A stretch of 64,000 nucleotides of DNA from Prevotella melaninogenica. Lineage in GTDB: Bacteria; Bacteroidota; Bacteroidia; Bacteroidales; Bacteroidaceae. The position numbers and the translations under genes are program-made. Position 1 is the stretch's first letter. Every line of letters starts with the position of its first letter. Shown in pieces: positions 1 through 64,000 of the stretch. The DNA lies in the NCBI RefSeq assembly GCF_018127965.1, contig NZ_CP072349.1, positions 810,001 to 874,000 on the forward strand, read 5' to 3'. The notes under the pieces are model-generated. The model saw only the letters and a list, made by a program, of their open reading frames with translations, was not told where the DNA came from and did no database searches.

Positions 1-2344
1 CATCTGCAAGAAAGTAACATCTATAAGCAGATATACTATTTCCACCTGCTGACACACTATAAGAGAGTAGGGCGTTATTTATCATCACCTGCTTATTTGC
101 AGACCTAAAGAATGTTGTTGAGTTAACGATAGGAGTACCATTAGCACCAACTGGAATAACACTATATATATGTGCGCTTGCAGACGTAAATCCAACATCG
201 CCAGTAGTAAAGGCAAGACGCTTATACTCCAACTCCGAGAATGTTGCTTTCTGTCTTACATTGAGCTTGTCAACCTCAGCTATGGATTTTCCGTATTCGT
301 CCTTGTAAACGCCAAATCCAGCACCATCCAATAGTCCAGCATGGAAGTCTGCACTCCTTAGCGCATCCGCAATGACGTTTAGTAATGTAGCGTTTCCGTT
401 GCTATCAAGACCTTTTCCTTGATCACCAACAGCGATACCCTTTAAGAATGTAATCAACTCTTGGGCGGTGTCGGGAGCGTTCTTACGGAGAAAGCGTGGG
501 TCTACATAGTTCTTTACAAGTTCACTTGTCTGCGTGGCATTCAATCCGCCACCACTAAAATTACCCGATAGGATGTTGTTCACATCCTCCTTTAGTTGCG
601 AAATAGTACCCTTGACGGCTTGATTGCCTACGGTTATCTCTTGGATAATCGGGTAATCGAGTTTTGTCACCATCTTAATTACACGGGTTGAGAGCTGATA
701 GCCCTGCCCATCATCAAAGGAGACTTTTTGCCCTATATACAGATTAGGGTTACTCTTTGCAAAGGCAACCGCATTAGATGCAAATGAGTAGTTGTTGTTG
801 TCCTGTGTTCGTCTGTTGATTTCCTTGATAGTGCGTGCAGCAAGCTCTTCTTGGGCGAGCTTTGTCTCATGCTCACCCATGACAATGTTAAACAACACGA
901 CCATATTACAAGTGAAGTCTGGGAGATTCTTACCACGTGGGTAAAGTCCCTCGCTCTCATTGGTAGGGATAATTGTATCTCCACTTTGATACTTGAGTAT
1001 TTCGTAATCACCCTTTAAGATGTCGACACCACTATCGCCCTCGTTTGGCTTTGGTGCTATTGGGTTGTTTATTTCGTGGTAGTGGAGTTCAAATCCCTCC
1101 TGCCCATTAGGCTGTCCAACAAGTCCCTGCGTAAGGACATCATAATGCCCATCTACTGCGTGGGTGTTAACCTTAAATATTCCTTTAAGCGTGTACCCTT
1201 GTAATACCTGCTTTGTAGGAATAATCTCATAGTCATACCAATAGTGAGTAATGATGTTTCCGCTTTCGTCCTTATCGTAAGTGGTATTGATGATAGTCTT
1301 GCCTTCTATCTGAGTTGTAGAAGGAAACGCAAGGCGCATATACCAAATAGTGTATGTCTTTTTGTTTCCCCTACTGTCAAGTTCTATTGTGTTTGTCTGA
1401 GAGTTCTTGAGATAACGCACGTGTTTACGGACGTTGTAAACATATAAATCGATATGTGGATATACATCATCAAAGGAGAGTGCAAGCGTTTGTTTGATTT
1501 CCATTGAAGCATCAAAAGCATCCTTTGTGATGATATTGCCGTCTGTGTCTACATAGATATACCCATCGGGATATACTGTCCTATCAAGTCCTAATCGTAG
1601 GAGGGTTGCTACGTTGCCAGTGCCAACAAGTGCCTTTGTAGACATATTCTTTGTTGACCCCTGCGGATAGAAACAATTATAATAAGGCTCTTTACTCTCA
1701 CTTATGGATGCCCTTTGTATATTGTCGTGTACCTTTAACGTTGGCACTTCCTCGCCAAGATTGATACTTATCTGACCAAAGTACAAAGCCTTATGCTTCC
1801 ATGATAAATGCCATTCACAAGCGTTATTCTTGCTGCCTTGCGCAATAGAAGATAATACGGAAAGTATATCATTCGATGATACGGAAAATGATACGGAACT
1901 ATCTACATTACCGCAAAGGGTGAATGTAAACTTTTCGCTCTCTGTCGTTATATTGAGTGCTTCATTGATAGCCTTACAAGCGTATTCAAGTGCGTTTGTT
2001 GTTAATCCGTCAAATGACCACTCCTGCTGCTTGATAGGGTTCTTATCCGCATCTGTGGTATCATAGAGAAACGGCACACGTGAAAGCCACATCAAAGGGT
2101 GCTGAAATTCGGGGGTGTACTTAAATCCTTTATCGTCCTCTGTCGGTGTGTATGGACTGAGTAGCCTATACTTTAAGCCGTCATCAAAAGGTATAATATA
2201 CGCACCTGCTGGCAAGGTGAGTTTTACATCACTTTGCCATGACAATCTCACAAGGTCACTTCTGCCTAATTCTTGCTCGTGTTCTGCGCCCTCTGTCAGT
2301 GTCGCATCGAATATCTTATTGTTATGAATGTCGTATATTACCAT
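1..2344 (-). CDS. Phage tail protein (tail-tip / prophage endopeptidase-like), partial
   Basis: An open frame of about 781 codons from an ATG at 2344 (protein begins MVIYDIHNNKIF) to the window edge with no stop, so the C-terminus is missing. It is a structural late gene read with the tape measure, and its size and position after the distal tail protein suggest a tail-tip, baseplate or receptor-binding subunit of the kind often annotated as minor structural or endopeptidase tail protein; I see no diagnostic catalytic motif. The frame is separated from the rest of the tail operon by the inserted 2.4-8.3 kb module. A TATCTTTG -7 element at 2350-2357 lies only five bases before the ATG, so it may be transcribed from its own leaderless promoter. 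Confidence 0.75.
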   Translation of the reverse strand, partial: MVIYDIHNNKIFDATLTEGAEHEQELGRSDLVRLSWQSDVKLTLPAGAYIIPFDDGLKYRLLSPYTPTEDDKGFKYTPEFQHPLMWLSRVPFLYDTTDADKNPIKQQEWSFDGLTTNALEYACKAINEALNITTESEKFTFTLCGNVDSSVSFSVSSNDILSVLSSIAQGSKNNACEWHLSWKHKALYFGQISINLGEEVPTLKVHDNIQRASISESKEPYYNCFYPQGSTKNMSTKALVGTGNVATLLRLGLDRTVYPDGYIYVDTDGNIITKDAFDASMEIKQTLALSFDDVYPHIDLYVYNVRKHVRYLKNSQTNTIELDSRGNKKTYTIWYMRLAFPSTTQIEGKTIINTTYDKDESGNIITHYWYDYEIIPTKQVLQGYTLKGIFKVNTHAVDGHYDVLTQGLVGQPNGQEGFELHYHEINNPIAPKPNEGDSGVDILKGDYEILKYQSGDTIIPTNESEGLYPRGKNLPDFTCNMVVLFNIVMGEHETKLAQEELAARTIKEINRRTQDNNNYSFASNAVAFAKSNPNLYIGQKVSFDDGQGYQLSTRVIKMVTKLDYPIIQEITVGNQAVKGTISQLKEDVNNILSGNFSGGGLNATQTSELVKNYVDPRFLRKNAPDTAQELITFLKGIAVGDQGKGLDSNGNATLLNVIADALRSADFHAGLLDGAGFGVYKDEYGKSIAEVDKLNVRQKATFSELEYKRLAFTTGDVGFTSASAHIYSVIPVGANGTPIVNSTTFFRSANKQVMINNALLSYSVSAGGNSISAYRCYFLAD

Positions 2345-2399
2345 AGCTACAAAGATACCGACAAAAAGAAAAGATAGGGTAGAGGATAAAAACAGAAAA

Positions 2400-2421
2400 G
2401 CCACAACAAAAACGTTGTGGC
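2400..2421 (-). terminator. Rho-independent terminator after the 79-aa gene
   Basis: GCCACAAC/GTTGTGGC 8-bp stem followed on the minus strand by a T-rich run. It lies just past the stop of the 79-aa gene at 2439 and before the tail gene at 2344, so it would block read-through from the module into the tail gene. Confidence 0.75.
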
Positions 2422-2438
2422 AAATCTTTTATATGTGG

Positions 2439-2678
2439 CTAAATTACTTTGTAATTGCTTTCTGTGCTATTGGTGTCTATCTGCTCGGATAGAAGATGCA
2501 TTATAACATCATTCATAGCTATGTATGCGTTATCTAATGAGTCTTCAAAGGCTTTATCATATCCTAATAGGGTTTCATGAACTTTGCCCAATGTGTTAAA
2601 GCACTCATCTAATTTCTTTTTGCAGTCGAACAGCTCTGCCGTTTCTTTGCATAGGGTTATTGTCTTAATCTCGGTCAT
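2439..2678 (-). CDS. Small phage protein, paralogue of the 26533 gene
   Basis: 79 residues, acidic and helical, no recognisable domain. It is clearly homologous to the 76-residue protein at 26533-26763: both contain TAELxxCKKxLDECF near the start and end in TSTESxYKVI or NSTESNYKVI. It is one of the gene pairs shared by the two immunity modules. It lies downstream of the antirepressor gene with a 145-base gap holding two hairpins, and is followed by a terminator. Function unknown. Confidence 0.8.
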   Translation of the reverse strand: MTEIKTITLCKETAELFDCKKKLDECFNTLGKVHETLLGYDKAFEDSLDNAYIAMNDVIMHLLSEQIDTNSTESNYKVI

Positions 2679-2720
2679 AGTCTTAATAGTTTTATAATCT
2701 TATAATTTGTTGATTTTCAG

Positions 2721-2805
2721 CATGGAGCATTTTTGCTCCATGGCTATATCTCTTTAAGAGTTCTGTTGTAACTTGTTGATTATCACCATATCGCATTTTT
2801 GCGAT
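2721..2805 (-). repeat. Two tandem hairpin-plus-tail elements
   Basis: Two short hairpins, CATGGAGCA/TGCTCCATG (2721-2742) and ATCGCA/TGCGAT (2790-2805), both with a four-base loop inside GCATTTTTGC. Read on the minus strand each is followed by nearly the same tail, AATCAACAAGTTA or AATCAACAAATTA. They fill the gap between the KilA-N gene and the 79-aa gene. Neither has a U-run after it, so they are not typical terminators; a repeated RNA or protein signal is more likely. Confidence 0.55.
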
Positions 2806-2823
2806 TGGGCTTTTTTCGCTCAT

Positions 2824-3608
2824 TTATGCTACTTTGAATTTGTTTACAAAGTAAATTTGCCCTTTACCAGTTACCTTTGGAGTTATTGTCGTGTACATTA
2901 CACCATTGTTACCGCTACGAGTGCCTTTCTTCAATTCAAATAGACCTTGTTCAATGTAGCGTTGATTTGGTATATTGTATCTCTCGCCCTTTGTGCCAAG
3001 ATACCCATTTTCACGTAACCACTTGAAAAGTCGCTTTTCGCCCATAGGATAGCCGTTTTGGTCAATCAGCTTTGCAAGTTCACCAATCAAGCATGAAGAT
3101 GCAGAACCGCTGACTGCTTGCGTAAATGTCACTGCTGGGGCTGTTTCTTCTATTATTCTTTTGTTCTCAGCTTCAAGCCGTGCCTTTTCCTCTCTTTCTT
3201 GTTTCAGTTGTGTTGCCATTCTGATAACAAGGTCAGGGTTGTTCACCATTTCGTCAAGTGTTGGCTGTGTGGCTGTCATGCCATACTTTAGCAGTTCTTT
3301 TATTCTATCATTGCACCAAATCGCAAAAGCAGGGCTAAGCCAACGTGCAAACTCTAATGCTACATCTTCGTGCATCCATGTGCCGCCACCGCCATTGATA
3401 CCACCGCTATTTGTCTGAATTAGAGCGGTGTCCGATTTTCGGATAGCGGTCAAAGCTGCCAAAAACTCTTTGTAGATGGTAATTCTAACCACTTTGCAGG
3501 ACGCTTATCAAAAGATTTTGCCATTTCAGTTGCATTTACCATCACATTTTTGCCGTTTGCAAAAGAAATCTTACTACCTTTGTAATCGTAAACAATAGGT
3601 GTGTTCAT
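2824..3608 (-). pseudogene. KilA-N domain phage antirepressor, split by a -1 frameshift
   Basis: Phage antirepressors of this type relieve repression by binding the repressor or DNA. The ATG at 3608 opens a 52-codon frame with the KilA-N start (NGKNVMVNATEMAKSFDKRP then AKWLELPSTK) which ends at 3450. The rest of the domain (EFLAALTAIRKSDTALIQTN and FARWLSPAFAIWCNDRIKEL) and a C-terminal KilAC/ANT-type region continue in the -1 frame to 2824. Family alignment puts the switch at STK|EFL, bases 3467-3472, where the DNA reads ACA AAG AGT. One missing G (AAAGGAG expected) or a -1 slip on A AAG would restore a 261-residue protein. Inactivation, sequencing error and programmed slippage cannot be told apart here. 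The leader carries the structured RNA at 3668-3766. Confidence 0.85.
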
Positions 3609-3634
3609 ATTTGAATATTTTGTTTATATTTGGC

Positions 3635-3652
3635 AGGTCAACCCCCTGCCAT
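3635..3652 (-). promoter_or_regulatory. Leader hairpin before the KilA-N start
   Basis: Minus-strand stem GGCAGG/CCTGCC with a short G-rich loop, about 30 bases before the ATG at 3608. No U-run follows it. It is absent from the otherwise similar leader of the Rha gene at 26324. Confidence 0.4.
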
Positions 3653-3667
3653 TTTTGTTTATAAAAC

Positions 3668-3780
3668 AAGGGCAAAAACTAAGAAGTCTTGATGTGGTGT
3701 TTAGACCTCGAAGTTAATGCCCTTTAAATATCTTCTCTACCACCAAACACCACTAAGGCGGTTACTACATTGCAAAGATA
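3668..3780 (-). promoter_or_regulatory. Promoter and structured leader RNA of the KilA-N antirepressor (kissing-hairpin candidate)
   Basis: A TATCTTTG -7 element at 3773-3780 starts a leader of about 160 bases. It contains hairpin D (3757-3762 with 3739-3744, one G-U), whose 12-base loop ends in GTGGTGTTT (3745-3753). Hairpin C (3703-3709 with 3683-3689, one G-U) has a loop that begins AAACACCAC (3694-3702), the exact complement of the D loop. A 7-bp helix AAGGGCA/TGCCCTT (3718-3724 with 3668-3674) encloses hairpin C. The same layout occurs at 26356-26456 with different stems and loops that still pair, and an identical connecting segment. This is covariation read directly from two copies. The role, probably control of antirepressor translation or transcription, is inferred. 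Confidence 0.7.
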
Positions 3781-3804
3781 TTGCTTTCTTATCTTCTATC
3801 TCTT

Positions 3805-3915
3805 TTATCTTTTGCGAGTAAAACTACAACGCTTCGATTGTTGTTTTTTCTCTGTTTTGATAGCGTTATCCACTATCTCATTAACCCATGCTGCTGTTTC
3901 TTGTAAGTTGTTCAT
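3805..3915 (-). CDS. Very small phage protein (36 aa), paralogue of the 26768 gene
   Basis: A 36-codon frame beginning MNNLQETAAWVNEIVDNAIK. Its paralogue in the other module (26768-26869) begins MDKLKETAAWVNDIVAHALE. The conserved ETAAWVN(E/D)IV core in two diverged copies is good evidence that it is translated. Its ATG overlaps the stop of the ASCH gene (TAATG), so translation is probably coupled. Function unknown; a small helical regulator or inhibitor is possible. Confidence 0.7.
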   Translation of the reverse strand: MNNLQETAAWVNEIVDNAIKTEKKQQSKRCSFTRKR

Positions 3916-4301
3916 TATCCCTTTGGTTTATAGGCAAGCACTTTGCCTAAGTTATACACTACTTGTTCTACCACCCATACAAGTGGCTCACCTTTCTCAT
4001 CTGTACCATATTGATATATGATAGGCTCGCCCTTTTCGTCTGTGATAATCTCACAATAGGCAGACTTTACTTCAACAAGTGCTGATGCTCTATTTTTCGC
4101 ATAGCCTACATAAAGCTGTAAGGCATCATACTGAATAGGGATAGCATTGCCGTTCTCATCTTCTACTTCGTAGCCGTCTTTGTCAAGCTGTACAAGTCGC
4201 TTGATAGTCGTTGGCTTCACCTCTCTAAACTCTTGCTTTTTCGTGCCTTTGATAATCTCGTCAAAGAAACACTGCTTAATAATAAGGTTTAATGTCTTCA
4301 T
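3915..4301 (-). CDS. ASCH domain protein
   Basis: ASCH domains are small beta-barrels of the PUA-like group thought to bind RNA. The protein starts MKTLNLIIKQCFFDEIIKGT, followed by a REVKPTTIKRL segment and the ALVEVKSAYCEI strand typical of this phage family. I prefer the ATG at 4301 over one five codons upstream because both paralogues start at MKxLNLIIK. It is one of three ASCH copies in this prophage (also 25041 and 27727). It overlaps the next small gene by its stop codon and lies in the leftward early operon of the left module. Confidence 0.8.
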   Translation of the reverse strand: MKTLNLIIKQCFFDEIIKGTKKQEFREVKPTTIKRLVQLDKDGYEVEDENGNAIPIQYDALQLYVGYAKNRASALVEVKSAYCEIITDEKGEPIIYQYGTDEKGEPLVWVVEQVVYNLGKVLAYKPKG

Positions 4302-4305
4302 TGTC

Positions 4306-4578
4306 TTAATATCCAAATTGCTTTGGTGTGCCTATTCTAAGGTTATGCACACGCTTTACAAGTTTGCGACCTATATTGTAACTATCACCACATATACAGC
4401 GACCTAAGAATTTATCCCATGTTAGGTTATTCATGCAGATTGTTTTTGTATCGCCATTATCTAACAATATGGTATCACCACGCTTAATATCTGCTTTGTG
4501 TACTTCTTCAATGTCACAATCAACGATAACAACATTGTTCTGATGCTTGTAGCTATATGTAATATGATAGTTCTTCAT
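4306..4578 (-). CDS. Hypothetical phage protein (90 aa)
   Basis: 90 residues beginning MKNYHITYSYKHQNNVVIVD, rich in beta-forming residues with two Cys in a CICGDS stretch. No family recognised. It sits four bases before the ASCH start in the same leftward operon and, unlike its neighbours, has no counterpart in the right module. Confidence 0.6.
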   Translation of the reverse strand: MKNYHITYSYKHQNNVVIVDCDIEEVHKADIKRGDTILLDNGDTKTICMNNLTWDKFLGRCICGDSYNIGRKLVKRVHNLRIGTPKQFGY

Positions 4579-4595
4579 TGTCTTTGCTTTTAGTA

Positions 4596-4613
4596 GGGTA
4601 GGCGAACCTACCC
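4596..4613 (-). terminator. Hairpin after the DUF2693 gene
   Basis: Perfect 7-bp stem GGGTAGG/CCTACCC with a four-base loop (TTCG on the minus strand), ten bases past the DUF2693 stop at 4624. The run after it is only moderately T-rich, so it may attenuate rather than end transcription into the ASCH gene. Confidence 0.55.
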
Positions 4614-4623
4614 CGATGTTGAT

Positions 4624-4950
4624 TTATGCTATTCTAACTAAGTTTGCTTTTTTGAAACAACGCCACTCGTCTTTTTCGCAATCAAAGTACACTTGACAAG
4701 TGTCTGCTGTTTTCTTTGTACCCTTTGTCGCAGGTATTCTGTCACTCATAAGAGTGCCGTAAGCCTCTCTCAGAGTGCCGTCTACTTTCTGAAAGTAGAA
4801 CTTAACTATTCGCTTGCTAAGGGCTGCTTTTAGCTTGATATTAACCCAAGCGCACTTTAACGCTTCTGATAATGTATAACCATTCTTGCGTACGAACTGC
4901 CAAGCAAGATTCATTACCTCTCTCATAGTGTTCTTTAATGTAGTACTCAT
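4624..4950 (-). CDS. DUF2693 / WYL_2 SH3-like small phage protein
   Basis: 108 residues from the ATG at 4950 (MSTTLKNTMREVMNLAWQFV). The C-terminal half, VKFYFQKVDGTLREAYGTL then CEKDEWRCFKKANLVRI, matches the Sm/SH3-like barrel family PF10902 common in Bacteroidota phages and mobile elements; its role is not established. It is the first gene of the leftward operon facing the repressor, as is its paralogue at 26871. Bases 4624-4758 are identical to 26871-27005 (135 bases), which points to recent duplication or gene conversion. Confidence 0.75.
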   Translation of the reverse strand: MSTTLKNTMREVMNLAWQFVRKNGYTLSEALKCAWVNIKLKAALSKRIVKFYFQKVDGTLREAYGTLMSDRIPATKGTKKTADTCQVYFDCEKDEWRCFKKANLVRIA

Positions 4951-4996
4951 AATCTTATAGTTTAATAGTTTTATACTTTGTTTCTTAATCACAATG

Positions 4997-5167
4997 CAAA
5001 GACATAATGTTTATTCTATATTTGCAAACAAAAATATAAAATTTATCCTATATTTAACTTCTGTTTGCAAACAAAGGGTGTATTTTATATTTGTTCACAT
5101 AAAAATAAGTTGTATTTTATATTTTAGCCGTTTTTCTTGTTTTATTAGAACTTAAATACTAACTTTG
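4997..5167. promoter_or_regulatory. Divergent promoters with four operator repeats (left immunity module)
   Basis: Rightward promoter: CTTG (5137-5140), 19 bases, TAACTTTG (5160-5167). Leftward promoter: TTTG (complement of 5025-5028), 20 bases, TGTCTTTG (complement of 4997-5004). Between and over them are four direct repeats of the form KTATYYTATATTT at 5011, 5043, 5080 and 5112, so 32, 37 and 32 bases apart. The first lies between the -33 and -7 of the leftward promoter and the last just upstream of the rightward -33, the expected layout for repressor control. A 12-base palindrome TGTTTGCAAACA lies at 5062-5073. Confidence 0.8.
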
Positions 5168-5194
5168 CACCTATTATTATATAATATAAACTCT

Positions 5195-5482
5195 ATGAAT
5201 CTAAAAAAGGTAATTAAAGAACATGGATGGACGCTTGAACGTCTGGCATCTGAAATGAAAGGCAAGGATGGCGTAAAGGGCGTTTCTCAACCATCAGTAT
5301 CGAGTATTATTAATGGGAACCCTACATTTGACAAATTGCAGGAGATAGCATCTATTATAGGTGTGTCGGTATCTGAACTCGTTGCAGACGAAAAGGACGC
5401 ACCAAACACCATCATTTGCCCCCATTGTGGAGAAAAAATCGTATTAGAAGCAAAAAAGGTTTCTAATAATGCTGAAAAATAG
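5195..5482 (+). CDS. Xre-type phage repressor with C-terminal zinc ribbon (left module)
   Basis: 95 residues from the ATG at 5195 (MNLKKVIKEHGWTLERLASE), chosen over an upstream in-frame Met because the right-module homologue starts at the same point and the promoter would place the mRNA start after the upstream Met. A helix-turn-helix with recognition segment GVSQPSVSSIING is followed by LQEIASIIGVSVSELVADEK and a CPHC half zinc ribbon. Its paralogue at 27442 is nearly identical outside the recognition helix. It probably represses the divergent promoters at 4997-5167 and keeps the lysogen stable. The moron genes follow on the same strand. Confidence 0.85.
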   Translation: MNLKKVIKEHGWTLERLASEMKGKDGVKGVSQPSVSSIINGNPTFDKLQEIASIIGVSVSELVADEKDAPNTIICPHCGEKIVLEAKKVSNNAEK

Positions 5483-5529
5483 TTTTTGTTTGTTACTTTT
5501 GCGGAGTAATAACTAAAAACTTTAATGAA

Positions 5530-5829
5530 ATGAAAAAGTTCCTACTACCAATTACAATTTTACTCTTGGCTATTTTGGGGTGTGACAGAAAGACTCCATC
5601 TCAATGCGCTAAAGATGATGTGGAGCAATATATACAATCGTGTAAGGAAGATGAAATGAAACATGAAAGGTATATAGATAGTCTCGTTAATGTTGCAACT
5701 GGTCTTGATGGAGAAACACTTGTAAGGAATAGACAAAATGCCTTAGATATTCTAAGGAAAGAATACCCTCAAATGAATGAAAAGTGGGACTCTGTGCAAG
5801 AAAGTATATGTAATGGCGATTTATATTAA
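5530..5829 (+). CDS. Small lipoprotein, probable moron
   Basis: 99 residues with a lipoprotein signal: MKKFLLPITILLLAILGC, where ILGC is the lipobox and Cys18 the lipidated residue. The mature part is charged and helical with no known domain. It lies 47 bases after the repressor on the same strand, and TACTTTTG at 5494-5501 could be its own -7 element. The location suggests expression in the lysogen. Surface lipoproteins in this position often change host envelope properties or exclude other phages, but that is inference. Confidence 0.7.
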   Translation: MKKFLLPITILLLAILGCDRKTPSQCAKDDVEQYIQSCKEDEMKHERYIDSLVNVATGLDGETLVRNRQNALDILRKEYPQMNEKWDSVQESICNGDLY

Positions 5830-5931
5830 TATTATGAAATGGCAGCTTTGTGGCTTTTGTTAAGGATGGAGTTAACATTTACCATGCTGAAAGTTGGCAG
5901 GAATTAGAAAAACTCATAAGTGTGAGAAATA

Positions 5932-7128
5932 ATGGGAATACTATTTCGCAAGCGTATTAAAATAGCCAAAGGCGTACACCTGAATATAAGTAAAAGTGGC
6001 ACAAGTCTATCTGTTGGACCACGAGGCGCAAAGGTTACGATAGGAAAGAAAGGTGTTTATGCAAATGTAGGAATACCCGGAACAGGGTTGTATGCAAGAC
6101 AAAAGATAAGTGGTGCAAGAAATACTACATATAAAAAATTGAAAAGACAGCAAGAAAATGAAGCTATAAATGCAAACCCCTTACGTTTCCTTATTATCTT
6201 TATTTCGTTGTTTTTATCAGTCATTTTACCATTATGGGGGGATGCTTCTTGGTGGTGGTTTCCCTCATTGTCAATAGGTGGTATAATTATAGGATTGTGT
6301 ATTCCTAATCCTAAAGAAAAAGATTCTGTTGATATTGTAAATGACGAGCCATTGCCAAATGACGTTGTGGAGAAAAAAGATGAAAAAATAGCTTCCAAAT
6401 TAAAAGAAGAAGATGTATCTAAGTTAGAAAATATAATCAAGTTACTAAATCTTGACCCATATTTTTTAGAAGTAGCACGCCTTGTAATTTCCACGCAACA
6501 AGGTTCTACGAGCGCAATACAAAGGAGATTTAACATTGGATATAATAGGGCGGGGAGAATAATTGACCAACTTGAGCAAGTGGGAGTTGTTGGTATTGCG
6601 ACTGGCTCTGCCCCAAGATGTGTATTGCTTTCAGATGAAAATGCACTTTTGGAAATAATATCTAATTTAGATGTTGAAAAATTCAAGGAACATATACAAA
6701 CAGAACCTTTCGCGGAAGCAAATTATTTCGAGGAATGCTCGCGCTTGATAGGTCTCGGCATTAATTTAGAGAAAGAAGGAATGATAGACGAAGCTATTAA
6801 TGTTTATGAAAAATCTATTGTTCCACAATTACCAGCAAAACACCCATACGAAAGACTGGCTATTTTGTATCGAAAACGTAAAGATTATGTAAATGAAATT
6901 AGGGTGCTAACAATCGCTATCAGTGTCTTTATGAAAGAGAATGAAAGGAGAGCAGGAATAGTATGCGACAAAGATGGTTCTCTCCATGATATGGTTATGC
7001 AGGCACTTGAAACTAATGAGAGTATAAGATATGAAGATGGGAAATGGGCTTTTGTTCAATATGATGTTATGGAATTTATAACTCGCTTAGAAAAAGCAAA
7101 GAAATTATTAAATAATCAAAATAAATAA
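5932..7128 (+). CDS. DUF4236 - membrane - FtsK-gamma-like winged helix - TPR protein
   Basis: 398 residues with an unusual domain order. Residues 1-60 are a DUF4236 domain (IKIAKGVHLNISKSGTSLSV, GVYANVGIPGTGLYAR). Two hydrophobic segments at about 86-103 and 106-126 anchor it in the membrane. Residues about 170-235 resemble the DNA-reading gamma domain of FtsK (YFLEVARLVISTQQGSTSA, QRRFNIGYNRAGRIIDQLEQ). Residues 255-330 look like TPR helices. FtsK gamma recognises KOPS and activates XerD, but no ATPase motor is present. It lies between a lipoprotein and another membrane protein in the moron operon, with the next gene three bases away. Function unknown; a membrane sensor of DNA or an anti-phage role is speculative. 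Confidence 0.75.
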   Translation: MGILFRKRIKIAKGVHLNISKSGTSLSVGPRGAKVTIGKKGVYANVGIPGTGLYARQKISGARNTTYKKLKRQQENEAINANPLRFLIIFISLFLSVILPLWGDASWWWFPSLSIGGIIIGLCIPNPKEKDSVDIVNDEPLPNDVVEKKDEKIASKLKEEDVSKLENIIKLLNLDPYFLEVARLVISTQQGSTSAIQRRFNIGYNRAGRIIDQLEQVGVVGIATGSAPRCVLLSDENALLEIISNLDVEKFKEHIQTEPFAEANYFEECSRLIGLGINLEKEGMIDEAINVYEKSIVPQLPAKHPYERLAILYRKRKDYVNEIRVLTIAISVFMKENERRAGIVCDKDGSLHDMVMQALETNESIRYEDGKWAFVQYDVMEFITRLEKAKKLLNNQNK

Positions 7129-7131
7129 GGT

Positions 7132-7431
7132 ATGGAAGACCTAAATCTATTCGCAATTGTGCTGATAATTTTCGGTATATTGCAAATTATCCTTTTCTTT
7201 AAGTTATGGATAATGACAAATGATGTAGCTGCGATTAGGAGAAAAATTGCTCCACCAATTGAAGATGTGCAGAAACCGCGTGATTTACTCGGCATGTACG
7301 TTCGTATTCGTTCGAATGGAAAGAAAGTGCGTGTCGTAGCTCGTGATAATGGTCAATACAAATGTGTTGATGGCGTAAATAACGAGCCGTGTGGTACTTA
7401 CTTCTATGAAGAATTGGAAGTATTAGGGTAG
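7132..7431 (+). CDS. Small membrane protein with SH3-like tail
   Basis: 99 residues. A single N-terminal membrane helix (LFAIVLIIFGILQIILFFKL) is followed by a soluble part with the beta-rich stretch GMYVRIRSNGKKVRVVARDN. No family recognised. It starts three bases after the DUF4236 gene, so the two are co-translated and probably act together. The hairpin at 7426-7444 overlaps its stop codon. Confidence 0.65.
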   Translation: MEDLNLFAIVLIIFGILQIILFFKLWIMTNDVAAIRRKIAPPIEDVQKPRDLLGMYVRIRSNGKKVRVVARDNGQYKCVDGVNNEPCGTYFYEELEVLG

Positions 7432-7448
7432 CTTAACGGCTACCTTTT
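7426..7448 (+). terminator. Terminator after the moron operon
   Basis: GGTAGC/GCTACC stem with loop TTAACG, followed by TTTT. The 19-base GGGTAGCTTAACGGCTACC occurs in inverted orientation at 8285-8304, so the BRO-N gene is flanked by mirrored copies of the same hairpin. Confidence 0.75.
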
Positions 7449-7491
7449 CCCATTATGATTATCACATACAGATAACGAGCTATTAGGATTT

Positions 7492-8279
7492 ATGCAATTA
7501 CAGATATTCAAATACCAGAGCGAGGAAGAGCAGCTGTTCAATGAAATAAGAACCATTGAGCAGGAAGATGGGAGTGTGTTATTCGGTGCAACAGACGTTG
7601 CCCGTGTGTTAGGATATGCCAATCCGCAAAAAGCAGTCAGAGAGCACTGTCGAGAAGAGGGGGTGAACGAAATAGACACCCCCACTAAAAATCAATGGGG
7701 AAAGGTTGTAACCCAAAGATTAAGTATATTACAGAGGGCAATGTTTATCGCCTTATCGTAAGGTCAAAGTTACCAAATGCCGAGAAATTTGAGAAGTGGC
7801 TTTTTGATGAAGTTGTACCATCTATCCGCAAACGTGGATACTATGGAAAGATTGACAGAACAGCACTACCGAACTTCATTGAAAGGTATAAGGAAAACTA
7901 TCATAAACTTCCAAGAGATTATTTCTCGGTCATATCGGAGATGTACGCACGCTTATATATGGAACTTGAAAAGGTAGGATATGTAATACCCGATATGGGC
8001 GAGCATGGCAAACAGATGATGCCCGATATTAGCGTAGGACGTGGGTTTGCAAACTTCCTCAAATGTCATAAGTCTGAGTTCTATAATACGGCTCAAACAT
8101 ATCGGCATACATTCCCCGATGGCAGGGAGGTAGATGCAAATATGTATCACATAGATGCCTTACCGATGTTTATCCGCTACATCAACGAAGATTGGATACC
8201 TAACCGTGCTATGGAATATTTTAAGAAGCGAGACCCATTGGCTTTGGACTATCTGCCAAAACTGTTGGGAGTAAAATAA
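7492..8279 (+). pseudogene. BRO-N antirepressor, split by a -1 frameshift at GGGAAAG
   Basis: The first frame (7492-7761) encodes the start of a BRO-N domain, GSVLFGATDVARVLGYANPQ through DTPTKNQWGK. The rest, KIKYITEGNVYRLIVRSKLP and EKWLFDEVVPSIRKRGYYG, plus a long C-terminal region, lies in the -1 frame (to 8279). The switch falls at G GGA AAG (7698-7704) in the zero frame. This is a canonical slippery heptamer, the same as the phage lambda G/GT site. A -1 slip would give a 262-residue protein; a one-base deletion would look the same. BRO proteins bind DNA and act as phage antirepressors. The gene stands alone between two mirrored terminator hairpins. Confidence 0.8.
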
Positions 8280-8284
8280 AGATA

Positions 8285-8304
8285 GGGTAGCCGTTAAGCT
8301 ACCC
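8285..8304 (+). terminator. Terminator after BRO-N, inverted copy of 7426-7444
   Basis: GGGTAGC/GCTACCC stem with a six-base loop, six bases after the BRO-N stop. It is the reverse complement of the hairpin at 7426. It could act in both directions, ending leftward tail transcription coming from 8385 as well. Confidence 0.65.
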
Positions 8305-8384
8305 TAAATTATTATGAATCGTGGTCCGATACTTTCTGCTGATAATCAGAGTTTTAGGCTTCCTTTTCATTATATAGTGGTCCA

Positions 8385-8798
8385 TTAAACTCTATTTGTC
8401 GGATTCGGTTCTATGAAAGCAAGTCCGAGTTTTGCAAAGGTGCGTTCCGTATTCCTTGCAAAGGTGCAGCTCTTTCCAGTGTATTTGAGATGATAAACAT
8501 CCGTGCCGTCATTAGGAACTTGTATAGACACGTCACCCCCTCGCATAACCTCCACAAAGGCTTTGTTATTTGCGTTGAAATCTGCCGCATCCCTGCCCTC
8601 CATTGTGAAGTTTAGGACAATACTGCGTTCGTTGACTTTAGGAGTACCAACATACTGAACCCCATCTTGTGTTCTGTCGTTGTTGGTAATATACTCCTTC
8701 ATCGGGAAATATCCGTTAAGGGTATCAAGAAAGTTGTCACCCATTCTTATGCCCCACTCTGTAAAGGCATCCTTGCCGTTAATGATTAATTCTGTCAT
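8385..8798 (-). CDS. Distal tail protein-like (Dit-like) structural protein
   Basis: 137 residues beginning MTELIINGKDAFTEWGIRMG. The NGKDAFTEWGI opening and the beta-rich segments (VNERSIVLNFTMEGRDAADF) fit the N-terminal domain of small distal tail proteins, which join the tail tube to the tip. It follows the tape measure by one base, the usual position of Dit in siphophages. Family assignment rests on position and fold resemblance. Confidence 0.6.
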   Translation of the reverse strand: MTELIINGKDAFTEWGIRMGDNFLDTLNGYFPMKEYITNNDRTQDGVQYVGTPKVNERSIVLNFTMEGRDAADFNANNKAFVEVMRGGDVSIQVPNDGTDVYHLKYTGKSCTFARNTERTFAKLGLAFIEPNPTNRV

Positions 8799-8799
8799 A

Positions 8800-11700
8800 T
8801 TACATATTATCTTTAATTTTCTTCTTTATGTCTGAAACGTCACTGCTTAACATTTTCAGTGTTTTGTTCATTGCAGATGTGTCATCGTGGATACCCTGCA
8901 ACTCAAGATAGGAGTTCGCTTGTATCGTTCTCAGTTCGTCCGCAATATTCTTTTGCTCTGCTGCCATCATCTGAACACCTCGCATAGATGCGTCCATCGT
9001 ACTTAATTTAGCCGTCAGAATGTCCTTTATTTGGTCACGTGAGATATTCCCTGCTGTGGTGAGTGCAATGATATTACTTGCCTGCTCAAAGGTGATAGAT
9101 GTTACTCCGTTAGCGGTTGCCGTCTGCGAGCTGTCTCCCTCCTTTGTGATGTCTATTCCTTTTGCCGCAAACCCTTCTTGTAGCTGCTTTAATAGACTTT
9201 GTGCTACAGGTAAATAAGTATTCATACTATCCACTATCTCACCTGCAAGGTTTGCTGATGCCGCACCGAGTTCGCTCTCGTTAATAGACTTCATTGCATA
9301 CTTCTTGTATAAGTCGGATAGTTTGTCCTCATACTTGCTAAACACATTCTTCAATAGAAGCTGCTTAACCATATCCTTAGAAATCTCTGCAAACGTCTTT
9401 GATGCTGAATTCTTAAACTCTGAAAGGGCATCTTTGCCGTCTTTAAGCCACGACCAAACGGCATCTGTCATGTCAGACACCAAAGGGGAGTACATCTTAG
9501 ACACGTATTCATGGATAGACTTGTTAAACTCATCGTATTTCTCTCTGAGTTCTACGAGTTTCTCCAATGTTTCCTTTGTCTCGCCTTGCAGCTTGTGACC
9601 ATACGTTTTCAGAACCTCGTTTGCGAGTTCCTTATCAATCATGCCATCTTCACCGAATAGGTCTTTGCCATACTGCTTTTTAACCCATTCTTTGAGGTCA
9701 TCAGTTTTCTGACCTCGCCAAAAAGACTTATGTTGTGTCTGAATACGGAGATTGTCTTTTGCTGCTACTTGCCCATTCTTGTAAGTAATTGAACTCACAG
9801 CGGAGTCAATAGCCTTACCAACGATAGCACCAGCAAGACCAGCCACTGCGGCACCTGCTGCCGTTGCTACTGTTGCCGTTACTGCCGATGTTGATAACGC
9901 TCCTATAATTGCTGAACCAAGAGAACCTAATGCAACAGTACCAACTCCAGCGGTGAGAACACCTGCCGCAACAGCACCGATAGCCGCCACACCTGCCACA
10001 ATAGGAACAAGAGCCTTTTTCAGACCCGAAGATTTATCTATATACTTCTCTTGCGCCTCGTTGAGTTTCTTATAATAAGACTCAGCAACTTGCCCATGTT
10101 CTTCGTAGGCATCTTGCAAACCTTTCAGACCACTGTCAGAAAACCAATTACTTTCCTCGTGGCGTGCTTTCATTACTGCAAGACGATAATCATTCACAGA
10201 GTCACGGAGTTTGTTTATCTCCGCTTGTTTCTGCGCTGCTTTCTCGTATAAGTCATCTTGGTTAGGAAGAACGCTGCTAAGGGTCTGCATCAACTGAATA
10301 GCTGCACTTATGATAGCTAATATCACGCTTGCCGACTCAATAGCTTTCATAGCGTTTGAACCAGCCTTACCGATAGCCGTAACACCATCAGAGATAGTTT
10401 GGTAATAGGTCATCACAGAGCCAAAGAGAGAGAATATCTCTCCTGTCTGTCCTCCTATCTTACCGCCTAACTCGCCCATCTTGTCAGCTACGCCTTGAAT
10501 AGACTTTGTAAGGGTCTTGTGTGCGTTCTCAATCTTATGGGTGGTTTGCGCTACCTGCTGACCTTTTGCAGCAACGTCCGCCTCTGCATCTGCTAATTCC
10601 CAATATTCAGATACCCACTTTTTAAGGTCTTTATTGTAGCCTATGCTCTTGACAATCTTCTCTCCGCCTTTTACTCTATCTCGTCTGCTCTCAGCGGCTT
10701 TCAGCTCGTCCTGCTGCTTTATAAGTTCATCGGTGAGTTTCTTTATCATACCGATAGGGTCACGGCTGATAAGTTCATCAATCATTCCATTGATAGCATC
10801 GAAGTATGTCTTTACTCCTTCGGGGTTGAGAGCCTCTCCTGCTGCTTGTTTAACCTCGCTAAATCGTCCGATAAGGCTGTTTAGGGTATCCGTTGATGCC
10901 CCCTTCAAGTCGTCAAAAGCCGCTACATAGTTAGGGTCTTTCTTTAACTGCTCAAAGGCAAGTGTCATTTGCTCCTTGCCGTAGTTTGCCCTTGCCTCTG
11001 TCAGAGTACGGTATAATGCATCTGCTTTCTCCTTATCGCCACGTTTCTCTGCTTCTGCGATAGCCTTATATATATCAGAAACCTCTTTGGAGTACTTCTT
11101 TACAAGGTCTGTTTTCTTGTCAAAATAAGACTCATTAGCCTTGATAAGGCTATCTTCATAGGCTATTTCTGCATCTTTGAGTTTAGCAATTTCCTCGTCA
11201 TACTTATGCCATGCTGCCTTTGTTTTCGTATCATAGTTCTTGTACTCTGTATCTGTATAGCGATCGTTAGATGAAGCATAAGAGTACTCGGAGCTGTTGT
11301 AGAAGTTCTTTCCCTTATTCTTTGGGTTTGCCTCCCACTTTTGCTTAGCTTGCTCGATACGTTGCTGCTTGATGTCCTCAAATGCTCTGTCGATAGCCTC
11401 TTGCTCTTTCTTGCGGTTGAGTTCTATCTGTCGGAGTTTCTTCTCGTTGCCGTCTTTGAGGATGTTTATCTCTGCCTGCTCGGTTTCGTTTGCCAAGTCC
11501 TCCGCTTTTCGCCTATTCTCAAGTTTCGCTTTTGTTTCAATCTCAAAGGCTTTCTCGTTGGCTTCGTTCTGCTGCTCGGCTGCTTTCTCTGCGGCTTTTG
11601 CTGCTGTTTCACGTTCTTTCTGTGCTTTCTTAGATGCTGTTTCGGCACTCTTTGCACTTTTAGCAGATGCTTTCTCCTCGCTATCTAACGAATTCCCCGA

Positions 11701-14097
11701 TAGCTTCTTGTAACTCTCGTTAGCTTTATCAAGTTTCTTTTGAGCCTCTTCTACTTGTGCAACTGTTGCCTTACCGCTTTTTTTAAGGCTTTCCAGATGA
11801 GCCCTTGCTTTTAAGACTTCTGATTTTGCTGTATTCTTTGATGCAACCCATAGTGGTTGAGATTTCCTTGACTCCTTAATACCATTTACATAAGTGATAA
11901 GTTCTCTGATATTCTTCGGAGATAAGGAAGCTCCCTCAAGTTCTTTCCATGGGAGAATAATATTAGACTTGCTATTCTTTAACTTATTAAGTGTATTTGA
12001 CACAGTGGCAAGCCTTTTATTATTCATTTTGCCAATAGCATCTTGGAATGCTGGTATATGATTAGTTGCATTTTGCTGTTTTGCCTTTTCTCTATATGCA
12101 GCCGACTGCCCTTGCGCATATTCCAACATGTCTTGAGTCGACCCATCTGGCTGATACCATTTTAAGTCACGTGCTTTCTTATACCACCCTATAGCCCATG
12201 TCGCATCTTCTTGTTGTTGTTTATTCAAGAATCGCATGTATTGCCCCTCGCCAGAGCCACTTAATAATGCGTCTTTCTTTGCTTTCTGAATTGCCTTAAA
12301 TGCTCGTGCAGCCCTGTCGGCATCTTTTGATTTATTCTGATAACCACTTACGACTCTATCTCCATCAATGTTGGCAATTTCACGCTTCATTTGAAGAATA
12401 TTCCTCAAATGTCCCTCTTCGTCAATATACTTCTGAATTATAGAAGGATAACGTGATATAAGAAGATTCATAGCCTTTCTTCTGTCCTCTGTAGCCGATT
12501 TATCATCACTTGCCACAGATATAGCTTGCTCTGTGGCTGCATTATATTCTTCTTGTGCTTTTTCTGCTGCTGATACAGCGTCATTCACATCTCTTTGGGC
12601 ACGTTCCATATTACTTAGCCCATCACTTGTAGCTATGATTGCTCCAACAAGAGTTCCCAAAGCCGCGGCTGCTGCTACATAAGGATTGGCGAGCATTGTC
12701 ATATTGAGCAACTTTGTAGCCTTTTCCAACAATAGCATACGTGTATATGCAAGCGTTTCAGCAATGGTATATCCATTTGTTGTCATTGTTGCTAAGGCTA
12801 CAGCCGTCCGATATATTCCAAACGCTGTAGCAAGACCTACTATAACACGTCCTACCTGCTCGTAGTTCTCGACAAGGTACGTTGCAGCCTTTACGGCACT
12901 CATAACAACACCCTCGCCCTTAGAGCCTATCTCATTGAACATATTATCAAAAGACTCTTGAAGCATGGAAATCTGACCATTGAGAGTCTTTGCTCCCTCT
13001 GATGACATACCATAGAACTTACCTCCTGCTGATGTTGCAGATATAAAGGCATCCTGCACCATCTTTGAAGTGATAGCACCCTTAGACATCTCGTTTTTGA
13101 GTTCACCAATAGACTTTCCCGTCTTGCGTGAAATCTCTTCGAGTGGGGAGAATCCAGCATTGATCATTTGCAGGAGGTCCTGTCCCATCAATTTTCCTGC
13201 ACTACTCATCTGTGAGAAAGCAAGTGCAAGGGAGTTGAATTTACCCGTATCACCCATAGAGATGTCACCGATAGCCTTTAGGTAGTCGATAGACTTCTCC
13301 GCCTCGATACCAAATGATGTCATCATCTGCACCGCACCGACCATATCCTTTGTGTTCAAAGGCGAAGCAAGGGCATATTCTTTAATTTGCCCCATGATAT
13401 TACTGAGACGTTCCTCATTGCCACCTAAGAGGACTTTAAGGGACGTTTCCATGCTCTCGAACTCTGCTCTGACAGATACAATCTTACCTGCAAGTTCTTT
13501 TAGTCCCATGCCGCCAATAAGCATACCACTCATCTGCTTGAGTTTACCAGTAAGCAGGTTCATGGTTTCTGCTGTTCCGCCACCTTCCTGCCGTAACAAT
13601 GCGTATTCGTCACGGAGTTTCTTTACTGATAGCCTTGCCGTTGCCTGTTCTTGTGTGAGAGCAAATAATGCCGCTTTCTCCTCATCAAGAGCATTTTTGG
13701 CTGCTTTCCACTCTGCAAGTTTGCCATCAGATGTCAAAGGAGACGACTTAACAGACTCACGATAAGCCTCGCCCAAACGCTTAACATCTGCGGCAACGTC
13801 CCTAACTACTCCCTTCTGTGCAATAATCTTCTCGGTAAAATCATTGACACCCTGCGAAGCTGCAAATATCTTCTGCTTAAAGTCTGTTTCCATTGCAGCG
13901 GATGCTTCGGCAATCTTACCAGTGACATTCCCTAATTCCTTAGAGGTCTGTTGTAATTTACTATTCAGCTTATTAAAGGATGTAGGGTCTTGAATAGCAT
14001 CCACACCTTTAATCTCCTGCTTTAACTTCGTTATCTCGTCTCGTAACCGCTGGACTTTCTCATAGTCCGCTTGTACACGGAATTTCAATTCTGCCAT
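8800..14097 (-). CDS. Tail tape measure protein
   Basis: 1765 residues, the longest gene, which sets tail length and is ejected with the DNA. An N-terminal coiled coil leads to the conserved tape-measure domain at about 180-380 (MVGAVQMMTSFGIEAEKSID, LMGQDLLQMINAGFSPLEEI). Further features are hydrophobic stretches near 415-500, a charged Lys/Glu/Ala coiled coil at about 800-930, and an Ala/Gly/Val-rich hydrophobic block at about 1370-1435 that may insert in the host membrane. It starts three bases after the stop of the GT frame, as in other siphophages. Expected tail length from size would be long, in the range of 250 nm by the usual 1.5 angstrom per residue rule. Confidence 0.93.
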   Translation of the reverse strand: MAELKFRVQADYEKVQRLRDEITKLKQEIKGVDAIQDPTSFNKLNSKLQQTSKELGNVTGKIAEASAAMETDFKQKIFAASQGVNDFTEKIIAQKGVVRDVAADVKRLGEAYRESVKSSPLTSDGKLAEWKAAKNALDEEKAALFALTQEQATARLSVKKLRDEYALLRQEGGGTAETMNLLTGKLKQMSGMLIGGMGLKELAGKIVSVRAEFESMETSLKVLLGGNEERLSNIMGQIKEYALASPLNTKDMVGAVQMMTSFGIEAEKSIDYLKAIGDISMGDTGKFNSLALAFSQMSSAGKLMGQDLLQMINAGFSPLEEISRKTGKSIGELKNEMSKGAITSKMVQDAFISATSAGGKFYGMSSEGAKTLNGQISMLQESFDNMFNEIGSKGEGVVMSAVKAATYLVENYEQVGRVIVGLATAFGIYRTAVALATMTTNGYTIAETLAYTRMLLLEKATKLLNMTMLANPYVAAAAALGTLVGAIIATSDGLSNMERAQRDVNDAVSAAEKAQEEYNAATEQAISVASDDKSATEDRRKAMNLLISRYPSIIQKYIDEEGHLRNILQMKREIANIDGDRVVSGYQNKSKDADRAARAFKAIQKAKKDALLSGSGEGQYMRFLNKQQQEDATWAIGWYKKARDLKWYQPDGSTQDMLEYAQGQSAAYREKAKQQNATNHIPAFQDAIGKMNNKRLATVSNTLNKLKNSKSNIILPWKELEGASLSPKNIRELITYVNGIKESRKSQPLWVASKNTAKSEVLKARAHLESLKKSGKATVAQVEEAQKKLDKANESYKKLSGNSLDSEEKASAKSAKSAETASKKAQKERETAAKAAEKAAEQQNEANEKAFEIETKAKLENRRKAEDLANETEQAEINILKDGNEKKLRQIELNRKKEQEAIDRAFEDIKQQRIEQAKQKWEANPKNKGKNFYNSSEYSYASSNDRYTDTEYKNYDTKTKAAWHKYDEEIAKLKDAEIAYEDSLIKANESYFDKKTDLVKKYSKEVSDIYKAIAEAEKRGDKEKADALYRTLTEARANYGKEQMTLAFEQLKKDPNYVAAFDDLKGASTDTLNSLIGRFSEVKQAAGEALNPEGVKTYFDAINGMIDELISRDPIGMIKKLTDELIKQQDELKAAESRRDRVKGGEKIVKSIGYNKDLKKWVSEYWELADAEADVAAKGQQVAQTTHKIENAHKTLTKSIQGVADKMGELGGKIGGQTGEIFSLFGSVMTYYQTISDGVTAIGKAGSNAMKAIESASVILAIISAAIQLMQTLSSVLPNQDDLYEKAAQKQAEINKLRDSVNDYRLAVMKARHEESNWFSDSGLKGLQDAYEEHGQVAESYYKKLNEAQEKYIDKSSGLKKALVPIVAGVAAIGAVAAGVLTAGVGTVALGSLGSAIIGALSTSAVTATVATAAGAAVAGLAGAIVGKAIDSAVSSITYKNGQVAAKDNLRIQTQHKSFWRGQKTDDLKEWVKKQYGKDLFGEDGMIDKELANEVLKTYGHKLQGETKETLEKLVELREKYDEFNKSIHEYVSKMYSPLVSDMTDAVWSWLKDGKDALSEFKNSASKTFAEISKDMVKQLLLKNVFSKYEDKLSDLYKKYAMKSINESELGAASANLAGEIVDSMNTYLPVAQSLLKQLQEGFAAKGIDITKEGDSSQTATANGVTSITFEQASNIIALTTAGNISRDQIKDILTAKLSTMDASMRGVQMMAAEQKNIADELRTIQANSYLELQGIHDDTSAMNKTLKMLSSDVSDIKKKIKDNM

Positions 14098-14099
14098 AT

Positions 14100-14677
14100 C
14101 TACTTTCTTCTTCTGTTTGCGAGTTCCTTACCGCTGATTTTCTTCACCACATCACCGAAAGCCTCATGCTGTTTGTCTTTCTGCATGATAATGAGATTGC
14201 GATAAGGAATTTGATTAACTACTTCGTCATACGTCAGATGCAAGCTATCCATGAATGACGCTATTTGCCCCAAAAGGGTCTTGTTCCCGACTACTTCGGT
14301 GTTGCTGCCAGCAGGCTTGCGTTCTTCGTCAAACTGACAGCTTTCAAGAAAGGGGCAATACCGATAAGGTCAAAACCTGCTGCAAGTGCATCTACGACCT
14401 CTTCAAGTGTTCCATTGCATAATTCCTTTGTCTTGGATAAATCGCCTTCCATAAGCCACGAGAGAGCCTTTGCGTATGATTCACTATCCTTAGCCGATAG
14501 GAGCATTTCTTTTACTGAGCTACCTTCTGATAGGTTTATGTCGCTAATACACGATATAGCACCTGCCAACCGCTTAATAGTAGGAGGTTGGATAGCGTAT
14601 GCTTGATTATTCACATAGACAATCGCATAGTCATTGCCTAAGATTGCATCTGATACTAATTTACTTGCTTTACTCAT
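14100..14677 (-). CDS. Tail assembly chaperone GT, -1 frameshift product
   Basis: Fusion of the G frame with an overlapping -1 frame open from about 14380 to 14100. That frame encodes a conserved-looking tail, FMDSLHLTYDEVVNQIPYRN then MQKDKQHEAFGDVVKKISGK, and has no start of its own near its beginning. The shift site is C CCT TTC (14348-14354), a canonical X XXY YYZ heptamer just before the G stop. The product would be 192 residues. G and GT together coat the tape measure during tail assembly in lambda-like phages, and the order tube, G, GT, tape measure is conserved here. Confidence 0.8.
14291..14677 (-). CDS. Tail assembly chaperone G
   Basis: 128 residues beginning MSKASKLVSDAILGNDYAIV, helical, the zero-frame product terminating at 14291. 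It lies between the tail tube and the tape measure genes, the standard place of the G chaperone. The terminator at 14692-14725 separates it from the highly needed tail tube gene, which would lower chaperone expression relative to structural subunits. Confidence 0.75.
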   Translation of the reverse strand: MSKASKLVSDAILGNDYAIVYVNNQAYAIQPPTIKRLAGAISCISDINLSEGSSVKEMLLSAKDSESYAKALSWLMEGDLSKTKELCNGTLEEVVDALAAGFDLIGIAPFLKAVSLTKNASLLAATPK

Positions 14678-14691
14678 AATGAAAATAAAAA

Positions 14692-14725
14692 GGGGTGGAG
14701 GTGGTCTTTAGCCACGTTCCACCCC
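14692..14725 (-). terminator. Attenuator between tail tube and chaperone G
   Basis: Minus-strand stem GGGGTGGA/TCCACCCC extended by GTGG/CCAC with a seven-base loop, followed by TTTTTATTTT. A strong Rho-independent structure 25 bases after the tail tube stop; partial read-through must feed the rest of the tail operon. Confidence 0.8.
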
Positions 14726-14747
14726 GATGTTATCCTGAAACTTTACC

Positions 14748-15323
14748 TTATGCCAAAGCCTTTACCTCTGACTCATCAAAGTTATACTCTGGTGACACAC
14801 CATCCGCAGTTGGAGCCTGAACAAGACCCTTGACTGCAATAGCGATAGCCTTGTCGGTGTTCGCCTCACGTGCTACAATCTGACAGTTAGGGAAGATGAA
14901 CCATACATCGTCCTCAGTCAGACAGAACAGAGCCTTCTTGATGACAACCTTATCAGTAGCTCGCTTCCAACCAACGATGTCATCTTTGTCAGTGCCTGCA
15001 CCGCCCTTCTTGATGACTTCACCGCCCATAAGAGCAGCTTTGGCAGCATAGTCATACTGACCGATTGAGAACTGAGGGGTAATCTCTCCTTGTGTGGTGT
15101 CATAGCGATATGCCTGCCCCGTGAGCTGGTTCTTGTATGGAGTAACAGAAGCCTCACTCTCCTCAATGTTCCATGTTTCACCATGTACGTTCAGCACCTC
15201 ATTCTTAGCTGTTTTAGCAGCCTTGATGATTGTACTTGCACTTGCTGCGGTAAGGTCATTCTTGATTACGGAAATGTCAGCATAAAAAATCTTCTTAATG
15301 CCGACGGCTGAAATTTTGCCCAT
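14748..15323 (-). CDS. Major tail tube protein
   Basis: 191 residues (MGKISAVGIKKIFYADISVI). Size, beta-rich composition and position just upstream of the G/GT chaperones and downstream of the tail completion genes identify it as the tail tube subunit of a non-contractile tail. The following strong attenuator fits the need for excess of this protein. Confidence 0.75.
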   Translation of the reverse strand: MGKISAVGIKKIFYADISVIKNDLTAASASTIIKAAKTAKNEVLNVHGETWNIEESEASVTPYKNQLTGQAYRYDTTQGEITPQFSIGQYDYAAKAALMGGEVIKKGGAGTDKDDIVGWKRATDKVVIKKALFCLTEDDVWFIFPNCQIVAREANTDKAIAIAVKGLVQAPTADGVSPEYNFDESEVKALA

Positions 15324-15325
15324 AT

Positions 15326-15718
15326 TTACTTTACATTTAATGCGTTAAACAATATTCTACAATTAACAAAATGGCACTTCAAAGCAGTGTCCGCTTCAAT
15401 GTGGATAGTATCTACCCCATAGTTGTACCTTGTTCCGTCAAACTCGCCCGTTACGCTTTTAAAGAGTTCTTTTGCCTTTCGCTCCAAATCCTTTAATCGG
15501 AGTGTATTGGCAATACCCAACCCCAAATCGGGTACACATAGATTAACGTCACAAAAGCATTTCTCCCAATACTTGCTCGGGGTCTGTCCTTTCACGTGGA
15601 TAGTGATACACTCTCCTTTAATCTCACCTGTAAGGGTCTTGCCAAAAGGAACTATATCTATCCCAAACGCCTTGCAATCTCGGTAGAGAATATCTGCTAT
15701 GTCGGTAGTTACTATCAT
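15326..15718 (-). CDS. Tail terminator / minor tail protein
   Basis: 130 residues beginning MIVTTDIADILYRDCKAFGI. It overlaps the gp10-like gene by four bases and precedes the tail tube by two. By position it is the tail terminator (lambda gpU-like) that caps the tube at the neck. No clear motif; call from synteny. Confidence 0.6.
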   Translation of the reverse strand: MIVTTDIADILYRDCKAFGIDIVPFGKTLTGEIKGECITIHVKGQTPSKYWEKCFCDVNLCVPDLGLGIANTLRLKDLERKAKELFKSVTGEFDGTRYNYGVDTIHIEADTALKCHFVNCRILFNALNVK

Positions 15719-16011
15719 TCAAACATTTCTTTTAGTTTACTTTCTGCTCTCAATGCAGGGTCACTCAATACAACAAATCCCTTTGCCTCGACATAGGAAG
15801 CGTAATCAGCGGTATTTTCTAATGTTAGCCCGTCTTTGTCGACTTCGTACATATTGGAATTTTCCAAATTCTTCGTGCGGTTCTGATATGTGTGGTTTTC
15901 TTTCGCATCTTGGATAGCGGATTCACCGACTTCTGTCATACCACCTTGCGCTTCTCTTTCGATGTCATCAAAGAACTCATCTACATCGGAGAAATCACTA
16001 TCTATAACCAT
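15715..16011 (-). CDS. HK97 gp10-like tail completion protein
   Basis: 98 residues. The pattern GESAIQDAKENHTYQNRTKN, LENTADYASYVE and a final LRAESKLKEMFE is typical of the HK97 gp10 family that joins head and tail. It overlaps the genes on both sides, so it is part of a tightly coupled connector block. Confidence 0.75.
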   Translation of the reverse strand: MVIDSDFSDVDEFFDDIEREAQGGMTEVGESAIQDAKENHTYQNRTKNLENSNMYEVDKDGLTLENTADYASYVEAKGFVVLSDPALRAESKLKEMFE

Positions 16012-16325
16012 AATTCAGAGTTATTGAAATAGTTAGCGTTCTTTACAATGTGAATCTTACCTTCTCCTCGTACGCTTTCCCCATCAAGACACCTAACATC
16101 TGTACCTGCCTTGACATCCACTTTCATTTCACATACAACATGGTAGCTTGGTCTGTACACATCACCATTAGGAGAGTTAAACTCCTTTGTTGTGTTGTCA
16201 TCACAACGGCACTTACAGAGTGTTACCCACTCTTCGCCACCTGTATTAGGAATAGGGTGCCCATATTCGTCCTCTTGGAATGGTGTTACCCTTTTAACCT
16301 GCAATATGTGTGGTGCGAATATCAT
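16002..16325 (-). CDS. Head closure / head-tail stopper protein
   Basis: 107 residues beginning MIFAPHILQVKRVTPFQEDE with a YRPSYHVVCEMKVDVKAG segment. Size, beta content and position between the connector and the gp10-like gene suggest the head-tail stopper. It overlaps both neighbours. Assigned from synteny. Confidence 0.6.
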   Translation of the reverse strand: MIFAPHILQVKRVTPFQEDEYGHPIPNTGGEEWVTLCKCRCDDNTTKEFNSPNGDVYRPSYHVVCEMKVDVKAGTDVRCLDGESVRGEGKIHIVKNANYFNNSELWL

Positions 16326-16639
16326 AAGATGCGTATCTTCGGTTTATTGTCGTTGAGTTCGTCCTTCAATCCGTACTTCTTACAAAGGAGAGAGTAATAA
16401 TCCTTTACGCCTTGAGTGTTCCACGACATAGAGAAACCGCTCTCATTGATAGATGTAGGACGAAGCAAAAGAGATGGGATGAAATGAGCGATAGCAACAG
16501 AAATAGAATCTATGTTATCACTTATCACATCGTCCTCTATATTCACACGTGCATTGAGAGACATATCCAACAAGTCAGCCTCCGACACTTGTATGCCGAA
16601 AGACTGAAACTTGTCTGATATGTATTCCTTGATGCTCAT
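16322..16639 (-). CDS. Head-tail connector protein
   Basis: 105 residues, helical, beginning MSIKEYISDKFQSFGIQVSE. It lies directly after the capsid gene and overlaps it by one base and the stopper gene by four. Small helical proteins here are usually the first connector ring (gp6-like) on the portal. I recall similar Bacteroidota phage proteins named DUF6706, but am not certain. Confidence 0.6.
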   Translation of the reverse strand: MSIKEYISDKFQSFGIQVSEADLLDMSLNARVNIEDDVISDNIDSISVAIAHFIPSLLLRPTSINESGFSMSWNTQGVKDYYSLLCKKYGLKDELNDNKPKIRIL

Positions 16640-17760
16640 TAGCCTAATTTGGAAAGGTCAGCAATAGCCATCTTATTAGGAATATTGATGTCGGGGATAG
16701 CCTCGAAACCATACTCCATAAAACGCCCCTCGTCAGTTCGTTTAGATGAAATAAAGCCCCTGCCATCTTCAATTTCTTGATAGGCACGACCGTCATTAAC
16801 CTTGTCGGTCATTTCGTAAGGCTTCTTCCAACGCATAAAGCCGAGTTTGGTATCATCCGCCATCATAGGCAAGAACGAAATCTTGTCATCTGGGACGGCA
16901 TTTACCATTTCATTCTCTGATGTTTGGATATACTCATCCTTGATACGGATTCGCCACGGCATACCTACTGATTCGATAAGGCGGTTTACCATATCGGGAG
17001 TGACGATACCACCTGTATTGAACTCCATATCACCAAACTTCATCGTAAACTTGCTTTGGAACTCCTTAGACGAAGCGATACGATTATTAAATGTGTGGCG
17101 GTTCATTTCGGCTGTTGCGAAAAGCATACCCTTTGAACGTACCTTATCCACGAACTCCGTTTCAAGCCAAGAAAGGATGTTATCCTTGTCGGCAGAAGCG
17201 GCTGCCTTTTTGTAGATAGGCAATTTTACTGTATCTACTGATACGCCCTGCTTGTTCGCCTTTCCATTTACCTTGGTAGAGCCATTGAAGCGCAAATCGC
17301 CCAACATAATATCAAGACGTTTCATAGGAGCAAGCATGCATTGGCGCACGTCATCAACCAGGAAGTTCACAATCTCGTCCATCTTAGCAGAGATGGCATC
17401 GGTGTTGCTTGACTGAATGGTCAATGTGTTATACTCCTCTATAAGCCAGTTAAGGCGTTCAAGACGAGTGTTGTCCATTTGGTAAGCATCGCCTAAGCAA
17501 GCCACCTCACCAAAACCACGTGTGAGAGCATGGCGTTTTCTGACAGGCTTTCCTGCATATCTGTCAATAACTGTACCTGCGATGACACCCACCTGCGTAC
17601 CCATATAAGTCTTGAAAGAACCATCGGGATTAGTTCTCTCATAAACAAGATAGTCTTTCCAAAATACCTTGTCAAGTTCGCCCATAGTTACAATAGAACG
17701 GTCTATCACCGCTTTGAGGAACTTAGGGCTGTTCAATAACGAATCTATTGTTAGTAACAT
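16639..17760 (-). CDS. Major capsid protein
   Basis: 373 residues forming the head shell. It begins MLLTIDSLLNSPKFLKAVID and contains LGDAYQMDNTRLERLNWLIE and a long C-terminal beta region. Size and location after scaffold and decoration genes fit an HK97-fold capsid subunit. No separate head protease gene is visible, so maturation may not need cleavage or may use another mechanism. Confidence 0.8.
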   Translation of the reverse strand: MLLTIDSLLNSPKFLKAVIDRSIVTMGELDKVFWKDYLVYERTNPDGSFKTYMGTQVGVIAGTVIDRYAGKPVRKRHALTRGFGEVACLGDAYQMDNTRLERLNWLIEEYNTLTIQSSNTDAISAKMDEIVNFLVDDVRQCMLAPMKRLDIMLGDLRFNGSTKVNGKANKQGVSVDTVKLPIYKKAAASADKDNILSWLETEFVDKVRSKGMLFATAEMNRHTFNNRIASSKEFQSKFTMKFGDMEFNTGGIVTPDMVNRLIESVGMPWRIRIKDEYIQTSENEMVNAVPDDKISFLPMMADDTKLGFMRWKKPYEMTDKVNDGRAYQEIEDGRGFISSKRTDEGRFMEYGFEAIPDINIPNKMAIADLSKLG

Positions 17761-17774
17761 ATATTCCTCCTTTT

Positions 17775-18368
17775 TTAGATAAACATGAAACGTCCTGTGA
17801 GAGCCGCCTTATCTTCCTCTGTGAAAGGAATATAAAGATTGTCCTCGATGATTGAATATGCACGACCAACCAATGCAACGGTATTCTCTTTCGCCAAGTT
17901 GCGCCAACCGAATGACGCGAAGTTAGCTACATTCTTAGCCTTAGCGTCAGATGCACTCTTTGCCTCGGGAAGCACCTTACCAACTTCCAAATCAGCCTTT
18001 GTCGCTTCTTTGGTGGTAATTGTATCGTAATCCTCATTGGAAGTGTCCACCGACTTTACAGTGATGACATTTGCTCCATCAGAAAGGAGCGTGTCCGCAT
18101 TGATAAAGTCCGCAAAAGGACATTTAGCAATCTTGATGGTAGTTGCTCCCGTGGTAGCCTTTTCTACCACCTTGACACGAATACACACTACCGCCTTGCG
18201 CTCTACCTTATCACGATAGATAGGCGTAAGTTCGGGCAACCACCCCTTATTAGGGAGATTACTCATGTCTAAGTCCATACCACCATCTGTGAGGCGATAT
18301 AGAGACTTCTCGTCACAAACCTCCCTTTCGATAGGAGGCATGGATTCAAGCTTAATTCCTGCTGCCAT
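17775..18368 (-). CDS. Head decoration / head fiber protein
   Basis: 197 residues beginning MAAGIKLESMPPIEREVCDE, with a central beta region (VVCIRVKVVEKATTGATTIK). Located between the scaffold, which it overlaps by 17 bases, and the capsid gene. That position suits a capsid decoration or head fiber protein. Assigned from context. Confidence 0.55.
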   Translation of the reverse strand: MAAGIKLESMPPIEREVCDEKSLYRLTDGGMDLDMSNLPNKGWLPELTPIYRDKVERKAVVCIRVKVVEKATTGATTIKIAKCPFADFINADTLLSDGANVITVKSVDTSNEDYDTITTKEATKADLEVGKVLPEAKSASDAKAKNVANFASFGWRNLAKENTVALVGRAYSIIEDNLYIPFTEEDKAALTGRFMFI

Positions 18369-19029
18369 AATAATTTACTTTTTTTTCGTTTTCTGTTTTG
18401 ATAGCCTCGGTTCGCTTATTGACACCATCCAAAAGACTATCCATGTCGTCTTTGTGTTCGTGGTTTCCCTCTTCGGGAGACTTTGCGAACTGAAAACCGC
18501 TATTCTGCATTTCCTGCTTCAAGTCCGTAAAGTACTGATTAAGGTCTGCATCATCAGCGATTTGTTTGCCCTTGTAGGCAAATTCGGGGATACCGAATGA
18601 CTTTGCCACTGCTGTAATCTGTTGGTTGCGTTCGTCCGCCTTTGTCCTTGCGTCCATTGCAGCTAACTTCTCGCTCAATGTCTTGTTAGAATCAATAAGA
18701 CTTTGCGCCCACGCTGGCACTTGCTCCGTTGTTTGTGGAGTTGGTTTTGGCAATGGGTCTTGTGGCTTTGGCTCCTCGATTGGCTTTCCGTCCTTGATGT
18801 TGTGCTTCTTCTCGTAGTTTGAAACTGCGGTTTTCTGCGCACCATCAGCCCGATAATCGCCATAGCTTGTTAGAACGTCTTGAAAGGAGATACCCTCAAC
18901 GATAGAGTTTACCTTGCTCTCGTCCGTTACTCCTTCGGCTTTCTTGCTTGCAATACGCTGAAGGGTGGCATCCTCAACCCCTTGAAACTTGGTTTTAAGT
19001 CCTGCCAAAATTTGCTCGTAAATGTTCAT
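18352..19029 (-). CDS. Capsid scaffolding protein
   Basis: 225 residues, highly charged, with a proline-rich linker (EEPKPQDPLPKPTPQTTEQV) and a central coiled coil (WAQSLIDSNKTLSEKLAAMD). This composition and its position after the portal and before the capsid identify a scaffold that guides head assembly. Confidence 0.75.
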   Translation of the reverse strand: MNIYEQILAGLKTKFQGVEDATLQRIASKKAEGVTDESKVNSIVEGISFQDVLTSYGDYRADGAQKTAVSNYEKKHNIKDGKPIEEPKPQDPLPKPTPQTTEQVPAWAQSLIDSNKTLSEKLAAMDARTKADERNQQITAVAKSFGIPEFAYKGKQIADDADLNQYFTDLKQEMQNSGFQFAKSPEEGNHEHKDDMDSLLDGVNKRTEAIKTENEKKVNYYGSRN

Positions 19030-19138
19030 ACTTTATAAAGTGTTAACTTGAATAAATCTTTTCAAATTTACACATTATAAAAAGAGGATTTGCGTTTTTC
19101 GGTGGCTGAGAAATGACAATAAGACGGTTGTAATAAAA

Positions 19139-19166
19139 AGCCGCCTATACTCACGTACAGACGGCT
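19139..19166 (-). terminator. Terminator/attenuator after portal
   Basis: Minus-strand stem AGCCGTCTGTAC/GTATAGGCGGCT with G-U pairs, followed by TTTTTATT. Lies 30 bases after the portal stop. The 168 bases between portal and scaffold hold nothing else that I can identify; a 77-codon frame there overlaps the portal end and looks spurious. Confidence 0.7.
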
Positions 19167-19197
19167 GAAATAATACATAAACATTTGCGTAAAGAAA

Positions 19198-20682
19198 CTA
19201 TTCTTGCGTTTGCGATGTTGGCTGAGTTTCCTTTTTCTCTTCTTTGATTTGTTGTAGTTCGTCTTGCAGTTCGCCATAGTTGGAACAATAGGCAATGCCA
19301 TGTTTCATTGACCACACACCGCCACTTACGGCAGCAGCAGAGGTTTCAACCTTATCACGATCGTTATCAATCATGAAAGGAACAATCTCCGTTTCGATGC
19401 TTACTGTCTTACTTGCAGCTTCAAGTGATGTGTTTAGCGTGCCAATAGCAGACGTAAGGAAGTTAACTCTTCGTTGAAAAAACTCTCCCAATTCCTCTGC
19501 GTGATTCTGCACTGCCATGTGAGCAGCCATAAAGACATATCGGAAAGCTGTACCACTAAGGGCGTTGCCCGTGCCTTTGAGTTGGTCGAATGATATACGA
19601 GGGGTGTTCGTCAGTCCGTATATCTGATTAAAGTATGTTTCAATCTCCACCTTGATAGGGTCTGATGATTGATTCCACGTGAGGTATTGTGCATTTGCAC
19701 CATCTCCCGTTAATTGCATCATTCTGTTACGTGCATCACCGCTCAAATTGTCGGGTTGCAACTCTCCAAAGAGCATAAGGAGTGGAAAAAAATGATTATC
19801 TATACAATCCGCATAACCACTCAAACACTTCTCCAATCGGATACGTAATTGTTTAACCTTTGCGCATAACGGCTCGGGGCGAAAAGCATACATGACGGGG
19901 AGTTTCTGAAACTGATGCGCAAATGTACGTTCTACATTCTCTGACCACGTTTTATCAAGTTCCCACTGATACACCTTATCTGCGGTAATAGTCATAAATG
20001 TGGTGTGTTCGTTGCCGTCTAAGTCTTTCTTCTTATACTCACGGGAGAAAGCTATCATGTTGCCGTTATCGTCAAAGAAAGGATACAATGTATCGCCGCG
20101 GAAAGGCGACCATATTTGTGACCTTAACTGATATTCGGGTACTTTATTCCCAAATAGGGATGCAATTCTGCGCTTTAGCTGTGCCCAAAAGCCATCATCC
20201 TTGACAACGTACCAATACTCCGCTACTTCCTGCTCTGATAGCCACGAACGAACTAACTTGCGATTTTGAAATTTCAGTTTATTCTTCTTGAATACCTGCT
20301 TAATGGTTTCAAACACATTCTTCTCTCCATCGTCTTCGGGATTGCAGTCAAGTGTGGGTTCTGTGCCAACACAAAAGGCGGTATGGATATTTACTATATC
20401 CTGCTCAATAGGAAGTGCAATACGGTTAGGCTCTTTCATTTCATATTGTGCAGGTATATGTGTAGTCTTTCCGCTTTCTCGGTCAAAATGATCTTCCTCC
20501 ATCTTTACAAGGACTTTAATCTTCTTGTAAAGTTGGGGGTTCATAATGTCGTGTTTCGTCATGTCCCAATCTGCAAGATTCGCTGATGTGTCGGGGAGAG
20601 GATTACGCCTGCCTTTCTTGAGATAGCTAATCTTCTTATCAATGTCCTCAAGTGCGAGGATGTCATCTAATGTCTTTATCAT
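19198..20682 (-). CDS. Portal protein (SPP1-like)
   Basis: 494 residues forming the dodecameric DNA entry vertex. Typical features are an N-terminal region leading to RIALPIEQDIVNIHTAFCVG, a central EYKKKDLDGNEHTTFMTITA strand region, and the helical FDQLKGTGNALSGTAFRYVF stretch of SPP1-type portals. It starts 13 bases after the large terminase. A Gln/Lys-rich tail closes it. Confidence 0.88.
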   Translation of the reverse strand: MIKTLDDILALEDIDKKISYLKKGRRNPLPDTSANLADWDMTKHDIMNPQLYKKIKVLVKMEEDHFDRESGKTTHIPAQYEMKEPNRIALPIEQDIVNIHTAFCVGTEPTLDCNPEDDGEKNVFETIKQVFKKNKLKFQNRKLVRSWLSEQEVAEYWYVVKDDGFWAQLKRRIASLFGNKVPEYQLRSQIWSPFRGDTLYPFFDDNGNMIAFSREYKKKDLDGNEHTTFMTITADKVYQWELDKTWSENVERTFAHQFQKLPVMYAFRPEPLCAKVKQLRIRLEKCLSGYADCIDNHFFPLLMLFGELQPDNLSGDARNRMMQLTGDGANAQYLTWNQSSDPIKVEIETYFNQIYGLTNTPRISFDQLKGTGNALSGTAFRYVFMAAHMAVQNHAEELGEFFQRRVNFLTSAIGTLNTSLEAASKTVSIETEIVPFMIDNDRDKVETSAAAVSGGVWSMKHGIAYCSNYGELQDELQQIKEEKKETQPTSQTQE

Positions 20683-20695
20683 ATTGTTATCCTAT

Positions 20696-21988
20696 TTATC
20701 GAGCGAACGCTGCTGCCATATCGCCCTTTGGTTTTAAAATCTTTCCTAACAACTGCCCAAGCACATAATATCGAACGGCATCTATTCCGTGATTGTACTT
20801 GTCTATTGGTTGATTGATATAATTGCCGTCCTTGTCAGTGTCCCATACGTACTTTCTGAACTCTGTACGGAGGTTGTACGACCGCTCTGTAACAAAAATA
20901 TGGTCAAAGGATAGCATCTTATCTATTCCTGCTATGATAGAGTTGCCACTCTTATCCACGGGGTAAATCTTTATACCTGCGTTATGTATCTCTTGTATCA
21001 GTCGAGGGTCGGCACTCTCGGAGAATACCTTTAAGCTGCCAAATCTCTTGAGTTCCTTTGCAATGTCAGATGACAACATACCCGTACGATAGAAGATTTC
21101 ATCAAGATACAAGTCATTATCAATGATACCACATAATATTCCTGCACTTGGGTCGTGGGTAAATCCAAAGTCATCACCAATAGCCACCTTCTTGCACCAC
21201 TTCGGGAACTCTTTTATCACCCCGATATGTTTGAACACAGCACCTTCTGCCACATCCGCCCATCTACCCATGACGGTATGAGCGTACTTCTCGGGGTTGT
21301 TGGCTTTCATATCCTCCACCTCCTTAATGAACTCTGGAGAGAGGTTTTCGGCGTTGTCCAAATATGTTGTATGGATATGCAATACATTCGGGTGGGTGCT
21401 AATCTGAACGGGTACGCCATCATACATTACCTCCTTATGTGTGTTCTCTAAAAATCGCTTATAAACCCAATGGTTATTGTCCGTAGGATTCATAACGATA
21501 ATTATTCGGTTCTGTATTCCCTTCTGACGGATTGAGAGCATAATGGTTTCAAACTCTCTCTCTGATACCCACTCCTCTGCCTCGTCTACTACAAAGGTTG
21601 TAACACCATGAATAGATTTCAGCTTTGCGGTTTGGTTTCCGCTTGATGTCTTGATACCCCTAAACATCACAGCACCACCACTGCGGAGGTTTCTTACATC
21701 TGTCTTAGTGTGTGTGTACCATTTCGAGTTTCCATCAAGCTCCACCTTCTCCATAAATTCGGGGATAACAGACATTGAAGCTGATACCATTGTATAACGG
21801 GTGTAGAGTATCTGATGGACGATTCTCTTTGCAGGAGATGGGTGCTTAACCTCAAACAATAGACGCTCAATGAAAGTGGAAACATTGAAAGACTTTCCAC
21901 TTCCTCTACCACCAGTAACAAGAATGATAAACTTATCCTTGTTGTGATACAACGGAGCATATATCTGCTGAGGTTCTATTCTATTCAT
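20696..21988 (-). CDS. Terminase large subunit (Terminase_3 type)
   Basis: 430 residues; motor and nuclease for DNA packaging. Walker A is GGRGSGKS at 26-33 and Walker B is TTFVVDEAEEW. The C-terminal RNase H-like nuclease shows GDDFGFTHDPSAG, FSESADPRLI and NHGIDAVRYY with the expected acidic residues. It overlaps the small terminase gene by eight bases. Confidence 0.95.
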   Translation of the reverse strand: MNRIEPQQIYAPLYHNKDKFIILVTGGRGSGKSFNVSTFIERLLFEVKHPSPAKRIVHQILYTRYTMVSASMSVIPEFMEKVELDGNSKWYTHTKTDVRNLRSGGAVMFRGIKTSSGNQTAKLKSIHGVTTFVVDEAEEWVSEREFETIMLSIRQKGIQNRIIIVMNPTDNNHWVYKRFLENTHKEVMYDGVPVQISTHPNVLHIHTTYLDNAENLSPEFIKEVEDMKANNPEKYAHTVMGRWADVAEGAVFKHIGVIKEFPKWCKKVAIGDDFGFTHDPSAGILCGIIDNDLYLDEIFYRTGMLSSDIAKELKRFGSLKVFSESADPRLIQEIHNAGIKIYPVDKSGNSIIAGIDKMLSFDHIFVTERSYNLRTEFRKYVWDTDKDGNYINQPIDKYNHGIDAVRYYVLGQLLGKILKPKGDMAAAFAR

Positions 21989-22544
21989 TCGTGTTGTCAG
22001 TCATCCACTTATCAATGTCGATACCATTCTCGGAGTAGAGTGCATCTTCGTCGTCTTGTTTCTTCTCCATTTTGCGCCATGTTGGGTCGTGGTGATAGAG
22101 TAGGGTAGCAATAGCTTGCATGTTAGGAGGTAACTCTATTTCTGACTCTTGCACCACTGCTTTATCCGTCAGTGTTACCCATCCAGTACCACCGCAATAA
22201 GGGCATTTCTTATCTGCTCCCATACACTCGCACTTATCTTGTACGAACTTAACTATCCTTGTTTTGGTCTTCTTTCCACCTATCGCACCTTTGATGTATG
22301 TACCACGAAGCAAAGCTAATATCCTTGTCCGTCCATGTACTAAGACCCTATTAATTTCATCCCCTCTACGCTTGTTTTCCTCATCGCTCCAACACTGATA
22401 GTTGCCATTCTTCATAGACCCAAATACATCATCGGATAGGTTGAGTTCATTCGCAATCTCTCTATCCGTGTATCCATTCATTGCAAGACCTTCTATGCGC
22501 TTGTAGAAATCCTCACTATCGTAGTCGTGTTTTGGTTTTGCCAT
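21981..22544 (-). CDS. Terminase small subunit with zinc cluster
   Basis: 187 residues. An N-terminal helix-turn-helix (NGYTDREIANELNLSDDVFG) recognises the packaging site. The middle carries a four-cysteine cluster CECMGADKKCPYCGGTG, which should bind zinc and is not universal in small terminases. Its position directly before the large subunit supports the call. Confidence 0.8.
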   Translation of the reverse strand: MAKPKHDYDSEDFYKRIEGLAMNGYTDREIANELNLSDDVFGSMKNGNYQCWSDEENKRRGDEINRVLVHGRTRILALLRGTYIKGAIGGKKTKTRIVKFVQDKCECMGADKKCPYCGGTGWVTLTDKAVVQESEIELPPNMQAIATLLYHHDPTWRKMEKKQDDEDALYSENGIDIDKWMTDNTNE

Positions 22545-22546
22545 AG

Positions 22547-23302
22547 CTATTCTGTTAAAAGTGTTTCTATCTTTTCAGAGAATACTTCACCTTTGAGGAA
22601 CTTCTCCTCTGGGTTAAAGCCGAACTTCTCGCAAAACTCCACTTTTGCATCCCAATTATCGAATGATAGCATAAGATAAGCGTCCATGTTTGCGGCTGCC
22701 TTTGTAGCGGCTTCTTTCACTTCTTCTTTTACTTGCTTCATGTGAGCAACCTTTTCCGCTCTTTCTGCTTGCTTCTGTGCTACTTCTGCCTGACGTTCCT
22801 CCCTGACGGGTTCCATGAGAGAGTCGAGTTCATCAGCGATGGTATTTTCTTCCTCTGTCTGAAAGTTGAAATCCACACCGATAATATCGAGGTCTTGTTC
22901 GGTCAGTCCTGCGTCTTTATAGTCGATGTCGGGAATAAGATCACGGAGTGTGTCGTAATTCCACTCGCCTTGTGCCGATGGGTTGTTGAGCAAGATAAGA
23001 AGCTCTTTCTCTTCTTTCTCTTCAACGTCTATCAAGTCCACTCGGATAGGGTAGTCATTATCCTTTGTGTCGGAGTTGTACTTTTGGAGTTCGTCCATGA
23101 CCGAAAGGCGTTGGTGTCCGCTTACAAGGGTATATCCTGTAGCTTTGTTCACCACAATACCTCCGACCATGCCAAACTTCTTTATACCACGTTTGAGAGC
23201 CTTTCGGTTCTCTTCGGGAATAGTACGAGGATTCTGCCCGTGAAGTTTAATTTGAGAGCGTAGGAGTTCCACGCTCTTTGATGTGAAGTATTTGTTATCC
23301 AT
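22547..23302 (-). CDS. ParB N-terminal domain (ParB/Srx-like) protein
   Basis: 251 residues. The ParB-like core appears at NPRTIPEENRKALKRGIKKF, VVNKATGYTLVSGHQRLSVM and LLILLNNPSAQGEW. The GHQR box is the nucleotide-binding motif of the family. A long Glu/Lys/Ala coiled coil follows. It sits two bases before the small terminase and in the same operon as a PAPS-reductase-family gene. Paired ParB-like and PAPS-reductase-like proteins are known (IbrB/IbrA type) and are frequent in phages. The reaction is not known here. Confidence 0.8.
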   Translation of the reverse strand: MDNKYFTSKSVELLRSQIKLHGQNPRTIPEENRKALKRGIKKFGMVGGIVVNKATGYTLVSGHQRLSVMDELQKYNSDTKDNDYPIRVDLIDVEEKEEKELLILLNNPSAQGEWNYDTLRDLIPDIDYKDAGLTEQDLDIIGVDFNFQTEEENTIADELDSLMEPVREERQAEVAQKQAERAEKVAHMKQVKEEVKEAATKAAANMDAYLMLSFDNWDAKVEFCEKFGFNPEEKFLKGEVFSEKIETLLTE

Positions 23303-23324
23303 CTGACTTGTCTCTGTTTAATTG

Positions 23325-23558
23325 TTATCCTGCTACTACACCTTTTGATTTTGTACCCATATAGGTGGAACGGGGATATTTTTTGTTATATGAACTATCA
23401 TCATTATAATTCCATTTTCCTTGCGACTTCCTTATGTTGTCATAATAGCGGAATGAGGTGTTTCTGACCTTGTCGATTCTTGAACTATTTCCACGGCTAC
23501 GGCTCATGATGGAATTTGCTTGATTCATTATGTCATTTACGGATTTTCTTCTTGCCAT
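23325..23558 (-). CDS. Small basic MARK-family phage protein 1
   Basis: 77 residues beginning MARRKSVNDIMNQANSIMSR and ending YMGTKSKGVVAG, strongly basic. It shares its start (MARxxSxxDI) and C-terminal tag with the 98-residue protein just upstream. Four such genes lie between 23325 and 25021 around a PAPS-reductase gene. Not recognised; nucleic-acid binding or packaging into the head are possibilities. Confidence 0.65.
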   Translation of the reverse strand: MARRKSVNDIMNQANSIMSRSRGNSSRIDKVRNTSFRYYDNIRKSQGKWNYNDDSSYNKKYPRSTYMGTKSKGVVAG

Positions 23559-23577
23559 AATTCTAATTTTTTACTTG

Positions 23578-23874
23578 TTATGATGCTACTGCGCCTTTGG
23601 CTTTAACGCCCATATAGAGGTTTCTTTCGTGTTTTACGTTAGCTGCGCTTTTTCCAAGTTCTATTGCTTTATCCCTATGACCTTCTTTTATAAGCGAGTC
23701 TTTTTTGGCAAACATGGATTTTCCCCATTTTGAATTTTTTATGTTAGCTATATACCTCTCGCCTATTTTTTTAATTTTGTCTGCTCGACTATCGTTGTTC
23801 TGCTTCCATAGTGCGGTATAAAACAACCTGTCTGTTTGACTTGCAATATCGCCATAACTTTTCTTTCTTGCCAT
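23578..23874 (-). CDS. Small basic MARK-family phage protein 2
   Basis: 98 residues beginning MARKKSYGDIASQTDRLFYT and ending LYMGVKAKGAVAS. Basic and helical. Start and end match protein 1, and the GAVAS end also matches protein 3, while the centres differ in length. It lies 11 bases after the PAPS-reductase stop. Function unknown. Confidence 0.65.
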   Translation of the reverse strand: MARKKSYGDIASQTDRLFYTALWKQNNDSRADKIKKIGERYIANIKNSKWGKSMFAKKDSLIKEGHRDKAIELGKSAANVKHERNLYMGVKAKGAVAS

Positions 23875-23885
23875 AATACTATTTT

Positions 23886-24566
23886 TTACTTGTTGTCCTG
23901 TTTATAATTCTGTTCAAATAAAATTCTCTCACTCATTGGGAACACCTTGTATATCTTCTCTAAGTCCTGCAGATAGTGCTTTTCAAGCCAAGTGAATGTT
24001 TCTTTACTAAACCCTACTCCACCGCCTGCTTTACTAGAATATCTAACTGGTTGTGGTAGTCGTTTGTGCTTCATATACGCTAAAACATCTTTCTGTGTCC
24101 ACGATGCAAGCGGATAGACTAAGCCTTTATTCTCATACCCGTTGGATTCGTAACCTTTGAGCATAAGGTTTCGGTTCATTCCGTCTGCTTTCTTCATTCC
24201 TAAAAAGACATAATAACAGTTAGTTTTTAATCTAAGTGCTTCTATTGTCTTGCTTAAATTCCACAGCTTCACTTTAGGGTTTGGAACACAATACAGACCG
24301 CCACGGAGAATATACGTTAAATTCCAATGAGGAACTTCCATAAACTCGACCTTTGGATATTTCTTCTTTACCCACCTTATCCAGCCGTTGATGTGATCTA
24401 AGTCCTTAACGAAGTACATAAACACACATACAACTCTTTCAAAGCGTGGATAGACCAAATCCAAAGTAACTAACGAATCTTTACCAAGTGAACACATAAC
24501 AATGCAAGATGACTGCTTCTCAGCCACCCTGCATATTACGTTATGTGCTTCTTGTAACTTGTTCAT
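23886..24566 (-). CDS. PAPS reductase / PP-loop ATPase family protein
   Basis: 226 residues. The PP-loop CSLGKDSLV at about 25-33 marks the adenine-nucleotide alpha-hydrolase family that includes PAPS reductase, DndC and IbrA. Other conserved parts are LGMKKADGMNRN and a YPLASWTQKDVLAYM segment that matches the C-terminal half of PAPS reductases. There is no C-terminal CG(I)H redox cysteine motif, so plain sulfate reduction is unlikely. A role in nucleic-acid modification together with the ParB-like protein is an inference. Confidence 0.8.
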   Translation of the reverse strand: MNKLQEAHNVICRVAEKQSSCIVMCSLGKDSLVTLDLVYPRFERVVCVFMYFVKDLDHINGWIRWVKKKYPKVEFMEVPHWNLTYILRGGLYCVPNPKVKLWNLSKTIEALRLKTNCYYVFLGMKKADGMNRNLMLKGYESNGYENKGLVYPLASWTQKDVLAYMKHKRLPQPVRYSSKAGGGVGFSKETFTWLEKHYLQDLEKIYKVFPMSERILFEQNYKQDNK

Positions 24567-24575
24567 ACTATAAAG

Positions 24576-24809
24576 TTAGCTTGCCACAGCACCACGTGAT
24601 TTGTTTACAGATGATGCTTTTCTTTGCATATTTGACAATGCTCTTGATATCCTCACTTCGTTTCGCTTGTACTTCCTGCTGCCTGTACGGCTACCACCAT
24701 AGTTATCTAATATGTTTTGATTTCTAAGCCTTCTTGCACGCTCTTCTATACCAAGAGCCAACCATTGTTGCCTATTAAGCACGTTTACCACCTTTAATTT
24801 TCTTGCCAT
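24576..24809 (-). CDS. Small basic MARK-family phage protein 3
   Basis: 77 residues beginning MARKLKVVNVLNRQQWLALG and ending VNKSRGAVAS. Shares the GAVAS C-terminus with protein 2 and a KRNEVRI segment with protein 4 (KRNDLRV), linking the four proteins as one diverged family. Nine bases upstream of the PAPS-reductase gene. Confidence 0.6.
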   Translation of the reverse strand: MARKLKVVNVLNRQQWLALGIEERARRLRNQNILDNYGGSRTGSRKYKRNEVRISRALSNMQRKASSVNKSRGAVAS

Positions 24810-24823
24810 AAATTTAAAAATGT

Positions 24824-25021
24824 TTAAGATGGAGATAACCCAAATGCCACTCTCAGGTCATTTCTTTTCGCAGTTCGATTGCCAAAGCGTGTAGATGTGC
24901 CTGCTTCTGAACGCCCACCATTCACTCTGAATACGCCACGAGCACCATTTACGTTACTTGTTACGCCCGTTGTTCTGTTGATACGTGAAGCCACATTACT
25001 CACTGAACCTTTTCTTGCCAT
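24824..25021 (-). CDS. Small basic MARK-family phage protein 4
   Basis: 65 residues beginning MARKGSVSNVASRINRTTGV and ending KRNDLRVAFGLSPS. Rich in Arg, Asn and Gly, with low-complexity repeats of NG and GR. Lies between the ASCH gene that heads the late operon and protein 3. Function unknown. Confidence 0.6.
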   Translation of the reverse strand: MARKGSVSNVASRINRTTGVTSNVNGARGVFRVNGGRSEAGTSTRFGNRTAKRNDLRVAFGLSPS

Positions 25022-25040
25022 AATCTTTCATTTTGATTGA

Positions 25041-25442
25041 TTATACTTTCTTCGACTCGTCTCTAATATTGTGCGAAAGTACTTTACCCAAATCAAACAC
25101 TACTTGTTCTGCGACCCATACAAGCGGCTGACCGTCTTTGTCCCTGCCATGCTCGTAAGTGATAGGCTCGTTATTCTCATCTACGAATATCTCACAATGT
25201 GCGCCCAAGACCTCAACAAGTGCGCTGTCTCGGTCTTTATTGTAGCCAACATAGAACTGAATAGCATCATACTTGATAGGCTGTGCATTGCCGTCAGCAT
25301 CTTCGATTTCGTAGCCTTCTTCATCAAGCTGCAATAGCTTCTTGATAGTGGTTGGACGAACCTCACGAAATTCTTGCACTTTACGACCTGCAAGGATAGC
25401 ATCGAAATACTTTTGTTTGATGATAAGATTTAATACTTTCAT
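25041..25442 (-). CDS. ASCH domain protein heading the late operon
   Basis: 133 residues starting MKVLNLIIKQKYFDAILAGR, a close relative of the ASCH proteins at 3915 and 27727. It is the first gene after the promoter at 25470 and is followed by the MARK, PAPS-reductase, ParB and terminase genes, with gaps of about 2 to 20 bases. PUA-like ASCH barrels are predicted to bind RNA, so this copy may act on late transcripts; that is inference. Confidence 0.8.
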   Translation of the reverse strand: MKVLNLIIKQKYFDAILAGRKVQEFREVRPTTIKKLLQLDEEGYEIEDADGNAQPIKYDAIQFYVGYNKDRDSALVEVLGAHCEIFVDENNEPITYEHGRDKDGQPLVWVAEQVVFDLGKVLSHNIRDESKKV

Positions 25443-25464
25443 ACGACTTTTCTCTTTTTTTACG

Positions 25465-25482
25465 TATCACAAAGATACGATT
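25465..25482 (-). promoter_or_regulatory. Probable late promoter with palindromic operator
   Basis: TATCTTTG -7 element (complement of 25470-25477) embedded in the palindrome CGTATC-ACAAA-GATACG (25463-25479). Transcription would start at about 25463, some 20 bases before the ASCH ATG. No good -33 TTTG is present, which suggests dependence on an activator or a phage factor. Confidence 0.55.
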
Positions 25483-25504
25483 TAACATTATTATATTTAG
25501 AAAT

Positions 25505-25536
25505 AACCCACCCATTAAAGTAACAATGAGTGGGTT
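25505..25536 (-). terminator. Terminator of the Rha operon
   Basis: AACCCACTCATT/AATGGGTGGGTT type stem on the minus strand with an eight-base loop, 12 bases after the Rha stop. It separates the early module from the late operon promoter. Confidence 0.65.
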
Positions 25537-25547
25537 GTTGTTTATAT

Positions 25548-26324
25548 TCATGCAGCTTTGTTTTCACGCACAAGATTTGATATGATGGTGAAAATTTTAT
25601 CTATAAAATGATTTCTCACTGCAATATCTAACTTTGTCTCTTTATTGTGTAGTTTTTTGTAACTCTTAATTGATATATGATAGAGATAATACAACTGACT
25701 ATATACCTTATGCCAAACATCTTTGAAGTCGGTATTTGTCGCAATGGCATACTCTCTCACAAGCTGATTTACCCTTGCTTTCATGCTCATTTCGGGCAAA
25801 CGCTCATCTGATAATTTGGCTTCAAGGAGTTTCTCGCCATTTTCTTTGCGCTCTCTGTCCATGTTGTCAAGCCTCTGTTCTACGGCGCTCATTCTACGCT
25901 CTTGCTCTACCATAAGCTGTGCCTGCTGTAAAAGGTACTCTGCACCCGATAACTTCTTTTGGCTATCTTTGAGGGCGGATTCCATTTTATTGAAAGCTGC
26001 AATGTAGTCAAGTTTGAATTTCATTGCCCTTTTGCCAGTGAAACCCATAGCCAACAAAGTAAAGCCGTCTCGATTCATAACATATCGCTTTGCTCTCTTA
26101 AATCCGCCATTTGGTTGTGGCACATCTTCAAAGTATAGCTCAAACATGGTTTGGGGTGCATCCAAATTTGGATTACATTGATTATCAACATCTTGCACCT
26201 TTTCTAAGAGATTATCAATATCTCTTACAACATGCTCATGTGTTTTACCGAACTTTTCAGCAACCAACAAACTATTTGTCAGTGCTTGGCTGTTCTCGCC
26301 TTTGAAAACTAATTCGTTTATCAT
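25548..26324 (-). CDS. Rha family phage regulator / antirepressor
   Basis: 258 residues from the ATG at 26324 (MINELVFKGENSQALTNSLL). The N-terminal Rha domain shows VAEKFGKTHEHVVRDIDNLL, FELYFEDVPQPNG and RYVMNRDGFTLLAMGFTGKR. A coiled coil follows at about 150-190, then a C-terminal region ending in LVRENKAA. I prefer this start because family members begin at this Met; an upstream ATG at 26363 would lie inside the structured leader. Rha proteins interfere with or regulate lysogeny in many temperate phages. It is the intact counterpart of the broken KilA-N gene in the left module. Confidence 0.85.
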   Translation of the reverse strand: MINELVFKGENSQALTNSLLVAEKFGKTHEHVVRDIDNLLEKVQDVDNQCNPNLDAPQTMFELYFEDVPQPNGGFKRAKRYVMNRDGFTLLAMGFTGKRAMKFKLDYIAAFNKMESALKDSQKKLSGAEYLLQQAQLMVEQERRMSAVEQRLDNMDRERKENGEKLLEAKLSDERLPEMSMKARVNQLVREYAIATNTDFKDVWHKVYSQLYYLYHISIKSYKKLHNKETKLDIAVRNHFIDKIFTIISNLVRENKAA

Positions 26325-26355
26325 ACTATGTTGAAATTGATTATATTCATAGAAT

Positions 26356-26469
26356 AAGGGCAAAGGTGAAGACCGCCGATTGTCGCAGTTTGCGGTCTAA
26401 ACCAATGCCCTTTAAATATCTTCTCTGTTACTAACTGCGACGAAAGTAACTTTTTACTTTGCAAAGATA
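26356..26469 (-). promoter_or_regulatory. Promoter and structured leader RNA of rha (kissing-hairpin candidate)
   Basis: TATCTTTG at 26462-26469 is the -7 element. Hairpin D pairs 26445-26450 with 26427-26432 (GTTACT/AGTAAC) and its 12-base loop ends GTCGCAGTT (26433-26441). Hairpin C pairs 26392-26398 with 26370-26376 (AGACCGC/GCGGTCT) and its loop contains AACTGCGAC (26382-26390), fully complementary to the D loop. AAGGGCA/TGCCCTT (26406-26412 with 26356-26362) encloses hairpin C. The connecting AGAGAAGATATTTAAAGGGC is identical to the left copy, while all other helices have changed with pairing kept. Confidence 0.72.
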
Positions 26470-26532
26470 TTGCTTTCTGATTAGTTCACACTTTTATCTT
26501 TTGTGAGTTAAACAACAATCAGTCGGTTGTCA

Positions 26533-26763
26533 TTAAATTACCTTATATTGGCTTTCTGTGCTTGTAACATCAATACTATCCGCCATAATTCGCATGATAG
26601 CTTCATTTATAGTGGCGTATGCGCACCCGACCTTGTCTTCAAAGTCTTTGTCAAAGCCAAATAACTTATCTTGTACTTCGCCTAACTTAGCGAAACACTC
26701 ATCTAAATTCTTCTTGCAGTTTAATAACTCTGCTGTATTATTGCTTAATGCTATTGTTGTCAT
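26533..26763 (-). CDS. Small phage protein, paralogue of the 2439 gene
   Basis: 76 residues, acidic and helical: TAELLNCKKNLDECFAKLGE near the start and a DVTSTESQYKVI end. Homologous to the 79-residue protein at 2439, but here it lies upstream of the antirepressor leader, not downstream. It follows the 33-codon gene by four bases. Function unknown. Confidence 0.78.
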   Translation of the reverse strand: MTTIALSNNTAELLNCKKNLDECFAKLGEVQDKLFGFDKDFEDKVGCAYATINEAIMRIMADSIDVTSTESQYKVI

Positions 26764-26767
26764 AGTC

Positions 26768-26869
26768 TTATTTCTTTTTATTGTCTGACTTCTTGTTTAT
26801 TCTCTCTGTTTCTAATGCGTGGGCTACTATGTCATTCACCCACGCTGCTGTTTCTTTCAATTTGTCCAT
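26768..26869 (-). CDS. Very small phage protein (33 aa), paralogue of the 3805 gene
   Basis: 33 codons beginning MDKLKETAAWVNDIVAHALE. Conservation of ETAAWVN(E/D)IV with the protein at 3805, alongside divergence elsewhere, argues for a real gene. Starts two bases after the DUF2693 stop. Function unknown. Confidence 0.68.
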   Translation of the reverse strand: MDKLKETAAWVNDIVAHALETERINKKSDNKKK

Positions 26870-26870
26870 G

Positions 26871-27197
26871 TTATGCTATTCTAACTAAGTTTGCTTTTTT
26901 GAAACAACGCCACTCGTCTTTTTCGCAATCAAAGTACACTTGACAAGTGTCTGCTGTTTTCTTTGTACCCTTTGTCGCAGGTATTCTGTCACTCATAAGA
27001 GTGCCATAAGCCTCTCTCATAGTGCCGTCTACCTTCTGAAAGTAGAACTTTACAACTCGCTTACTAAGGGCTGCTTTTAGCTTGATATTAGCCCAAGCGC
27101 ACTTTAACGCTTCAGATAGTGTATAACCATTTTTGCGAACAAACTGCCATGCAAGATTCATAACCTCTCTCATAGTGTTCTTAAATGATGTACTCAT
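26871..27197 (-). CDS. DUF2693 / WYL_2 SH3-like small phage protein (right module)
   Basis: 108 residues (MSTSFKNTMREVMNLAWQFV; VKFYFQKVDGTMREAYGTL; CEKDEWRCFKKANLVRI), almost identical to the protein at 4624. The last 135 bases of the two genes are the same. First gene of the leftward early operon facing the repressor at 27442. Confidence 0.75.
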   Translation of the reverse strand: MSTSFKNTMREVMNLAWQFVRKNGYTLSEALKCAWANIKLKAALSKRVVKFYFQKVDGTMREAYGTLMSDRIPATKGTKKTADTCQVYFDCEKDEWRCFKKANLVRIA

Positions 27198-27243
27198 AAC
27201 CTTTATTATTTAATAGTTTTATATTTGTTTCTTAATCACAATG

Positions 27244-27415
27244 CAAAGATATAAGATATTTCTAATACAAACAAATGTTTTGATAAGAAATGTCTAATAT
27301 TTAACATTGCTTTGTAAATAGTAGATATTTCTTAACTTCTATTTGCAAACAATTAGATATTTCTTATATTTTAATCACTTTTTCTTGTTATTATCATATT
27401 AATACATTAACTTTG
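27244..27415. promoter_or_regulatory. Divergent promoters with four operator repeats (right immunity module)
   Basis: Rightward promoter: CTTG (27384-27387), 20 bases, TAACTTTG (27408-27415). Leftward promoter: TTTG (complement of 27272-27275), 20 bases, TATCTTTG (complement of 27244-27251). Four direct repeats AGATATTTCTWA, with the second as AGAAATGTCTAA, start at 27254, 27286, 27323 and 27355. Spacings are 32, 37 and 32 bases, exactly as in the left module although the sequence differs. Promoters and flanking bases align with the left copy. Confidence 0.8.
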
Positions 27416-27441
27416 CAGCGTATTAATATTAGTTATAACTT

Positions 27442-27708
27442 ATGGATATAAAAAAGGTAATAAAAGAACATGGATGGACGCTTGAACGGCTGGCATCTGA
27501 AATGACAAATAAGCGAGAAGATAAAAAAGGTATATCTCAATCTTCATTATCGCAGTTACTTAACGGGAGTACACCATTAGACCGCTTGCAGGAGATAGCA
27601 TCTATTATAGGTGTGTCGGTATCTGAACTCGTGGCGGACGAAAAGGACGTATCAAATACTATCATTTGCCCCCATTGTGGGAAGCCAATCAAGTTTGAGA
27701 AAGTATAA
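27442..27708 (+). CDS. Xre-type phage repressor with C-terminal zinc ribbon (right module)
   Basis: 88 residues (MDIKKVIKEHGWTLERLASE). Helix-turn-helix recognition segment GISQSSLSQLLNG, then LQEIASIIGVSVSELVADEK and a CPHC zinc half-ribbon. It matches the left repressor nearly residue for residue outside the recognition helix and a short insertion, and a stretch of about 47 bases coding for QEIASIIGVSVSEL is identical. It should control the promoters at 27244-27415. An ASCH gene follows after 18 bases. Confidence 0.85.
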   Translation: MDIKKVIKEHGWTLERLASEMTNKREDKKGISQSSLSQLLNGSTPLDRLQEIASIIGVSVSELVADEKDVSNTIICPHCGKPIKFEKV

Positions 27709-27726
27709 TTAATAAAATAGAAAAGA

Positions 27727-28110
27727 ATGAAAACGCTAAATCTTATTATTAAGCAGGTGTACTTTGACCAAATTATAAATGGAACGAAGACACAAGAGTT
27801 TAGAGAGGTAAAACCTACTACTATTAAAAAACTCCTCCAACTCGATGAAGACGGCTATGAGTTAGAAGACGAGAAAGGTAACGCCATACCAATACACTAT
27901 GACGCTATCCGATTCTATGTTGGGTATAATAAAAACCGAGATAGTGCTTTGGTTGAGGTGAAAGGTGAGTATTGTGAAATATTCTTAGATGAAAACAACG
28001 AGCCGATAATCTACGAAGATGGAACGGATAAAGACGGAAATCCGCTTGAGTGGGTCGCAGAACAGGTCGTGTTTAACTTGGGTAAAGTTTTAGAAGTCCA
28101 TAGAAAGTAA
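27727..28110 (+). CDS. ASCH domain protein co-transcribed with the repressor
   Basis: 127 residues (MKTLNLIIKQVYFDQIINGT; REVKPTTIKKLLQLDEDGYE; ALVEVKGEYCEI). Third ASCH copy of the prophage; this one is read rightward with the repressor, so it is probably expressed in the lysogen. Its last 21 bases overlap the convergent gene at 28090. Confidence 0.78.
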   Translation: MKTLNLIIKQVYFDQIINGTKTQEFREVKPTTIKKLLQLDEDGYELEDEKGNAIPIHYDAIRFYVGYNKNRDSALVEVKGEYCEIFLDENNEPIIYEDGTDKDGNPLEWVAEQVVFNLGKVLEVHRK

Positions 28111-28494
28111 AGCCTTATTCATAAGCTCGTCCACGTTTTGACGAAAGTCTGAATAAGTGGTATAAAGTACCATCAGCTCCGTACAGGTTGCGGAAATAAC
28201 GCTTGCACAAGTTACTTTGGTAGCTTTGGTGATAGCACGTCTAAGCCCCTGCGGCATCTTGCCACCAAAGAATTTATTAGGAGAGTAAAGGTAGATGACA
28301 ACAAAGATAAACTCTTTGCGGTCGTTTACCTTTATTTCTTTGCCCTTTAATTCCTCGAATACTTTGTAAATCTTCGGAATGAGATTTAAGTCTTTCAGTT
28401 TAGGAGATGTGGCAATCTCATTATCTACTATGGCTTGACGTAATGCCGTGCGTGCCTTTTCTATTCTCTTGATTGTTTCGATTATCTGCTCCAT
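28090..28494 (-). CDS. Hypothetical phage protein (134 aa)
   Basis: 134 residues beginning MEQIIETIKRIEKARTALRQ, helical and basic with an RKEFIFVVIYLYSPNKFFGG core. It is a conserved-looking Bacteroidota mobile-element protein but I cannot name it. It lies between the immunity module and the integrase regulatory repeats and converges on the ASCH gene with a 21-base overlap. Confidence 0.6.
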   Translation of the reverse strand: MEQIIETIKRIEKARTALRQAIVDNEIATSPKLKDLNLIPKIYKVFEELKGKEIKVNDRKEFIFVVIYLYSPNKFFGGKMPQGLRRAITKATKVTCASVISATCTELMVLYTTYSDFRQNVDELMNKALLSMDF

Positions 28495-28600
28495 TTATAG
28501 AGTTTTCAACAAAAATATAGCAAATAATCTTAAATAATCAAATTTGTTTAGATAAATTTTTACATAGTAAGTAAATAAACACAACAAAATTTACTTATTT

Positions 28601-28725
28601 CAGTGTGTTGGTCAGTGTGTTGGTCAGTGTGTTGCTTTTTATTTTATACCTTTGTAAAAATCTAATATAAAGATAATTACAAAGGTAGTTAGTGTGTTGG
28701 TCAGTGTGTTGGTCAGTGTGTTGTT
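28601..28725. repeat. Two arrays of three 12-bp repeats flanking a palindrome
   Basis: Unit CAGTGTGTTGGT occurs three times at 28601-28636 and three times at 28690-28725, with small changes in the outer copies. Between them is an 11-bp inverted repeat TACCTTTGTAA/TTACAAAGGTA (28647-28657 and 28677-28687), each arm also matching a -7 element. The second array runs to the integrase stop codon. Probably binding sites for integrase, excisionase or a regulator. Confidence 0.7.
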
Positions 28726-29923
28726 ACGCTTTTAGAACATAGTCTAAAAGTTTTACATTTGCCTCGTTTATAGTATTAAAATCCTTTTTAATGTATAGTT
28801 CCGTTATCCTCAGTGACTGGTCAGTGTGGTTTAGCATATCATTAACTATATACTTGCTTATTTTTACGTCATTTACGGCAATTGTAGCCATAGAGTGCCT
28901 GGCAGCATAGAATTGTAGCCGTTCAATGCCCATTTCTTTACCAATCTCCTTTAGTCCGATGTTTATCGCACGATTGAAACTCTCCATTGTAGTAAAGCGT
29001 TCTGAAAAGTTAAACACATGAGTTTTACCCTTGTATTTCTCAACTAACGGCTTGATATAATCCGTTATTTTTACGTGTATCTCCGCCTTATCTCTCCGCC
29101 TATCCTTTGTTTTCATACGGTCATAGATAATAGTGTTATCTTCCAATTTATCAGCATAGTATAGGTCGGCAGAGTTCATTCCCATAAGGCAGAATGAAAG
29201 ACGGAAACAATCTAATGCCAAATCGTGACGGCTGGACTTCCCTTTAACTCTGATGTTGTCATATGGCAGGGCAAATATCCTCCTTATAGTTTCAACGTCC
29301 AAGGCACGCTTTTCTGCTACATTCTGTTCCACAGGCTTATACCTGTCCAAGGAGTGCTTAATACGGATAATATCGTTGTCTTCATCGTTATAATACTCCT
29401 TTGCAGCGTTGAATATAGTTTTGATACAATTAGGGTATAGAGATTGTGCCCTTGGACGGTCTTTTAATGCGTTCTCAAAGGCTTTCATTGCCTTAACGTT
29501 GATTTCCTCACAAAGGATATTATCACGCCCTACAAAGGAACACAAAGCGTTTAGAGCCGTTTTGTAGTTCTTTATCCCTTTAATAGTTGATTCTTTAATC
29601 CATTTCGCTGCAAACTCGGTAAATGATACCCCTTTATTTTCTTTCTTTTGTCGGATATAGGAAACAATAGTGTCAATGTCTATATCGTTAAACTCAAGAC
29701 TTAATTCACTTAACCTACTCCTATACTCTTTTATAATGTCGTTACACTTATCGAGTATATTTGCGTTTTTTATCTTGAATGAAGCTGTTATGTCCTTTTT
29801 AGTGATATACATCGTGGTAGGAATAAAACGTACCTTTGAGTTATGAGTGAATCTTATCACTACATTCCATGTTCCATCTGCACGCTTATTTCCTCTTTTT
29901 ATTAATGCCTTAAATGTTGCCAT
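28724..29923 (-). CDS. int: Tyrosine recombinase (phage integrase)
   Basis: 399 residues: N-terminal arm-binding domain (1-95), SAM-like core-binding domain (about 100-200) and catalytic domain (205-399). Active-site parts are YAARHSMATIA (second Arg), MLNHTD (His) and ELYIKKD (Tyr nucleophile). The first catalytic Arg is replaced by Asn in LMGMNSADLY, a substitution seen in several Bacteroidota integrases such as the IntDOT type. It sits beside the tRNA-Arg and faces away from it, with its start about 150 bases from the tRNA 3' end. It catalyses integration and excision. Confidence 0.93.
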   Translation of the reverse strand: MATFKALIKRGNKRADGTWNVVIRFTHNSKVRFIPTTMYITKKDITASFKIKNANILDKCNDIIKEYRSRLSELSLEFNDIDIDTIVSYIRQKKENKGVSFTEFAAKWIKESTIKGIKNYKTALNALCSFVGRDNILCEEINVKAMKAFENALKDRPRAQSLYPNCIKTIFNAAKEYYNDEDNDIIRIKHSLDRYKPVEQNVAEKRALDVETIRRIFALPYDNIRVKGKSSRHDLALDCFRLSFCLMGMNSADLYYADKLEDNTIIYDRMKTKDRRRDKAEIHVKITDYIKPLVEKYKGKTHVFNFSERFTTMESFNRAINIGLKEIGKEMGIERLQFYAARHSMATIAVNDVKISKYIVNDMLNHTDQSLRITELYIKKDFNTINEANVKLLDYVLKA

Positions 29924-30021
29924 ATGTCTTTTTAGTCAATTATCAGTCAATTTATAATCCTTACTTGTAGGCTTAAATCTCTACTTGTATCACATTTTAT
30001 ATTCCTGCCGATATTCGCAAA

Positions 30022-30061
30022 GAAGGCGAAAAACCCTTTGTTTATGGGATTTCTCGCCTTC
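30022..30061 (-). terminator. Hairpin downstream of tRNA-Arg
   Basis: Arms GAAGGCGAAAAACCC and GGGATTTCTCGCCTTC form a long stem with mismatches, ten bases beyond the tRNA 3' end on the minus strand. Likely the tRNA terminator, or the phage-derived replacement of it. Confidence 0.6.
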
Positions 30062-30070
30062 GGAACTATG

Positions 30071-30144
30071 TGACTCCGTTGGGATTCAAACCCAAGACCT
30101 TCAGAACCGGAATCTGACGCTCTATTCAGCTAAGCTACGGAGCC
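30071..30144 (-). tRNA. tRNA-Arg (anticodon CCG)
   Basis: Cloverleaf on the minus strand: acceptor GGCTCCG/CGGAGTC, D-arm GCTTAGC, anticodon arm TCAGA-TTCCGGT-TCTGA with anticodon CCG, T-arm TTGGG-TTTGAAT-CCCAA, discriminator A, no encoded CCA. It reads CGG codons. Its 3' end is the junction with the prophage and so the probable attachment site. Confidence 0.95.
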
Positions 30145-30369
30145 TAATGATTGTGCAAAGATACAGTAAAGTTTGCATAATTCCAATGAACAGTAAACAT
30201 TCTTGTTAAAGTTTATGATATAGAAGTGATGTTTTCAAAGCTTAGTAATATTCTTTATAACAAGTGGGAATATCAGATGTAAGCTATCATAAAGTTGTAA
30301 TTCGTAGAGGAAATATGTTATTTTGTAAGATTAAGGTAGTGTTTGTTTCTCAGTTTGATAATAAATATA

Positions 30370-30377
30370 TACCTTTG
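30370..30377 (+). promoter_or_regulatory. -7 element upstream of asnA
   Basis: TACCTTTG 44 bases before the asnA ATG. Candidate TTTG boxes lie upstream but at non-standard spacing. The rest of the 276-base gap after the tRNA holds nothing else recognisable. Confidence 0.6.
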
Positions 30378-30420
30378 TGTGCAATTGCAACTGATAAACC
30401 ATAAAAAGAAAGGAACCATA

Positions 30421-31457
30421 ATGAGTCAACTGATAAAGCCAGAAGGATATAAAGCTGTACTTGGCAAACGCCAAACCGAGCAGGGTATCAAACTGATAAA
30501 GGAGTTCTTTCAGCAGAACTTAGCTACTGAACTACGACTAAGTCGTGTTACGGCACCGTTGTTCGTGCTGAAAGGATTAGGTATCAATGATGACTTGAAT
30601 GGTGTTGAGCGCCCTGTTTCCTTTCCGATTAAGGACTTGGGGGAAGCTGAGGCTGAGGTAGTACACTCTCTGGCAAAGTGGAAACGACTGACGTTGGCTG
30701 ATTATGACATTCAACCGGGCTATGGTATCTATACAGATATGAATGCTATTCGAGCTGATGAAGAGTTAGACAACCTTTATTCACTTTATGTTGACCAGTG
30801 GGATTGGGAGGCGGTTATCACCGAAGGCGATAGAATACGTAGTTTTTTAGAGAATGTCGTTTGTCGTATTTATGCTGCTATTCTTCGTACAGAGTTCCTT
30901 GCTTGTGAGACCTATCCTCAGTTGGAACCTTTCCTTCCACAGACGATTCATTTATTCATGCACAAGATTTGCTGGATATGTATCCTACACTGACAGCCAA
31001 GGAGCGTGAAGATGAGATTTGTAAGAAGTATGGTGCTGTATTTATTGAGGGTATCGGTTGCAGATTAAGTAATGGCGAGAAGCATGATGGTCGTGCTGCC
31101 GATTATGATGATTGGTCAACTGTTGCAGAAGATGGTAAGACTGGCTTGAATGGTGATATCCTCATTTGGTACCCTATCTTAGGACGTAGCATAGAACTTT
31201 CGTCAATGGGTGTTCGTGTGGATAAGACTGCCTTACTTCGTCAGTTGACGATAGAGAAGCAAGAAGAACGTGAGCAACTCTTCTTTCATCAACAGTTACT
31301 CTCTGACAAGCTGCCGTTATGTATTGGTGGTGGTATCGGACAGAGCCGTCTTTGTATGATAATGTTGCACAAGGCGCATATTGGTGAGATACAAGCAAGT
31401 ATCTGGTCAGAAGAAATGAGAAGAGCGTGTGAAGAGGCAGGAATGCCGTTGATCTAA
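30421..31457 (+). pseudogene. asnA: Aspartate-ammonia ligase AsnA, split by one frameshift
   Basis: AsnA makes asparagine from aspartate, ammonia and ATP. The first frame (MSQLIKPEGYKAVLGKRQTE to PFLPQTIH) ends at 30993; the rest (HAQDLLDMYPTL, YGAVFIEGIGCRLSNGEKHD, GGGIGQSRLCMIML) is in another frame to 31457. The break is in CATTTATTC at 30949-30957, where CATTTTATTC would restore TIHFIHAQD and a 345-residue enzyme of normal length. One T is missing from a T run, which is either a true mutation or a homopolymer error. If real, the strain lacks this route to asparagine. Confidence 0.9.
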
Positions 31458-31957
31458 AGTCTCACCCCTCCATTCCTCTTCCGAACCAATGGTCATTGAG
31501 CGTAGGGAAGTAATGGGAGAATTATCTGTTTTGGAGGAAAAGAAGTTCAAACCAACAATGGGCGTTATAAGCGGCTAATCATATTGATAAAGCAAAAAAG
31601 GGCCATATCAAACTCTAAGAACGAGTTTGGTATGGCTCTTTGGGTATCATAATGTAACGCCCAATCCATATCCAGCCTATGTGTTGGTGCTTAGCACGTG
31701 TGGTGCTCATGGTCAGCACCAATGGTGCGGATGGCATATTAAGTTCTAATATCTTATTGGATAGGCTCTATTTATTATCATATTCCGTATGGAAGGAGGT
31801 GTTGTTTAAGTCCTATCAAGCAGTAAGCATTAATAAAGAGAGAATCTCTTATCCTGTTAGGACTCCCTTCCTCAGTACTTCCCTTCGGTTGGTGACCGTT
31901 GGTTTAGGAGAGGAGCAAGGGGGAATTTCCCTCCTTTGGAGGGGTTAGGGGAGGTTT
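31458..31957. other. 500-base intergenic region with terminator and dispersed repeat
   Basis: No credible gene. It contains a strong hairpin (31597-31641) and a dispersed palindromic repeat around AGCACGTGTGGTGCT and GCACCAATGGTGC (31692-31730). Open frames here lack recognisable features. Confidence 0.6.
31597..31641 (+). terminator. Rho-independent terminator, asnA side
   Basis: 19-bp stem AAAGGGCCATATCAAACTC with GAGTTTGGTATGGCTCTTT, two G-U pairs and a seven-base loop. A-rich on one side and T-rich on the other, so it can stop transcription in both directions. Confidence 0.75.
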
Positions 31958-32842
31958 TTAGTCAATAAACCTTTTAGTTATTTCCCCATACTCATCAATT
32001 CTTCTGTCACGTAGGAAAGGCCACCAACGGCGTACATTCTCGCTATGGTCGAGGTTGATGCTGAGAATAACACTATCCTCATCGTTGTCACAAGCGCGAT
32101 AGAGTAGTTCTCCCTGTGGTCCAGCAACAAAACTGCTTCCCCAGAACTGGATGCCTTGAGTTTGCTCACTTGGGTCAGGTTCATGACCGACACGGTTTAC
32201 AGCGATTACTGGTAAACCGTTGGCAACGGCATGACCTCGCATGACTGTTGTCCATGCTTCACGCTGACGCTGTTTTTCCTCGTCAGTATCACTACTTTCA
32301 TAGCCAATAGCTGTAGGGTAGATAAGCATATCTGCACCTTGCAATGCCATTAGGCGGGCTGCTTCAGGATACCACTGATCCCAGCAAACAAGTACACCAA
32401 GACGTCCTACGCTTGTATCAATTGGGTGGAATCCGAGATCGCCTGGTGTGAAGTAGAACTTCTCATAGTAAGCTGGATCATCTGGAATATGCATCTTACG
32501 ATATTTACCAGCAATACTACCATCCTTCTCTATCACTACGGCTGTGTTATGATAAAGTCCTGGTGCACGTTTCTCAAAAAGTGATATCACGATGACAATA
32601 CCCAGTTCGCGTGCCAACTCACCATAAAAGCCAGTAGAAGGACCCGGTATAGTCTCAGCTAAGTCAAACTTGTTTACGTCTTCTGTCTGACAGAAGTAAA
32701 GTGAATTGTGCAGTTCTTGTAGGATAACAAGTTCCGCACCACGTTGTGCTAAGTTTGTAATTCCCTCAGCCAATCGCTCTATATTGTTTTTGATGTCCTC
32801 AACATTATGTTGTTGTAGGAAGCCTATCTTAAGTTCTCTCAT
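31958..32842 (-). CDS. aguB: N-carbamoylputrescine amidase
   Basis: 294-residue carbon-nitrogen hydrolase that turns N-carbamoylputrescine into putrescine, CO2 and ammonia. The nitrilase triad is visible: Glu in LVILQELHNS, Lys in AGKYRKMHIPDD, Cys in GVLVCWDQWYPE. LHNSLYFCQ and RRWWPFLRDRRIDEY are typical of the AguB branch. It follows aguA with an 86-base gap holding a small hairpin, so the pair forms an arginine-to-putrescine operon. Confidence 0.93.
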   Translation of the reverse strand: MRELKIGFLQQHNVEDIKNNIERLAEGITNLAQRGAELVILQELHNSLYFCQTEDVNKFDLAETIPGPSTGFYGELARELGIVIVISLFEKRAPGLYHNTAVVIEKDGSIAGKYRKMHIPDDPAYYEKFYFTPGDLGFHPIDTSVGRLGVLVCWDQWYPEAARLMALQGADMLIYPTAIGYESSDTDEEKQRQREAWTTVMRGHAVANGLPVIAVNRVGHEPDPSEQTQGIQFWGSSFVAGPQGELLYRACDNDEDSVILSINLDHSENVRRWWPFLRDRRIDEYGEITKRFID

Positions 32843-32928
32843 AATAAAGGTGTTAGCCCTGTTTATGTTATTGTTCTGTATTCTTTTATTGCTATTCCAT
32901 CTTTTATCAACTCAAAAGATGGGTGGTT

Positions 32929-33996
32929 TTATCTGTTTAATGGTAGCTGCATCGTCAGACAGTGTATGGAACCATGCTGTCTGATAATAGTACGGCTGTC
33001 AATACCTATGATTTCACGATCAGGAAAAGCCTCTTGGATAGTGTCCAAAGCTTCTTTGTCCTTTTCGGGTTGGTTGTAGGTTGGAACAAGTACAGCTCCA
33101 TTGATGATAAGGAAGTTTGCATGTGTTGCAGGCAAACGTTCGTCATCATCATAGATAGCATCAGGCATAGGGAGACGAAGTAGGCGATAAGGCTCACCAT
33201 TCAGTGTGCGAAGCTGTTTTAGCTGTTCCTCTAAGAGTCGGAAGTCCTCATAATGCTCATCTTCCTTATCGTCACACCCTATATATAATAAGGTGTTATT
33301 AGGTGCAATACGTACGATAGTATCAATATGTCCGTCTGTATCATCGCCTGCCAACTGACCATAATCTAACCATATAACTCGCTCTACATTTGGGAAGAAA
33401 AGGCGCAATTGTTTGTCTATATCCTCTTGTGTGAGAGGCTGATTACGATGTGGTGCCATCAGACAACTCGTTGTTGTAAAGAGTGTACGGTCCCCATCGC
33501 TCTCTATAGAACCACCCTCCAATACAAAATCCTTGTGGTTTTCTAATAGTCCTTGGAGGAGTCCTGCCCCATGAAGCTGACGGTTGATTCTATTATCCTT
33601 TTCTGCTGCAAACTTCTCACCCCATCCGTTGAAACAGAAGTCAAGTAGACGAAGGGACTGGGAACTATCCTTCGATGCTTTGTTTGCTATGAGCGAAATC
33701 GGTGCAACGTCTCGTGCCCAAGTGTCATTATTGTCACAAGTGAAGAGCGTTATACGTTTCATCTGTTCCTCTGTCAGCCTTTCTTTCAGTAAGGAAGTTA
33801 CCATTTCTGTATCACGTGCTGTGATAAGCAATGCCTCGTATCGGGTAATAGCATCTGCGATCTGAAGATAAACCTCAGTAATCTCGTCAAGATAAGGACG
33901 CCAGTCTGTATCTTCGTGTGGCCATATCAGTATAACTCCGCTTTGTGGTTCCCACTCTGCAGGTAATCGAAAGCTATGATTTTCGTTTGTGTTCAT
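32929..33996 (-). CDS. aguA: Agmatine deiminase
   Basis: 355 residues; converts agmatine to N-carbamoylputrescine and ammonia. Family motifs: LPAEWEPQSGVILIWPHEDT, DNNDTWARDVAPIS, VLEGGSIESDG, GDDTDGHIDT and a C-terminal HGSIHCLTMQ containing the nucleophilic Cys. A TATCTTTG -7 element (complement of 34001-34008) lies only four bases before the ATG, so the mRNA may be leaderless. First gene of the aguAB operon. Confidence 0.94.
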   Translation of the reverse strand: MNTNENHSFRLPAEWEPQSGVILIWPHEDTDWRPYLDEITEVYLQIADAITRYEALLITARDTEMVTSLLKERLTEEQMKRITLFTCDNNDTWARDVAPISLIANKASKDSSQSLRLLDFCFNGWGEKFAAEKDNRINRQLHGAGLLQGLLENHKDFVLEGGSIESDGDRTLFTTTSCLMAPHRNQPLTQEDIDKQLRLFFPNVERVIWLDYGQLAGDDTDGHIDTIVRIAPNNTLLYIGCDDKEDEHYEDFRLLEEQLKQLRTLNGEPYRLLRLPMPDAIYDDDERLPATHANFLIINGAVLVPTYNQPEKDKEALDTIQEAFPDREIIGIDSRTIIRQHGSIHCLTMQLPLNR

Positions 33997-34000
33997 AGTG

Positions 34001-34008
34001 CAAAGATA
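34001..34008 (-). promoter_or_regulatory. -7 element of aguA, nearly leaderless
   Basis: TATCTTTG on the minus strand followed by CACT and the aguA ATG. Start of transcription is expected at or within a few bases of the ATG. Confidence 0.6.
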
Positions 34009-34190
34009 AGAAAAGAAAATGTGATACTTGTCTTTCCGTCTTCTTTTTTATTATAATATATTCGTTTAGAGGATGTTGATATAAAGGCACGCATGGGTTG
34101 ATATATGTCAAATAGCGGGATTGATACGTGTCAATCTTATTGACACAGGTCAAAATTTAATAGAAAAACAAAGTGAAAGTGTAAGTTTCC

Positions 34191-34222
34191 TTTGTGAGAT
34201 TTTGAAAAGTGTACTAACTTTG
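34191..34222 (+). promoter_or_regulatory. Consensus Bacteroidota promoter of the sORF locus
   Basis: TTTG (34191-34194), 20-base spacer, TAACTTTG (34215-34222), a perfect match. It drives a transcript of about 330 bases that ends at the terminator 34523-34556. Confidence 0.8.
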
Positions 34223-34346
34223 CAAGCACAAAACAACACAAACGGCACCTCAATAGGATAACAAAGAGGTAGCCACTGAAAGGGCTTCAATCTCAATAGG
34301 AGCATAGGTAAAAGATTGTATAACTCAATAGAGGAAAGGAAACGTT

Positions 34347-34451
34347 ATGAAAGAGAAAGTAAAGAATATGAGTGTTATGCGTAAGATGTTTCATTATATG
34401 ACAAATGTCATCCGTGAATACAATATAGGTCGTGTAAACTGTTTGGCATAA
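34347..34451 (+). CDS. Small ORF (34 aa) in its own transcription unit
   Basis: 34 codons beginning MKEKVKNMSVMRKMFHYMTN, basic and amphipathic, ending GRVNCLA. It sits between a perfect promoter (34191-34222) and a 15-bp stem terminator. The 118-base leader carries three copies of CTCAATAG at 34249, 34292 and 34324, the last just upstream of GAGGAAAGG, a possible ribosome site. I do not recognise the protein. The locus could instead be a small RNA with a chance frame. Confidence 0.5.
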   Translation: MKEKVKNMSVMRKMFHYMTNVIREYNIGRVNCLA

Positions 34452-34522
34452 ATCAGAAACAGACTTATTCTTGCGCAATTCGCATGTAGTTAAGAAAGAA
34501 TAATTGAGAGAATATAAAAAAG

Positions 34523-34556
34523 AATCGGGTTAGAGTCAATAGACTTTAATCCGATT
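34523..34556 (+). terminator. Terminator of the sORF locus
   Basis: 15-bp stem AATCGGGTTAGAGTC with GACTTTAATCCGATT (two G-U pairs) and a four-base loop, then ATTGTTTAT. Confidence 0.8.
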
Positions 34557-34778
34557 ATTGTTTATGGAGGTTTCTCGGTTTATTTGACTTTGTTTATGAA
34601 CTTAGGGAAGAATGTATAAAGTTTTGTGATTGTTTTAACGTGTTAAAGATTCCCTATTGTTTTTGTGGATTGATGAACTAATATAGGTTTACTCGCTTTT
34701 CTTGGTTTATTTGTAGATGTTATATTTGTTTAAAATGTAATATTTTTGTTTGTGATAGAAAGAAAAGTTTTTCTTTAG

Positions 34779-34810
34779 CTTGTATATTTAATCTAAATTA
34801 CTTAAATTTG
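34779..34810 (+). promoter_or_regulatory. Promoter of the CD225-DUF2752-TM2 operon
   Basis: CTTG (34779-34782), 20-base spacer, TAAATTTG (34803-34810). It gives a leader of about 100 bases before the ATG at 34917. The rest of the gap from 34557 is AT-rich with nothing else identified. Confidence 0.6.
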
Positions 34811-34916
34811 TCCTCGGTTAAGTAATAGCTGAAAACAATAACCCGTTTGTGAAGAGGTGTCACTTAAGACTTCCCCACCATAGTAGCAACGTGGTTCAAA
34901 TAATAAAACAAAAAAA

Positions 34917-35225
34917 ATGCCATGGGGAGTCGGCTCAAAAAAAGTTATGGAAGAGATGAATACTCCTAAGCCAAATAACAACTTGGCTCTTGCGATTTTC
35001 ACAACTGTTTGTTGCTGTTTGCCAGCAGGTATCTATGCAATCATTCGTGCAATGAAGGTGAACGAGTTCTACATGATGAAGCAATACGATGAAGCTGTTT
35101 TAGCTGCTAATGACGCTAAGAAGTGGAGTCTTATTGGTATTGTTGCAGGTGTGATTGGCACTATCCTTTACCTTGTATGCTGTGGTGGTTTAGCTGCATT
35201 GAGCACAATGACAGGAGCTAACTAA
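34917..35225 (+). CDS. CD225/dispanin family membrane protein
   Basis: 102 residues with two membrane segments: NLALAIFTTVCCCLPAGIYA and SLIGIVAGVIGTILYLVCCG, joined by a loop AMKVNEFYMMKQYDEAVLAA. The CCCLPAGI stretch and the K-V-N loop are typical of the CD225 fold. The start may instead be the Met at codon 14 (34956), which is closer to the usual family start. First gene of a three-gene membrane operon. Function in bacteria is not established. Confidence 0.8.
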   Translation: MPWGVGSKKVMEEMNTPKPNNNLALAIFTTVCCCLPAGIYAIIRAMKVNEFYMMKQYDEAVLAANDAKKWSLIGIVAGVIGTILYLVCCGGLAALSTMTGAN

Positions 35226-35229
35226 GTCC

Positions 35230-35610
35230 TTGAAACGTACTATAAAGAATATAGGTTGGCTCTGTTTGGTAGCCTTTCTATTAATTCTATATTATTTCTA
35301 TAACCCTGTTACGACTTTATGGGCGCCTAAATGTCTCCTTAAGGTCGCAACAGGGTTTCAATGTCCTGGTTGTGGCATTCAACGTGCGTTGCATGCTTTA
35401 TTGCAAGGACGGTTTTCAGAAGCAATCCACTATAATTATTTTCTTCTGTTTTCTGGACCATACATCTTATCATTTGGAGTACGCGCCTTACTTCCTAAAG
35501 GGAATGCTAAGGATAGTCTCACAAAGGTAATAGAGGACAAGCGGCTTATATGGTTGTATATAATCCTCTTTTTCATTTGGTTTATTGTAAGAAACATCCT
35601 AAAGATATAG
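35230..35610 (+). CDS. DUF2752 membrane protein
   Basis: 126 residues beginning at a TTG codon four bases after the CD225 gene. Contains the family signature GFQCPGCGIQRALHALLQGR between hydrophobic helices and a C-terminal membrane segment. Such proteins commonly neighbour CD225 and TM2 genes in Bacteroidota. Role unknown; the CPGCG motif could bind metal. Confidence 0.8.
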   Translation: MKRTIKNIGWLCLVAFLLILYYFYNPVTTLWAPKCLLKVATGFQCPGCGIQRALHALLQGRFSEAIHYNYFLLFSGPYILSFGVRALLPKGNAKDSLTKVIEDKRLIWLYIILFFIWFIVRNILKI

Positions 35611-35670
35611 TGGATATGGGTTTTGGGGACATGTAAAGTTATATAAATTATTAAACCTAAGGTAATCATT

Positions 35671-36012
35671 ATGGAATCAGAGAAGGTGAATCATATATTG
35701 ATGATGCTTTCATCAAAAATCCCTGCAGGAAGTATTCCGAGTGTTCGTACAAGATTAGAAAACACTGATATTAGTGAGTCAGAGATATTAGCTCTCCACT
35801 CTCAGATGAAAGATCCTTTGCTATCAATTCTTTTGTCAATATTTATCGGAACACTCGGTGTTGACCGTTTTTATATTGGTGATGTTGGTTTAGGTATAGG
35901 TAAGTTGTTGACAGCTGGTGGTTGTGGTATCTGGTGGCTTATAGATATCTTCTTGATAGTAGATGCTACTAAGCAGAAGAACTTGGAACTGTTGTCATAC
36001 TATCTTCGCTAA
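35671..36012 (+). CDS. TM2 domain protein
   Basis: 113 residues. A helical N-terminal part leads to the TM2 domain: SILLSIFIGTLGVDRFYIGD, GIGKLLTAGGCGIWWLIDIF with the DRFY motif. Last gene of the CD225-DUF2752-TM2 operon, followed by a strong terminator. Function not established. Confidence 0.85.
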   Translation: MESEKVNHILMMLSSKIPAGSIPSVRTRLENTDISESEILALHSQMKDPLLSILLSIFIGTLGVDRFYIGDVGLGIGKLLTAGGCGIWWLIDIFLIVDATKQKNLELLSYYLR

Positions 36013-36043
36013 GAAAGATTAAACCTGCTGGGTTAAATAAGAT

Positions 36044-36086
36044 ATCCTTGTATAGTTATTTCTTGCTGGAATAACTATACAAGGAT
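36044..36086. terminator. Bidirectional terminator
   Basis: Perfect 17-bp stem ATCCTTGTATAGTTATT with AATAACTATACAAGGAT and a nine-base loop, between the convergent TM2 and cyclophilin genes. Confidence 0.8.
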
Positions 36087-36117
36087 GTTGTGCAATTTAA
36101 TGTTTCATTATGTAGGC

Positions 36118-36864
36118 TTACAATAAGTCTACAGTTTCTATCTTAACATCTTCTGTTGGACGGTCGTTGCGGTCTGTATTGCAGTTTTGTATACGTTCAA
36201 CGATATCAAGACCTTCCTCCACCTTGCCGAAGACGGTGTGCTGATTATCGAGAAAAGGAGTACCACCAACATTAGTATAAACTTCTATTTGTTCTTCTGT
36301 AAAGGTAGGCTTACCTTGTTGCTTACAAATTGTTTTTGTTTGTTCTATCAGTTTGTCTTGTAGTTCTTGTAGTCCTACACGGTCACGATTACGTCTTAAA
36401 ATCATTATCTCCTCGTGATGTTCTCTTGTAAGCTGATTGAATACCTGTTGCTCTTGTTGCATCGCCATCTGATGCTCCATTTGCTTCAGTTCTGCAGGTT
36501 TAAAGGTCTTTCCCCATACAATGTAAAACTGACTACCACTGCTTTCTCTCTCAGGGTTAACTTCATCACCAGTACGGGCTGCACTCAAGGCACCACGTTT
36601 GTGGAAGTATTGTGGATAAACAAACTCTGCAGGAATGGTATAGTCTGGTCCACCTGTACCTAACATCTTACCCTTTGGAGCATTCTTACTATCGGGATCT
36701 CCACCTTGTATCATAAAGTCCTTTATTACTCGGTGAAATAGTGTACCATTGAAATAACCTTCCTTTGCGAGTTTTAGAAAGTTATCACGATGTTTTGGAG
36801 TCTCGTCATAAAGGCGAATAATGATATCACCTTCTGTTGTTTTTATTTTAAGTCTTGTTGCCAT
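36118..36864 (-). CDS. Cyclophilin-type peptidyl-prolyl isomerase
   Basis: 248 residues, cytosolic (no signal peptide). Catalytic features: FHRVIKDFMIQGGDP, SSGSQFYIVWGK, FGKVEEGLDIVERI. A helical insert of about 60 residues rich in Gln and Glu (QMEHQMAMQQEQQVFNQLTR) splits the domain, as often in Bacteroidota cyclophilins. It assists proline isomerisation in protein folding. Confidence 0.92.
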   Translation of the reverse strand: MATRLKIKTTEGDIIIRLYDETPKHRDNFLKLAKEGYFNGTLFHRVIKDFMIQGGDPDSKNAPKGKMLGTGGPDYTIPAEFVYPQYFHKRGALSAARTGDEVNPERESSGSQFYIVWGKTFKPAELKQMEHQMAMQQEQQVFNQLTREHHEEIMILRRNRDRVGLQELQDKLIEQTKTICKQQGKPTFTEEQIEVYTNVGGTPFLDNQHTVFGKVEEGLDIVERIQNCNTDRNDRPTEDVKIETVDLL

Positions 36865-36951
36865 AGCGCAATTTATGAATGTTTCTTAATAAAGATTTTT
36901 GTTGTGAATTTATTAGCAATTACTTGTCAATTATAAACCTGTCCACTTCCC

Positions 36952-37761
36952 TCACAGGCCTCTTGCCTTATAGATTCTTTCTTTGGCATCGTTAATCTCC
37001 TGGAACTTCTTTTCAGCAGCCTTTCGGATATCGTCTCCAAGTGTAGAAACACGGTCAGGATGATGTTTTAAAGCCATCTTTCGGTAAGCAGCCTTGACTT
37101 CATCATCAGTTGCTGATGGAGATACGCCTAACACCTTATAAGCATCTTCAATGTTGCTACTTGCTTTTGCTCCACTTTCTAAGTTGAGCATGGACTCAAC
37201 GTCTTGTGTAGAAAGTCCAAGATATAAGGCAATCTCCTTTAGTGCAACAACTTCTTCTGGACTTACGATGCCATCTGCTTTTGCTATGATGACAAGGTAA
37301 TTTAGTAATTGTAATCGTTGACTATCACTCGTATGAAAACGTATCTCTGTGCAGCTCTTACGGATTGTTTCTTTAAATTGATAAGGTCCTTGTTGCTTTT
37401 GTAAATCAAATAACTTTAGCAGAATTGATTCTCCTTGGCTTACAGCCTGCTCACCGAAGTTATGACGAAGGAATTGGCGTACATATTCCATCTCAGAGTG
37501 CATTATCTTTCCATCGGCTTTTATAATGTAGGAGGAAAGGACAAGCATAGAGAATAAAAAGGAGTTGCGGTCTTCTTCAAACGGACGCGTGCCTCCAAAA
37601 TGACTTTGCTCGCCATATCCGTTCTGCCTATTACCATCTCTATTGTCGCCTGCAAATGCTTCGTCAAGCATTGTTCCTATACAATAGCCAACTAAACCAC
37701 CCAGCATACTTCCGCTAAGTATCCAGCCTAATGCGCCACCAATCCATTTCCCTATTGCCAT
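36952..37761 (-). CDS. DjlA-like TerB/DnaJ co-chaperone
   Basis: 269 residues. N-terminal glycine-rich membrane segment ([20 protein letters not shown]), central TerB helical domain (about 70-185) and C-terminal J domain with [20 protein letters not shown] and the HPD motif in LKHHPDRVS. It should stimulate the ATPase of DnaK at the inner membrane. Located beside the cyclophilin gene, suggesting a folding-related neighbourhood. Confidence 0.9.
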
Positions 37762-37899
37762 ATCATTTTCTATTTATATGAAATAACACCTGTTTATAGT
37801 TTCATACTGACCTATAAACAAAGATAGTGCCAAAGTATGTTGGCTTATTGATTGTAAAGATTAATAAGAAGACTATATGAGGATTATACAACTGTATTG

Positions 37900-38349
37900 T
37901 TAAATGTTTTGATAGTCTGGAATTGTCTCAAGGAAAGCGTATGTTTGATTCTCATAATCCATTTTACAGATATAAGTATCTAAGCCATTTGATACAATCA
38001 GATAATCAACATGGAGTAGGAGGTTGTAAACGGATATCTGTTCAAATACTTTCTGTGTTAATGGTATGGTTGGTGCTTTGTATTCAATAATCATCCTCGG
38101 ACGAAGCTGATTATCGTAAAGCACACTATCAGCACGGACTTTCTTCTCACCAACTTGTAGTGGAACCTCGTTAGCAAGTAGAGTAGCAGGGTAGCTCTTG
38201 TGTTCGATGAGGTAATGAATAAAGTGCTGGCGCACCCATTCCTCTGGAGTGAGTGCTATATACTTCCTGCGGAGTACATCAAAAATCTGCTTTCGTCCGT
38301 TTACCTCTCTTACTCTAATCTGATAAGGAGGGAGGTTAAGCTGCATCAT
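37900..38349 (-). CDS. HsdR_N domain (type I restriction R N-terminus-like) protein
   Basis: 149 residues. A PD-(D/E)XK-like fold with VRADSVLYDNQLRPRMIIEY, where IEYKAP holds the catalytic-type E-x-K. Short proteins of this kind occur next to holA in many Bacteroidota and are not part of a complete restriction system. No HsdM or HsdS gene is nearby. Function unknown; its promoter faces that of holA. Confidence 0.8.
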   Translation of the reverse strand: MMQLNLPPYQIRVREVNGRKQIFDVLRRKYIALTPEEWVRQHFIHYLIEHKSYPATLLANEVPLQVGEKKVRADSVLYDNQLRPRMIIEYKAPTIPLTQKVFEQISVYNLLLHVDYLIVSNGLDTYICKMDYENQTYAFLETIPDYQNI

Positions 38350-38407
38350 ATCTAAATATCTTATATATAATAAGGTGTAAGGTGTATATTGAAAGTCAAA
38401 TGAAAAT

Positions 38408-38583
38408 TTTGTTTTCTATCTCTTTTCTATTAACTTTGCATAAAAGACCATACTGCAAGATATAAGGAGGTATGTTCCCTAAGATAGATTTCTATCAATA
38501 TAGGACTTATAACCTCAGTATTCTTACCGCTATATATGGTTTATCTTTTATGCAAAGTTAATAAAAAAGTAAATGCCAGCAAA
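38408..38583. promoter_or_regulatory. Face-to-face promoters in an 18-bp inverted repeat
   Basis: TTAACTTTGCATAAAAGA at 38430-38447 and its exact inverse at 38544-38561. Each arm holds TAACTTTG. Rightward: TTTG 38408-38411, 19-base spacer, TAACTTTG 38431-38438, for holA. Leftward: TTTG (complement of 38580-38583), 19 bases, TAACTTTG (complement of 38553-38560), for the HsdR_N gene. The transcripts overlap for about 100 bases. Confidence 0.75.
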
Positions 38584-39598
38584 GCAAGGACCAACATTTC
38601 AGAGTATTATGCAGGATCTGAAGAATAAGAAGTTTGCTCCCATCTATATGCTGATGGGGGAAGAGTCTTATTATATCGATCAGATTTCTGGCTATATAGC
38701 AGAGCATGTTCTTTCTCCAGAAGAACGAGATTTTAATCAGACTATCTGTTTTGGATCAGATGTTACAGCTGTACAGGTAGCTGATATGGCACGACGTTAT
38801 CCTATGATGGCGGAGTATCAGGTGATAATAGTCAAAGAGGCGCAGAATATTCGTTCTTTGGAAGCATTGGAGAAGTATCTCAAAAATCCCGTAAAATCAA
38901 CCATCCTTGTATGGTGTCATAAAAACGGGAAAATTGATGCACGTAAAAAAGCTGTAGGATTGGCACAGGCTGTCGGTGTCGTTTTTGAGAGTAAGAAGTT
39001 GCGCGACTATCAGCTACCAGATTTTATCCAAAGTTATTTGAAGGAGAGAAAAGTTAGTATCGACCCAAAGGCGTGTCAGATAATAGCTGATCATATTGGT
39101 GCGGATTTAAGTCGTCTCACTTCTGAGTTGGATAAGGTGCTTATCTCTCTTCCTGCAGATAATCTTCGTGTCACCCCAGAAGTAGTGGAGAAGGAGATAG
39201 GTGTCAGTAAAGACTTCAATGCATTTGAACTTAGAAATGCGATTGTACAGAAGGATTATTATAAAGCAAATCAGATTGTGAAATATTTTGACAATAATCC
39301 AAAAGCTGGTTCTCTTTATTCTTTCCTTCCATTACTCTTTTCTTATTTCCAAAGTTTGATGATAGTTCATTATTCTCCTCGAAAAAATACGGAACAAGAT
39401 ATCGCTGCTGCTTTAGATTTGCGTAATACATGGGGAGCTAAAGATTTTGTAATAGGGCAAAAGAATTATTCTGCTCGAAAAACGATGGACATAATTTCTA
39501 AGATTCGAGACATCGATGGGAAGAGTAAAGGATTAGATAATCCTAATACTGGTGCAGGAGATTTGATGAAAGAGCTAATTTTCTTCATACTTCACTAA
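38573..39598 (+). CDS. holA: DNA polymerase III delta subunit
   Basis: 341 residues; the clamp-loader subunit that opens the beta clamp. N-terminal AAA-like domain with PIYMLMGEESYYIDQISGYI, MARRYPMMAEYQVIIVKEAQ and LVWCHKNGKIDARKK; middle lid and C-terminal collar helices follow, with FELRNAIVQKDYYKA. Normal length for Bacteroidota HolA. Followed by two terminator-like hairpins. Confidence 0.92.
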   Translation: MPAKQGPTFQSIMQDLKNKKFAPIYMLMGEESYYIDQISGYIAEHVLSPEERDFNQTICFGSDVTAVQVADMARRYPMMAEYQVIIVKEAQNIRSLEALEKYLKNPVKSTILVWCHKNGKIDARKKAVGLAQAVGVVFESKKLRDYQLPDFIQSYLKERKVSIDPKACQIIADHIGADLSRLTSELDKVLISLPADNLRVTPEVVEKEIGVSKDFNAFELRNAIVQKDYYKANQIVKYFDNNPKAGSLYSFLPLLFSYFQSLMIVHYSPRKNTEQDIAAALDLRNTWGAKDFVIGQKNYSARKTMDIISKIRDIDGKSKGLDNPNTGAGDLMKELIFFILH

Positions 39599-39605
39599 AA
39601 AATAG

Positions 39606-39707
39606 AAGGATTTTTGATGCTTTTGAAGCATAAAAATCTCCTGTTTTTACCAGAAATCATGATTTTTTAAGCTAAAAGGAGTACTCTGAAAAGAGTGCTT
39701 TTTTTAT
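39606..39707 (+). terminator. Two hairpins after holA
   Basis: A long A/T-rich hairpin (39606-39643) and a compact one, AGTACTCT-GAAA-AGAGTGCT followed by seven T residues (39680-39707). The second is a typical Rho-independent terminator. Confidence 0.75.
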
Positions 39708-40333
39708 GTTTTCTATTGAGTAATAGGGTAGTTAGCTCATTTTTCCCTCTTCATTTTTCGCGTATTTTTCGTCTTCTTTATCCTTGTTCGTAAATACTTT
39801 AAGCACGCAAAAAATGGCACTTTTTCGTAATAACTGATTTATATTTCACATTCTTTTAGTTTTAGTTTTGTGAAATAAAAAGTCGTTGCCTTTATACTTT
39901 ACGTTTGTATATGTTGAATGGTAAGGATGATTTGTATATTAAAAATTGCACATACGAAAATATATTTGTAAACTAAAATTAGAATATTTGCATTTACAAA
40001 TCAATATGTATTTTCATACACTACGCAATTGTAATAGATAATATATTGCTAATCAGCTATTTATTATTATTTATTGATATTTTTATCAGCTTAAACTCTT
40101 GTTATCCTCCTTTTTATTGCATATTCGGCTATTTTAGGTTTGTATATGGTAATAAAGGTTGTTTATAGCCAGTAATTTAGAGTTTTCTGCTTATTTATCC
40201 CTTTGATATCATATAGGTTTGTGTATTTTATTTTGTAGATGTATATTAGGATTGCACATGTTTAGTTCTTTGTATTTGTAAAATGTAAATATCAAAAGTT
40301 AGATATACAAATGAAATATCATTGGTCCATTAT
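39708..40333. other. Long AT-rich non-coding region upstream of an Xre gene
   Basis: About 630 bases with no plausible gene and very high A+T. Many short TTTGTA and TACAAA words recur, for example near 39945, 39985, 40140, 40220 and 40275, in both orientations. They may be binding sites for the downstream regulator or simply composition. I see no RNA gene. Confidence 0.4.
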
Positions 40334-40364
40334 TTTGAGATTTAAAATATTATGTTTACCTTTG
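40334..40364 (+). promoter_or_regulatory. Promoter of the Xre regulator
   Basis: TTTG (40334-40337), 19-base spacer, TACCTTTG (40357-40364), 71 bases before the ATG at 40436. Confidence 0.7.
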
Positions 40365-40435
40365 TAAAGTTATTAGAGAGGTGCCTAATCGGCTTAAAAA
40401 CTCCTCTATTTGCTAACGAACGATAGAATTTGGAT

Positions 40436-40906
40436 ATGAAAGATCGAATCAGACAGCTTATGGAGAGTCAGCATATGACTCAACAAACTTTCTCAGATTT
40501 CATAGGAATCTCATCAGCATCTCTCAGTAGTATTTTTACTGGAAGAACAAAACCGACTCTAAATACAGTTGAAGCTATCAAGGGTAAGTTTACAAAGATT
40601 AATCTTGATTGGCTTCTGTACGGGCAAGGACCTATGTTTAAGGATCAGGTTACTGAACCTAATTCTTCACCTGGAGAAGCCGAGATCGTATCTCCTGGAG
40701 TCTCTGAGGGTATGCTTGACTTTCCTTATCCTACTCCATCCTCACATCCAGAGACGGAACAGATAAACTCTCCATATAGTGATAATATGTACAAAAGTCC
40801 GTCTCGTACAGAGGTAAAATATATTGACAAACCGCAACGTCGTATCACAGAGATTCGTATCTTCTTTGATGACCAAACATGGGAGACTTTTGTTCCAAAG
40901 AAGTAA
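40436..40906 (+). CDS. Xre family helix-turn-helix regulator
   Basis: 156 residues from the ATG at 40436 (MKDRIRQLMESQHMTQQTFS); an upstream TTG at 40430 is less likely. The helix-turn-helix covers residues 5-60 (QQTFSDFIGISSASLSSIFT, GRTKPTLNTV, NLDWLLYGQGPMF). A Pro/Ser-rich linker and a C-terminal EIRIFFDDQTWETFVPK segment follow. This arrangement is common in Bacteroidota and conserved as a chromosomal gene, not phage. Targets unknown. Confidence 0.85.
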   Translation: MKDRIRQLMESQHMTQQTFSDFIGISSASLSSIFTGRTKPTLNTVEAIKGKFTKINLDWLLYGQGPMFKDQVTEPNSSPGEAEIVSPGVSEGMLDFPYPTPSSHPETEQINSPYSDNMYKSPSRTEVKYIDKPQRRITEIRIFFDDQTWETFVPKK

Positions 40907-40940
40907 GTCTTTGGAATGCAAAATTGATATTCAAAGAATA

Positions 40941-40982
40941 GCACTCGGAAGTTTGTAAACGTATTCGTTAACTTCCGAGTGC
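40941..40982 (+). terminator. Terminator after the Xre gene
   Basis: 13-bp stem GCACTCGGAAGTT with AACTTCCGAGTGC and a 16-base loop, 35 bases after the Xre stop. Confidence 0.7.
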
Positions 40983-41729
40983 AAAGTTAGATTAGATTCT
41001 CCTTAAAACAATTTCTAAGTAGCGTACATTATTCTATAAGAATCTATGTAGTCTTTCTTACAAGCCTTTGTTTCTATTTTGATGTATTTGCTCTTACTAT
41101 AAAGAAATAGGTGTTTATAGCATGCAAACGAACTTTAAGCCCACAAAGGTCTTTTCTCTTATTAATCCTACTGGGTTCTTACGTTTTTATCATGTCTATC
41201 CAGAGTTTTGAAGTGTTACGATAGACTTAATTTTAAGCGTTTACTTACAAAACTATTTTCGATTTAGTTTGCTGTCATTTTAACATTTAGCACAAACTCC
41301 TTATAAACTAATTAGTTATAAACTCTATTTGGATGACAGTAGTGACAGGAAAGCATAATTTGAGAAAAATCGTTTATTGGAGGCGGACAATTTACCTATA
41401 CTTGATTAAGCAATTGAATAGTGTCTTATCTCTCTTTTCTTACTCTTCGAGCTTTATTTTTGTAATAATCTTGTGTTTCATTCTCTCCAGTTGCAAAGTA
41501 CTACATGTTTTTGGTTGCTTTTTTTCTCTCACAGAGTAACACTGTGATACAGATTGTTTTTACAATATGAAGAAGTCATAAAACTCCTACGAATATTTAG
41601 ACTCCACAGGATGTCTTTGCAAGTATGTTGCGGTTATTTGGTAGGATTTCTTTCTGTTTTTTTCTTCAATCAGCCTTATAATCGGGATATTTTATCTATA
41701 TTTGCATAGTTTTAAAAAGCAAAGCAAAG
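40983..41729. other. 750-base intergenic region before pyrK
   Basis: No convincing gene. A 68-codon frame at 41333 is hydrophobic but has no supporting features. The region is AT-rich and ends in the pyrK promoter (TATATTTG at 41697-41704). Confidence 0.5.
41697..41704 (+). promoter_or_regulatory. -7 element of the pyrK-pyrD operon
   Basis: TATATTTG 26 bases before the pyrK ATG. Confidence 0.6.
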
Positions 41730-42506
41730 ATGAAGAAGTATGTCCTCGACTTGAAGGTATCTTCTGTGGAGCGTGTCAATGCAAGGAATGTCCTTATTAA
41801 GCTGACAGATGAGAAACCGCTTCCAGAGATGCTGCCTGGTCAGTTTGTTGAGGTGAGAGTGGACGGCTCGCCTTCTACCTTTCTTCGCCGTCCTATTTCT
41901 ATTAATTTTGTTGATAAAGAGCGTAATGAGTTGTGGCTGCTTGTTGCAACTGTAGGAGAAGGTACGCATACGCTTGCACGTCTACGTGAAGGCGATATGT
42001 TAAACTGCGTGCTTCCTCTGGGCAATACGTTTGCACCTTTGGCAAGTCCGTCAGAACGCGTGTTGCTTGTAGGCGGTGGTGTAGGCGTTGCTCCGCTACT
42101 TTATTTCGGCAAGCAGATAAAGGAGGCTGGTGGTTCGCCTATCTTTTTGTTGGGAGCTCGTACAGCAGCCGACTTAGCAGAAGTATCGCTTTTCGAGAAG
42201 TATGGAAAGGTATGTATTACAACAGAGGATGGTTCTGCAGGTGAGAAAGGTTTTGTCACAAATCACTCTATCCTGTCCACAGAGCGTTTTGATCGTATTT
42301 CTACATGTGGCCCTAAGCCAATGATGATGGCAGTGGCACGTTATGCTCATAAGGCATCAATTCCTTGCGAAGCATCGTTAGAGAATATGATGGCGTGTGG
42401 TGTTGGTGCTTGCCTGTGCTGTGTAGAGAAAACGACAGGGGGGAATCTGTGTGTGTGTACAGAGGGTCCAGTCTTCGATACACGTAGATTGATGTGGGGA
42501 GAATAA
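41730..42506 (+). CDS. pyrK: Dihydroorotate dehydrogenase electron transfer subunit
   Basis: 258 residues carrying FAD and a 2Fe-2S cluster; passes electrons from PyrD to NAD. FAD-binding region with FLRRPISINF, NAD-binding region LLVGGGVGVAPLLYFGKQ, and the C-terminal cluster ENMMACGVGACLCCV ending in a later Cys (LCVCTEGPVF). Directly upstream of pyrD, so this organism uses the class 1B enzyme of pyrimidine synthesis. Confidence 0.95.
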   Translation: MKKYVLDLKVSSVERVNARNVLIKLTDEKPLPEMLPGQFVEVRVDGSPSTFLRRPISINFVDKERNELWLLVATVGEGTHTLARLREGDMLNCVLPLGNTFAPLASPSERVLLVGGGVGVAPLLYFGKQIKEAGGSPIFLLGARTAADLAEVSLFEKYGKVCITTEDGSAGEKGFVTNHSILSTERFDRISTCGPKPMMMAVARYAHKASIPCEASLENMMACGVGACLCCVEKTTGGNLCVCTEGPVFDTRRLMWGE

Positions 42507-42625
42507 ATCAGAAAAGAGTGGTTGAAGCTTAGTTTCCTTTTATTACACCTATTATATATTAATAGTACTAAATAGGAAAAGGATGCATACAATCACATAG
42601 TTTTGTAAAAATAGATGATTATAAT

Positions 42626-43534
42626 ATGGCTGATTTAAGTGTAAAGATAAGTGACTTACAGCTCAAGAATCCAGTAATGACAGCCAGTGGCACCTTTGGC
42701 TACGGTTTGGAGTTTGCTGATTTCGTACCATTGGAGGAAATTGGAGGTATTATCGTCAAGGGTACGACACTGGAACCACGTGAGGGAAATGACTATCCAC
42801 GTATGGTAGAGACACCTCAGGGAATGCTTAACTGCGTAGGTTTGCAAAATAAGGGAGTAGATTACTTCATCAAACATATCTATCCTCAGATAAAAGATAT
42901 CGACACGAATATGATTGTCAATGTCAGTGGTAATTCGCCCGAGACGTATGCAGAAACTGCAGAGAAACTTGATGCATTGGAAGGTATTCCAGCTATCGAG
43001 GTGAATATCTCTTGTCCTAATGTGAAAGAAGGTGGAATGTCGTTTGGTGTCACCTGCTCTGGAGCTGCTTCTATTGTGAAGGCTGTGCGCCAGCATTACC
43101 ACAAGACCATGATTGTGAAGCTCTCTCCTAATGTCACCGATATAGCCAGTATAGCACGTGCTTGCGAAGATGAGGGTGCTGACTCAGTATCACTGATTAA
43201 CACGTTGATGGGAATGGCGATTGATATAGAGCGTCGTCGTCCAAAGTTGAGCATTCGTACGGGTGGCTTGAGTGGTCCTGCTGTAAAGCCTGTAGCGGTC
43301 AGAATGGTCAATGATGTGGCAAAGGCTGTGAAGATACCAGTCATCGGTTTAGGTGGTATTTCTACTGCTGAGGACGCTATTGAGTTCCTTATGGCAGGCG
43401 CCACAGCAATCCAGATAGGAACTGCGAATTTCATTGACCCACAGGTTACGATAAAGGTGCGTGATGGTATTAATGACTGGCTTGACCGTCATGGCTGTAA
43501 GTCGGTTACGGAAATCATCAACTGTCTTGTATAG
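42626..43534 (+). CDS. pyrD: Dihydroorotate dehydrogenase catalytic subunit (class 1B)
   Basis: 302-residue FMN barrel oxidising dihydroorotate to orotate. [16 protein letters not shown], the active-site Cys region [16 protein letters not shown], and FMN-binding [20 protein letters not shown] are visible. The Cys at the active site (class 1 signature) and the neighbouring pyrK confirm class 1B. 119 bases after pyrK. Confidence 0.95.
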
Positions 43535-43549
43535 ACTTTTAAAGCAAGA

Positions 43550-43936
43550 ATGGGTAAGAGAAAGTTTTATTTTTTCGACTTGGTTTACTTTGTTGGAGAG
43601 CGGTTACATCAGCTTTTCCCAGGGCGTCGTAGTATTGATGGAGTGTTACTAATACCTTTAGGGATTATGTTCCTTTTGGGGTATTGCTTAAATTTGCTGA
43701 ATATCACACTGCTTCATTTTACTGGATGGAAAGAAAAAACTGTAATCAGTGTACCTATACTTTTATCGTATATCATTGTATATTATATATATCAGGTGCG
43801 AGGACATCATAGTCGTGTAATGACTCATTATCGGGGATCTATTTATGATAGTCCGCCTACGCTTTTGTTTGTTTTTTTTGCTTGGATGATTATTCCTAAT
43901 ATATTGTTATTGCTGCTCATAAATGTTGTAGAATAA
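43550..43936 (+). CDS. Hypothetical membrane protein
   Basis: 128 residues with three predicted membrane helices (LLIPLGIMFLLGYCLNLLNI, VISVPILLSYIIVYYIY, LLFVFFAWMIIPNILLLLLI) and a short soluble loop. No family recognised. 15 bases after pyrD, so probably read from the same promoter. Confidence 0.6.
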   Translation: MGKRKFYFFDLVYFVGERLHQLFPGRRSIDGVLLIPLGIMFLLGYCLNLLNITLLHFTGWKEKTVISVPILLSYIIVYYIYQVRGHHSRVMTHYRGSIYDSPPTLLFVFFAWMIIPNILLLLLINVVE

Positions 43937-43972
43937 ACAAGGTTTTATGAATTCAGTATTTTGATTAATAGG

Positions 43973-44021
43973 GAAGTGCCGACATCGTTTTCCTCTTTTC
44001 AGAGAGTGATGTCGGCACTTC
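43973..44021 (+). terminator. Terminator of the pyrK-pyrD operon
   Basis: 14-bp stem GAAGTGCCGACATC with GATGTCGGCACTTC, 21-base loop, then TTTTTT. Confidence 0.85.
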
Positions 44022-44124
44022 TTTTTTGTTTCCTGCTTAGAAAAATTTTTACATCTTTAAGGCTTCTTATCCTTCTATAAAGGCATATAAAGAGTTGTTT
44101 TTAGGGTGCTTGTAACTGTTATTA

Positions 44125-44290
44125 TATCAGTTAGTTATAAAGCTGTGCAAGAAAAGGTGCTTAGTACGGGTTCAAAAGGGCGTTAGTAAGACCTCAAAAG
44201 AGCATCTTTTGCAAGCTAATTAGGCATCTTTTCGAAGCCAAGTAAGCATCAAATAAGAAGTAGTCTGTGAAAAAACATTACAAAGTTTTG
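44125..44290. repeat. Dispersed repeat, copy 1
   Basis: About 165 bases resembling 60660-60820: shared words include AGTTATAAAG, AAGGTGCTTA, TTCAAAAGGGCGTTAGTAAG, CTTTTGCAAG and GAAGCCAA in the same order. Lies in a 620-base gap between pyrD-operon terminator and ffh that has no gene. The family may carry small structured RNAs or be an inactive repeat. Confidence 0.65.
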
Positions 44291-44594
44291 TCTTAATTCG
44301 CCGTCGATTGATGGGCGGGTAAATAGTGTAACATCATTCATTCGGTTTTAGGATAGCTTAGATGCTAACTTCAAGTGGAAAATTTAAGTGCTAAATTTCA
44401 ACCTAATAATCTAAGAGTTTCTGATGCGTTTTGTTTTTACATATCCTTGTGATAATGGAAAAGTAGGGGTTGAGGCTGTTTTATTTTACATTTTTTTGCA
44501 CAAACTATATTTACTTGCGCATTATTATAAGGTTTGTGTTTTAAAATACATTAAAATAAAGGTCGTTCGCTTGCGGTATTATTTTCCTTTTTAT

Positions 44595-44602
44595 TATCTT
44601 TG
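44595..44602 (+). promoter_or_regulatory. -7 element of ffh
   Basis: TATCTTTG 42 bases upstream of the ffh start. Confidence 0.6.
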
Positions 44603-44643
44603 TAAGATAGAAATAAGAATATATAAGTTTACTTTTAAAAGCA

Positions 44644-45996
44644 ATGTTTGAAAATTTAAGTGATCGTCTTGAACGCTCCTTTAAGATTCTCAAGGGAGAG
44701 GGAAAGATAACAGAGATAAATGTAGCAGAAACCCTGAAGGACGTGCGCAGAGCGCTTCTTGATGCCGATGTTAACTATAAAGTTGCAAAAACCTTTACTG
44801 ATACCGTAAAGCAGAAGGCATTAGGTATGAACGTACTCACAGCCGTTAAGCCTGGACAACTCATGGTTAAGATTGTACATGATGAGTTGGCTGAGTTGAT
44901 GGGTGGTGAGGCTGTCGGTCTGAATTTATCAGGTCGTCCTTCTATCATTCTTATGAGTGGTTTGCAAGGTTCTGGTAAGACTACATTCTCTGGTAAGCTG
45001 GCAAACATGCTCAAGACAAAGGAGCATAAGAATCCTTTGTTGGTTGCTTGTGACGTCTATCGTCCTGCAGCTATCGACCAGTTGAAGGTTGTTGGTGAGC
45101 AGGTAAGTGTAGCTGTCTATAGCGAGCCTGAGAACAAGAATGTGAACGAGATTGCAGACCACGCACTTGCTGAGGCAAAGGCAAAGGGTCACGATGTTGT
45201 CATCATCGATACCGCTGGTCGTCTGGCTGTTGATGAGGAGATGATGAACGAGATTGAGAGTCTCAAGAATCATGTTCATCCTGACGAGACACTGTTTGTT
45301 GTTGACTCAATGACAGGTCAGGACGCAGTGAATACAGCCAAGGAATTCAATGATCGTTTGGATTTCAATGGTGTTGTTCTCACAAAGCTTGACGGTGATA
45401 CACGTGGTGGTGCGGCATTATCAATCCGTACAGTCGTTACAAAGCCTATTAAGTTCATTGGTACGGGCGAGAAGATGGAGGCTATTGATGTGTTCCATCC
45501 GGGTCGTATGGCAGACCGTATCTTGGGTATGGGTGACGTTGTTTCACTTGTTGAGCGTGCACAAGAGCAGTTCGATGAGGAAGAAGCAAAGCGTCTGCAG
45601 AAGAAGATTCAGAAGAATCAGTTTGATTTCAACGATTTCTATAATCAGATACAGCAAATCAAGAAGATGGGTAACTTAAAGGACCTCGCTTCTATGATTC
45701 CTGGAGTAGGCAAGGCTATCCGTGATGTCGATATCGACGATAATGCTTTCAAGGGTATTGAGGCAATTATTCAGAGTATGACACCGAAGGAGCGTACGAA
45801 TCCAGAACTGCTCAATAACTCTCGTCGTCAGCGTATTGCTAAGGGTTCTGGTACCAATATACAAGAGGTAAACCGACTCATTAAGCAGTTTGACCAGACT
45901 CGTAAGATGATGAAGATGGTTACTGGCTCGAAGATGGCTGGTATGATGAGCAAGATGAAGGGTATGCCGGGAATGCCAAATATGCCGAAGATGTAA
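44644..45996 (+). CDS. ffh: Signal recognition particle protein Ffh
   Basis: 450-residue GTPase that delivers nascent membrane proteins to FtsY. N domain (1-85), GTPase motifs [23 protein letters not shown] and [13 protein letters not shown], then the methionine-rich M domain that binds 4.5S RNA and signal peptides, ending with [20 protein letters not shown] and a Met/Gly/Pro-rich tail. Normal length. Confidence 0.97.
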
Positions 45997-46028
45997 AAGA
46001 CACATATTCATCAAATAATATCATTACT

Positions 46029-46913
46029 ATGGAATATCAGTTAATAGACGGAAAGGCAACAGCAACTGCTATAAAGCAGGAGATTGCCGAAGAAGTGAAG
46101 GCGATTGTTGCCGCAGGTGGTAAACAACCTCATCTGGCTGCTGTTTTGGTGGGACATGATGGCGGAAGCGAAACCTATGTTAAGAATAAGGTAATTGCTT
46201 GTGAGCAATGTGGATTCAAGTCTACGCTCATTCGTTTTGAGGCTGATGTGACAGAAGAAGAGCTTTTGGCTTGTGTGGATAAGCTGAATAAGGATGAAGA
46301 CGTTGATGGCTTCATTGTTCAGCTTCCTTTGCCAAAGCATATTGATGAGCAGAAGATTATTATGGCTGTTGACTATCGCAAGGATGTGGATGGTTTCCAT
46401 CCTATCAATGTGGGTCGTATGGCCATTGGTCTACCTTGCTTTATATCAGCAACACCATTGGGTATTCTTACCTTGTTGCAGCATTATCATATAGAGACTT
46501 CTGGTAAGAAGTGTGTCATCTTAGGTCGTAGCAATATTGTTGGTAAGCCTATGGCACAGTTGATGATGCAAAAACAGTATGGCGACTCAACTGTAACCGT
46601 GTGTCATTCTCGTTCAAAGGATTTGAAGAAAGAGTGTCAGGAGGCAGATATCATTATCGCAGCTATTGGCAGACCAGAGTTTGTAACAGCTGATATGGTG
46701 AAGCCAGGTGCAGTGGTTATTGACGTCGGTACGACACGTGTTGAAGACAAGACACGCAAGAGCGGCTTCAGACTATGTGGTGACGTGAAATTTGATGAGG
46801 TTGCTCCTCTCTGCTCTTTCATTACGCCTGTCCCAGGTGGTGTTGGTCCAATGACCATCTGTTCACTGATGAAAAATACACTTGCTGCAGGCAAGAAAGA
46901 ATATTATAAGTAG
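46029..46913 (+). CDS. folD: Methylenetetrahydrofolate dehydrogenase / cyclohydrolase
   Basis: 294-residue bifunctional enzyme of one-carbon metabolism. Signatures: [20 protein letters not shown] with the catalytic [18 protein letters not shown], and [17 protein letters not shown]. Starts 32 bases after ffh. Its stop directly abuts the next ATG. Confidence 0.96.
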
Positions 46914-47093
46914 ATGACAGCAGAAGAATATTTCCAACGAGGTAATGAATGCCGACAGAGAGGCGACTGGCAAGAAGCCTTAGCCAATTATATGGAGGCT
47001 ATCGATTTGGACCCTAATTCTCCAGCAGTAATCGCAAAAGAGATGGTGGAGAATATTCTCAACTTCTATAACAAGGATGCGTATAATCCTTAA
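46914..47093 (+). CDS. Small single-TPR protein (59 aa)
   Basis: 59 residues beginning MTAEEYFQRGNECRQRGDWQ with one tetratricopeptide unit (EALANYMEAIDLDPNSPAV) and a capping helix. Its ATG follows the folD stop with no gap and the ferredoxin subunit follows 12 bases later, so it is co-translated with the vor/kor operon. Likely an assembly or stability partner; small TPR proteins occur at this place in related genomes. Confidence 0.75.
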   Translation: MTAEEYFQRGNECRQRGDWQEALANYMEAIDLDPNSPAVIAKEMVENILNFYNKDAYNP

Positions 47094-47105
47094 AATACAA
47101 AAACT

Positions 47106-47339
47106 ATGAGCAAGATGAAAGGTGCCATTGTAGTAAACACAGATCGATGCAAAGGATGCCAGTTGTGTATCGTTGCATGTCCGAAAGATGTTATTGCATT
47201 GGCTCAGAAAAAGGTAAATGTCCACGGCTATCCGTATACAGAGTCTGCACGACCAGATGATTGCATTGGTTGTGCTGCTTGTGCTACGGTTTGTCCTGAC
47301 GGCTGTATCACAGTCTATCGTAAAAAAGTGGAGGAATAA
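47106..47339 (+). CDS. 2-oxoacid:ferredoxin oxidoreductase, ferredoxin (delta) subunit
   Basis: 77 residues with two 4Fe-4S motifs: CKGCQLCIVACPKD and CIGCAACATVCPDG. First subunit of a four-subunit oxidoreductase that decarboxylates 2-oxoacids and reduces ferredoxin. Substrate (branched-chain 2-oxoacids, VorD, or 2-oxoglutarate, KorD) cannot be decided from sequence alone. Confidence 0.92.
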   Translation: MSKMKGAIVVNTDRCKGCQLCIVACPKDVIALAQKKVNVHGYPYTESARPDDCIGCAACATVCPDGCITVYRKKVEE

Positions 47340-47341
47340 TT

Positions 47342-48427
47342 ATGGCAGAACAAGATGTAGAACTAATGAAGGGTAATGAGGCTATCGCTCACGCAGCTAT
47401 ACGCTGTGGTACTGATGGCTATTTCGGTTACCCTATCACTCCTCAGAGTGAGATAATTGAGACACTTGCGGCATTGAAGCCTTGGGAGACAACGGGTATG
47501 GTTGTTCTTCAGGCTGAGAGCGAGGTGGCTTCTATCAATATGATTTATGGTGGTGCTGGTGCTGGTAAGCGTGTGCTGACAAGTTCTTCATCACCTGGTG
47601 TAGCTTTGATGCAGGAGGGTATCAGCTATATGGCTGGTGCAGAACTTCCAGGCGTCTTTGTTAACGTTCAGCGTGGTGGTCCAGGTCTTGGAACTATCCA
47701 GCCAAGTCAGAGTGACTACTTCCAGGCAACACGTGGAGGTGGTAATGGCGATTACAATGTGATTGTATTGGCGCCAAACTCAGTACAGGAGATGGCTGAT
47801 TTTGTTGACTTGGCTTTCGAGTTGGCATTCAAGTATCGTAATCCTGCAATGATTCTTTCTGACGGTGTGATTGGTCAGATGATGGAGAAGGTTGTACTTC
47901 CTCCACAGAAACCACGTCGTACAGAGGAGGAAATCCGTAAGGAGTGTCCATGGGCTTCAATGGGTCGTACAGCTGATCGTAATCCTAATATCATTACCTC
48001 TTTGGAATTGAAGCCAGAGATAATGGAAGAGAGAAACCTCCACTTACAGGAGAAGTATCGTCAGATTCGTGAGAATGAGGTACGCTTTGAGACTCAACAG
48101 TGCGAAGATGCAGACTATGTTATCGTAAGTTTCGGTAGTGCTGCACGTATCGGTGAGAAAGCTGTTGAGTTAGCTCGTGAGGCAGGATTGAAGGTAGGTC
48201 TGTTCCGTCCAATCACTTTATGGCCTTTCCCAAGCAAACAACTTGCAGAACTGTGCATGGGTAAGAAGGGAGTGTTGGTAAGCGAAATCAATGCTGGTCA
48301 GATGGTACAGGATGTTCGTTTGGCTATCAACGGAGCTCTACCAGTAGAACACTTTGGCCGCTTGGGTGGTATCGTTCCTGACCCTGAAGAGATTGTTAAG
48401 GCACTCAAGGAAAAGTTAGTAAAGTAA
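47342..48427 (+). CDS. 2-oxoacid:ferredoxin oxidoreductase, alpha subunit (VorB/KorA type)
   Basis: 361 residues. N-terminal pyrimidine-binding domain (GNEAIAHAAIRCGTDGYFGY, PITPQSEIIETLA) and the SSSSPGVALMQEGISYMAGA loop; C-terminal swivel domain with DYVIVSFGSAARIGEKAVEL. Two bases after the ferredoxin subunit. Usually annotated as 3-methyl-2-oxobutanoate dehydrogenase subunit VorB in Bacteroidota. Confidence 0.92.
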   Translation: MAEQDVELMKGNEAIAHAAIRCGTDGYFGYPITPQSEIIETLAALKPWETTGMVVLQAESEVASINMIYGGAGAGKRVLTSSSSPGVALMQEGISYMAGAELPGVFVNVQRGGPGLGTIQPSQSDYFQATRGGGNGDYNVIVLAPNSVQEMADFVDLAFELAFKYRNPAMILSDGVIGQMMEKVVLPPQKPRRTEEEIRKECPWASMGRTADRNPNIITSLELKPEIMEERNLHLQEKYRQIRENEVRFETQQCEDADYVIVSFGSAARIGEKAVELAREAGLKVGLFRPITLWPFPSKQLAELCMGKKGVLVSEINAGQMVQDVRLAINGALPVEHFGRLGGIVPDPEEIVKALKEKLVK

Positions 48428-48445
48428 GAAGGGAGGACGTATATT

Positions 48446-49213
48446 ATGACAAATGATATCATTTCACCTGAGAATCTGGTGTATAAGAAGCCTACTTTGA
48501 TGAACGATACGACAATGCACTATTGTCCGGGTTGTTCACATGGTGTGGTTCATAAGTTGGTTGCAGAAGTAATTGAAGAGATGGGAATGAGTGATAAGGC
48601 GATTGGTGTATGCCCTGTAGGCTGTGCCGTATTTGCTTATCGCTATCTTGATATCGACTGGCAGGAGGCTCCTCATGGTCGTGCTCCGGCTGTAGCAACA
48701 GGTATTAAGCGCCTTTGGGAAGACCGTTTGGTCTTCACTTATCAAGGTGATGGCGACCTTGCTTGTATTGGTACGGCAGAGACTATCCATGCTTTGAATC
48801 GTGGTGAGAATATTCCTATCATCTTTATTAATAATGCTATTTATGGTATGACAGGTGGACAGATGGCGCCTACAACGCTTATGGGTCAGAAGACTGCAAC
48901 TTGTCCATACGGTCGTGAACCAGAACTGCATGGCTATAATCTGAACATTACGGAGTTAGCAAGTCACTTGAAAGGAACCTGCTATGTAACTCGTCAGAGT
49001 GTTGACACCGTTGCTTCAATCAATAAAGCAAAGCGTGCAATTCGCAAAGCGTTTGAAGCAAGTATGCAAGGAAAGGGAAGCTCGTTAGTAGAGATTGTTG
49101 CAACCTGTAATAGTGGTTGGAAACTTACTCCTGTAAAAGCCAACGAGTGGATGCGTGAGAATATGTTCCCTGAATATGAAAAGGGAGATTTGAAAGACAC
49201 TACAGGTCTTTAA
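48446..49213 (+). CDS. 2-oxoacid:ferredoxin oxidoreductase, beta (TPP-binding) subunit
   Basis: 255 residues binding thiamine diphosphate: HYCPGCSHGVVHKLVAEVIE, the GDGDLACIGTAE motif and NNAIYGMTGGQMAPTT. It carries the catalytic cofactor of the complex. 18 bases after the alpha subunit. Confidence 0.93.
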   Translation: MTNDIISPENLVYKKPTLMNDTTMHYCPGCSHGVVHKLVAEVIEEMGMSDKAIGVCPVGCAVFAYRYLDIDWQEAPHGRAPAVATGIKRLWEDRLVFTYQGDGDLACIGTAETIHALNRGENIPIIFINNAIYGMTGGQMAPTTLMGQKTATCPYGREPELHGYNLNITELASHLKGTCYVTRQSVDTVASINKAKRAIRKAFEASMQGKGSSLVEIVATCNSGWKLTPVKANEWMRENMFPEYEKGDLKDTTGL

Positions 49214-49242
49214 GTCGTCTCCCATATAAATTAAGGTGTAAT

Positions 49243-49785
49243 ATGAAAAAAGAGATAATAATTAGTGGCTTCGGTGGTCAGGGCGTACTCTCTATGGGTA
49301 AGATTCTGGCTTATTCGGGACTAATGGAAGATAAGGAGATAACATGGATGCCAGCTTATGGTCCAGAGCAGCGTGGTGGTACAGCCAATGTTACTGTTAT
49401 TATAAGCGATGACCGTATCTCTTCTCCTATTCTCAGCAAGTATGATGTAGCGATTGTTTTGAACCAGCCTTCATTGGATAAGTTCGAACCAAAGGTTAAG
49501 CCAGGCGGTTTACTTATCTATGATGGTTATGGAGTCTTCAATCCACCTACTCGTAAGGACATCACAGTCTATCGCATCAATGCAATGGATAAGGCTGCTG
49601 AGATGAAGAATGCAAAGGTGTTTAATATGATAGTTCTGGGTGGTCTGCTTAAGGTTTGTCCTGTAGTCAGCACCGATGGACTCAAGAAGGCGCTCTTCAA
49701 GAGTCTGCCAGAACGCCATCATAAACTCATTCCACTGAATATGGAAGCAGTGGAGGAGGGTATGAAGATTATTGCTCAGCAGTAA
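49243..49785 (+). CDS. 2-oxoacid:ferredoxin oxidoreductase, gamma subunit
   Basis: 180 residues: ISGFGGQGVLSMGKILAYSG and MPAYGPEQRGGTANVTVIIS are the CoA-side gamma-domain signatures. Last gene of the operon, followed by a terminator at 49862-49900. Confidence 0.92.
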   Translation: MKKEIIISGFGGQGVLSMGKILAYSGLMEDKEITWMPAYGPEQRGGTANVTVIISDDRISSPILSKYDVAIVLNQPSLDKFEPKVKPGGLLIYDGYGVFNPPTRKDITVYRINAMDKAAEMKNAKVFNMIVLGGLLKVCPVVSTDGLKKALFKSLPERHHKLIPLNMEAVEEGMKIIAQQ

Positions 49786-49861
49786 TCGAATCGTACTACC
49801 GCAGAATCCTCTGTGGTAATGATGAAAGTGAACCTGATTTTTTATAACTCTCTAATTTGTT

Positions 49862-49900
49862 AAAGGGACCTAAGCAGTGATGTTACGGGTCCCTTTTTTC
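49862..49900 (+). terminator. Terminator of the vor/kor operon
   Basis: 9-bp stem AAAGGGACC with GGTCCCTTT followed by TTTTTC. Confidence 0.8.
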
Positions 49901-49929
49901 TTTGCTTATAGGTAATGGCTTTTCGACGT

Positions 49930-50351
49930 ATTATTGCTTCGCACGTGTGGTGCTATTGCTTCGCACATGTCGTGCTGATGGTAAACACGAATGGTGCTGA
50001 GCGTTAAGAAGTTCACAATATAATACAAAGGGAGGTTGTATTTACCATTTATTTATGGAGAGGTGTATATCTAATATATAACAATAACTCTATAAATAGC
50101 TCAGAAGAAAGTCCCTCTAAGCCGCAGTTTTGCTTTATTTCCTTATATATTATTGTATTATAAAATCGAAAAAAATATAAACATTGTTCTTTATTTCCTC
50201 CTTTGTGGTTGCTTTTGCTCATAATATAGGGTGCTGTGCAGATTTTTCCTCTAAAAAATTTGGTTGTTTCATTATTTTTTTATTACTTTGCACCGAGTTT
50301 AAAACATTGACATTATAGATTTTACAAATATTAATTAATTCAGAGAAAACA
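49930..50351. other. Intergenic region with dispersed repeat and ompA promoter
   Basis: Repeat words GCTTCGCACGTGTGGTGCT and GCTTCGCACATGTCGTGCT lie at 49937-49976 with a GGTAAACACGAATGGTGCTG partner, similar to 31692-31730 and 63450-63490. TTACTTTG at 50283-50290 is the likely -7 element of the outer-membrane protein gene, giving a leader of about 55 bases. Confidence 0.55.
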
Positions 50352-51494
50352 ATGAAAAAGTTAGTTTTAATGTTGGCTGCTGCTTCTATGGCAGCATCTG
50401 TTTCTGCTCAGACAGTAGCAGAGAGCAAGACATTTGATAACATCTACGTTGGTATTAACGGTGGTGTTGCAACAAAGACAACTGGTCACAAGTGGTTGAG
50501 CGACCTTGATCCAAACGCTGGTATCCGTATCGGTCGTTACTTCACTCCAGTATTCGGTCTTGCTATTGAGGGTAACGCATACTTCTCAAACAAGCCTTGG
50601 GGTTCTACAGGTACAGTAGTTCGCGCTACTAACGCAAGCTTGCTCGGTACTGTAAATCTTAGCAACTGGTTCGGTGGTTACAAGGGTGAGCCACGTACAT
50701 TCGAGGTTAGCGCACTCTATGGTCTTGGTTGGATGCACGTATTCTCTAACAACAAGTTCTTAAAGGCTGCTACATCAGAGAATCGTAATCGTATGACTTC
50801 TAAGGCTGCTCTTGACTTCGCTTTCAACTTCGGTTCAGAGAAGCAGTTCCAGTTCTATGTAGAGCCTTCTATCAACTTCGCATTCTTGGGCCAGTCTAAC
50901 TCACACAACGTATCTGCTACTCCAGCAGGTCCTGTCTTCACAGAGGTTCACGCAGACTATCATTACAAGGCAACAGGTCAGGCAGGTCAGCCAGCTTACA
51001 ACATCAATAACTCATTCGTTCAGTTGAACGCTGGTTTCATCTACAAGTTCAAGAACTCTAACGGTACACACAACTTCACAATCGTTACTCCACGTGATCA
51101 GGCTGAGATCGATGCTTTGAACGCTCAGATTAACGAGCTCCGCAACCGTAAGCCAGAGGTTATCACTAAGGAGGTTGTTAAGGAGGTTCCTGCTGTTAAG
51201 GTTAAGGAGTTCACAGTATCTGACCTCGTATTCGTAACATTCGCTCAGGGCAAGTCTGCTCTTACAAACGATGCTAAGGCTGCTCTTAACAACGTTAAGG
51301 AGGGTGTTCACGTTCAGGTTGTTGGTACAGCTTCTCCAGAGGGTTCTAAGGAACTTAACGATCGTCTCTCACAGGCTCGTGCTGACGTAGTTGCTAACTA
51401 CCTCAAGGGTCGTGGCGTTATCGTTGACGAGGCAACTGGTAAGGGTGTACAGGGTGTAACTTCTAACCGTCTTGCAGTTGTTTACGTAAAGTAA
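50352..51494 (+). CDS. OmpA-family outer-membrane protein
   Basis: 380 residues. Signal peptide MKKLVLMLAAASMAASVSAQ, an eight-stranded porin-like N-terminal barrel (to about 235), a charged linker (INELRNRKPEVITKEVVKEV) and a C-terminal OmpA peptidoglycan-binding domain (FVTFAQGKSALTNDAKAALN, VVGTASPEGSKELNDRLSQA). Codon use is strongly biased toward a few codons (GGT, GCT, AAC, AAG), unlike neighbours, as expected for a very abundant protein. It anchors the outer membrane to the cell wall. Confidence 0.93.
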   Translation: MKKLVLMLAAASMAASVSAQTVAESKTFDNIYVGINGGVATKTTGHKWLSDLDPNAGIRIGRYFTPVFGLAIEGNAYFSNKPWGSTGTVVRATNASLLGTVNLSNWFGGYKGEPRTFEVSALYGLGWMHVFSNNKFLKAATSENRNRMTSKAALDFAFNFGSEKQFQFYVEPSINFAFLGQSNSHNVSATPAGPVFTEVHADYHYKATGQAGQPAYNINNSFVQLNAGFIYKFKNSNGTHNFTIVTPRDQAEIDALNAQINELRNRKPEVITKEVVKEVPAVKVKEFTVSDLVFVTFAQGKSALTNDAKAALNNVKEGVHVQVVGTASPEGSKELNDRLSQARADVVANYLKGRGVIVDEATGKGVQGVTSNRLAVVYVK

Positions 51495-51541
51495 TCTAAC
51501 TGAATAGGTTAAGAAGGATTATCCTTCGAACGATAAATATT

Positions 51542-51575
51542 GGGGATGCATCTTTTAGGTGCATCCCCTTTTGTT
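51542..51575 (+). terminator. Terminator of the OmpA-family gene
   Basis: 9-bp stem GGGGATGCA with TGCATCCCC, nine-base loop, then TTTTGTTTTG. Confidence 0.85.
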
Positions 51576-51734
51576 TTGTTTATATGTGTAGTTTTTCTTA
51601 AAAGAATTTATTAATAAGGATGACATTTGAGTTTTCCTTGCTAATGATAGAATAATCTTACAGATTCTCCGTTATATAGAATAAGCCAAGTGGTATAACT
51701 GCTTGTAATAACTTGTTAGTGTAAAAAGGGTTAT

Positions 51735-52499
51735 ATGGAAAAGTTATCAAAGATAGGTAGATATGAGTTTTTGGCGGAGCCGTTTCATTGCGACTTCTCC
51801 AATCATTTGTTTATGGGGCATTTAGGCAATCATATGTTGAATGCTGCTGATTTCCATAGCAACGACCGCGGTTATGGTATGAACTATCTCAATACAGTTA
51901 ATAAGACATGGGTGTTGAGCCGCTTGGCTATTGAGATGGAAGAAATGCCAAAGGCATATGATAAGTTCTTTGTAGAGACTTGGGTTGATAGTGCATTGAA
52001 ATCCTTTACAAGCCGTAACTTTAAGGTTATCGGTGAGGTAGGGCATGTTTATGGCTATGGCAAGAGTGTCTGGGCAATGATAGACCTTGACACACGTCAG
52101 CCTGCAGACATTCTTGCTGTTCGTGGTGGTTTGATAACCGAGTATATAGAAACAGAATATTCTTGTCCAATAGAGAAGTCTTCACGTGTGAAGATGTCAG
52201 CTGATGCTACTCCTGTTCGTTCAATAGACACTTATTATAATGATGTTGATATCAATGGACATATTAACTCAGTCAAATACATAGAGCATGTGTTAGACCT
52301 GTGGGACGTGTCTTGGTATAAGCAATATCGTATCAAACGTTTTGAGATAGCTTATGTTGCTGAATCACATCAAGGTGATAAACTTCACTTCTATCGAGAG
52401 CAGCGAGAAACGGAGACTGACTTTAATGTAAGAATTACGAAGAGTAATGTGGAAGGAGAAGAGACGGAAGTGTGTCGTTGTAGGGTACAGTTTGGTTAA
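51735..52499 (+). CDS. Acyl-ACP thioesterase
   Basis: 254 residues, a double hot-dog enzyme that releases fatty acids from acyl carrier protein. N-terminal half with LNTVNKTWVLSRLAIEMEEM and a FVETWVDSA segment; the second half has DTYYNDVDINGHINSVKYIE, where the D-x-N-x-H motif holds catalytic Asn and His. Matches the Bacteroidota FatA/B-like family (PF01643). Confidence 0.9.
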   Translation: MEKLSKIGRYEFLAEPFHCDFSNHLFMGHLGNHMLNAADFHSNDRGYGMNYLNTVNKTWVLSRLAIEMEEMPKAYDKFFVETWVDSALKSFTSRNFKVIGEVGHVYGYGKSVWAMIDLDTRQPADILAVRGGLITEYIETEYSCPIEKSSRVKMSADATPVRSIDTYYNDVDINGHINSVKYIEHVLDLWDVSWYKQYRIKRFEIAYVAESHQGDKLHFYREQRETETDFNVRITKSNVEGEETEVCRCRVQFG

Positions 52500-52792
52500 T
52501 TCAAATCAGTTGTTAGTAAGCAATACCTATAATACAGCATTATACGTATTGTAATCTAATAAAATTTGGGTTTAAGAGTTGCTGTCACTCGTGTCACTTA
52601 TTATAGATGTATAATTACTTGTTTTATAATGAGTTATCTATATATGTTAAAATGACAGCAAACATAATTTAAAATAAACTTGTTAGAAGTGTAGCGATTC
52701 AGTTTTTGTTTTAAGCCTGATCAGTTCAAACTTTAATGAGTTGATGAAGATTTTAGTAGTCTTTATATCTGTCTTTGAAAGAAAAAAATAGT

Positions 52793-54685
52793 TTAGGGTA
52801 GAAGTAAGAAGCTTCCATCCATAAGGATTTCCTCTTCCAAAACCATCTCTCGCATTACTTGTTGTACAAGATCCCAGTCATTATTTAGCTGTCGAATCTC
52901 TGTTATAGGGTGCTTTTGACCATCTGCTAAGAAAGTTAGCAGCTGTTGCCTGATAAGCTCTTTCTCATCCGTATCATCCTCTTTGGTATGTGAAAGGCAG
53001 ACATCACATTGCTCACAGTCTTTTGACTTCGTTTCTCCGAAGTAAGACAGTAGCTGTCTGCTACGACATACTCGTTCATTCTGTGCATAATTAATAACAG
53101 AATTGATACGCTTTATGAATTGCTCCTTTCTGTCCTCATACACACTCTTGTTAAGGATAACGTCAACACCATCAACACGGTCTTGTGTGTAGCTGATTAG
53201 TGGTGTGTTCTTACGTGGAATGAAGTTGATAATACGCTTCTTGCTTAGATTAACCAATACCATATAGGTTTGGTTTCTGTCGAGTCCAGCTTCTTGTGCA
53301 ATATAGCTTTCATCAATATATCCACTGTCAGAAAATAAACCGCCATAGTTACGGAGTAGGGCAGTGACGACATCATTCTCCTTGTCAGTAAGTGAGTCCA
53401 GTCGGTAGAGGTCATCTCTATTCAACAGGAAACGAACACGTGCCTTGGTGTCTGGGTTCTGCTCATAATCAATATACCCAGCTCGTTGAAGAATTGTTAG
53501 CGCAGCATTTACACGTATGGGAAAATGTTTAAAGGTGTTGCAGAACTTGTCAATAGGAAACTCAAAGATACATCCATAGCCACTTCCAACACCTATCTGA
53601 TAGAAGTAGGCTAAGTGTTCGTATACTGTCTGGATATAGTCTTTAGGAGGGAAGGTATCTTCAATGCGTTTTTGCAACGTACGGTTGTCGTGCCCATTAT
53701 AAAGGAGTACAGCATATGCTTTATTGCCATCACGTCCCGCACGTCCCGCCTCTTGAAAGTAAGCCTCTAAGGAACTTGGACTATCGATATGAATAACCAC
53801 ACGTACGTTAGGTTTGTCGATACCCATACCAAAAGCATTTGTAGCAACCATAACGCGTATCTTATCGTTCTGCCAGTCGTTCTGCCGTTGGTCTTTAACG
53901 CCAGGTTCTAAGCCTGCATGATACCATGTAGCCGAGATTCCATGTTCTGTGAGCATTTGTGCAATCTGCTTCGTGCGTTTTCTACTACGGCAGTAGACGA
54001 TAGCCGTCTTAGGTATAGATTGCAGGATATGTACCATCTCTGCCTCTTTGTCCTCAGTCTGGCGTACGACATAAGCTAAGTTCTTACGTTCAAAGCTCAT
54101 TCGGAAGACATTCTTCTTTTTAAAACCTAAACGGTCTTGGATATCATCAACAACTTCTGGTGTGGCAGTTGCTGTTAAAGCGAGGATAGGTGCATTGGGA
54201 ACTAACTTTCGAATGTCTGCAATCTGCAGGTAAGAAGGTCGAAAGTCGTATCCCCATTGGCTGATACAGTGGGCTTCATCAACAGTGATGAAACTCACTT
54301 TTATATGTCTTAATTTAGCCTGGAAGATATCAGAACCTATACGCTCAGGAGAAATATAAAGTAGTTTTATCCCTCCAAAGGTACAGTTCTCTAAGGTAGT
54401 AATGATGTCGTCATGGCGCATACCTGAATAAATCGCAGCAGCCGTGATCCCTTGATGACGAAGATGGTCAACCTGATCCTTCATTAATGCAATAAGAGGA
54501 GTAATGACTAAGCATACTCCCTCTTGGGCTAATGCTGGCACTTGGAAAGTGAGAGACTTTCCTCCTCCTGTTGGCATTAGTCCTAAGGTATCCTTTCCTG
54601 AACCGATACTTTCGATAATATCTTTCTGTATACCGCGAAAGTCAGGATAGCCCCAATATTGGTGAAGAATGTCAAGGTAGGACAT
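52793..54685 (-). CDS. recQ: ATP-dependent DNA helicase RecQ
   Basis: 630 residues from the Met at 54685 (MSYLDILHQYWGYPDFRGIQ). Helicase motifs: LMPTGGGKSLTFQVPAL (Walker A), TVDEAHCISQWGYDFRPSYL (DEAH), ATNAFGMGIDKPNVR, and QEAGRAGRDG. A zinc-binding RQC region (CRSRQLLSYFGE, CEQCDVC) follows; no clear HRDC domain. An in-frame start at 54742 would add 19 residues encoded by an AAAGTTCAAAG-type repeat and is unlikely. It unwinds DNA in recombination repair. Confidence 0.93.
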   Translation of the reverse strand: MSYLDILHQYWGYPDFRGIQKDIIESIGSGKDTLGLMPTGGGKSLTFQVPALAQEGVCLVITPLIALMKDQVDHLRHQGITAAAIYSGMRHDDIITTLENCTFGGIKLLYISPERIGSDIFQAKLRHIKVSFITVDEAHCISQWGYDFRPSYLQIADIRKLVPNAPILALTATATPEVVDDIQDRLGFKKKNVFRMSFERKNLAYVVRQTEDKEAEMVHILQSIPKTAIVYCRSRKRTKQIAQMLTEHGISATWYHAGLEPGVKDQRQNDWQNDKIRVMVATNAFGMGIDKPNVRVVIHIDSPSSLEAYFQEAGRAGRDGNKAYAVLLYNGHDNRTLQKRIEDTFPPKDYIQTVYEHLAYFYQIGVGSGYGCIFEFPIDKFCNTFKHFPIRVNAALTILQRAGYIDYEQNPDTKARVRFLLNRDDLYRLDSLTDKENDVVTALLRNYGGLFSDSGYIDESYIAQEAGLDRNQTYMVLVNLSKKRIINFIPRKNTPLISYTQDRVDGVDVILNKSVYEDRKEQFIKRINSVINYAQNERVCRSRQLLSYFGETKSKDCEQCDVCLSHTKEDDTDEKELIRQQLLTFLADGQKHPITEIRQLNNDWDLVQQVMREMVLEEEILMDGSFLLLP

Positions 54686-54689
54686 TTGA

Positions 54690-54722
54690 CTTTGAACTTT
54701 GATGTTTGATCTTTGAACTTTA
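54690..54722. repeat. Short TTTGAACTTTG-type repeat before recQ
   Basis: Words TTTGAACTTTGA, TGTTTGATC and TTTGAACTTTAG in tandem between the two possible recQ starts. Simple sequence; it would encode the doubtful N-terminal extension. Confidence 0.5.
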
Positions 54723-54777
54723 GGGGTTTGAAGGAAGCCCATTCGTTCGAGTACTACTAATAAAATTCAATCAACCA

Positions 54778-56502
54778 TCAAGACTCTTCAGTTGGTCTAA
54801 TATCCTCTATCTGTAATTGTACTGCTCCACGCTTAAAGACATTATCCTCAATGGTATAAGCTATGTCAAACGAGCGTTTTGACTTGATATAGCGGGCAGA
54901 GGCACTCTGTCCAAAGGCTATACCATTCATTACGTTATTGGATTTAGAATCGACCAGTTCTAACTTGATATGCTCTTGCTCACGTCCAACAACCTTGCTG
55001 GTTCCGAAATCGTAGACATCTAACGTACAGAAGAGAGGCTTTGGGTTTCCAGGACCAAATGGTGCGAAGCGTTTCAAATCAGTATGCAGTTTCTTTGTGA
55101 TATCTTTAAAGTCGATAACAGCATCAATATCCAAGATTGCTTCACGTTGTTCTGGTTCAATATGCTCTTCCACATATGCTTGGAAGCGCTTACGGAACTC
55201 CTTTACATCTGCCCACTTCATGGTTAGTCCTGCGGCATAAGTGTGTCCACCGAAGTTTAATAAGAGGTCACGGCAACTCTTAATAGCTGCATATACGTCA
55301 AATCCCGCTACACTACGTGCAGAGCCTGTTGCAAGGTTCTCGTCACGTGTTAAAACTACTGTTGGACGGAAATAGATTTCTGTCAGACGAGAGGCAACGA
55401 TTCCTATGACGCCTTTTTTCCAATGCTCATCATAGAGGACGATACTTGACTGATGCTTCTGGCTTTCCAAACGAGCCACAATCTGGTTAGCTTCTTCTGT
55501 CATCTGACGGTCTACATCCTTTCGCTGTTCGTTGTATTCGTCAATATGCTTTGCTTGATCGAGAGCCAGGCTGTATTCTCTTTCAACAAGTAAGTCAACA
55601 CTCTTCTTACCATTCTCCATACGTCCGCTGGCATTGATACGTGGTCCAATCTTGAAGATAATATCGCTCATTGATAACTCACGGCCATTCAGACCACAGA
55701 TATCTACAATAGCTTTCAGTCCAAGGCTTGGATTTTGATTCAACTGCTTTAGTCCGTGGAAAGCAAGAATACGGTTCTCATCCACGACAGGAACTAAATC
55801 TGCAGCTATGCTGACAGCACAGAAGTCGAGTAGGGGAACGAGACGAGAGAACGGAATATTATTGTTCTTTGCAAATGCCTGCATGAACTTAAATCCTACA
55901 CCACATCCGCAAAGATTTTTGAAAGGATAAGAGTCATCTGGTCGTTTAGGGTTAAGGATTGCCACAGCGGGTGGCATTACCTCGTCAGGAACATGGTGAT
56001 CACAGATGATGAAGTCTATTCCTTGCTCTTTAGCATAGGTTATCTCTTCAATTGCTTTGATTCCACAATCGAGGATGATGATGAGTTTTACTCCTGTCTC
56101 TTTAGCAAAGTCTATGCCTTTCTTGCTTACTCCATATCCTTCATCATAACGATCGGGGATGTAGTAATCAATGTTTGAATAGAACTGTCGTAAGAATTTA
56201 TATACCAACGCTACAGCCGTACAGCCGTCTACGTCATAATCTCCGTAGACAAGAATGCGCTCCTTATGACCTATAGCATCATTGAGTCGATCAACAGCAG
56301 CATCCATATCCTTCATTAAGAAAGGATTGATGAGGTCTGCTAATTGTGGGCGGAAGAACCGTTTAGCCGCACTCTCCGTCGTTATACCACGACGAATGAG
56401 CAGCGAAGCGAGAATGGGACTAATCCCCAATTTCTCCCCTAAGTCTTTAGCCGCATTGACCTGAGTATCTGCAGGTGGAGTGTAGTTCCATTTAAATTGC
56501 AT
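54778..56502 (-). CDS. recJ: Single-stranded DNA exonuclease RecJ
   Basis: 574 residues. DHH phosphoesterase motifs: VYGDYDVDGCTAVALVYKF, IILDCGIKA, FIICDHHVPDE; then DHHA1 with LNFGGHTYAAGLTMKW and a C-terminal OB fold. It degrades single-stranded DNA 5' to 3' and works with RecQ, which is encoded 35 bases downstream; the two form one operon. Confidence 0.95.
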   Translation of the reverse strand: MQFKWNYTPPADTQVNAAKDLGEKLGISPILASLLIRRGITTESAAKRFFRPQLADLINPFLMKDMDAAVDRLNDAIGHKERILVYGDYDVDGCTAVALVYKFLRQFYSNIDYYIPDRYDEGYGVSKKGIDFAKETGVKLIIILDCGIKAIEEITYAKEQGIDFIICDHHVPDEVMPPAVAILNPKRPDDSYPFKNLCGCGVGFKFMQAFAKNNNIPFSRLVPLLDFCAVSIAADLVPVVDENRILAFHGLKQLNQNPSLGLKAIVDICGLNGRELSMSDIIFKIGPRINASGRMENGKKSVDLLVEREYSLALDQAKHIDEYNEQRKDVDRQMTEEANQIVARLESQKHQSSIVLYDEHWKKGVIGIVASRLTEIYFRPTVVLTRDENLATGSARSVAGFDVYAAIKSCRDLLLNFGGHTYAAGLTMKWADVKEFRKRFQAYVEEHIEPEQREAILDIDAVIDFKDITKKLHTDLKRFAPFGPGNPKPLFCTLDVYDFGTSKVVGREQEHIKLELVDSKSNNVMNGIAFGQSASARYIKSKRSFDIAYTIEDNVFKRGAVQLQIEDIRPTEES

Positions 56503-56599
56503 TTTAAAATGTTTTATTTCTGTCCGTAAAGGTACAAAAAAAATGGCAAATGAGAATGTTATGTGGTGTATTATTTGGTTCTGTGTTTTTCAAATGATA

Positions 56600-56635
56600 T
56601 TAGTCTCGTTAGCCTCATTAGTCTAATTAGCACAA
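56600..56635. repeat. Four 9-bp tandem repeats (TTAGNCTNN)
   Basis: TTAGTCTCG, TTAGCCTCA, TTAGTCTAA, TTAGCACAA in direct tandem, within the 258-base gap upstream of recJ. Probably simple repeat sequence common in the genus. Confidence 0.6.
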
Positions 56636-56651
56636 TTGAAAATAAAACAAC

Positions 56652-56681
56652 AATCCCGCTCCAAATCATTAGAGCGGGATT
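56652..56681 (-). terminator. Terminator of the C1 peptidase gene
   Basis: 10-bp stem AATCCCGCTC with GAGCGGGATT followed on the minus strand by GTTGTTTTATTTT. Confidence 0.85.
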
Positions 56682-56760
56682 GATTATGATTTATAGATTG
56701 TTGAAATGATGATATCAGAAAGGCTTGTCCCTTATTATCAATTCAACTTGTCTTATTCTT

Positions 56761-57963
56761 TTAGAGACCCATCTTCTTGCGGATGTCCTTAGGAATAGCG
56801 TTCTTGTTTACCATGTAGTCCATGGTGTTAGCTGCAATAAAGTTCTTGGTCATGTACCAGATACCCTTGTAGTCACCAGTCTCACCCCATGAGTTCTTTA
56901 CCATATAGTACTCCTTACCATTCTGGTCTTTAGCGATACCGAAGATAAGCATACCATGGTCATCAGTAAGCTCCCAGTTGTCGAAACGCTCCTGACGCTG
57001 CTGCTGTGTAGGAACAACCTCTGGTACGTTTACACCGAGTGAATCGATGATGTCCTTCTTCTTTGCAGCAGAAAGACCAAGCCAGTGAGCCATATCACTA
57101 CCCTTCATGCTTTCAACCTTCTTACCGTCAACCATGTAAGCCAAACCCTTACGAGTGAAACCTGGCTCGCTAACGTCGCCACCCCATGCTACAGTGTAGC
57201 CGTTCATGACAGCGTTATCAATGATACGCATCATCTCATCCATTGGGAGGTTATAAGACAATGGGAAGCGCCAGTTGTCCTGTACCTCAACAGCAAACTG
57301 TGAGTAGAATGGGTGATGTGTGTAAGAAGTAATGGTTACATAGTCACTCCAGTTCAAACCAAGGCTTGCAGCGAAGCTCTTTGGAGTGTACTGCTTGCCT
57401 TCGTAAGTGAATGTCTCTGGACACTTGCCAAGATAAGCATCGAGGATACCCTGTAAGCCCTGCTTCCACTGACCAGAAATCTTGTTTGCCTTGTTGCGTG
57501 CAATACCATTTACGTATGGCTCTAACAAAGAGAAGAACTCATTGAAGTTGTTCAATGAATCGCCATAGAGTGAGCCTGGGAATGGCATAGCACTCTCTGG
57601 ACAAATACCATGAGTCTCAAGGGTGTGCAATACATCGTATGCAGAACCACCTTGAGCAAACTGGCAATCACCATGGAAACGAACGACCTGAATAGCACGC
57701 TCCATGTATGTCTTGTTAGCAACGAAACTCTCACAGAGGTCATATGTCTTACCAGTCTTCTTCAAAATCTCAGCCTCGAAGTAGCTAAGAGTTGAGTAGT
57801 CCCAGCATGTACCTGAACGGTTCTGGTCCTTGATACTTGTAATTGGAATCTGCTTTACTACAGTAAAAACAGGCTTGTTAGAGGTTGCACCCTCTTTCTT
57901 GTCTGCGGCATTAGCACCTATCGCAAGCAATGCGAATAATGCTACTACTAAAGTTTTTTTCAT
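56761..57963 (-). CDS. Secreted C1B-family cysteine peptidase (PepC/bleomycin hydrolase-like)
   Basis: 400 residues with a signal peptide (MKKTLVVALFALLAIGANA). Catalytic residues: Cys in DQNRSGTCWDYSTLSYFE, His in ELTDDHGMLIFGIA, Asn in YMVKNSWGETGDY. The middle segment has the fold of aminopeptidase C. Exported members in oral Bacteroidota break down peptides for growth. Single gene with its own terminator. Confidence 0.92.
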   Translation of the reverse strand: MKKTLVVALFALLAIGANAADKKEGATSNKPVFTVVKQIPITSIKDQNRSGTCWDYSTLSYFEAEILKKTGKTYDLCESFVANKTYMERAIQVVRFHGDCQFAQGGSAYDVLHTLETHGICPESAMPFPGSLYGDSLNNFNEFFSLLEPYVNGIARNKANKISGQWKQGLQGILDAYLGKCPETFTYEGKQYTPKSFAASLGLNWSDYVTITSYTHHPFYSQFAVEVQDNWRFPLSYNLPMDEMMRIIDNAVMNGYTVAWGGDVSEPGFTRKGLAYMVDGKKVESMKGSDMAHWLGLSAAKKKDIIDSLGVNVPEVVPTQQQRQERFDNWELTDDHGMLIFGIAKDQNGKEYYMVKNSWGETGDYKGIWYMTKNFIAANTMDYMVNKNAIPKDIRKKMGL

Positions 57964-58053
57964 AAGTTGTTTCTTATAAATCGGGTTGCCGTTGTGAGTG
58001 ATACTCTTGCGGCAACCTTGATGTAAATATTAATTATTAAAAAGTTCTATTAC

Positions 58054-59457
58054 TTATCGGTTTGCAGCAATGAAGTCTTCGACATCTTGTGGATGATAAG
58101 GGATAATATCCTTGCCAATGAATCGGCAACCATCCTTGGTGATGAGAAGATCGTCTTCAAGACGGATACCTCCGAAGTCCTTGTACTCATCTAACTTATC
58201 GAAGTTAAGGAAGTCGGCACAATGTTTCTTTGCACGCCACTCGTCAATCAATGCTGGGATAAAATAGATACCCGGTTCATCAGTAACAACAAAGCCCTCT
58301 TCCAAGCGACGACCCATACGTAAGCAGTTAGTACCAAACTGTTCAAGATTAGGACGTGTCTCTTCATCGAAGCCAACATTAATTTGATCGAAAGACTCCA
58401 TATCGTGAACATCCATACCCATCATATGGCCAAGGCCATGAGGCAGGAACATAGCATGTGCACCTGCAGCTACAGCTGCATCAGTGTCGCCCTTTGCCAA
58501 TCCAAGTTCTTTCATACGATCAAAGATAATACGGCAAATGGCAAAGTGTACGTCCATATACTTAACACCTGGCTTAGAAAGCTTTAGTGCTGCATCATGG
58601 CACTCTTCTACGACCTTGTAAATCTCCAATTGTTTCTGAGTGAATTTACCACTTACAGGGAATGTACGGGTATTATCAGAACAGTAGTGATTGACAGTCT
58701 CAGCACCACAGTCACAGAGAGCAAGGAGACCAGCCTCCAATACTGCCATCGAAGGATTGCCATGCATAATCTCACCATGCTGAGAGAAGATGGTTGGGAA
58801 TGATACCATTGAACCATATGAGTTAGCGATACCGCTAACCTGACCACCAACGAACTGCTCAGTTACACCAGGTTTACCCAATATCATAGCAGTTGTATGC
58901 ATCTTGTAGCCGATAACAGCAGCACGCTCCAACTCCTCAATTTCTTCCTGTGTCTTTACAGAACGCATCTTAACAACCGCACGGATAAGTTCCATACTTG
59001 CTGACTCCTTCTGTTGATTAGGATGAATACCAAAGAGGTCGAATATTTGAATCTTAATATCAGCACGATAAGGAGGTAGGAAATGAACCTTACGATGCTC
59101 ACGCAACGCATTGTTACAAATGGTCTTTAGACCCTTCATGTTGACAGTGTTGGCTACACCAACGGCATCAGCCATATCTTTTACAGAGTCAACGCTACCG
59201 TACCATACAATGTCGTCGATGTCAATGTCATCACCAACAAGTGTTTCTGTGTCATTGTCAATGTCAATAACACCAACTAATCCGTCACGTTTCTGACCAA
59301 AATAATAGAGGAATGATGAATCCTGACGGAAAGGATAATATCCATTCGCAGGGAAGTTTGCAGGCGACTCATTGTTGCCAAAGAGAATAATAATACCCTC
59401 TCCAACAAGCTTCTTAAGCTCTGCACGGCGCTTTACATAGGTTTCTTTGTTAAACAT
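58054..59457 (-). CDS. pepP: Xaa-Pro aminopeptidase (M24 family)
   Basis: 467 residues. N-terminal creatinase-like domain (1-170) and a pita-bread metalloprotease domain. Metal ligands appear in ALCDCGAETVNHYCSDNTRT (Asp-Asp), HGLGHMMGMDVHD (His), VTDEPGIYF (Glu) and GGIRLEDDLLIT (Glu). It removes N-terminal residues next to proline. No signal peptide, so cytosolic. 90 bases downstream is the secreted peptidase gene. Confidence 0.93.
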   Translation of the reverse strand: MFNKETYVKRRAELKKLVGEGIIILFGNNESPANFPANGYYPFRQDSSFLYYFGQKRDGLVGVIDIDNDTETLVGDDIDIDDIVWYGSVDSVKDMADAVGVANTVNMKGLKTICNNALREHRKVHFLPPYRADIKIQIFDLFGIHPNQQKESASMELIRAVVKMRSVKTQEEIEELERAAVIGYKMHTTAMILGKPGVTEQFVGGQVSGIANSYGSMVSFPTIFSQHGEIMHGNPSMAVLEAGLLALCDCGAETVNHYCSDNTRTFPVSGKFTQKQLEIYKVVEECHDAALKLSKPGVKYMDVHFAICRIIFDRMKELGLAKGDTDAAVAAGAHAMFLPHGLGHMMGMDVHDMESFDQINVGFDEETRPNLEQFGTNCLRMGRRLEEGFVVTDEPGIYFIPALIDEWRAKKHCADFLNFDKLDEYKDFGGIRLEDDLLITKDGCRFIGKDIIPYHPQDVEDFIAANR

Positions 59458-59483
59458 ATTTCAATTATTAGTTGGTTTGAATG

Positions 59484-59521
59484 CAAAGATAGTTATTTTT
59501 GTTTGAAAGTTATTAACTTTG
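59484..59521. promoter_or_regulatory. Divergent promoters of the aminopeptidase and patatin genes
   Basis: Leftward TATCTTTG (complement of 59484-59491) for the aminopeptidase; rightward TAACTTTG (59514-59521) for the patatin gene, which starts 23 bases later. Confidence 0.65.
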
Positions 59522-59544
59522 CAGTTGTTTTTTAACGAGATTTT

Positions 59545-60411
59545 ATGCAAATAGATAGGAATACGGGTTTAGTGTTAGAAGGAGGAGGGATGCGTGGTGT
59601 ATTTACCTCTGGTGTTTTGGATGCTTTTATGAAATATAAGCTCTATTTTCATTACATCGTTGCAGTATCTGCAGGAGCGTGTAATGGTTTGTCGTATGCC
59701 AGTCGTCAACCACGTCGTGCTCGTATTTCTAATATTGATATGCTTGCCAAATATGATTACATAGGCTTGCGCCATCTCGTTACGCAGGGATGTATTTTCG
59801 ACCCAGATTTACTTTATCATCGTTTCCCTTACGAGCTTATTCCTTTTGATTATGAAGAGTATTTCCGTAATTGTAGGAATGGGGATATCTTTGAGATGGT
59901 GGTAACAAACTGTCAGACTGGTTTTGCAGAATATCTCTCAGAATCGTCAGGTGATACGCATCGTCTTAATGCATTGGCACGTGCATCTTCAAGTCTTCCT
60001 TATGTTAGTAAGATTGTTGAGGTGGATGGTAAGGAATTATTGGATGGTGGTATTGTTGACTCTATTCCTATACTGCGTTCTATAGAGACTGGACACGAGA
60101 CAAATGTGGTCATCAGTACGCGTAATAAAGGTTGGAGAGATTCTGGTCGTGATTATAAACAACCCAAGTTTGTCTATCGTAACTATCCACGTTTACGTGT
60201 TGCATTGAGTCGTAGAATAGAAGCATATAATCGTCAGCTCGATTTAGTAGATGAGTTGGAGGAACAAGGGAAGATTCTTGTTATTCGTCCAGAAGAACCT
60301 ATTGTTGTAGGACGAATGGAGAAAGATGTTGATAAGCTTGAGCATCTTTATGAGGAAGGCTTCCGATTAGGTGAACGATTTGTGAAGGAGCATCTTCCCC
60401 ATCTTCTCTAA
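59545..60411 (+). CDS. Patatin-like phospholipase
   Basis: 288 residues. Oxyanion loop EGGGMRGVFTSGVLDAF, nucleophile elbow VAVSAGACNGLSY (G-x-S-x-G variant ASAGA in the form VSAGAC), and catalytic Asp in LLDGGIVDSIPI. A cytosolic lipid acyl hydrolase of the family that includes YjjU-like proteins. Followed by a terminator. Confidence 0.92.
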   Translation: MQIDRNTGLVLEGGGMRGVFTSGVLDAFMKYKLYFHYIVAVSAGACNGLSYASRQPRRARISNIDMLAKYDYIGLRHLVTQGCIFDPDLLYHRFPYELIPFDYEEYFRNCRNGDIFEMVVTNCQTGFAEYLSESSGDTHRLNALARASSSLPYVSKIVEVDGKELLDGGIVDSIPILRSIETGHETNVVISTRNKGWRDSGRDYKQPKFVYRNYPRLRVALSRRIEAYNRQLDLVDELEEQGKILVIRPEEPIVVGRMEKDVDKLEHLYEEGFRLGERFVKEHLPHLL

Positions 60412-60452
60412 AATAACGTAAACGTCTATTGTACAAAAGAATATTTAGAAGA

Positions 60453-60489
60453 ATGGGGGCTGTCTATAGTTTTGATAGATAGTTCCCAT
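60453..60489 (+). terminator. Terminator of the patatin gene
   Basis: 15-bp stem (60453-60467 with 60475-60489, three G-U pairs) and a seven-base loop, followed by TTCTTATTG. Confidence 0.7.
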
Positions 60490-60659
60490 TTCTTATTGTT
60501 ATTTTGCTTGTTCCTTCCTTTGCAATCACATTCGTAACTTCAATTATATCCTTTTTAATACTCGAAAAGTCACCGACAACACCTTGAAAATTCATTACAT
60601 AATTTCAAATAAAGCATTTATAAATAACGCTAAAAGCACAAATAAGTGATAGTTTTTTA

Positions 60660-60820
60660 ACGAACAGAATATCAACTAGTTATAAAGTAGTAACGTGAAA
60701 GGTGCTTAATTGGACTTCAAAAGGGCGTTAGTAAGAGTCTTAAAGGGCACCTTTTGCAAGTCAATTGGGCGTCTTTTGGAAGCCAAAAGAGCATGTGTTA
60801 GTATTGAACTGTATGAAAAT
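60660..60820. repeat. Dispersed repeat, copy 2
   Basis: Matches 44125-44290 in order: AGTTATAAAG, AAGGTGCTTA, TTCAAAAGGGCGTTAGTAAG, CCTTTTGCAAG, TTGGAAGCCAA. Lies in the gap between the patatin gene and the DUF4827 gene, which otherwise has no gene. Confidence 0.65.
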
Positions 60821-61089
60821 AGTTTACAAGTATCAATGAAATGAGAATAAGTTATTTATAGATTACGAATAGCGATAATATCTATTTGTCTATTATTGTG
60901 CAGTTATCCTCCTTTGTGAGACCAACTAATAAGAATTATACATATTGTGGTCTAATGACCGATTTGGGTTTAACAGAAGAACCAGAAAAAATAGGGACTC
61001 TAAGTGCTAAAACAACCACAAAGATTCTTTTTACAACCTACCTTAATATATTTTCTTACTTCTTATTTTCCCTTTCTAAATACTTTTCT

Positions 61090-61097
61090 TATCTTTG
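61090..61097 (+). promoter_or_regulatory. -7 element of the DUF4827 lipoprotein
   Basis: TATCTTTG 14 bases before the ATG at 61112, giving a very short leader. Confidence 0.6.
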
Positions 61098-61111
61098 CAC
61101 AACATATTAAA

Positions 61112-61762
61112 ATGAAAAAGCAAATGAAGAAGATAAATTTTCTCCTTGTTGTGTTAGCTGCAATGTTGGCGTTTAGTTCATGTAATAAGACTGAAACTTA
61201 TGCTGATCAGTTGGAGCGAGAGACAGAAGCGATTAACTCTTTTATAGTCAAGAAAGGTATAAAAGTAATTAGCGAAGAGCAGTTTGCAAAACAAGGGAAT
61301 ACTACAGATACAACGAAGAATCAGTATGTTCTTTTCCCAAATACTGGTGTTTACATGCAGATTGTTGAGAAAGGAACTGGCGAAGTAATTAAGAAAGGAG
61401 AGACTGCTACTGTTCTTTGTCGTTTTACAGAACGTAACCTTCTCAGAGACACTTTGCAGTTGTCTAATCAGTTCCTTATCTTTGGTCCTAAGGTTGACAA
61501 GATGTCTGTAACAAACACAAGTGGAACATACACCGCTTCATTTGACCCTACTTCCAGTGTGATGGCTGACATCTACAAGAGTACTTCTGTTCCAGCAGGT
61601 TGGTTGGTTCCAATGCCTTATATTGCTCTTGGTAGACTGGTAAATGCTTCATCTAAGTTGTCACACGTGAGACTTATCGTTCCTTCACAGCAGGGACAGC
61701 TTAATGCTTCAAAGGCAGTCTATCCTTGCTATTATGACCTTACTTTCCAGAGAGGTCTTTAA
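61112..61762 (+). CDS. DUF4827 lipoprotein
   Basis: 216 residues from the ATG at 61112 (MKKQMKKINFLLVVLAAMLA) with lipobox FSSC, so exported and lipidated. The mature part (YADQLERETEAINSFIVKKG, GVYMQIVEKGTGEVIKKGET, VPMPYIALGRLVN) resembles FKBP-like folds and matches DUF4827 of Bacteroidota. A longer frame starting at 61004 is discarded because the promoter at 61090 lies inside it. Transcribed toward glmM, 96 bases away. Confidence 0.85.
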   Translation: MKKQMKKINFLLVVLAAMLAFSSCNKTETYADQLERETEAINSFIVKKGIKVISEEQFAKQGNTTDTTKNQYVLFPNTGVYMQIVEKGTGEVIKKGETATVLCRFTERNLLRDTLQLSNQFLIFGPKVDKMSVTNTSGTYTASFDPTSSVMADIYKSTSVPAGWLVPMPYIALGRLVNASSKLSHVRLIVPSQQGQLNASKAVYPCYYDLTFQRGL

Positions 61763-61858
61763 TGAATGGTGAAGAAGGAAGAAGTAAAAAAGTAGAGCGA
61801 GAAAAATCAATAACGCAAGAGAACAATAAGGGGAATACCCTTCAAACATATTTTAAGT

Positions 61859-63250
61859 ATGACGCTTATTAAATCTATTTCCGGCATCCGTGGAACTATC
61901 GGAGGTCGTGCGGGGGATACACTGAACCCGCTGGATATCGTTAAATTCGTTTCAGCATACGCTACTTTCATTGCACGTAAGCACCCTGGAAAGAAGCTAA
62001 AAATTGTTGTTGGACGTGATGCACGTATTTCTGGTCCAATGGTTAAGAATGTTGTATGCGGTACGCTGATGGGTATTGGTGCAGATGTTGTGAACATTGG
62101 TTTGGCTACAACACCTACAACAGAGTTGGCTGTACGTATGAGTGGTGCAGATGGTGGTATCATTATCACTGCTTCTCACAATCCACGCCATTGGAATGCT
62201 TTAAAACTTCTGAATGAGGAGGGTGAATTCCTTACAGCAGCTGATGGTGCTGAGATCTTGGATATTGCAGAGCGTGAGGACTTCGTTTATGCAGATGTAG
62301 ATGGTTTGGGTAGTTATACTGATGACGATTCATTTGATGAGCGCCATATAGAAGAGGTGATGAACCTTGAATTGCTCGACCTTGAGGCTGTTAAGAAGCG
62401 TAAGTTCCGTGTCGTTGTTGATGCTATTAACTCTGTTGGTGGTGTTATCCTGCCTAAGTTACTCGACCGTTTGGGCGTTGAGTATAAGTTCTTGAATGGA
62501 GAAGCAACAGGTGACTTTGCTCACAATCCAGAGCCAATCGCAGCGAACCTCACAGGCATTATGGATGAGGTTGCTAAGGGTGGTTATGATTTGGGTATCG
62601 TTGTTGACCCTGATGTAGACCGTTTGGCATTCATTCAGGAGGATGGTAAGATGTATGGTGAGGAGTACACACTCGTCACAGTGGCAGACTATATCCTCGA
62701 GCATGTGAAGGGTAATACTGTTAGCAACCTCTCTTCTACTCGTGCTTTGCGTGATGTAACAGAGAAGCATGGCGGTAAGTATTATGCTTCTGCTGTTGGT
62801 GAGGTGAATGTTACCACAAAGATGAAGGAAGTCGGTGCTGTTATCGGTGGTGAAGGTAATGGTGGTGTTATCTATCCAGAAAGCCATTATGGCCGTGATG
62901 CCCTTGTTGGTATTGCGCTCTTCCTTAGCTCTTTGGCACAAAAAGGACTGAAGGCAAGCGAACTTCGCAAGACTTTCCCAGAGTATTTCATAGCAAAGAA
63001 TCGTATCGACCTTACTCCTGATACAGACGTTGATGCAATCCTTGTGCGTGTGAAAGAACTTTATGGACAGGAGAAGGATGTACAGGTAACTGATATAGAT
63101 GGTGTTAAGCTCGACTTCCCTGATGCTTGGGTTCATCTCCGTAAATCAAACACAGAGCCAATTATCCGTGTTTACAGTGAGGCTAACACAATGGAGGCTG
63201 CTGATGCATTAGGCAAGAAATTGATGCAGGTAGTTTACGATATGCAGTAA
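61859..63250 (+). CDS. glmM: Phosphoglucosamine mutase
   Basis: 463 residues. Converts glucosamine-6-P to glucosamine-1-P for cell wall and lipopolysaccharide precursors. Phosphoserine loop TASHNPRHWNALKLL, metal site VVDPDVDRLAFIQ, sugar loop GGEGNGGVIYPE and phosphate loop RKSNTEPIIRVY. Could be annotated as a general phosphohexomutase, but length and context favour GlmM of Bacteroidota. Confidence 0.88.
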   Translation: MTLIKSISGIRGTIGGRAGDTLNPLDIVKFVSAYATFIARKHPGKKLKIVVGRDARISGPMVKNVVCGTLMGIGADVVNIGLATTPTTELAVRMSGADGGIIITASHNPRHWNALKLLNEEGEFLTAADGAEILDIAEREDFVYADVDGLGSYTDDDSFDERHIEEVMNLELLDLEAVKKRKFRVVVDAINSVGGVILPKLLDRLGVEYKFLNGEATGDFAHNPEPIAANLTGIMDEVAKGGYDLGIVVDPDVDRLAFIQEDGKMYGEEYTLVTVADYILEHVKGNTVSNLSSTRALRDVTEKHGGKYYASAVGEVNVTTKMKEVGAVIGGEGNGGVIYPESHYGRDALVGIALFLSSLAQKGLKASELRKTFPEYFIAKNRIDLTPDTDVDAILVRVKELYGQEKDVQVTDIDGVKLDFPDAWVHLRKSNTEPIIRVYSEANTMEAADALGKKLMQVVYDMQ

Positions 63251-63275
63251 ACTTCACCTTGCGATATATAGAAGA

Positions 63276-63314
63276 AGAGGATACTTTGGAAATGTTCCGA
63301 AGTATCCTCTTTTT
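63276..63314 (+). terminator. Terminator of glmM
   Basis: 11-bp stem AGAGGATACTT with AAGTATCCTCT, extended inside by TGGAA/TTCCG-type pairs, then TTTTTC. Confidence 0.85.
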
Positions 63315-63429
63315 CATTGATAGCCTTATTGTTCCAGCTTTTAGCTCAGCTTTAGTATCTGAATCTGATGAGTTATAAAGTGTAAAGAAGTCTGATTTAT
63401 AATCCGATATATGCTCTTTCAATCTTGTG

Positions 63430-63829
63430 TTTAGCTACAACACAAGTTGTGTTTACTACGAACACGCCTCGTGCTGACATATAGCACGAAAGGAAAAATG
63501 CATATATTTTCCATGCGAAGATGGGGTATTAGACGTTTGAATATAATGAACTATAAGATTTAGTGTGAACTTCTCTTTGGAGAAACGTTGTATTGATGCG
63601 TGGAAGATAGAGCCTGCTGTGTAAGTGGGATTTTACTATTAAAGGTCAGTTGATCAACTCTTTTCATTTTTATGCTACTCTTTCGCAGGTTGTTGTCGAC
63701 CTCAATTGGAAAAATAAGTATTACTTTCTAATATTATTTATCGTCTTTTTACTTGCTTTTTTCCTATTTAATTTCTTACTTTGTAACGATAGTTACACTC
63801 TTGTATATGCGTAAACAATAGTAGGTAAG
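63430..63829. other. Intergenic region with dispersed repeat and promoter
   Basis: Repeat half-sites ACACGCCTCGTGCT and TAGCACGAAAGG near 63450-63492 resemble the repeats at 31692 and 49937. TTACTTTG at 63776-63783 is the likely -7 element of the following gene. No gene seen between. Confidence 0.5.
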
Positions 63830-64000
63830 ATGGATAAAACGAAGATTATTTGTACAATCTTAGGTATGATGACACTTCCTGTTGCAGCACAGACAGATTC
63901 TGTTTCAAAGAATGTTCTGCTGAAGGAGGTGGTTGTTGCAGGTGATATGGTAAAACGAGAGGTGGACTATATCAATTGTATTCCTACCCCAAAACAGCGG
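63830..64000 (+). CDS. Probable TonB-dependent outer-membrane protein, N-terminal fragment
   Basis: 57 codons to the window edge: signal peptide MDKTKIICTILGMMTLPVAA, mature start QTDSVSKN, then LLKEVVVAGDMVKREVDYIN. The KEVVVxG stretch after a short mature leader is typical of the start of TonB-dependent receptors or related barrels in Bacteroidota. The rest is outside the window. Confidence 0.55.
   Translation, partial: MDKTKIICTILGMMTLPVAAQTDSVSKNVLLKEVVVAGDMVKREVDYINCIPTPKQR

Follow-up and report, generated by a model that had tools for sequence, protein, structure and literature searches.

A covarying kissing-loop RNA family with a terminator-like hairpin in leaders of Bacteroidales phages and prophages

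Two 99-nt leaders in the window—the whole 64-kb stretch of DNA analysed here—belong to a well-supported family of RNAs without a match in Rfam, found in Bacteroidales phages and prophages, two named phages among them. Comparison of 33 distinct members supports a real RNA structure in which a kissing-loop helix covaries among homologues and is coupled to a terminator-like hairpin. Because a promoter box, a hairpin, a terminator-like hairpin with a docked loop, and a gene stand together in the arrangement of an attenuator, we interpret the element as a promoter-proximal transcription attenuator of Bacteroidales phages with the kiss on the terminator loop, a reading to which we assign a probability of roughly 57%. 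The element often lies ahead of genes of a type that brings phages out of dormancy, and it offers a testable handle on how Bacteroidales prophages silence antirepressors and other operons and on ways in which phages residing together might escape cross-talk.

Anatomy of the two window copies

An earlier note on this DNA had described two duplicated leaders with a common segment and changed stems and loops, all of which are present; the two copies align without gaps (Table 1). Its placement of the leaders holds for the sequence but not for the strand, since the letters it gave were those of the plus strand and the RNA lies on the minus strand, read 5' to 3' from 3762 to 3664 in the left copy and from 26450 to 26352 in the right. 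In that direction the element consists of P1 (6 bp), 3 nt, the first kiss strand (9 nt), the P1 3' arm and a 14-nt linker, followed by P2 (7 bp), P3 (3–4 bp), P4 (6–7 bp), the apical loop and a T-rich tract; the second kiss strand (9 nt) is part of the apical loop of the P2–P4 hairpin. As the note had claimed, both copies form a first hairpin with a 12-nt loop on a 6-bp stem, and the loops GTGGTGTTT/AAACACCAC and GTCGCAGTT/AACTGCGAC are perfect 9-mer complements. The promoter box and the T-rich tract are additions to that description.

With up to three mismatches allowed, the window still contains just two occurrences of the 21-mer AGAGAAGATATTTAAAGGGCA, against a maximum of zero in 100 shuffles. 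Folding without pseudoknots recovers P1 and P2–P4 in both copies (z = −2.87 and −4.63). Kiss energies are −11.3 and −13.1 kcal/mol within the copies and −4.7 and −0.3 kcal/mol between them, which agrees with the claim that the loops of one copy do not match those of the other; as evidence for copy-specific control this mismatch is weak on its own, because when 20 kisses are crossed in all 380 ordered pairs, only 17% reach −8 kcal/mol.

Table 1. Positions in the window of the two RNA elements, their parts and the genes behind them
Feature	Position	Strand	Remark
RNA element, left	3664..3762	−	99 nt; gapless alignment to right copy
Promoter box TATCTTTG (TAnnTTTG), left	3773..3780	−	10 nt before stem P1
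P1 5' arm, left	3757..3762	−	partner 3739–3744
P1 3' arm, left	3739..3744	−	folding and covariation
Kiss strand 1 GTGGTGTTT, left, within loop 1	3745..3753	−	3 nt past P1 5' arm
Linker AGAGAAGATATTTA, left, conserved, single-stranded	3725..3738	−	gapless copy alignment
P2 5' arm AAGGGCA, left, base of terminator-like hairpin	3718..3724	−	folding and covariation
Kiss strand 2 AAACACCAC, left, within loop 2	3694..3702	−	complement to GTGGTGTTT
P2 3' arm TGCCCTT, left	3668..3674	−	folding and covariation
T-rich tract (GTTTTAT...), left, after P2	3659..3667	−	sequence signature
RNA element, right	26352..26450	−	99 nt
Promoter box TATCTTTG, right	26462..26469	−	11 nt before P1
Kiss strand 1 GTCGCAGTT, right	26433..26441	−	complement to AACTGCGAC
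Linker AGAGAAGATATTTA, right, conserved	26413..26426	−	gapless copy alignment
P2 5' arm AAGGGCA, right	26406..26412	−	covariation
Kiss strand 2 AACTGCGAC, right	26382..26390	−	covariation
P2 3' arm TGCCCTT, right, then weak T-tract ATTCTAT	26356..26362	−	covariation
KilA-N gene, 5' piece, 52 codons + stop (frameshifted gene)	3450..3608	−	
KilA-N + KilAC (ANT), rest of antirepressor gene	2824..3492	−	
Rha antirepressor-type gene, first of long minus-strand structural-gene region	25548..26324	−	

Homologues and covariation of the kiss

The covariance-model search for homologues that the earlier note had proposed, run with a DNA pattern and with models lacking loop-loop pairs, yielded 31 additional distinct copies, for a total of 33 RNAs. 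A third copy, L001, lies before a Rha gene and was the single exact match to the 21-nt linker motif among viral contigs. Model R1, built from 3 copies with the kiss not given as pairs, matched 4 of the 299 genus genomes, the own genome being one of these, with more copies in virus loci fetched by KilA-N; R2 (9 copies) matched 7 of 399 family genomes and 3 of 393 order genomes, the own genome in both, with extra copies in virus loci fetched by Rha and BRO. With R3 (24 copies), 1 of 247 genomes across the class matched, namely the window's own, as did 10 of 149 in the genus of G718 (three of them previously found) and 1 of 61 in the genus of G608, which was G608 itself. All these prevalence figures are lower bounds, because only 10–67 candidates were scored per genome and the filters were strict. 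Members span at least three families of the order (f1, f20, f35), f35 being represented by one 28.6-bit match with an 8-pair kiss. Two of six named phage regions carried the element under R3—Bacteroides phage LoVEphage (OY731444) and Phocaeicola phage PV4-TP1 (PQ571302)—where it occupies unannotated gaps of ~540 nt preceding anti-repressor or KilA-N genes; in the same scan it was not found at L338–L341.

The gapped DNA pattern hit 37 viral stretches and at least 115 genome stretches, and R3 on the 116 pattern loci other than L001 (L011–L126) gave one match at E ≤ 1, L028 (28.9 bits), which we rejected as a family member, being a plain terminator-like hairpin with no kiss. Weak matches at L268, L216 (= L220) and L175 (E 0.38–1.4), on inspection likewise without a kiss, were removed before counting. 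The counts also leave out two matches in G1078 (E 0.12 and 0.19), L325 (E 2.4), opposite-strand matches overlying true elements, and repeat sequences (L168, L176, L251, L259–L263, L265, L273, L275, L336, L343, L345, L350 and L351). Covariance models were adopted because a descriptor search (two hairpins, 8-mer loop complement, outer helix; 162 records) proved too loose, with 523 matches in its reversed-sequence control. Matches to the leader DNA in phages and plasmids included nothing relevant, and blastn of the L252 and L257 regions against phages gave no match.

Since no search model contained loop-loop pairs, the kiss provides an independent test of the structure. In the window pair and L001, each of the 31 pairs forms in every copy and 15 show double-sided changes, a result equalled in 0 of 500 shuffles. 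Across 24 copies, 96.5% of 713 cells of the whole structure are paired and 29 of the 31 pairs have changed on both sides, with a covariation score of 0.878 versus 0.215 in shuffles. For the kiss on this 24-row alignment, pairing reaches 99.0% of 203 cells, 54 of them doubly changed; seven of its nine pairs vary on both sides, and a shift of 1–3 columns leaves pairing at 32–53%. Thirteen matches in a later search comprised five repeats of known sequences and eight new copies, and all eight, which stood outside every model, keep at least eight kiss pairs (scores 8–11; shuffled sequences reach 7.5 or more in 2.1%). Overall, 32 of the 33 RNAs have at least eight consecutive kiss pairs, G-U counted, and 26 have at least nine, the sole exception being L209 with seven; the helix begins exactly at element position 10 in 29 of the 33, where 23 different octamers occur. 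Retention of loop complementarity in homologues was the test that the earlier note itself set for a kissing-loop RNA, and the structure came through it. On the element's strand, 41 G-U cells stand against 5 A-C cells, an excess that points to an RNA on the minus strand; the rows of alignment A6 were placed by the stem model, a procedure biased towards the stems with their G-U pairs but not towards the kiss.

The earlier note's further statement that no named RNA has this form is supported by Rfam. Over the whole window nothing reached gathering score apart from one tRNA; at 3600–3850 only snoRNA and miRNA matches far under threshold appeared at E ≤ 5, and the elements at seven relatives' loci were without a match at E ≤ 1. 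By covariance model, the element does not belong to C4, IsrK or other Rfam families. Among the papers listed by full-text searches, no title or opening of an abstract gives an account of an RNA of this kind. Thousands of unnamed structured RNAs have been predicted from human microbiomes, some of them phage-linked in Bacteroidetes (PMC8040213), and an earlier nameless listing of the motif in that catalogue is possible.

Promoter box, terminator signature and genes behind the element

The sequence TAnnTTTG, which we take to be the Bacteroidota −7 promoter box, lies within 60 nt upstream in 22 of the 33 copies (20 of them 9–22 nt before P1) and is missing there in 11, compared with 4.8% of control windows further upstream; on a set of 26 loci the figures are 20 of 26 versus 5.0% of random windows. 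Downstream, T makes up 52, 73, 76, 76, 82, 79, 64 and 48% of positions 1–8 after P2 and 15–30% of positions 9–16, where A increases. Within 12 nt after P2, 24 of 33 copies have TTTT and nine lack it; the rate is 6.4% for random 12-mers from the loci and 18.6% for the 100 nt preceding P1, and AAAA occurs in 5 of 33 tails. The tract is clear in the left window copy (GTTTTAT) and weak in the right (ATTCTAT). With a stem followed directly by a U-tract upstream of a gene (weakly so in the right window copy), P2–P4 looks like an intrinsic terminator, although a T/A-rich tract could also belong to a Bacteroidota start region. A terminator scan restricted to loops of 3–8 raised no flag on the element, whose P2 hairpin is 57 nt and not compact, and inspection by eye turned up no alternative antiterminator pairing. 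A second GC-rich hairpin (3631–3651) separates the left element from the start of KilA-N and was flagged as terminator-like on the plus strand; comparable hairpins follow the element in L163, L181, L164, L342 and L344 (by eye).

In 24 of 26 loci an ATG frame of at least 60 codons starts 8–176 nt downstream of P2 (raw count), the gene being broken or ambiguous in the other two, the left window copy and L256. To characterize these neighbours we used 19 matches outside the window that came from genome searches and so were not chosen by gene; copies fetched via antirepressor proteins were left out as biased. In 10 of the 19, the gene next to the element is a KilA-N, Rha, BRO or AntA type (L163, L164, L251, L253, L254, L342, L343, L344, L345 and L349, with L251 and L345 assigned via their identical relatives L181 and L178), and in nine it is of another kind or without identification (L165, L252, L255, L256, L257, L258, L346, L347 and L348). 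Among the latter, L255 and L348 have a replication initiation gene with a Lin1244_N domain, and L257 a phrog_26019 protein with weak tail matches, probably a tail gene. The label of antirepressor leader given in the earlier note therefore fits about half of these loci and is too narrow for the family. No endoribonuclease toxin domain, as expected of a type III toxin-antitoxin system, was found among the first genes scanned, several of whose proteins are unannotated.

Within the window, the right element heads a minus-strand run of Rha, PAPS reductase, ParB-like, small and large terminase, portal, head and tape-measure genes. The left one precedes a broken KilA-N antirepressor gene, frameshifted between its two pieces (Table 1), and then a phrog_17422/26019 protein of the same family that directly follows the L257 element. 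Elsewhere the BRO gene of L164 is split, and the KilA-N gene of L181 looks frameshifted near its start (by eye).

Several smaller features recur around the element. Upstream of the RNA and on its strand, 8 of 33 copies have, as far as flanks reach, a small gene of the WYL_2 family (PF10902, an Sm-like SH3 barrel according to Pfam): in the window at 4624–4992 (−) and, by our own profile, at 26871–27197 (−) and in L001, L163, L164, L181, L254 and L274; among the other loci scanned, only L180 and L285 have it. Its protein is possibly an RNA-binding partner of the element, or merely a common phage module. The T-arm-like motif GGTTCRAnTCC (tRNA) falls between element and gene in 6 of 26 loci from two lineages, where 0.0025 per 250 nt would be expected, at 69 nt past the element in L253, L267, L336 and L337, 46 nt in L254 and 44 nt in L274. 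ARAGORN reported no tRNA at four of these six loci (L253, L254, L267 and L274), and the motif might be a leader processing signal. In L269, L320 and L362, a 5-bp hairpin with a purine-rich, Shine-Dalgarno-like loop stands just ahead of the start codon (by eye).

If the element is an attenuator, a promoter, usually 9–22 nt upstream to judge by the box, would initiate the transcript, and the P1 hairpin would fold first. The P1 loop would then capture the apical loop of the next hairpin by the 9-bp kiss, giving a P1/kiss pseudoknot that, as the covariation indicates, is joined via the conserved linker to the P2–P3–P4 hairpin. P2–P4 and the U-tract, whose signature is present, would act as an intrinsic terminator; by default transcription would stop and leave an RNA of ~110 nt, and alteration of the docked structure would let polymerase continue into whichever gene lies behind, be it an antirepressor, replication, tail-region or other gene. 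From this arrangement we infer that the simplest reading is termination by default, with read-through under certain conditions. The switch might be thrown by factors bound to polymerase, by a phage protein or by a short RNA that matches.

RNA types, specificity and competing explanations

Several comparisons set the RNA type against its flanks. The right window copy and L001 occupy the same Rha locus and differ by 4.6% over the upstream 300 nt, 38.4% in the RNA (linker and P2 identical) and 23.6% downstream, while the L001 RNA differs from the left window copy by 10.1%. For L163 and L181 the differences are 14.3% (upstream), 38.2% (RNA) and 40.3% (downstream); for L181 and L164 the pattern is the opposite, at 60.8%, 14.0% and 50.6%, respectively. 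Between L254 and L274, downstream sequence differs by 2.2%, upstream sequence by 46.8% and the RNA by 8.3%, with a compensatory change in the kiss. Type switching is not the rule everywhere, since in the close pairs L253/L267, L253/L337 and L255/L256 the RNA differs by 2.0–4.8%, less than the flanks. In each of the three records with two copies (the window, L184 and G1440) the kisses are unlike. Exchange of stem and kiss types against conserved flanks hints at sequence-specific control like that of phage RNA immunity; where present, it could reflect selection for specificity or plain recombination.

Because the kiss persists through changes of its sequence, and otherwise similar loci exchange types, it may follow that an element would respond only to its own kind through the kiss. 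We offer only tentatively the fuller proposal of RNA-coded specificity, in which terminators with private 9-bp kisses, their types exchanged as cassettes, would leave antirepressor and other operons answering only a matching RNA. The same proposal, on this point no less speculative, would have types diversify between close relatives and would place heteroimmunity in the kissing loops.

Types could also act in trans, a short terminated RNA of the resident phage pairing with an incoming or neighbouring copy to block or allow its gene, in the manner of P1/P7 c4, P4 CI or Gifsy-1 IsrK. Such an immunity would accommodate the switching of types in right copy/L001 and L163/L181, the compensatory kiss change in L254/L274 despite near-identical downstream sequence, the unlike kisses in all three two-copy records, and the position of antirepressor types as the commonest neighbours. 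We nonetheless regard it as unlikely, because both loops are already satisfied within the molecule and trans pairing must outcompete an internal kiss of −11 to −18 kcal/mol. Further, the 64-kb window contains no exact additional copy of either loop 9-mer or its complement outside the two elements, different kisses in two copies are expected by chance for most type pairs, and the divergent upstream sequence of L254/L274 means that recombination alone could account for that switch.

The known systems bear on this point as functional likenesses, not as membership of their Rfam models. AnrP is an antirepressor. IsrK of the Gifsy-1 prophage in Salmonella is a terminator-ended short RNA whose read-through mRNA includes anrP; the two transcripts can regulate each other, and its authors liken the system to P4 seqA and CI RNA (PMC4825925). 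This precedent of a short RNA plus read-through mRNA favours action in trans, and the terminator signature and antirepressor position of our element would fit such a dual output; the relevant part of that account describes no kissing loop on IsrK's own terminator, whereas the element has one on a terminator-like hairpin. P1/P7 c4 is likewise a phage RNA over antirepressor synthesis, with loop specificity and heteroimmune types (PMC12197685), but it pairs with the ribosome-binding region of the ant mRNA, whereas here both partners lie in one leader as an internal helix. Unlike c4, the element has a built-in terminator-like hairpin. Exact matches to the loop 9-mers and their complements lie only inside the two elements. 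P4 CI RNA with seqA and seqC also uses complementary leader segments to control premature termination in a temperate element (PMC4825925), though by a processed antisense RNA. In the 64 kb, neither 9-mer has a third exact occurrence.

Less probable still is antitermination of the HK022 put kind, in which the folded leader would bind elongating polymerase and carry it past later terminators of the operon. The right window copy at the head of its Rha-to-tape-measure run would suit this, as would the L257 element directly ahead of a probable tail gene (weak matches), but elements also stand ahead of replication genes and single regulators, and the U-tract follows directly on the fold; we know of no put site with a U-tract in that place. 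The likeness is to a structured phage leader RNA active during elongation, putRNA alone being known to act so (PMC9378689); unlike put, the element has a covarying kiss and, at its end, a terminator signature. The late leaders of phage 21 and lambda (PR'-tR') similarly combine promoter, short leader, terminator and late genes (PMC6606751), but there control is exerted by the Q protein on DNA and polymerase, whereas the element is a conserved structured RNA.

We think it improbable that the element simply forms a 5' end for control of mRNA translation or stability, or a processing signal, with no attenuation of transcription: a start codon only 16–35 nt after P2 in many copies and the tRNA-like arms after the element in some leaders would be in keeping with this, yet the T-run is sharply placed 1–7 nt after P2 and gives way to A-rich sequence, as in a terminator. 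A DNA-level role, as single-stranded hairpins for recombination or replication, would explain arms that are inverted repeats and types exchanged between loci, but is scarcely credible given the G-U excess on the element's strand and the fixed sides on which promoter box and gene lie.

At 5530–8279 (+), a plus-strand island lies within the minus-strand phage region; it encodes a BRO-N fragment as well as an FtsK_gamma/DUF4236 protein. A probable prophage end lies at 27442–29923 and 30071–30144, marked by a Cro/C1-type regulator, an integrase and a tRNA.
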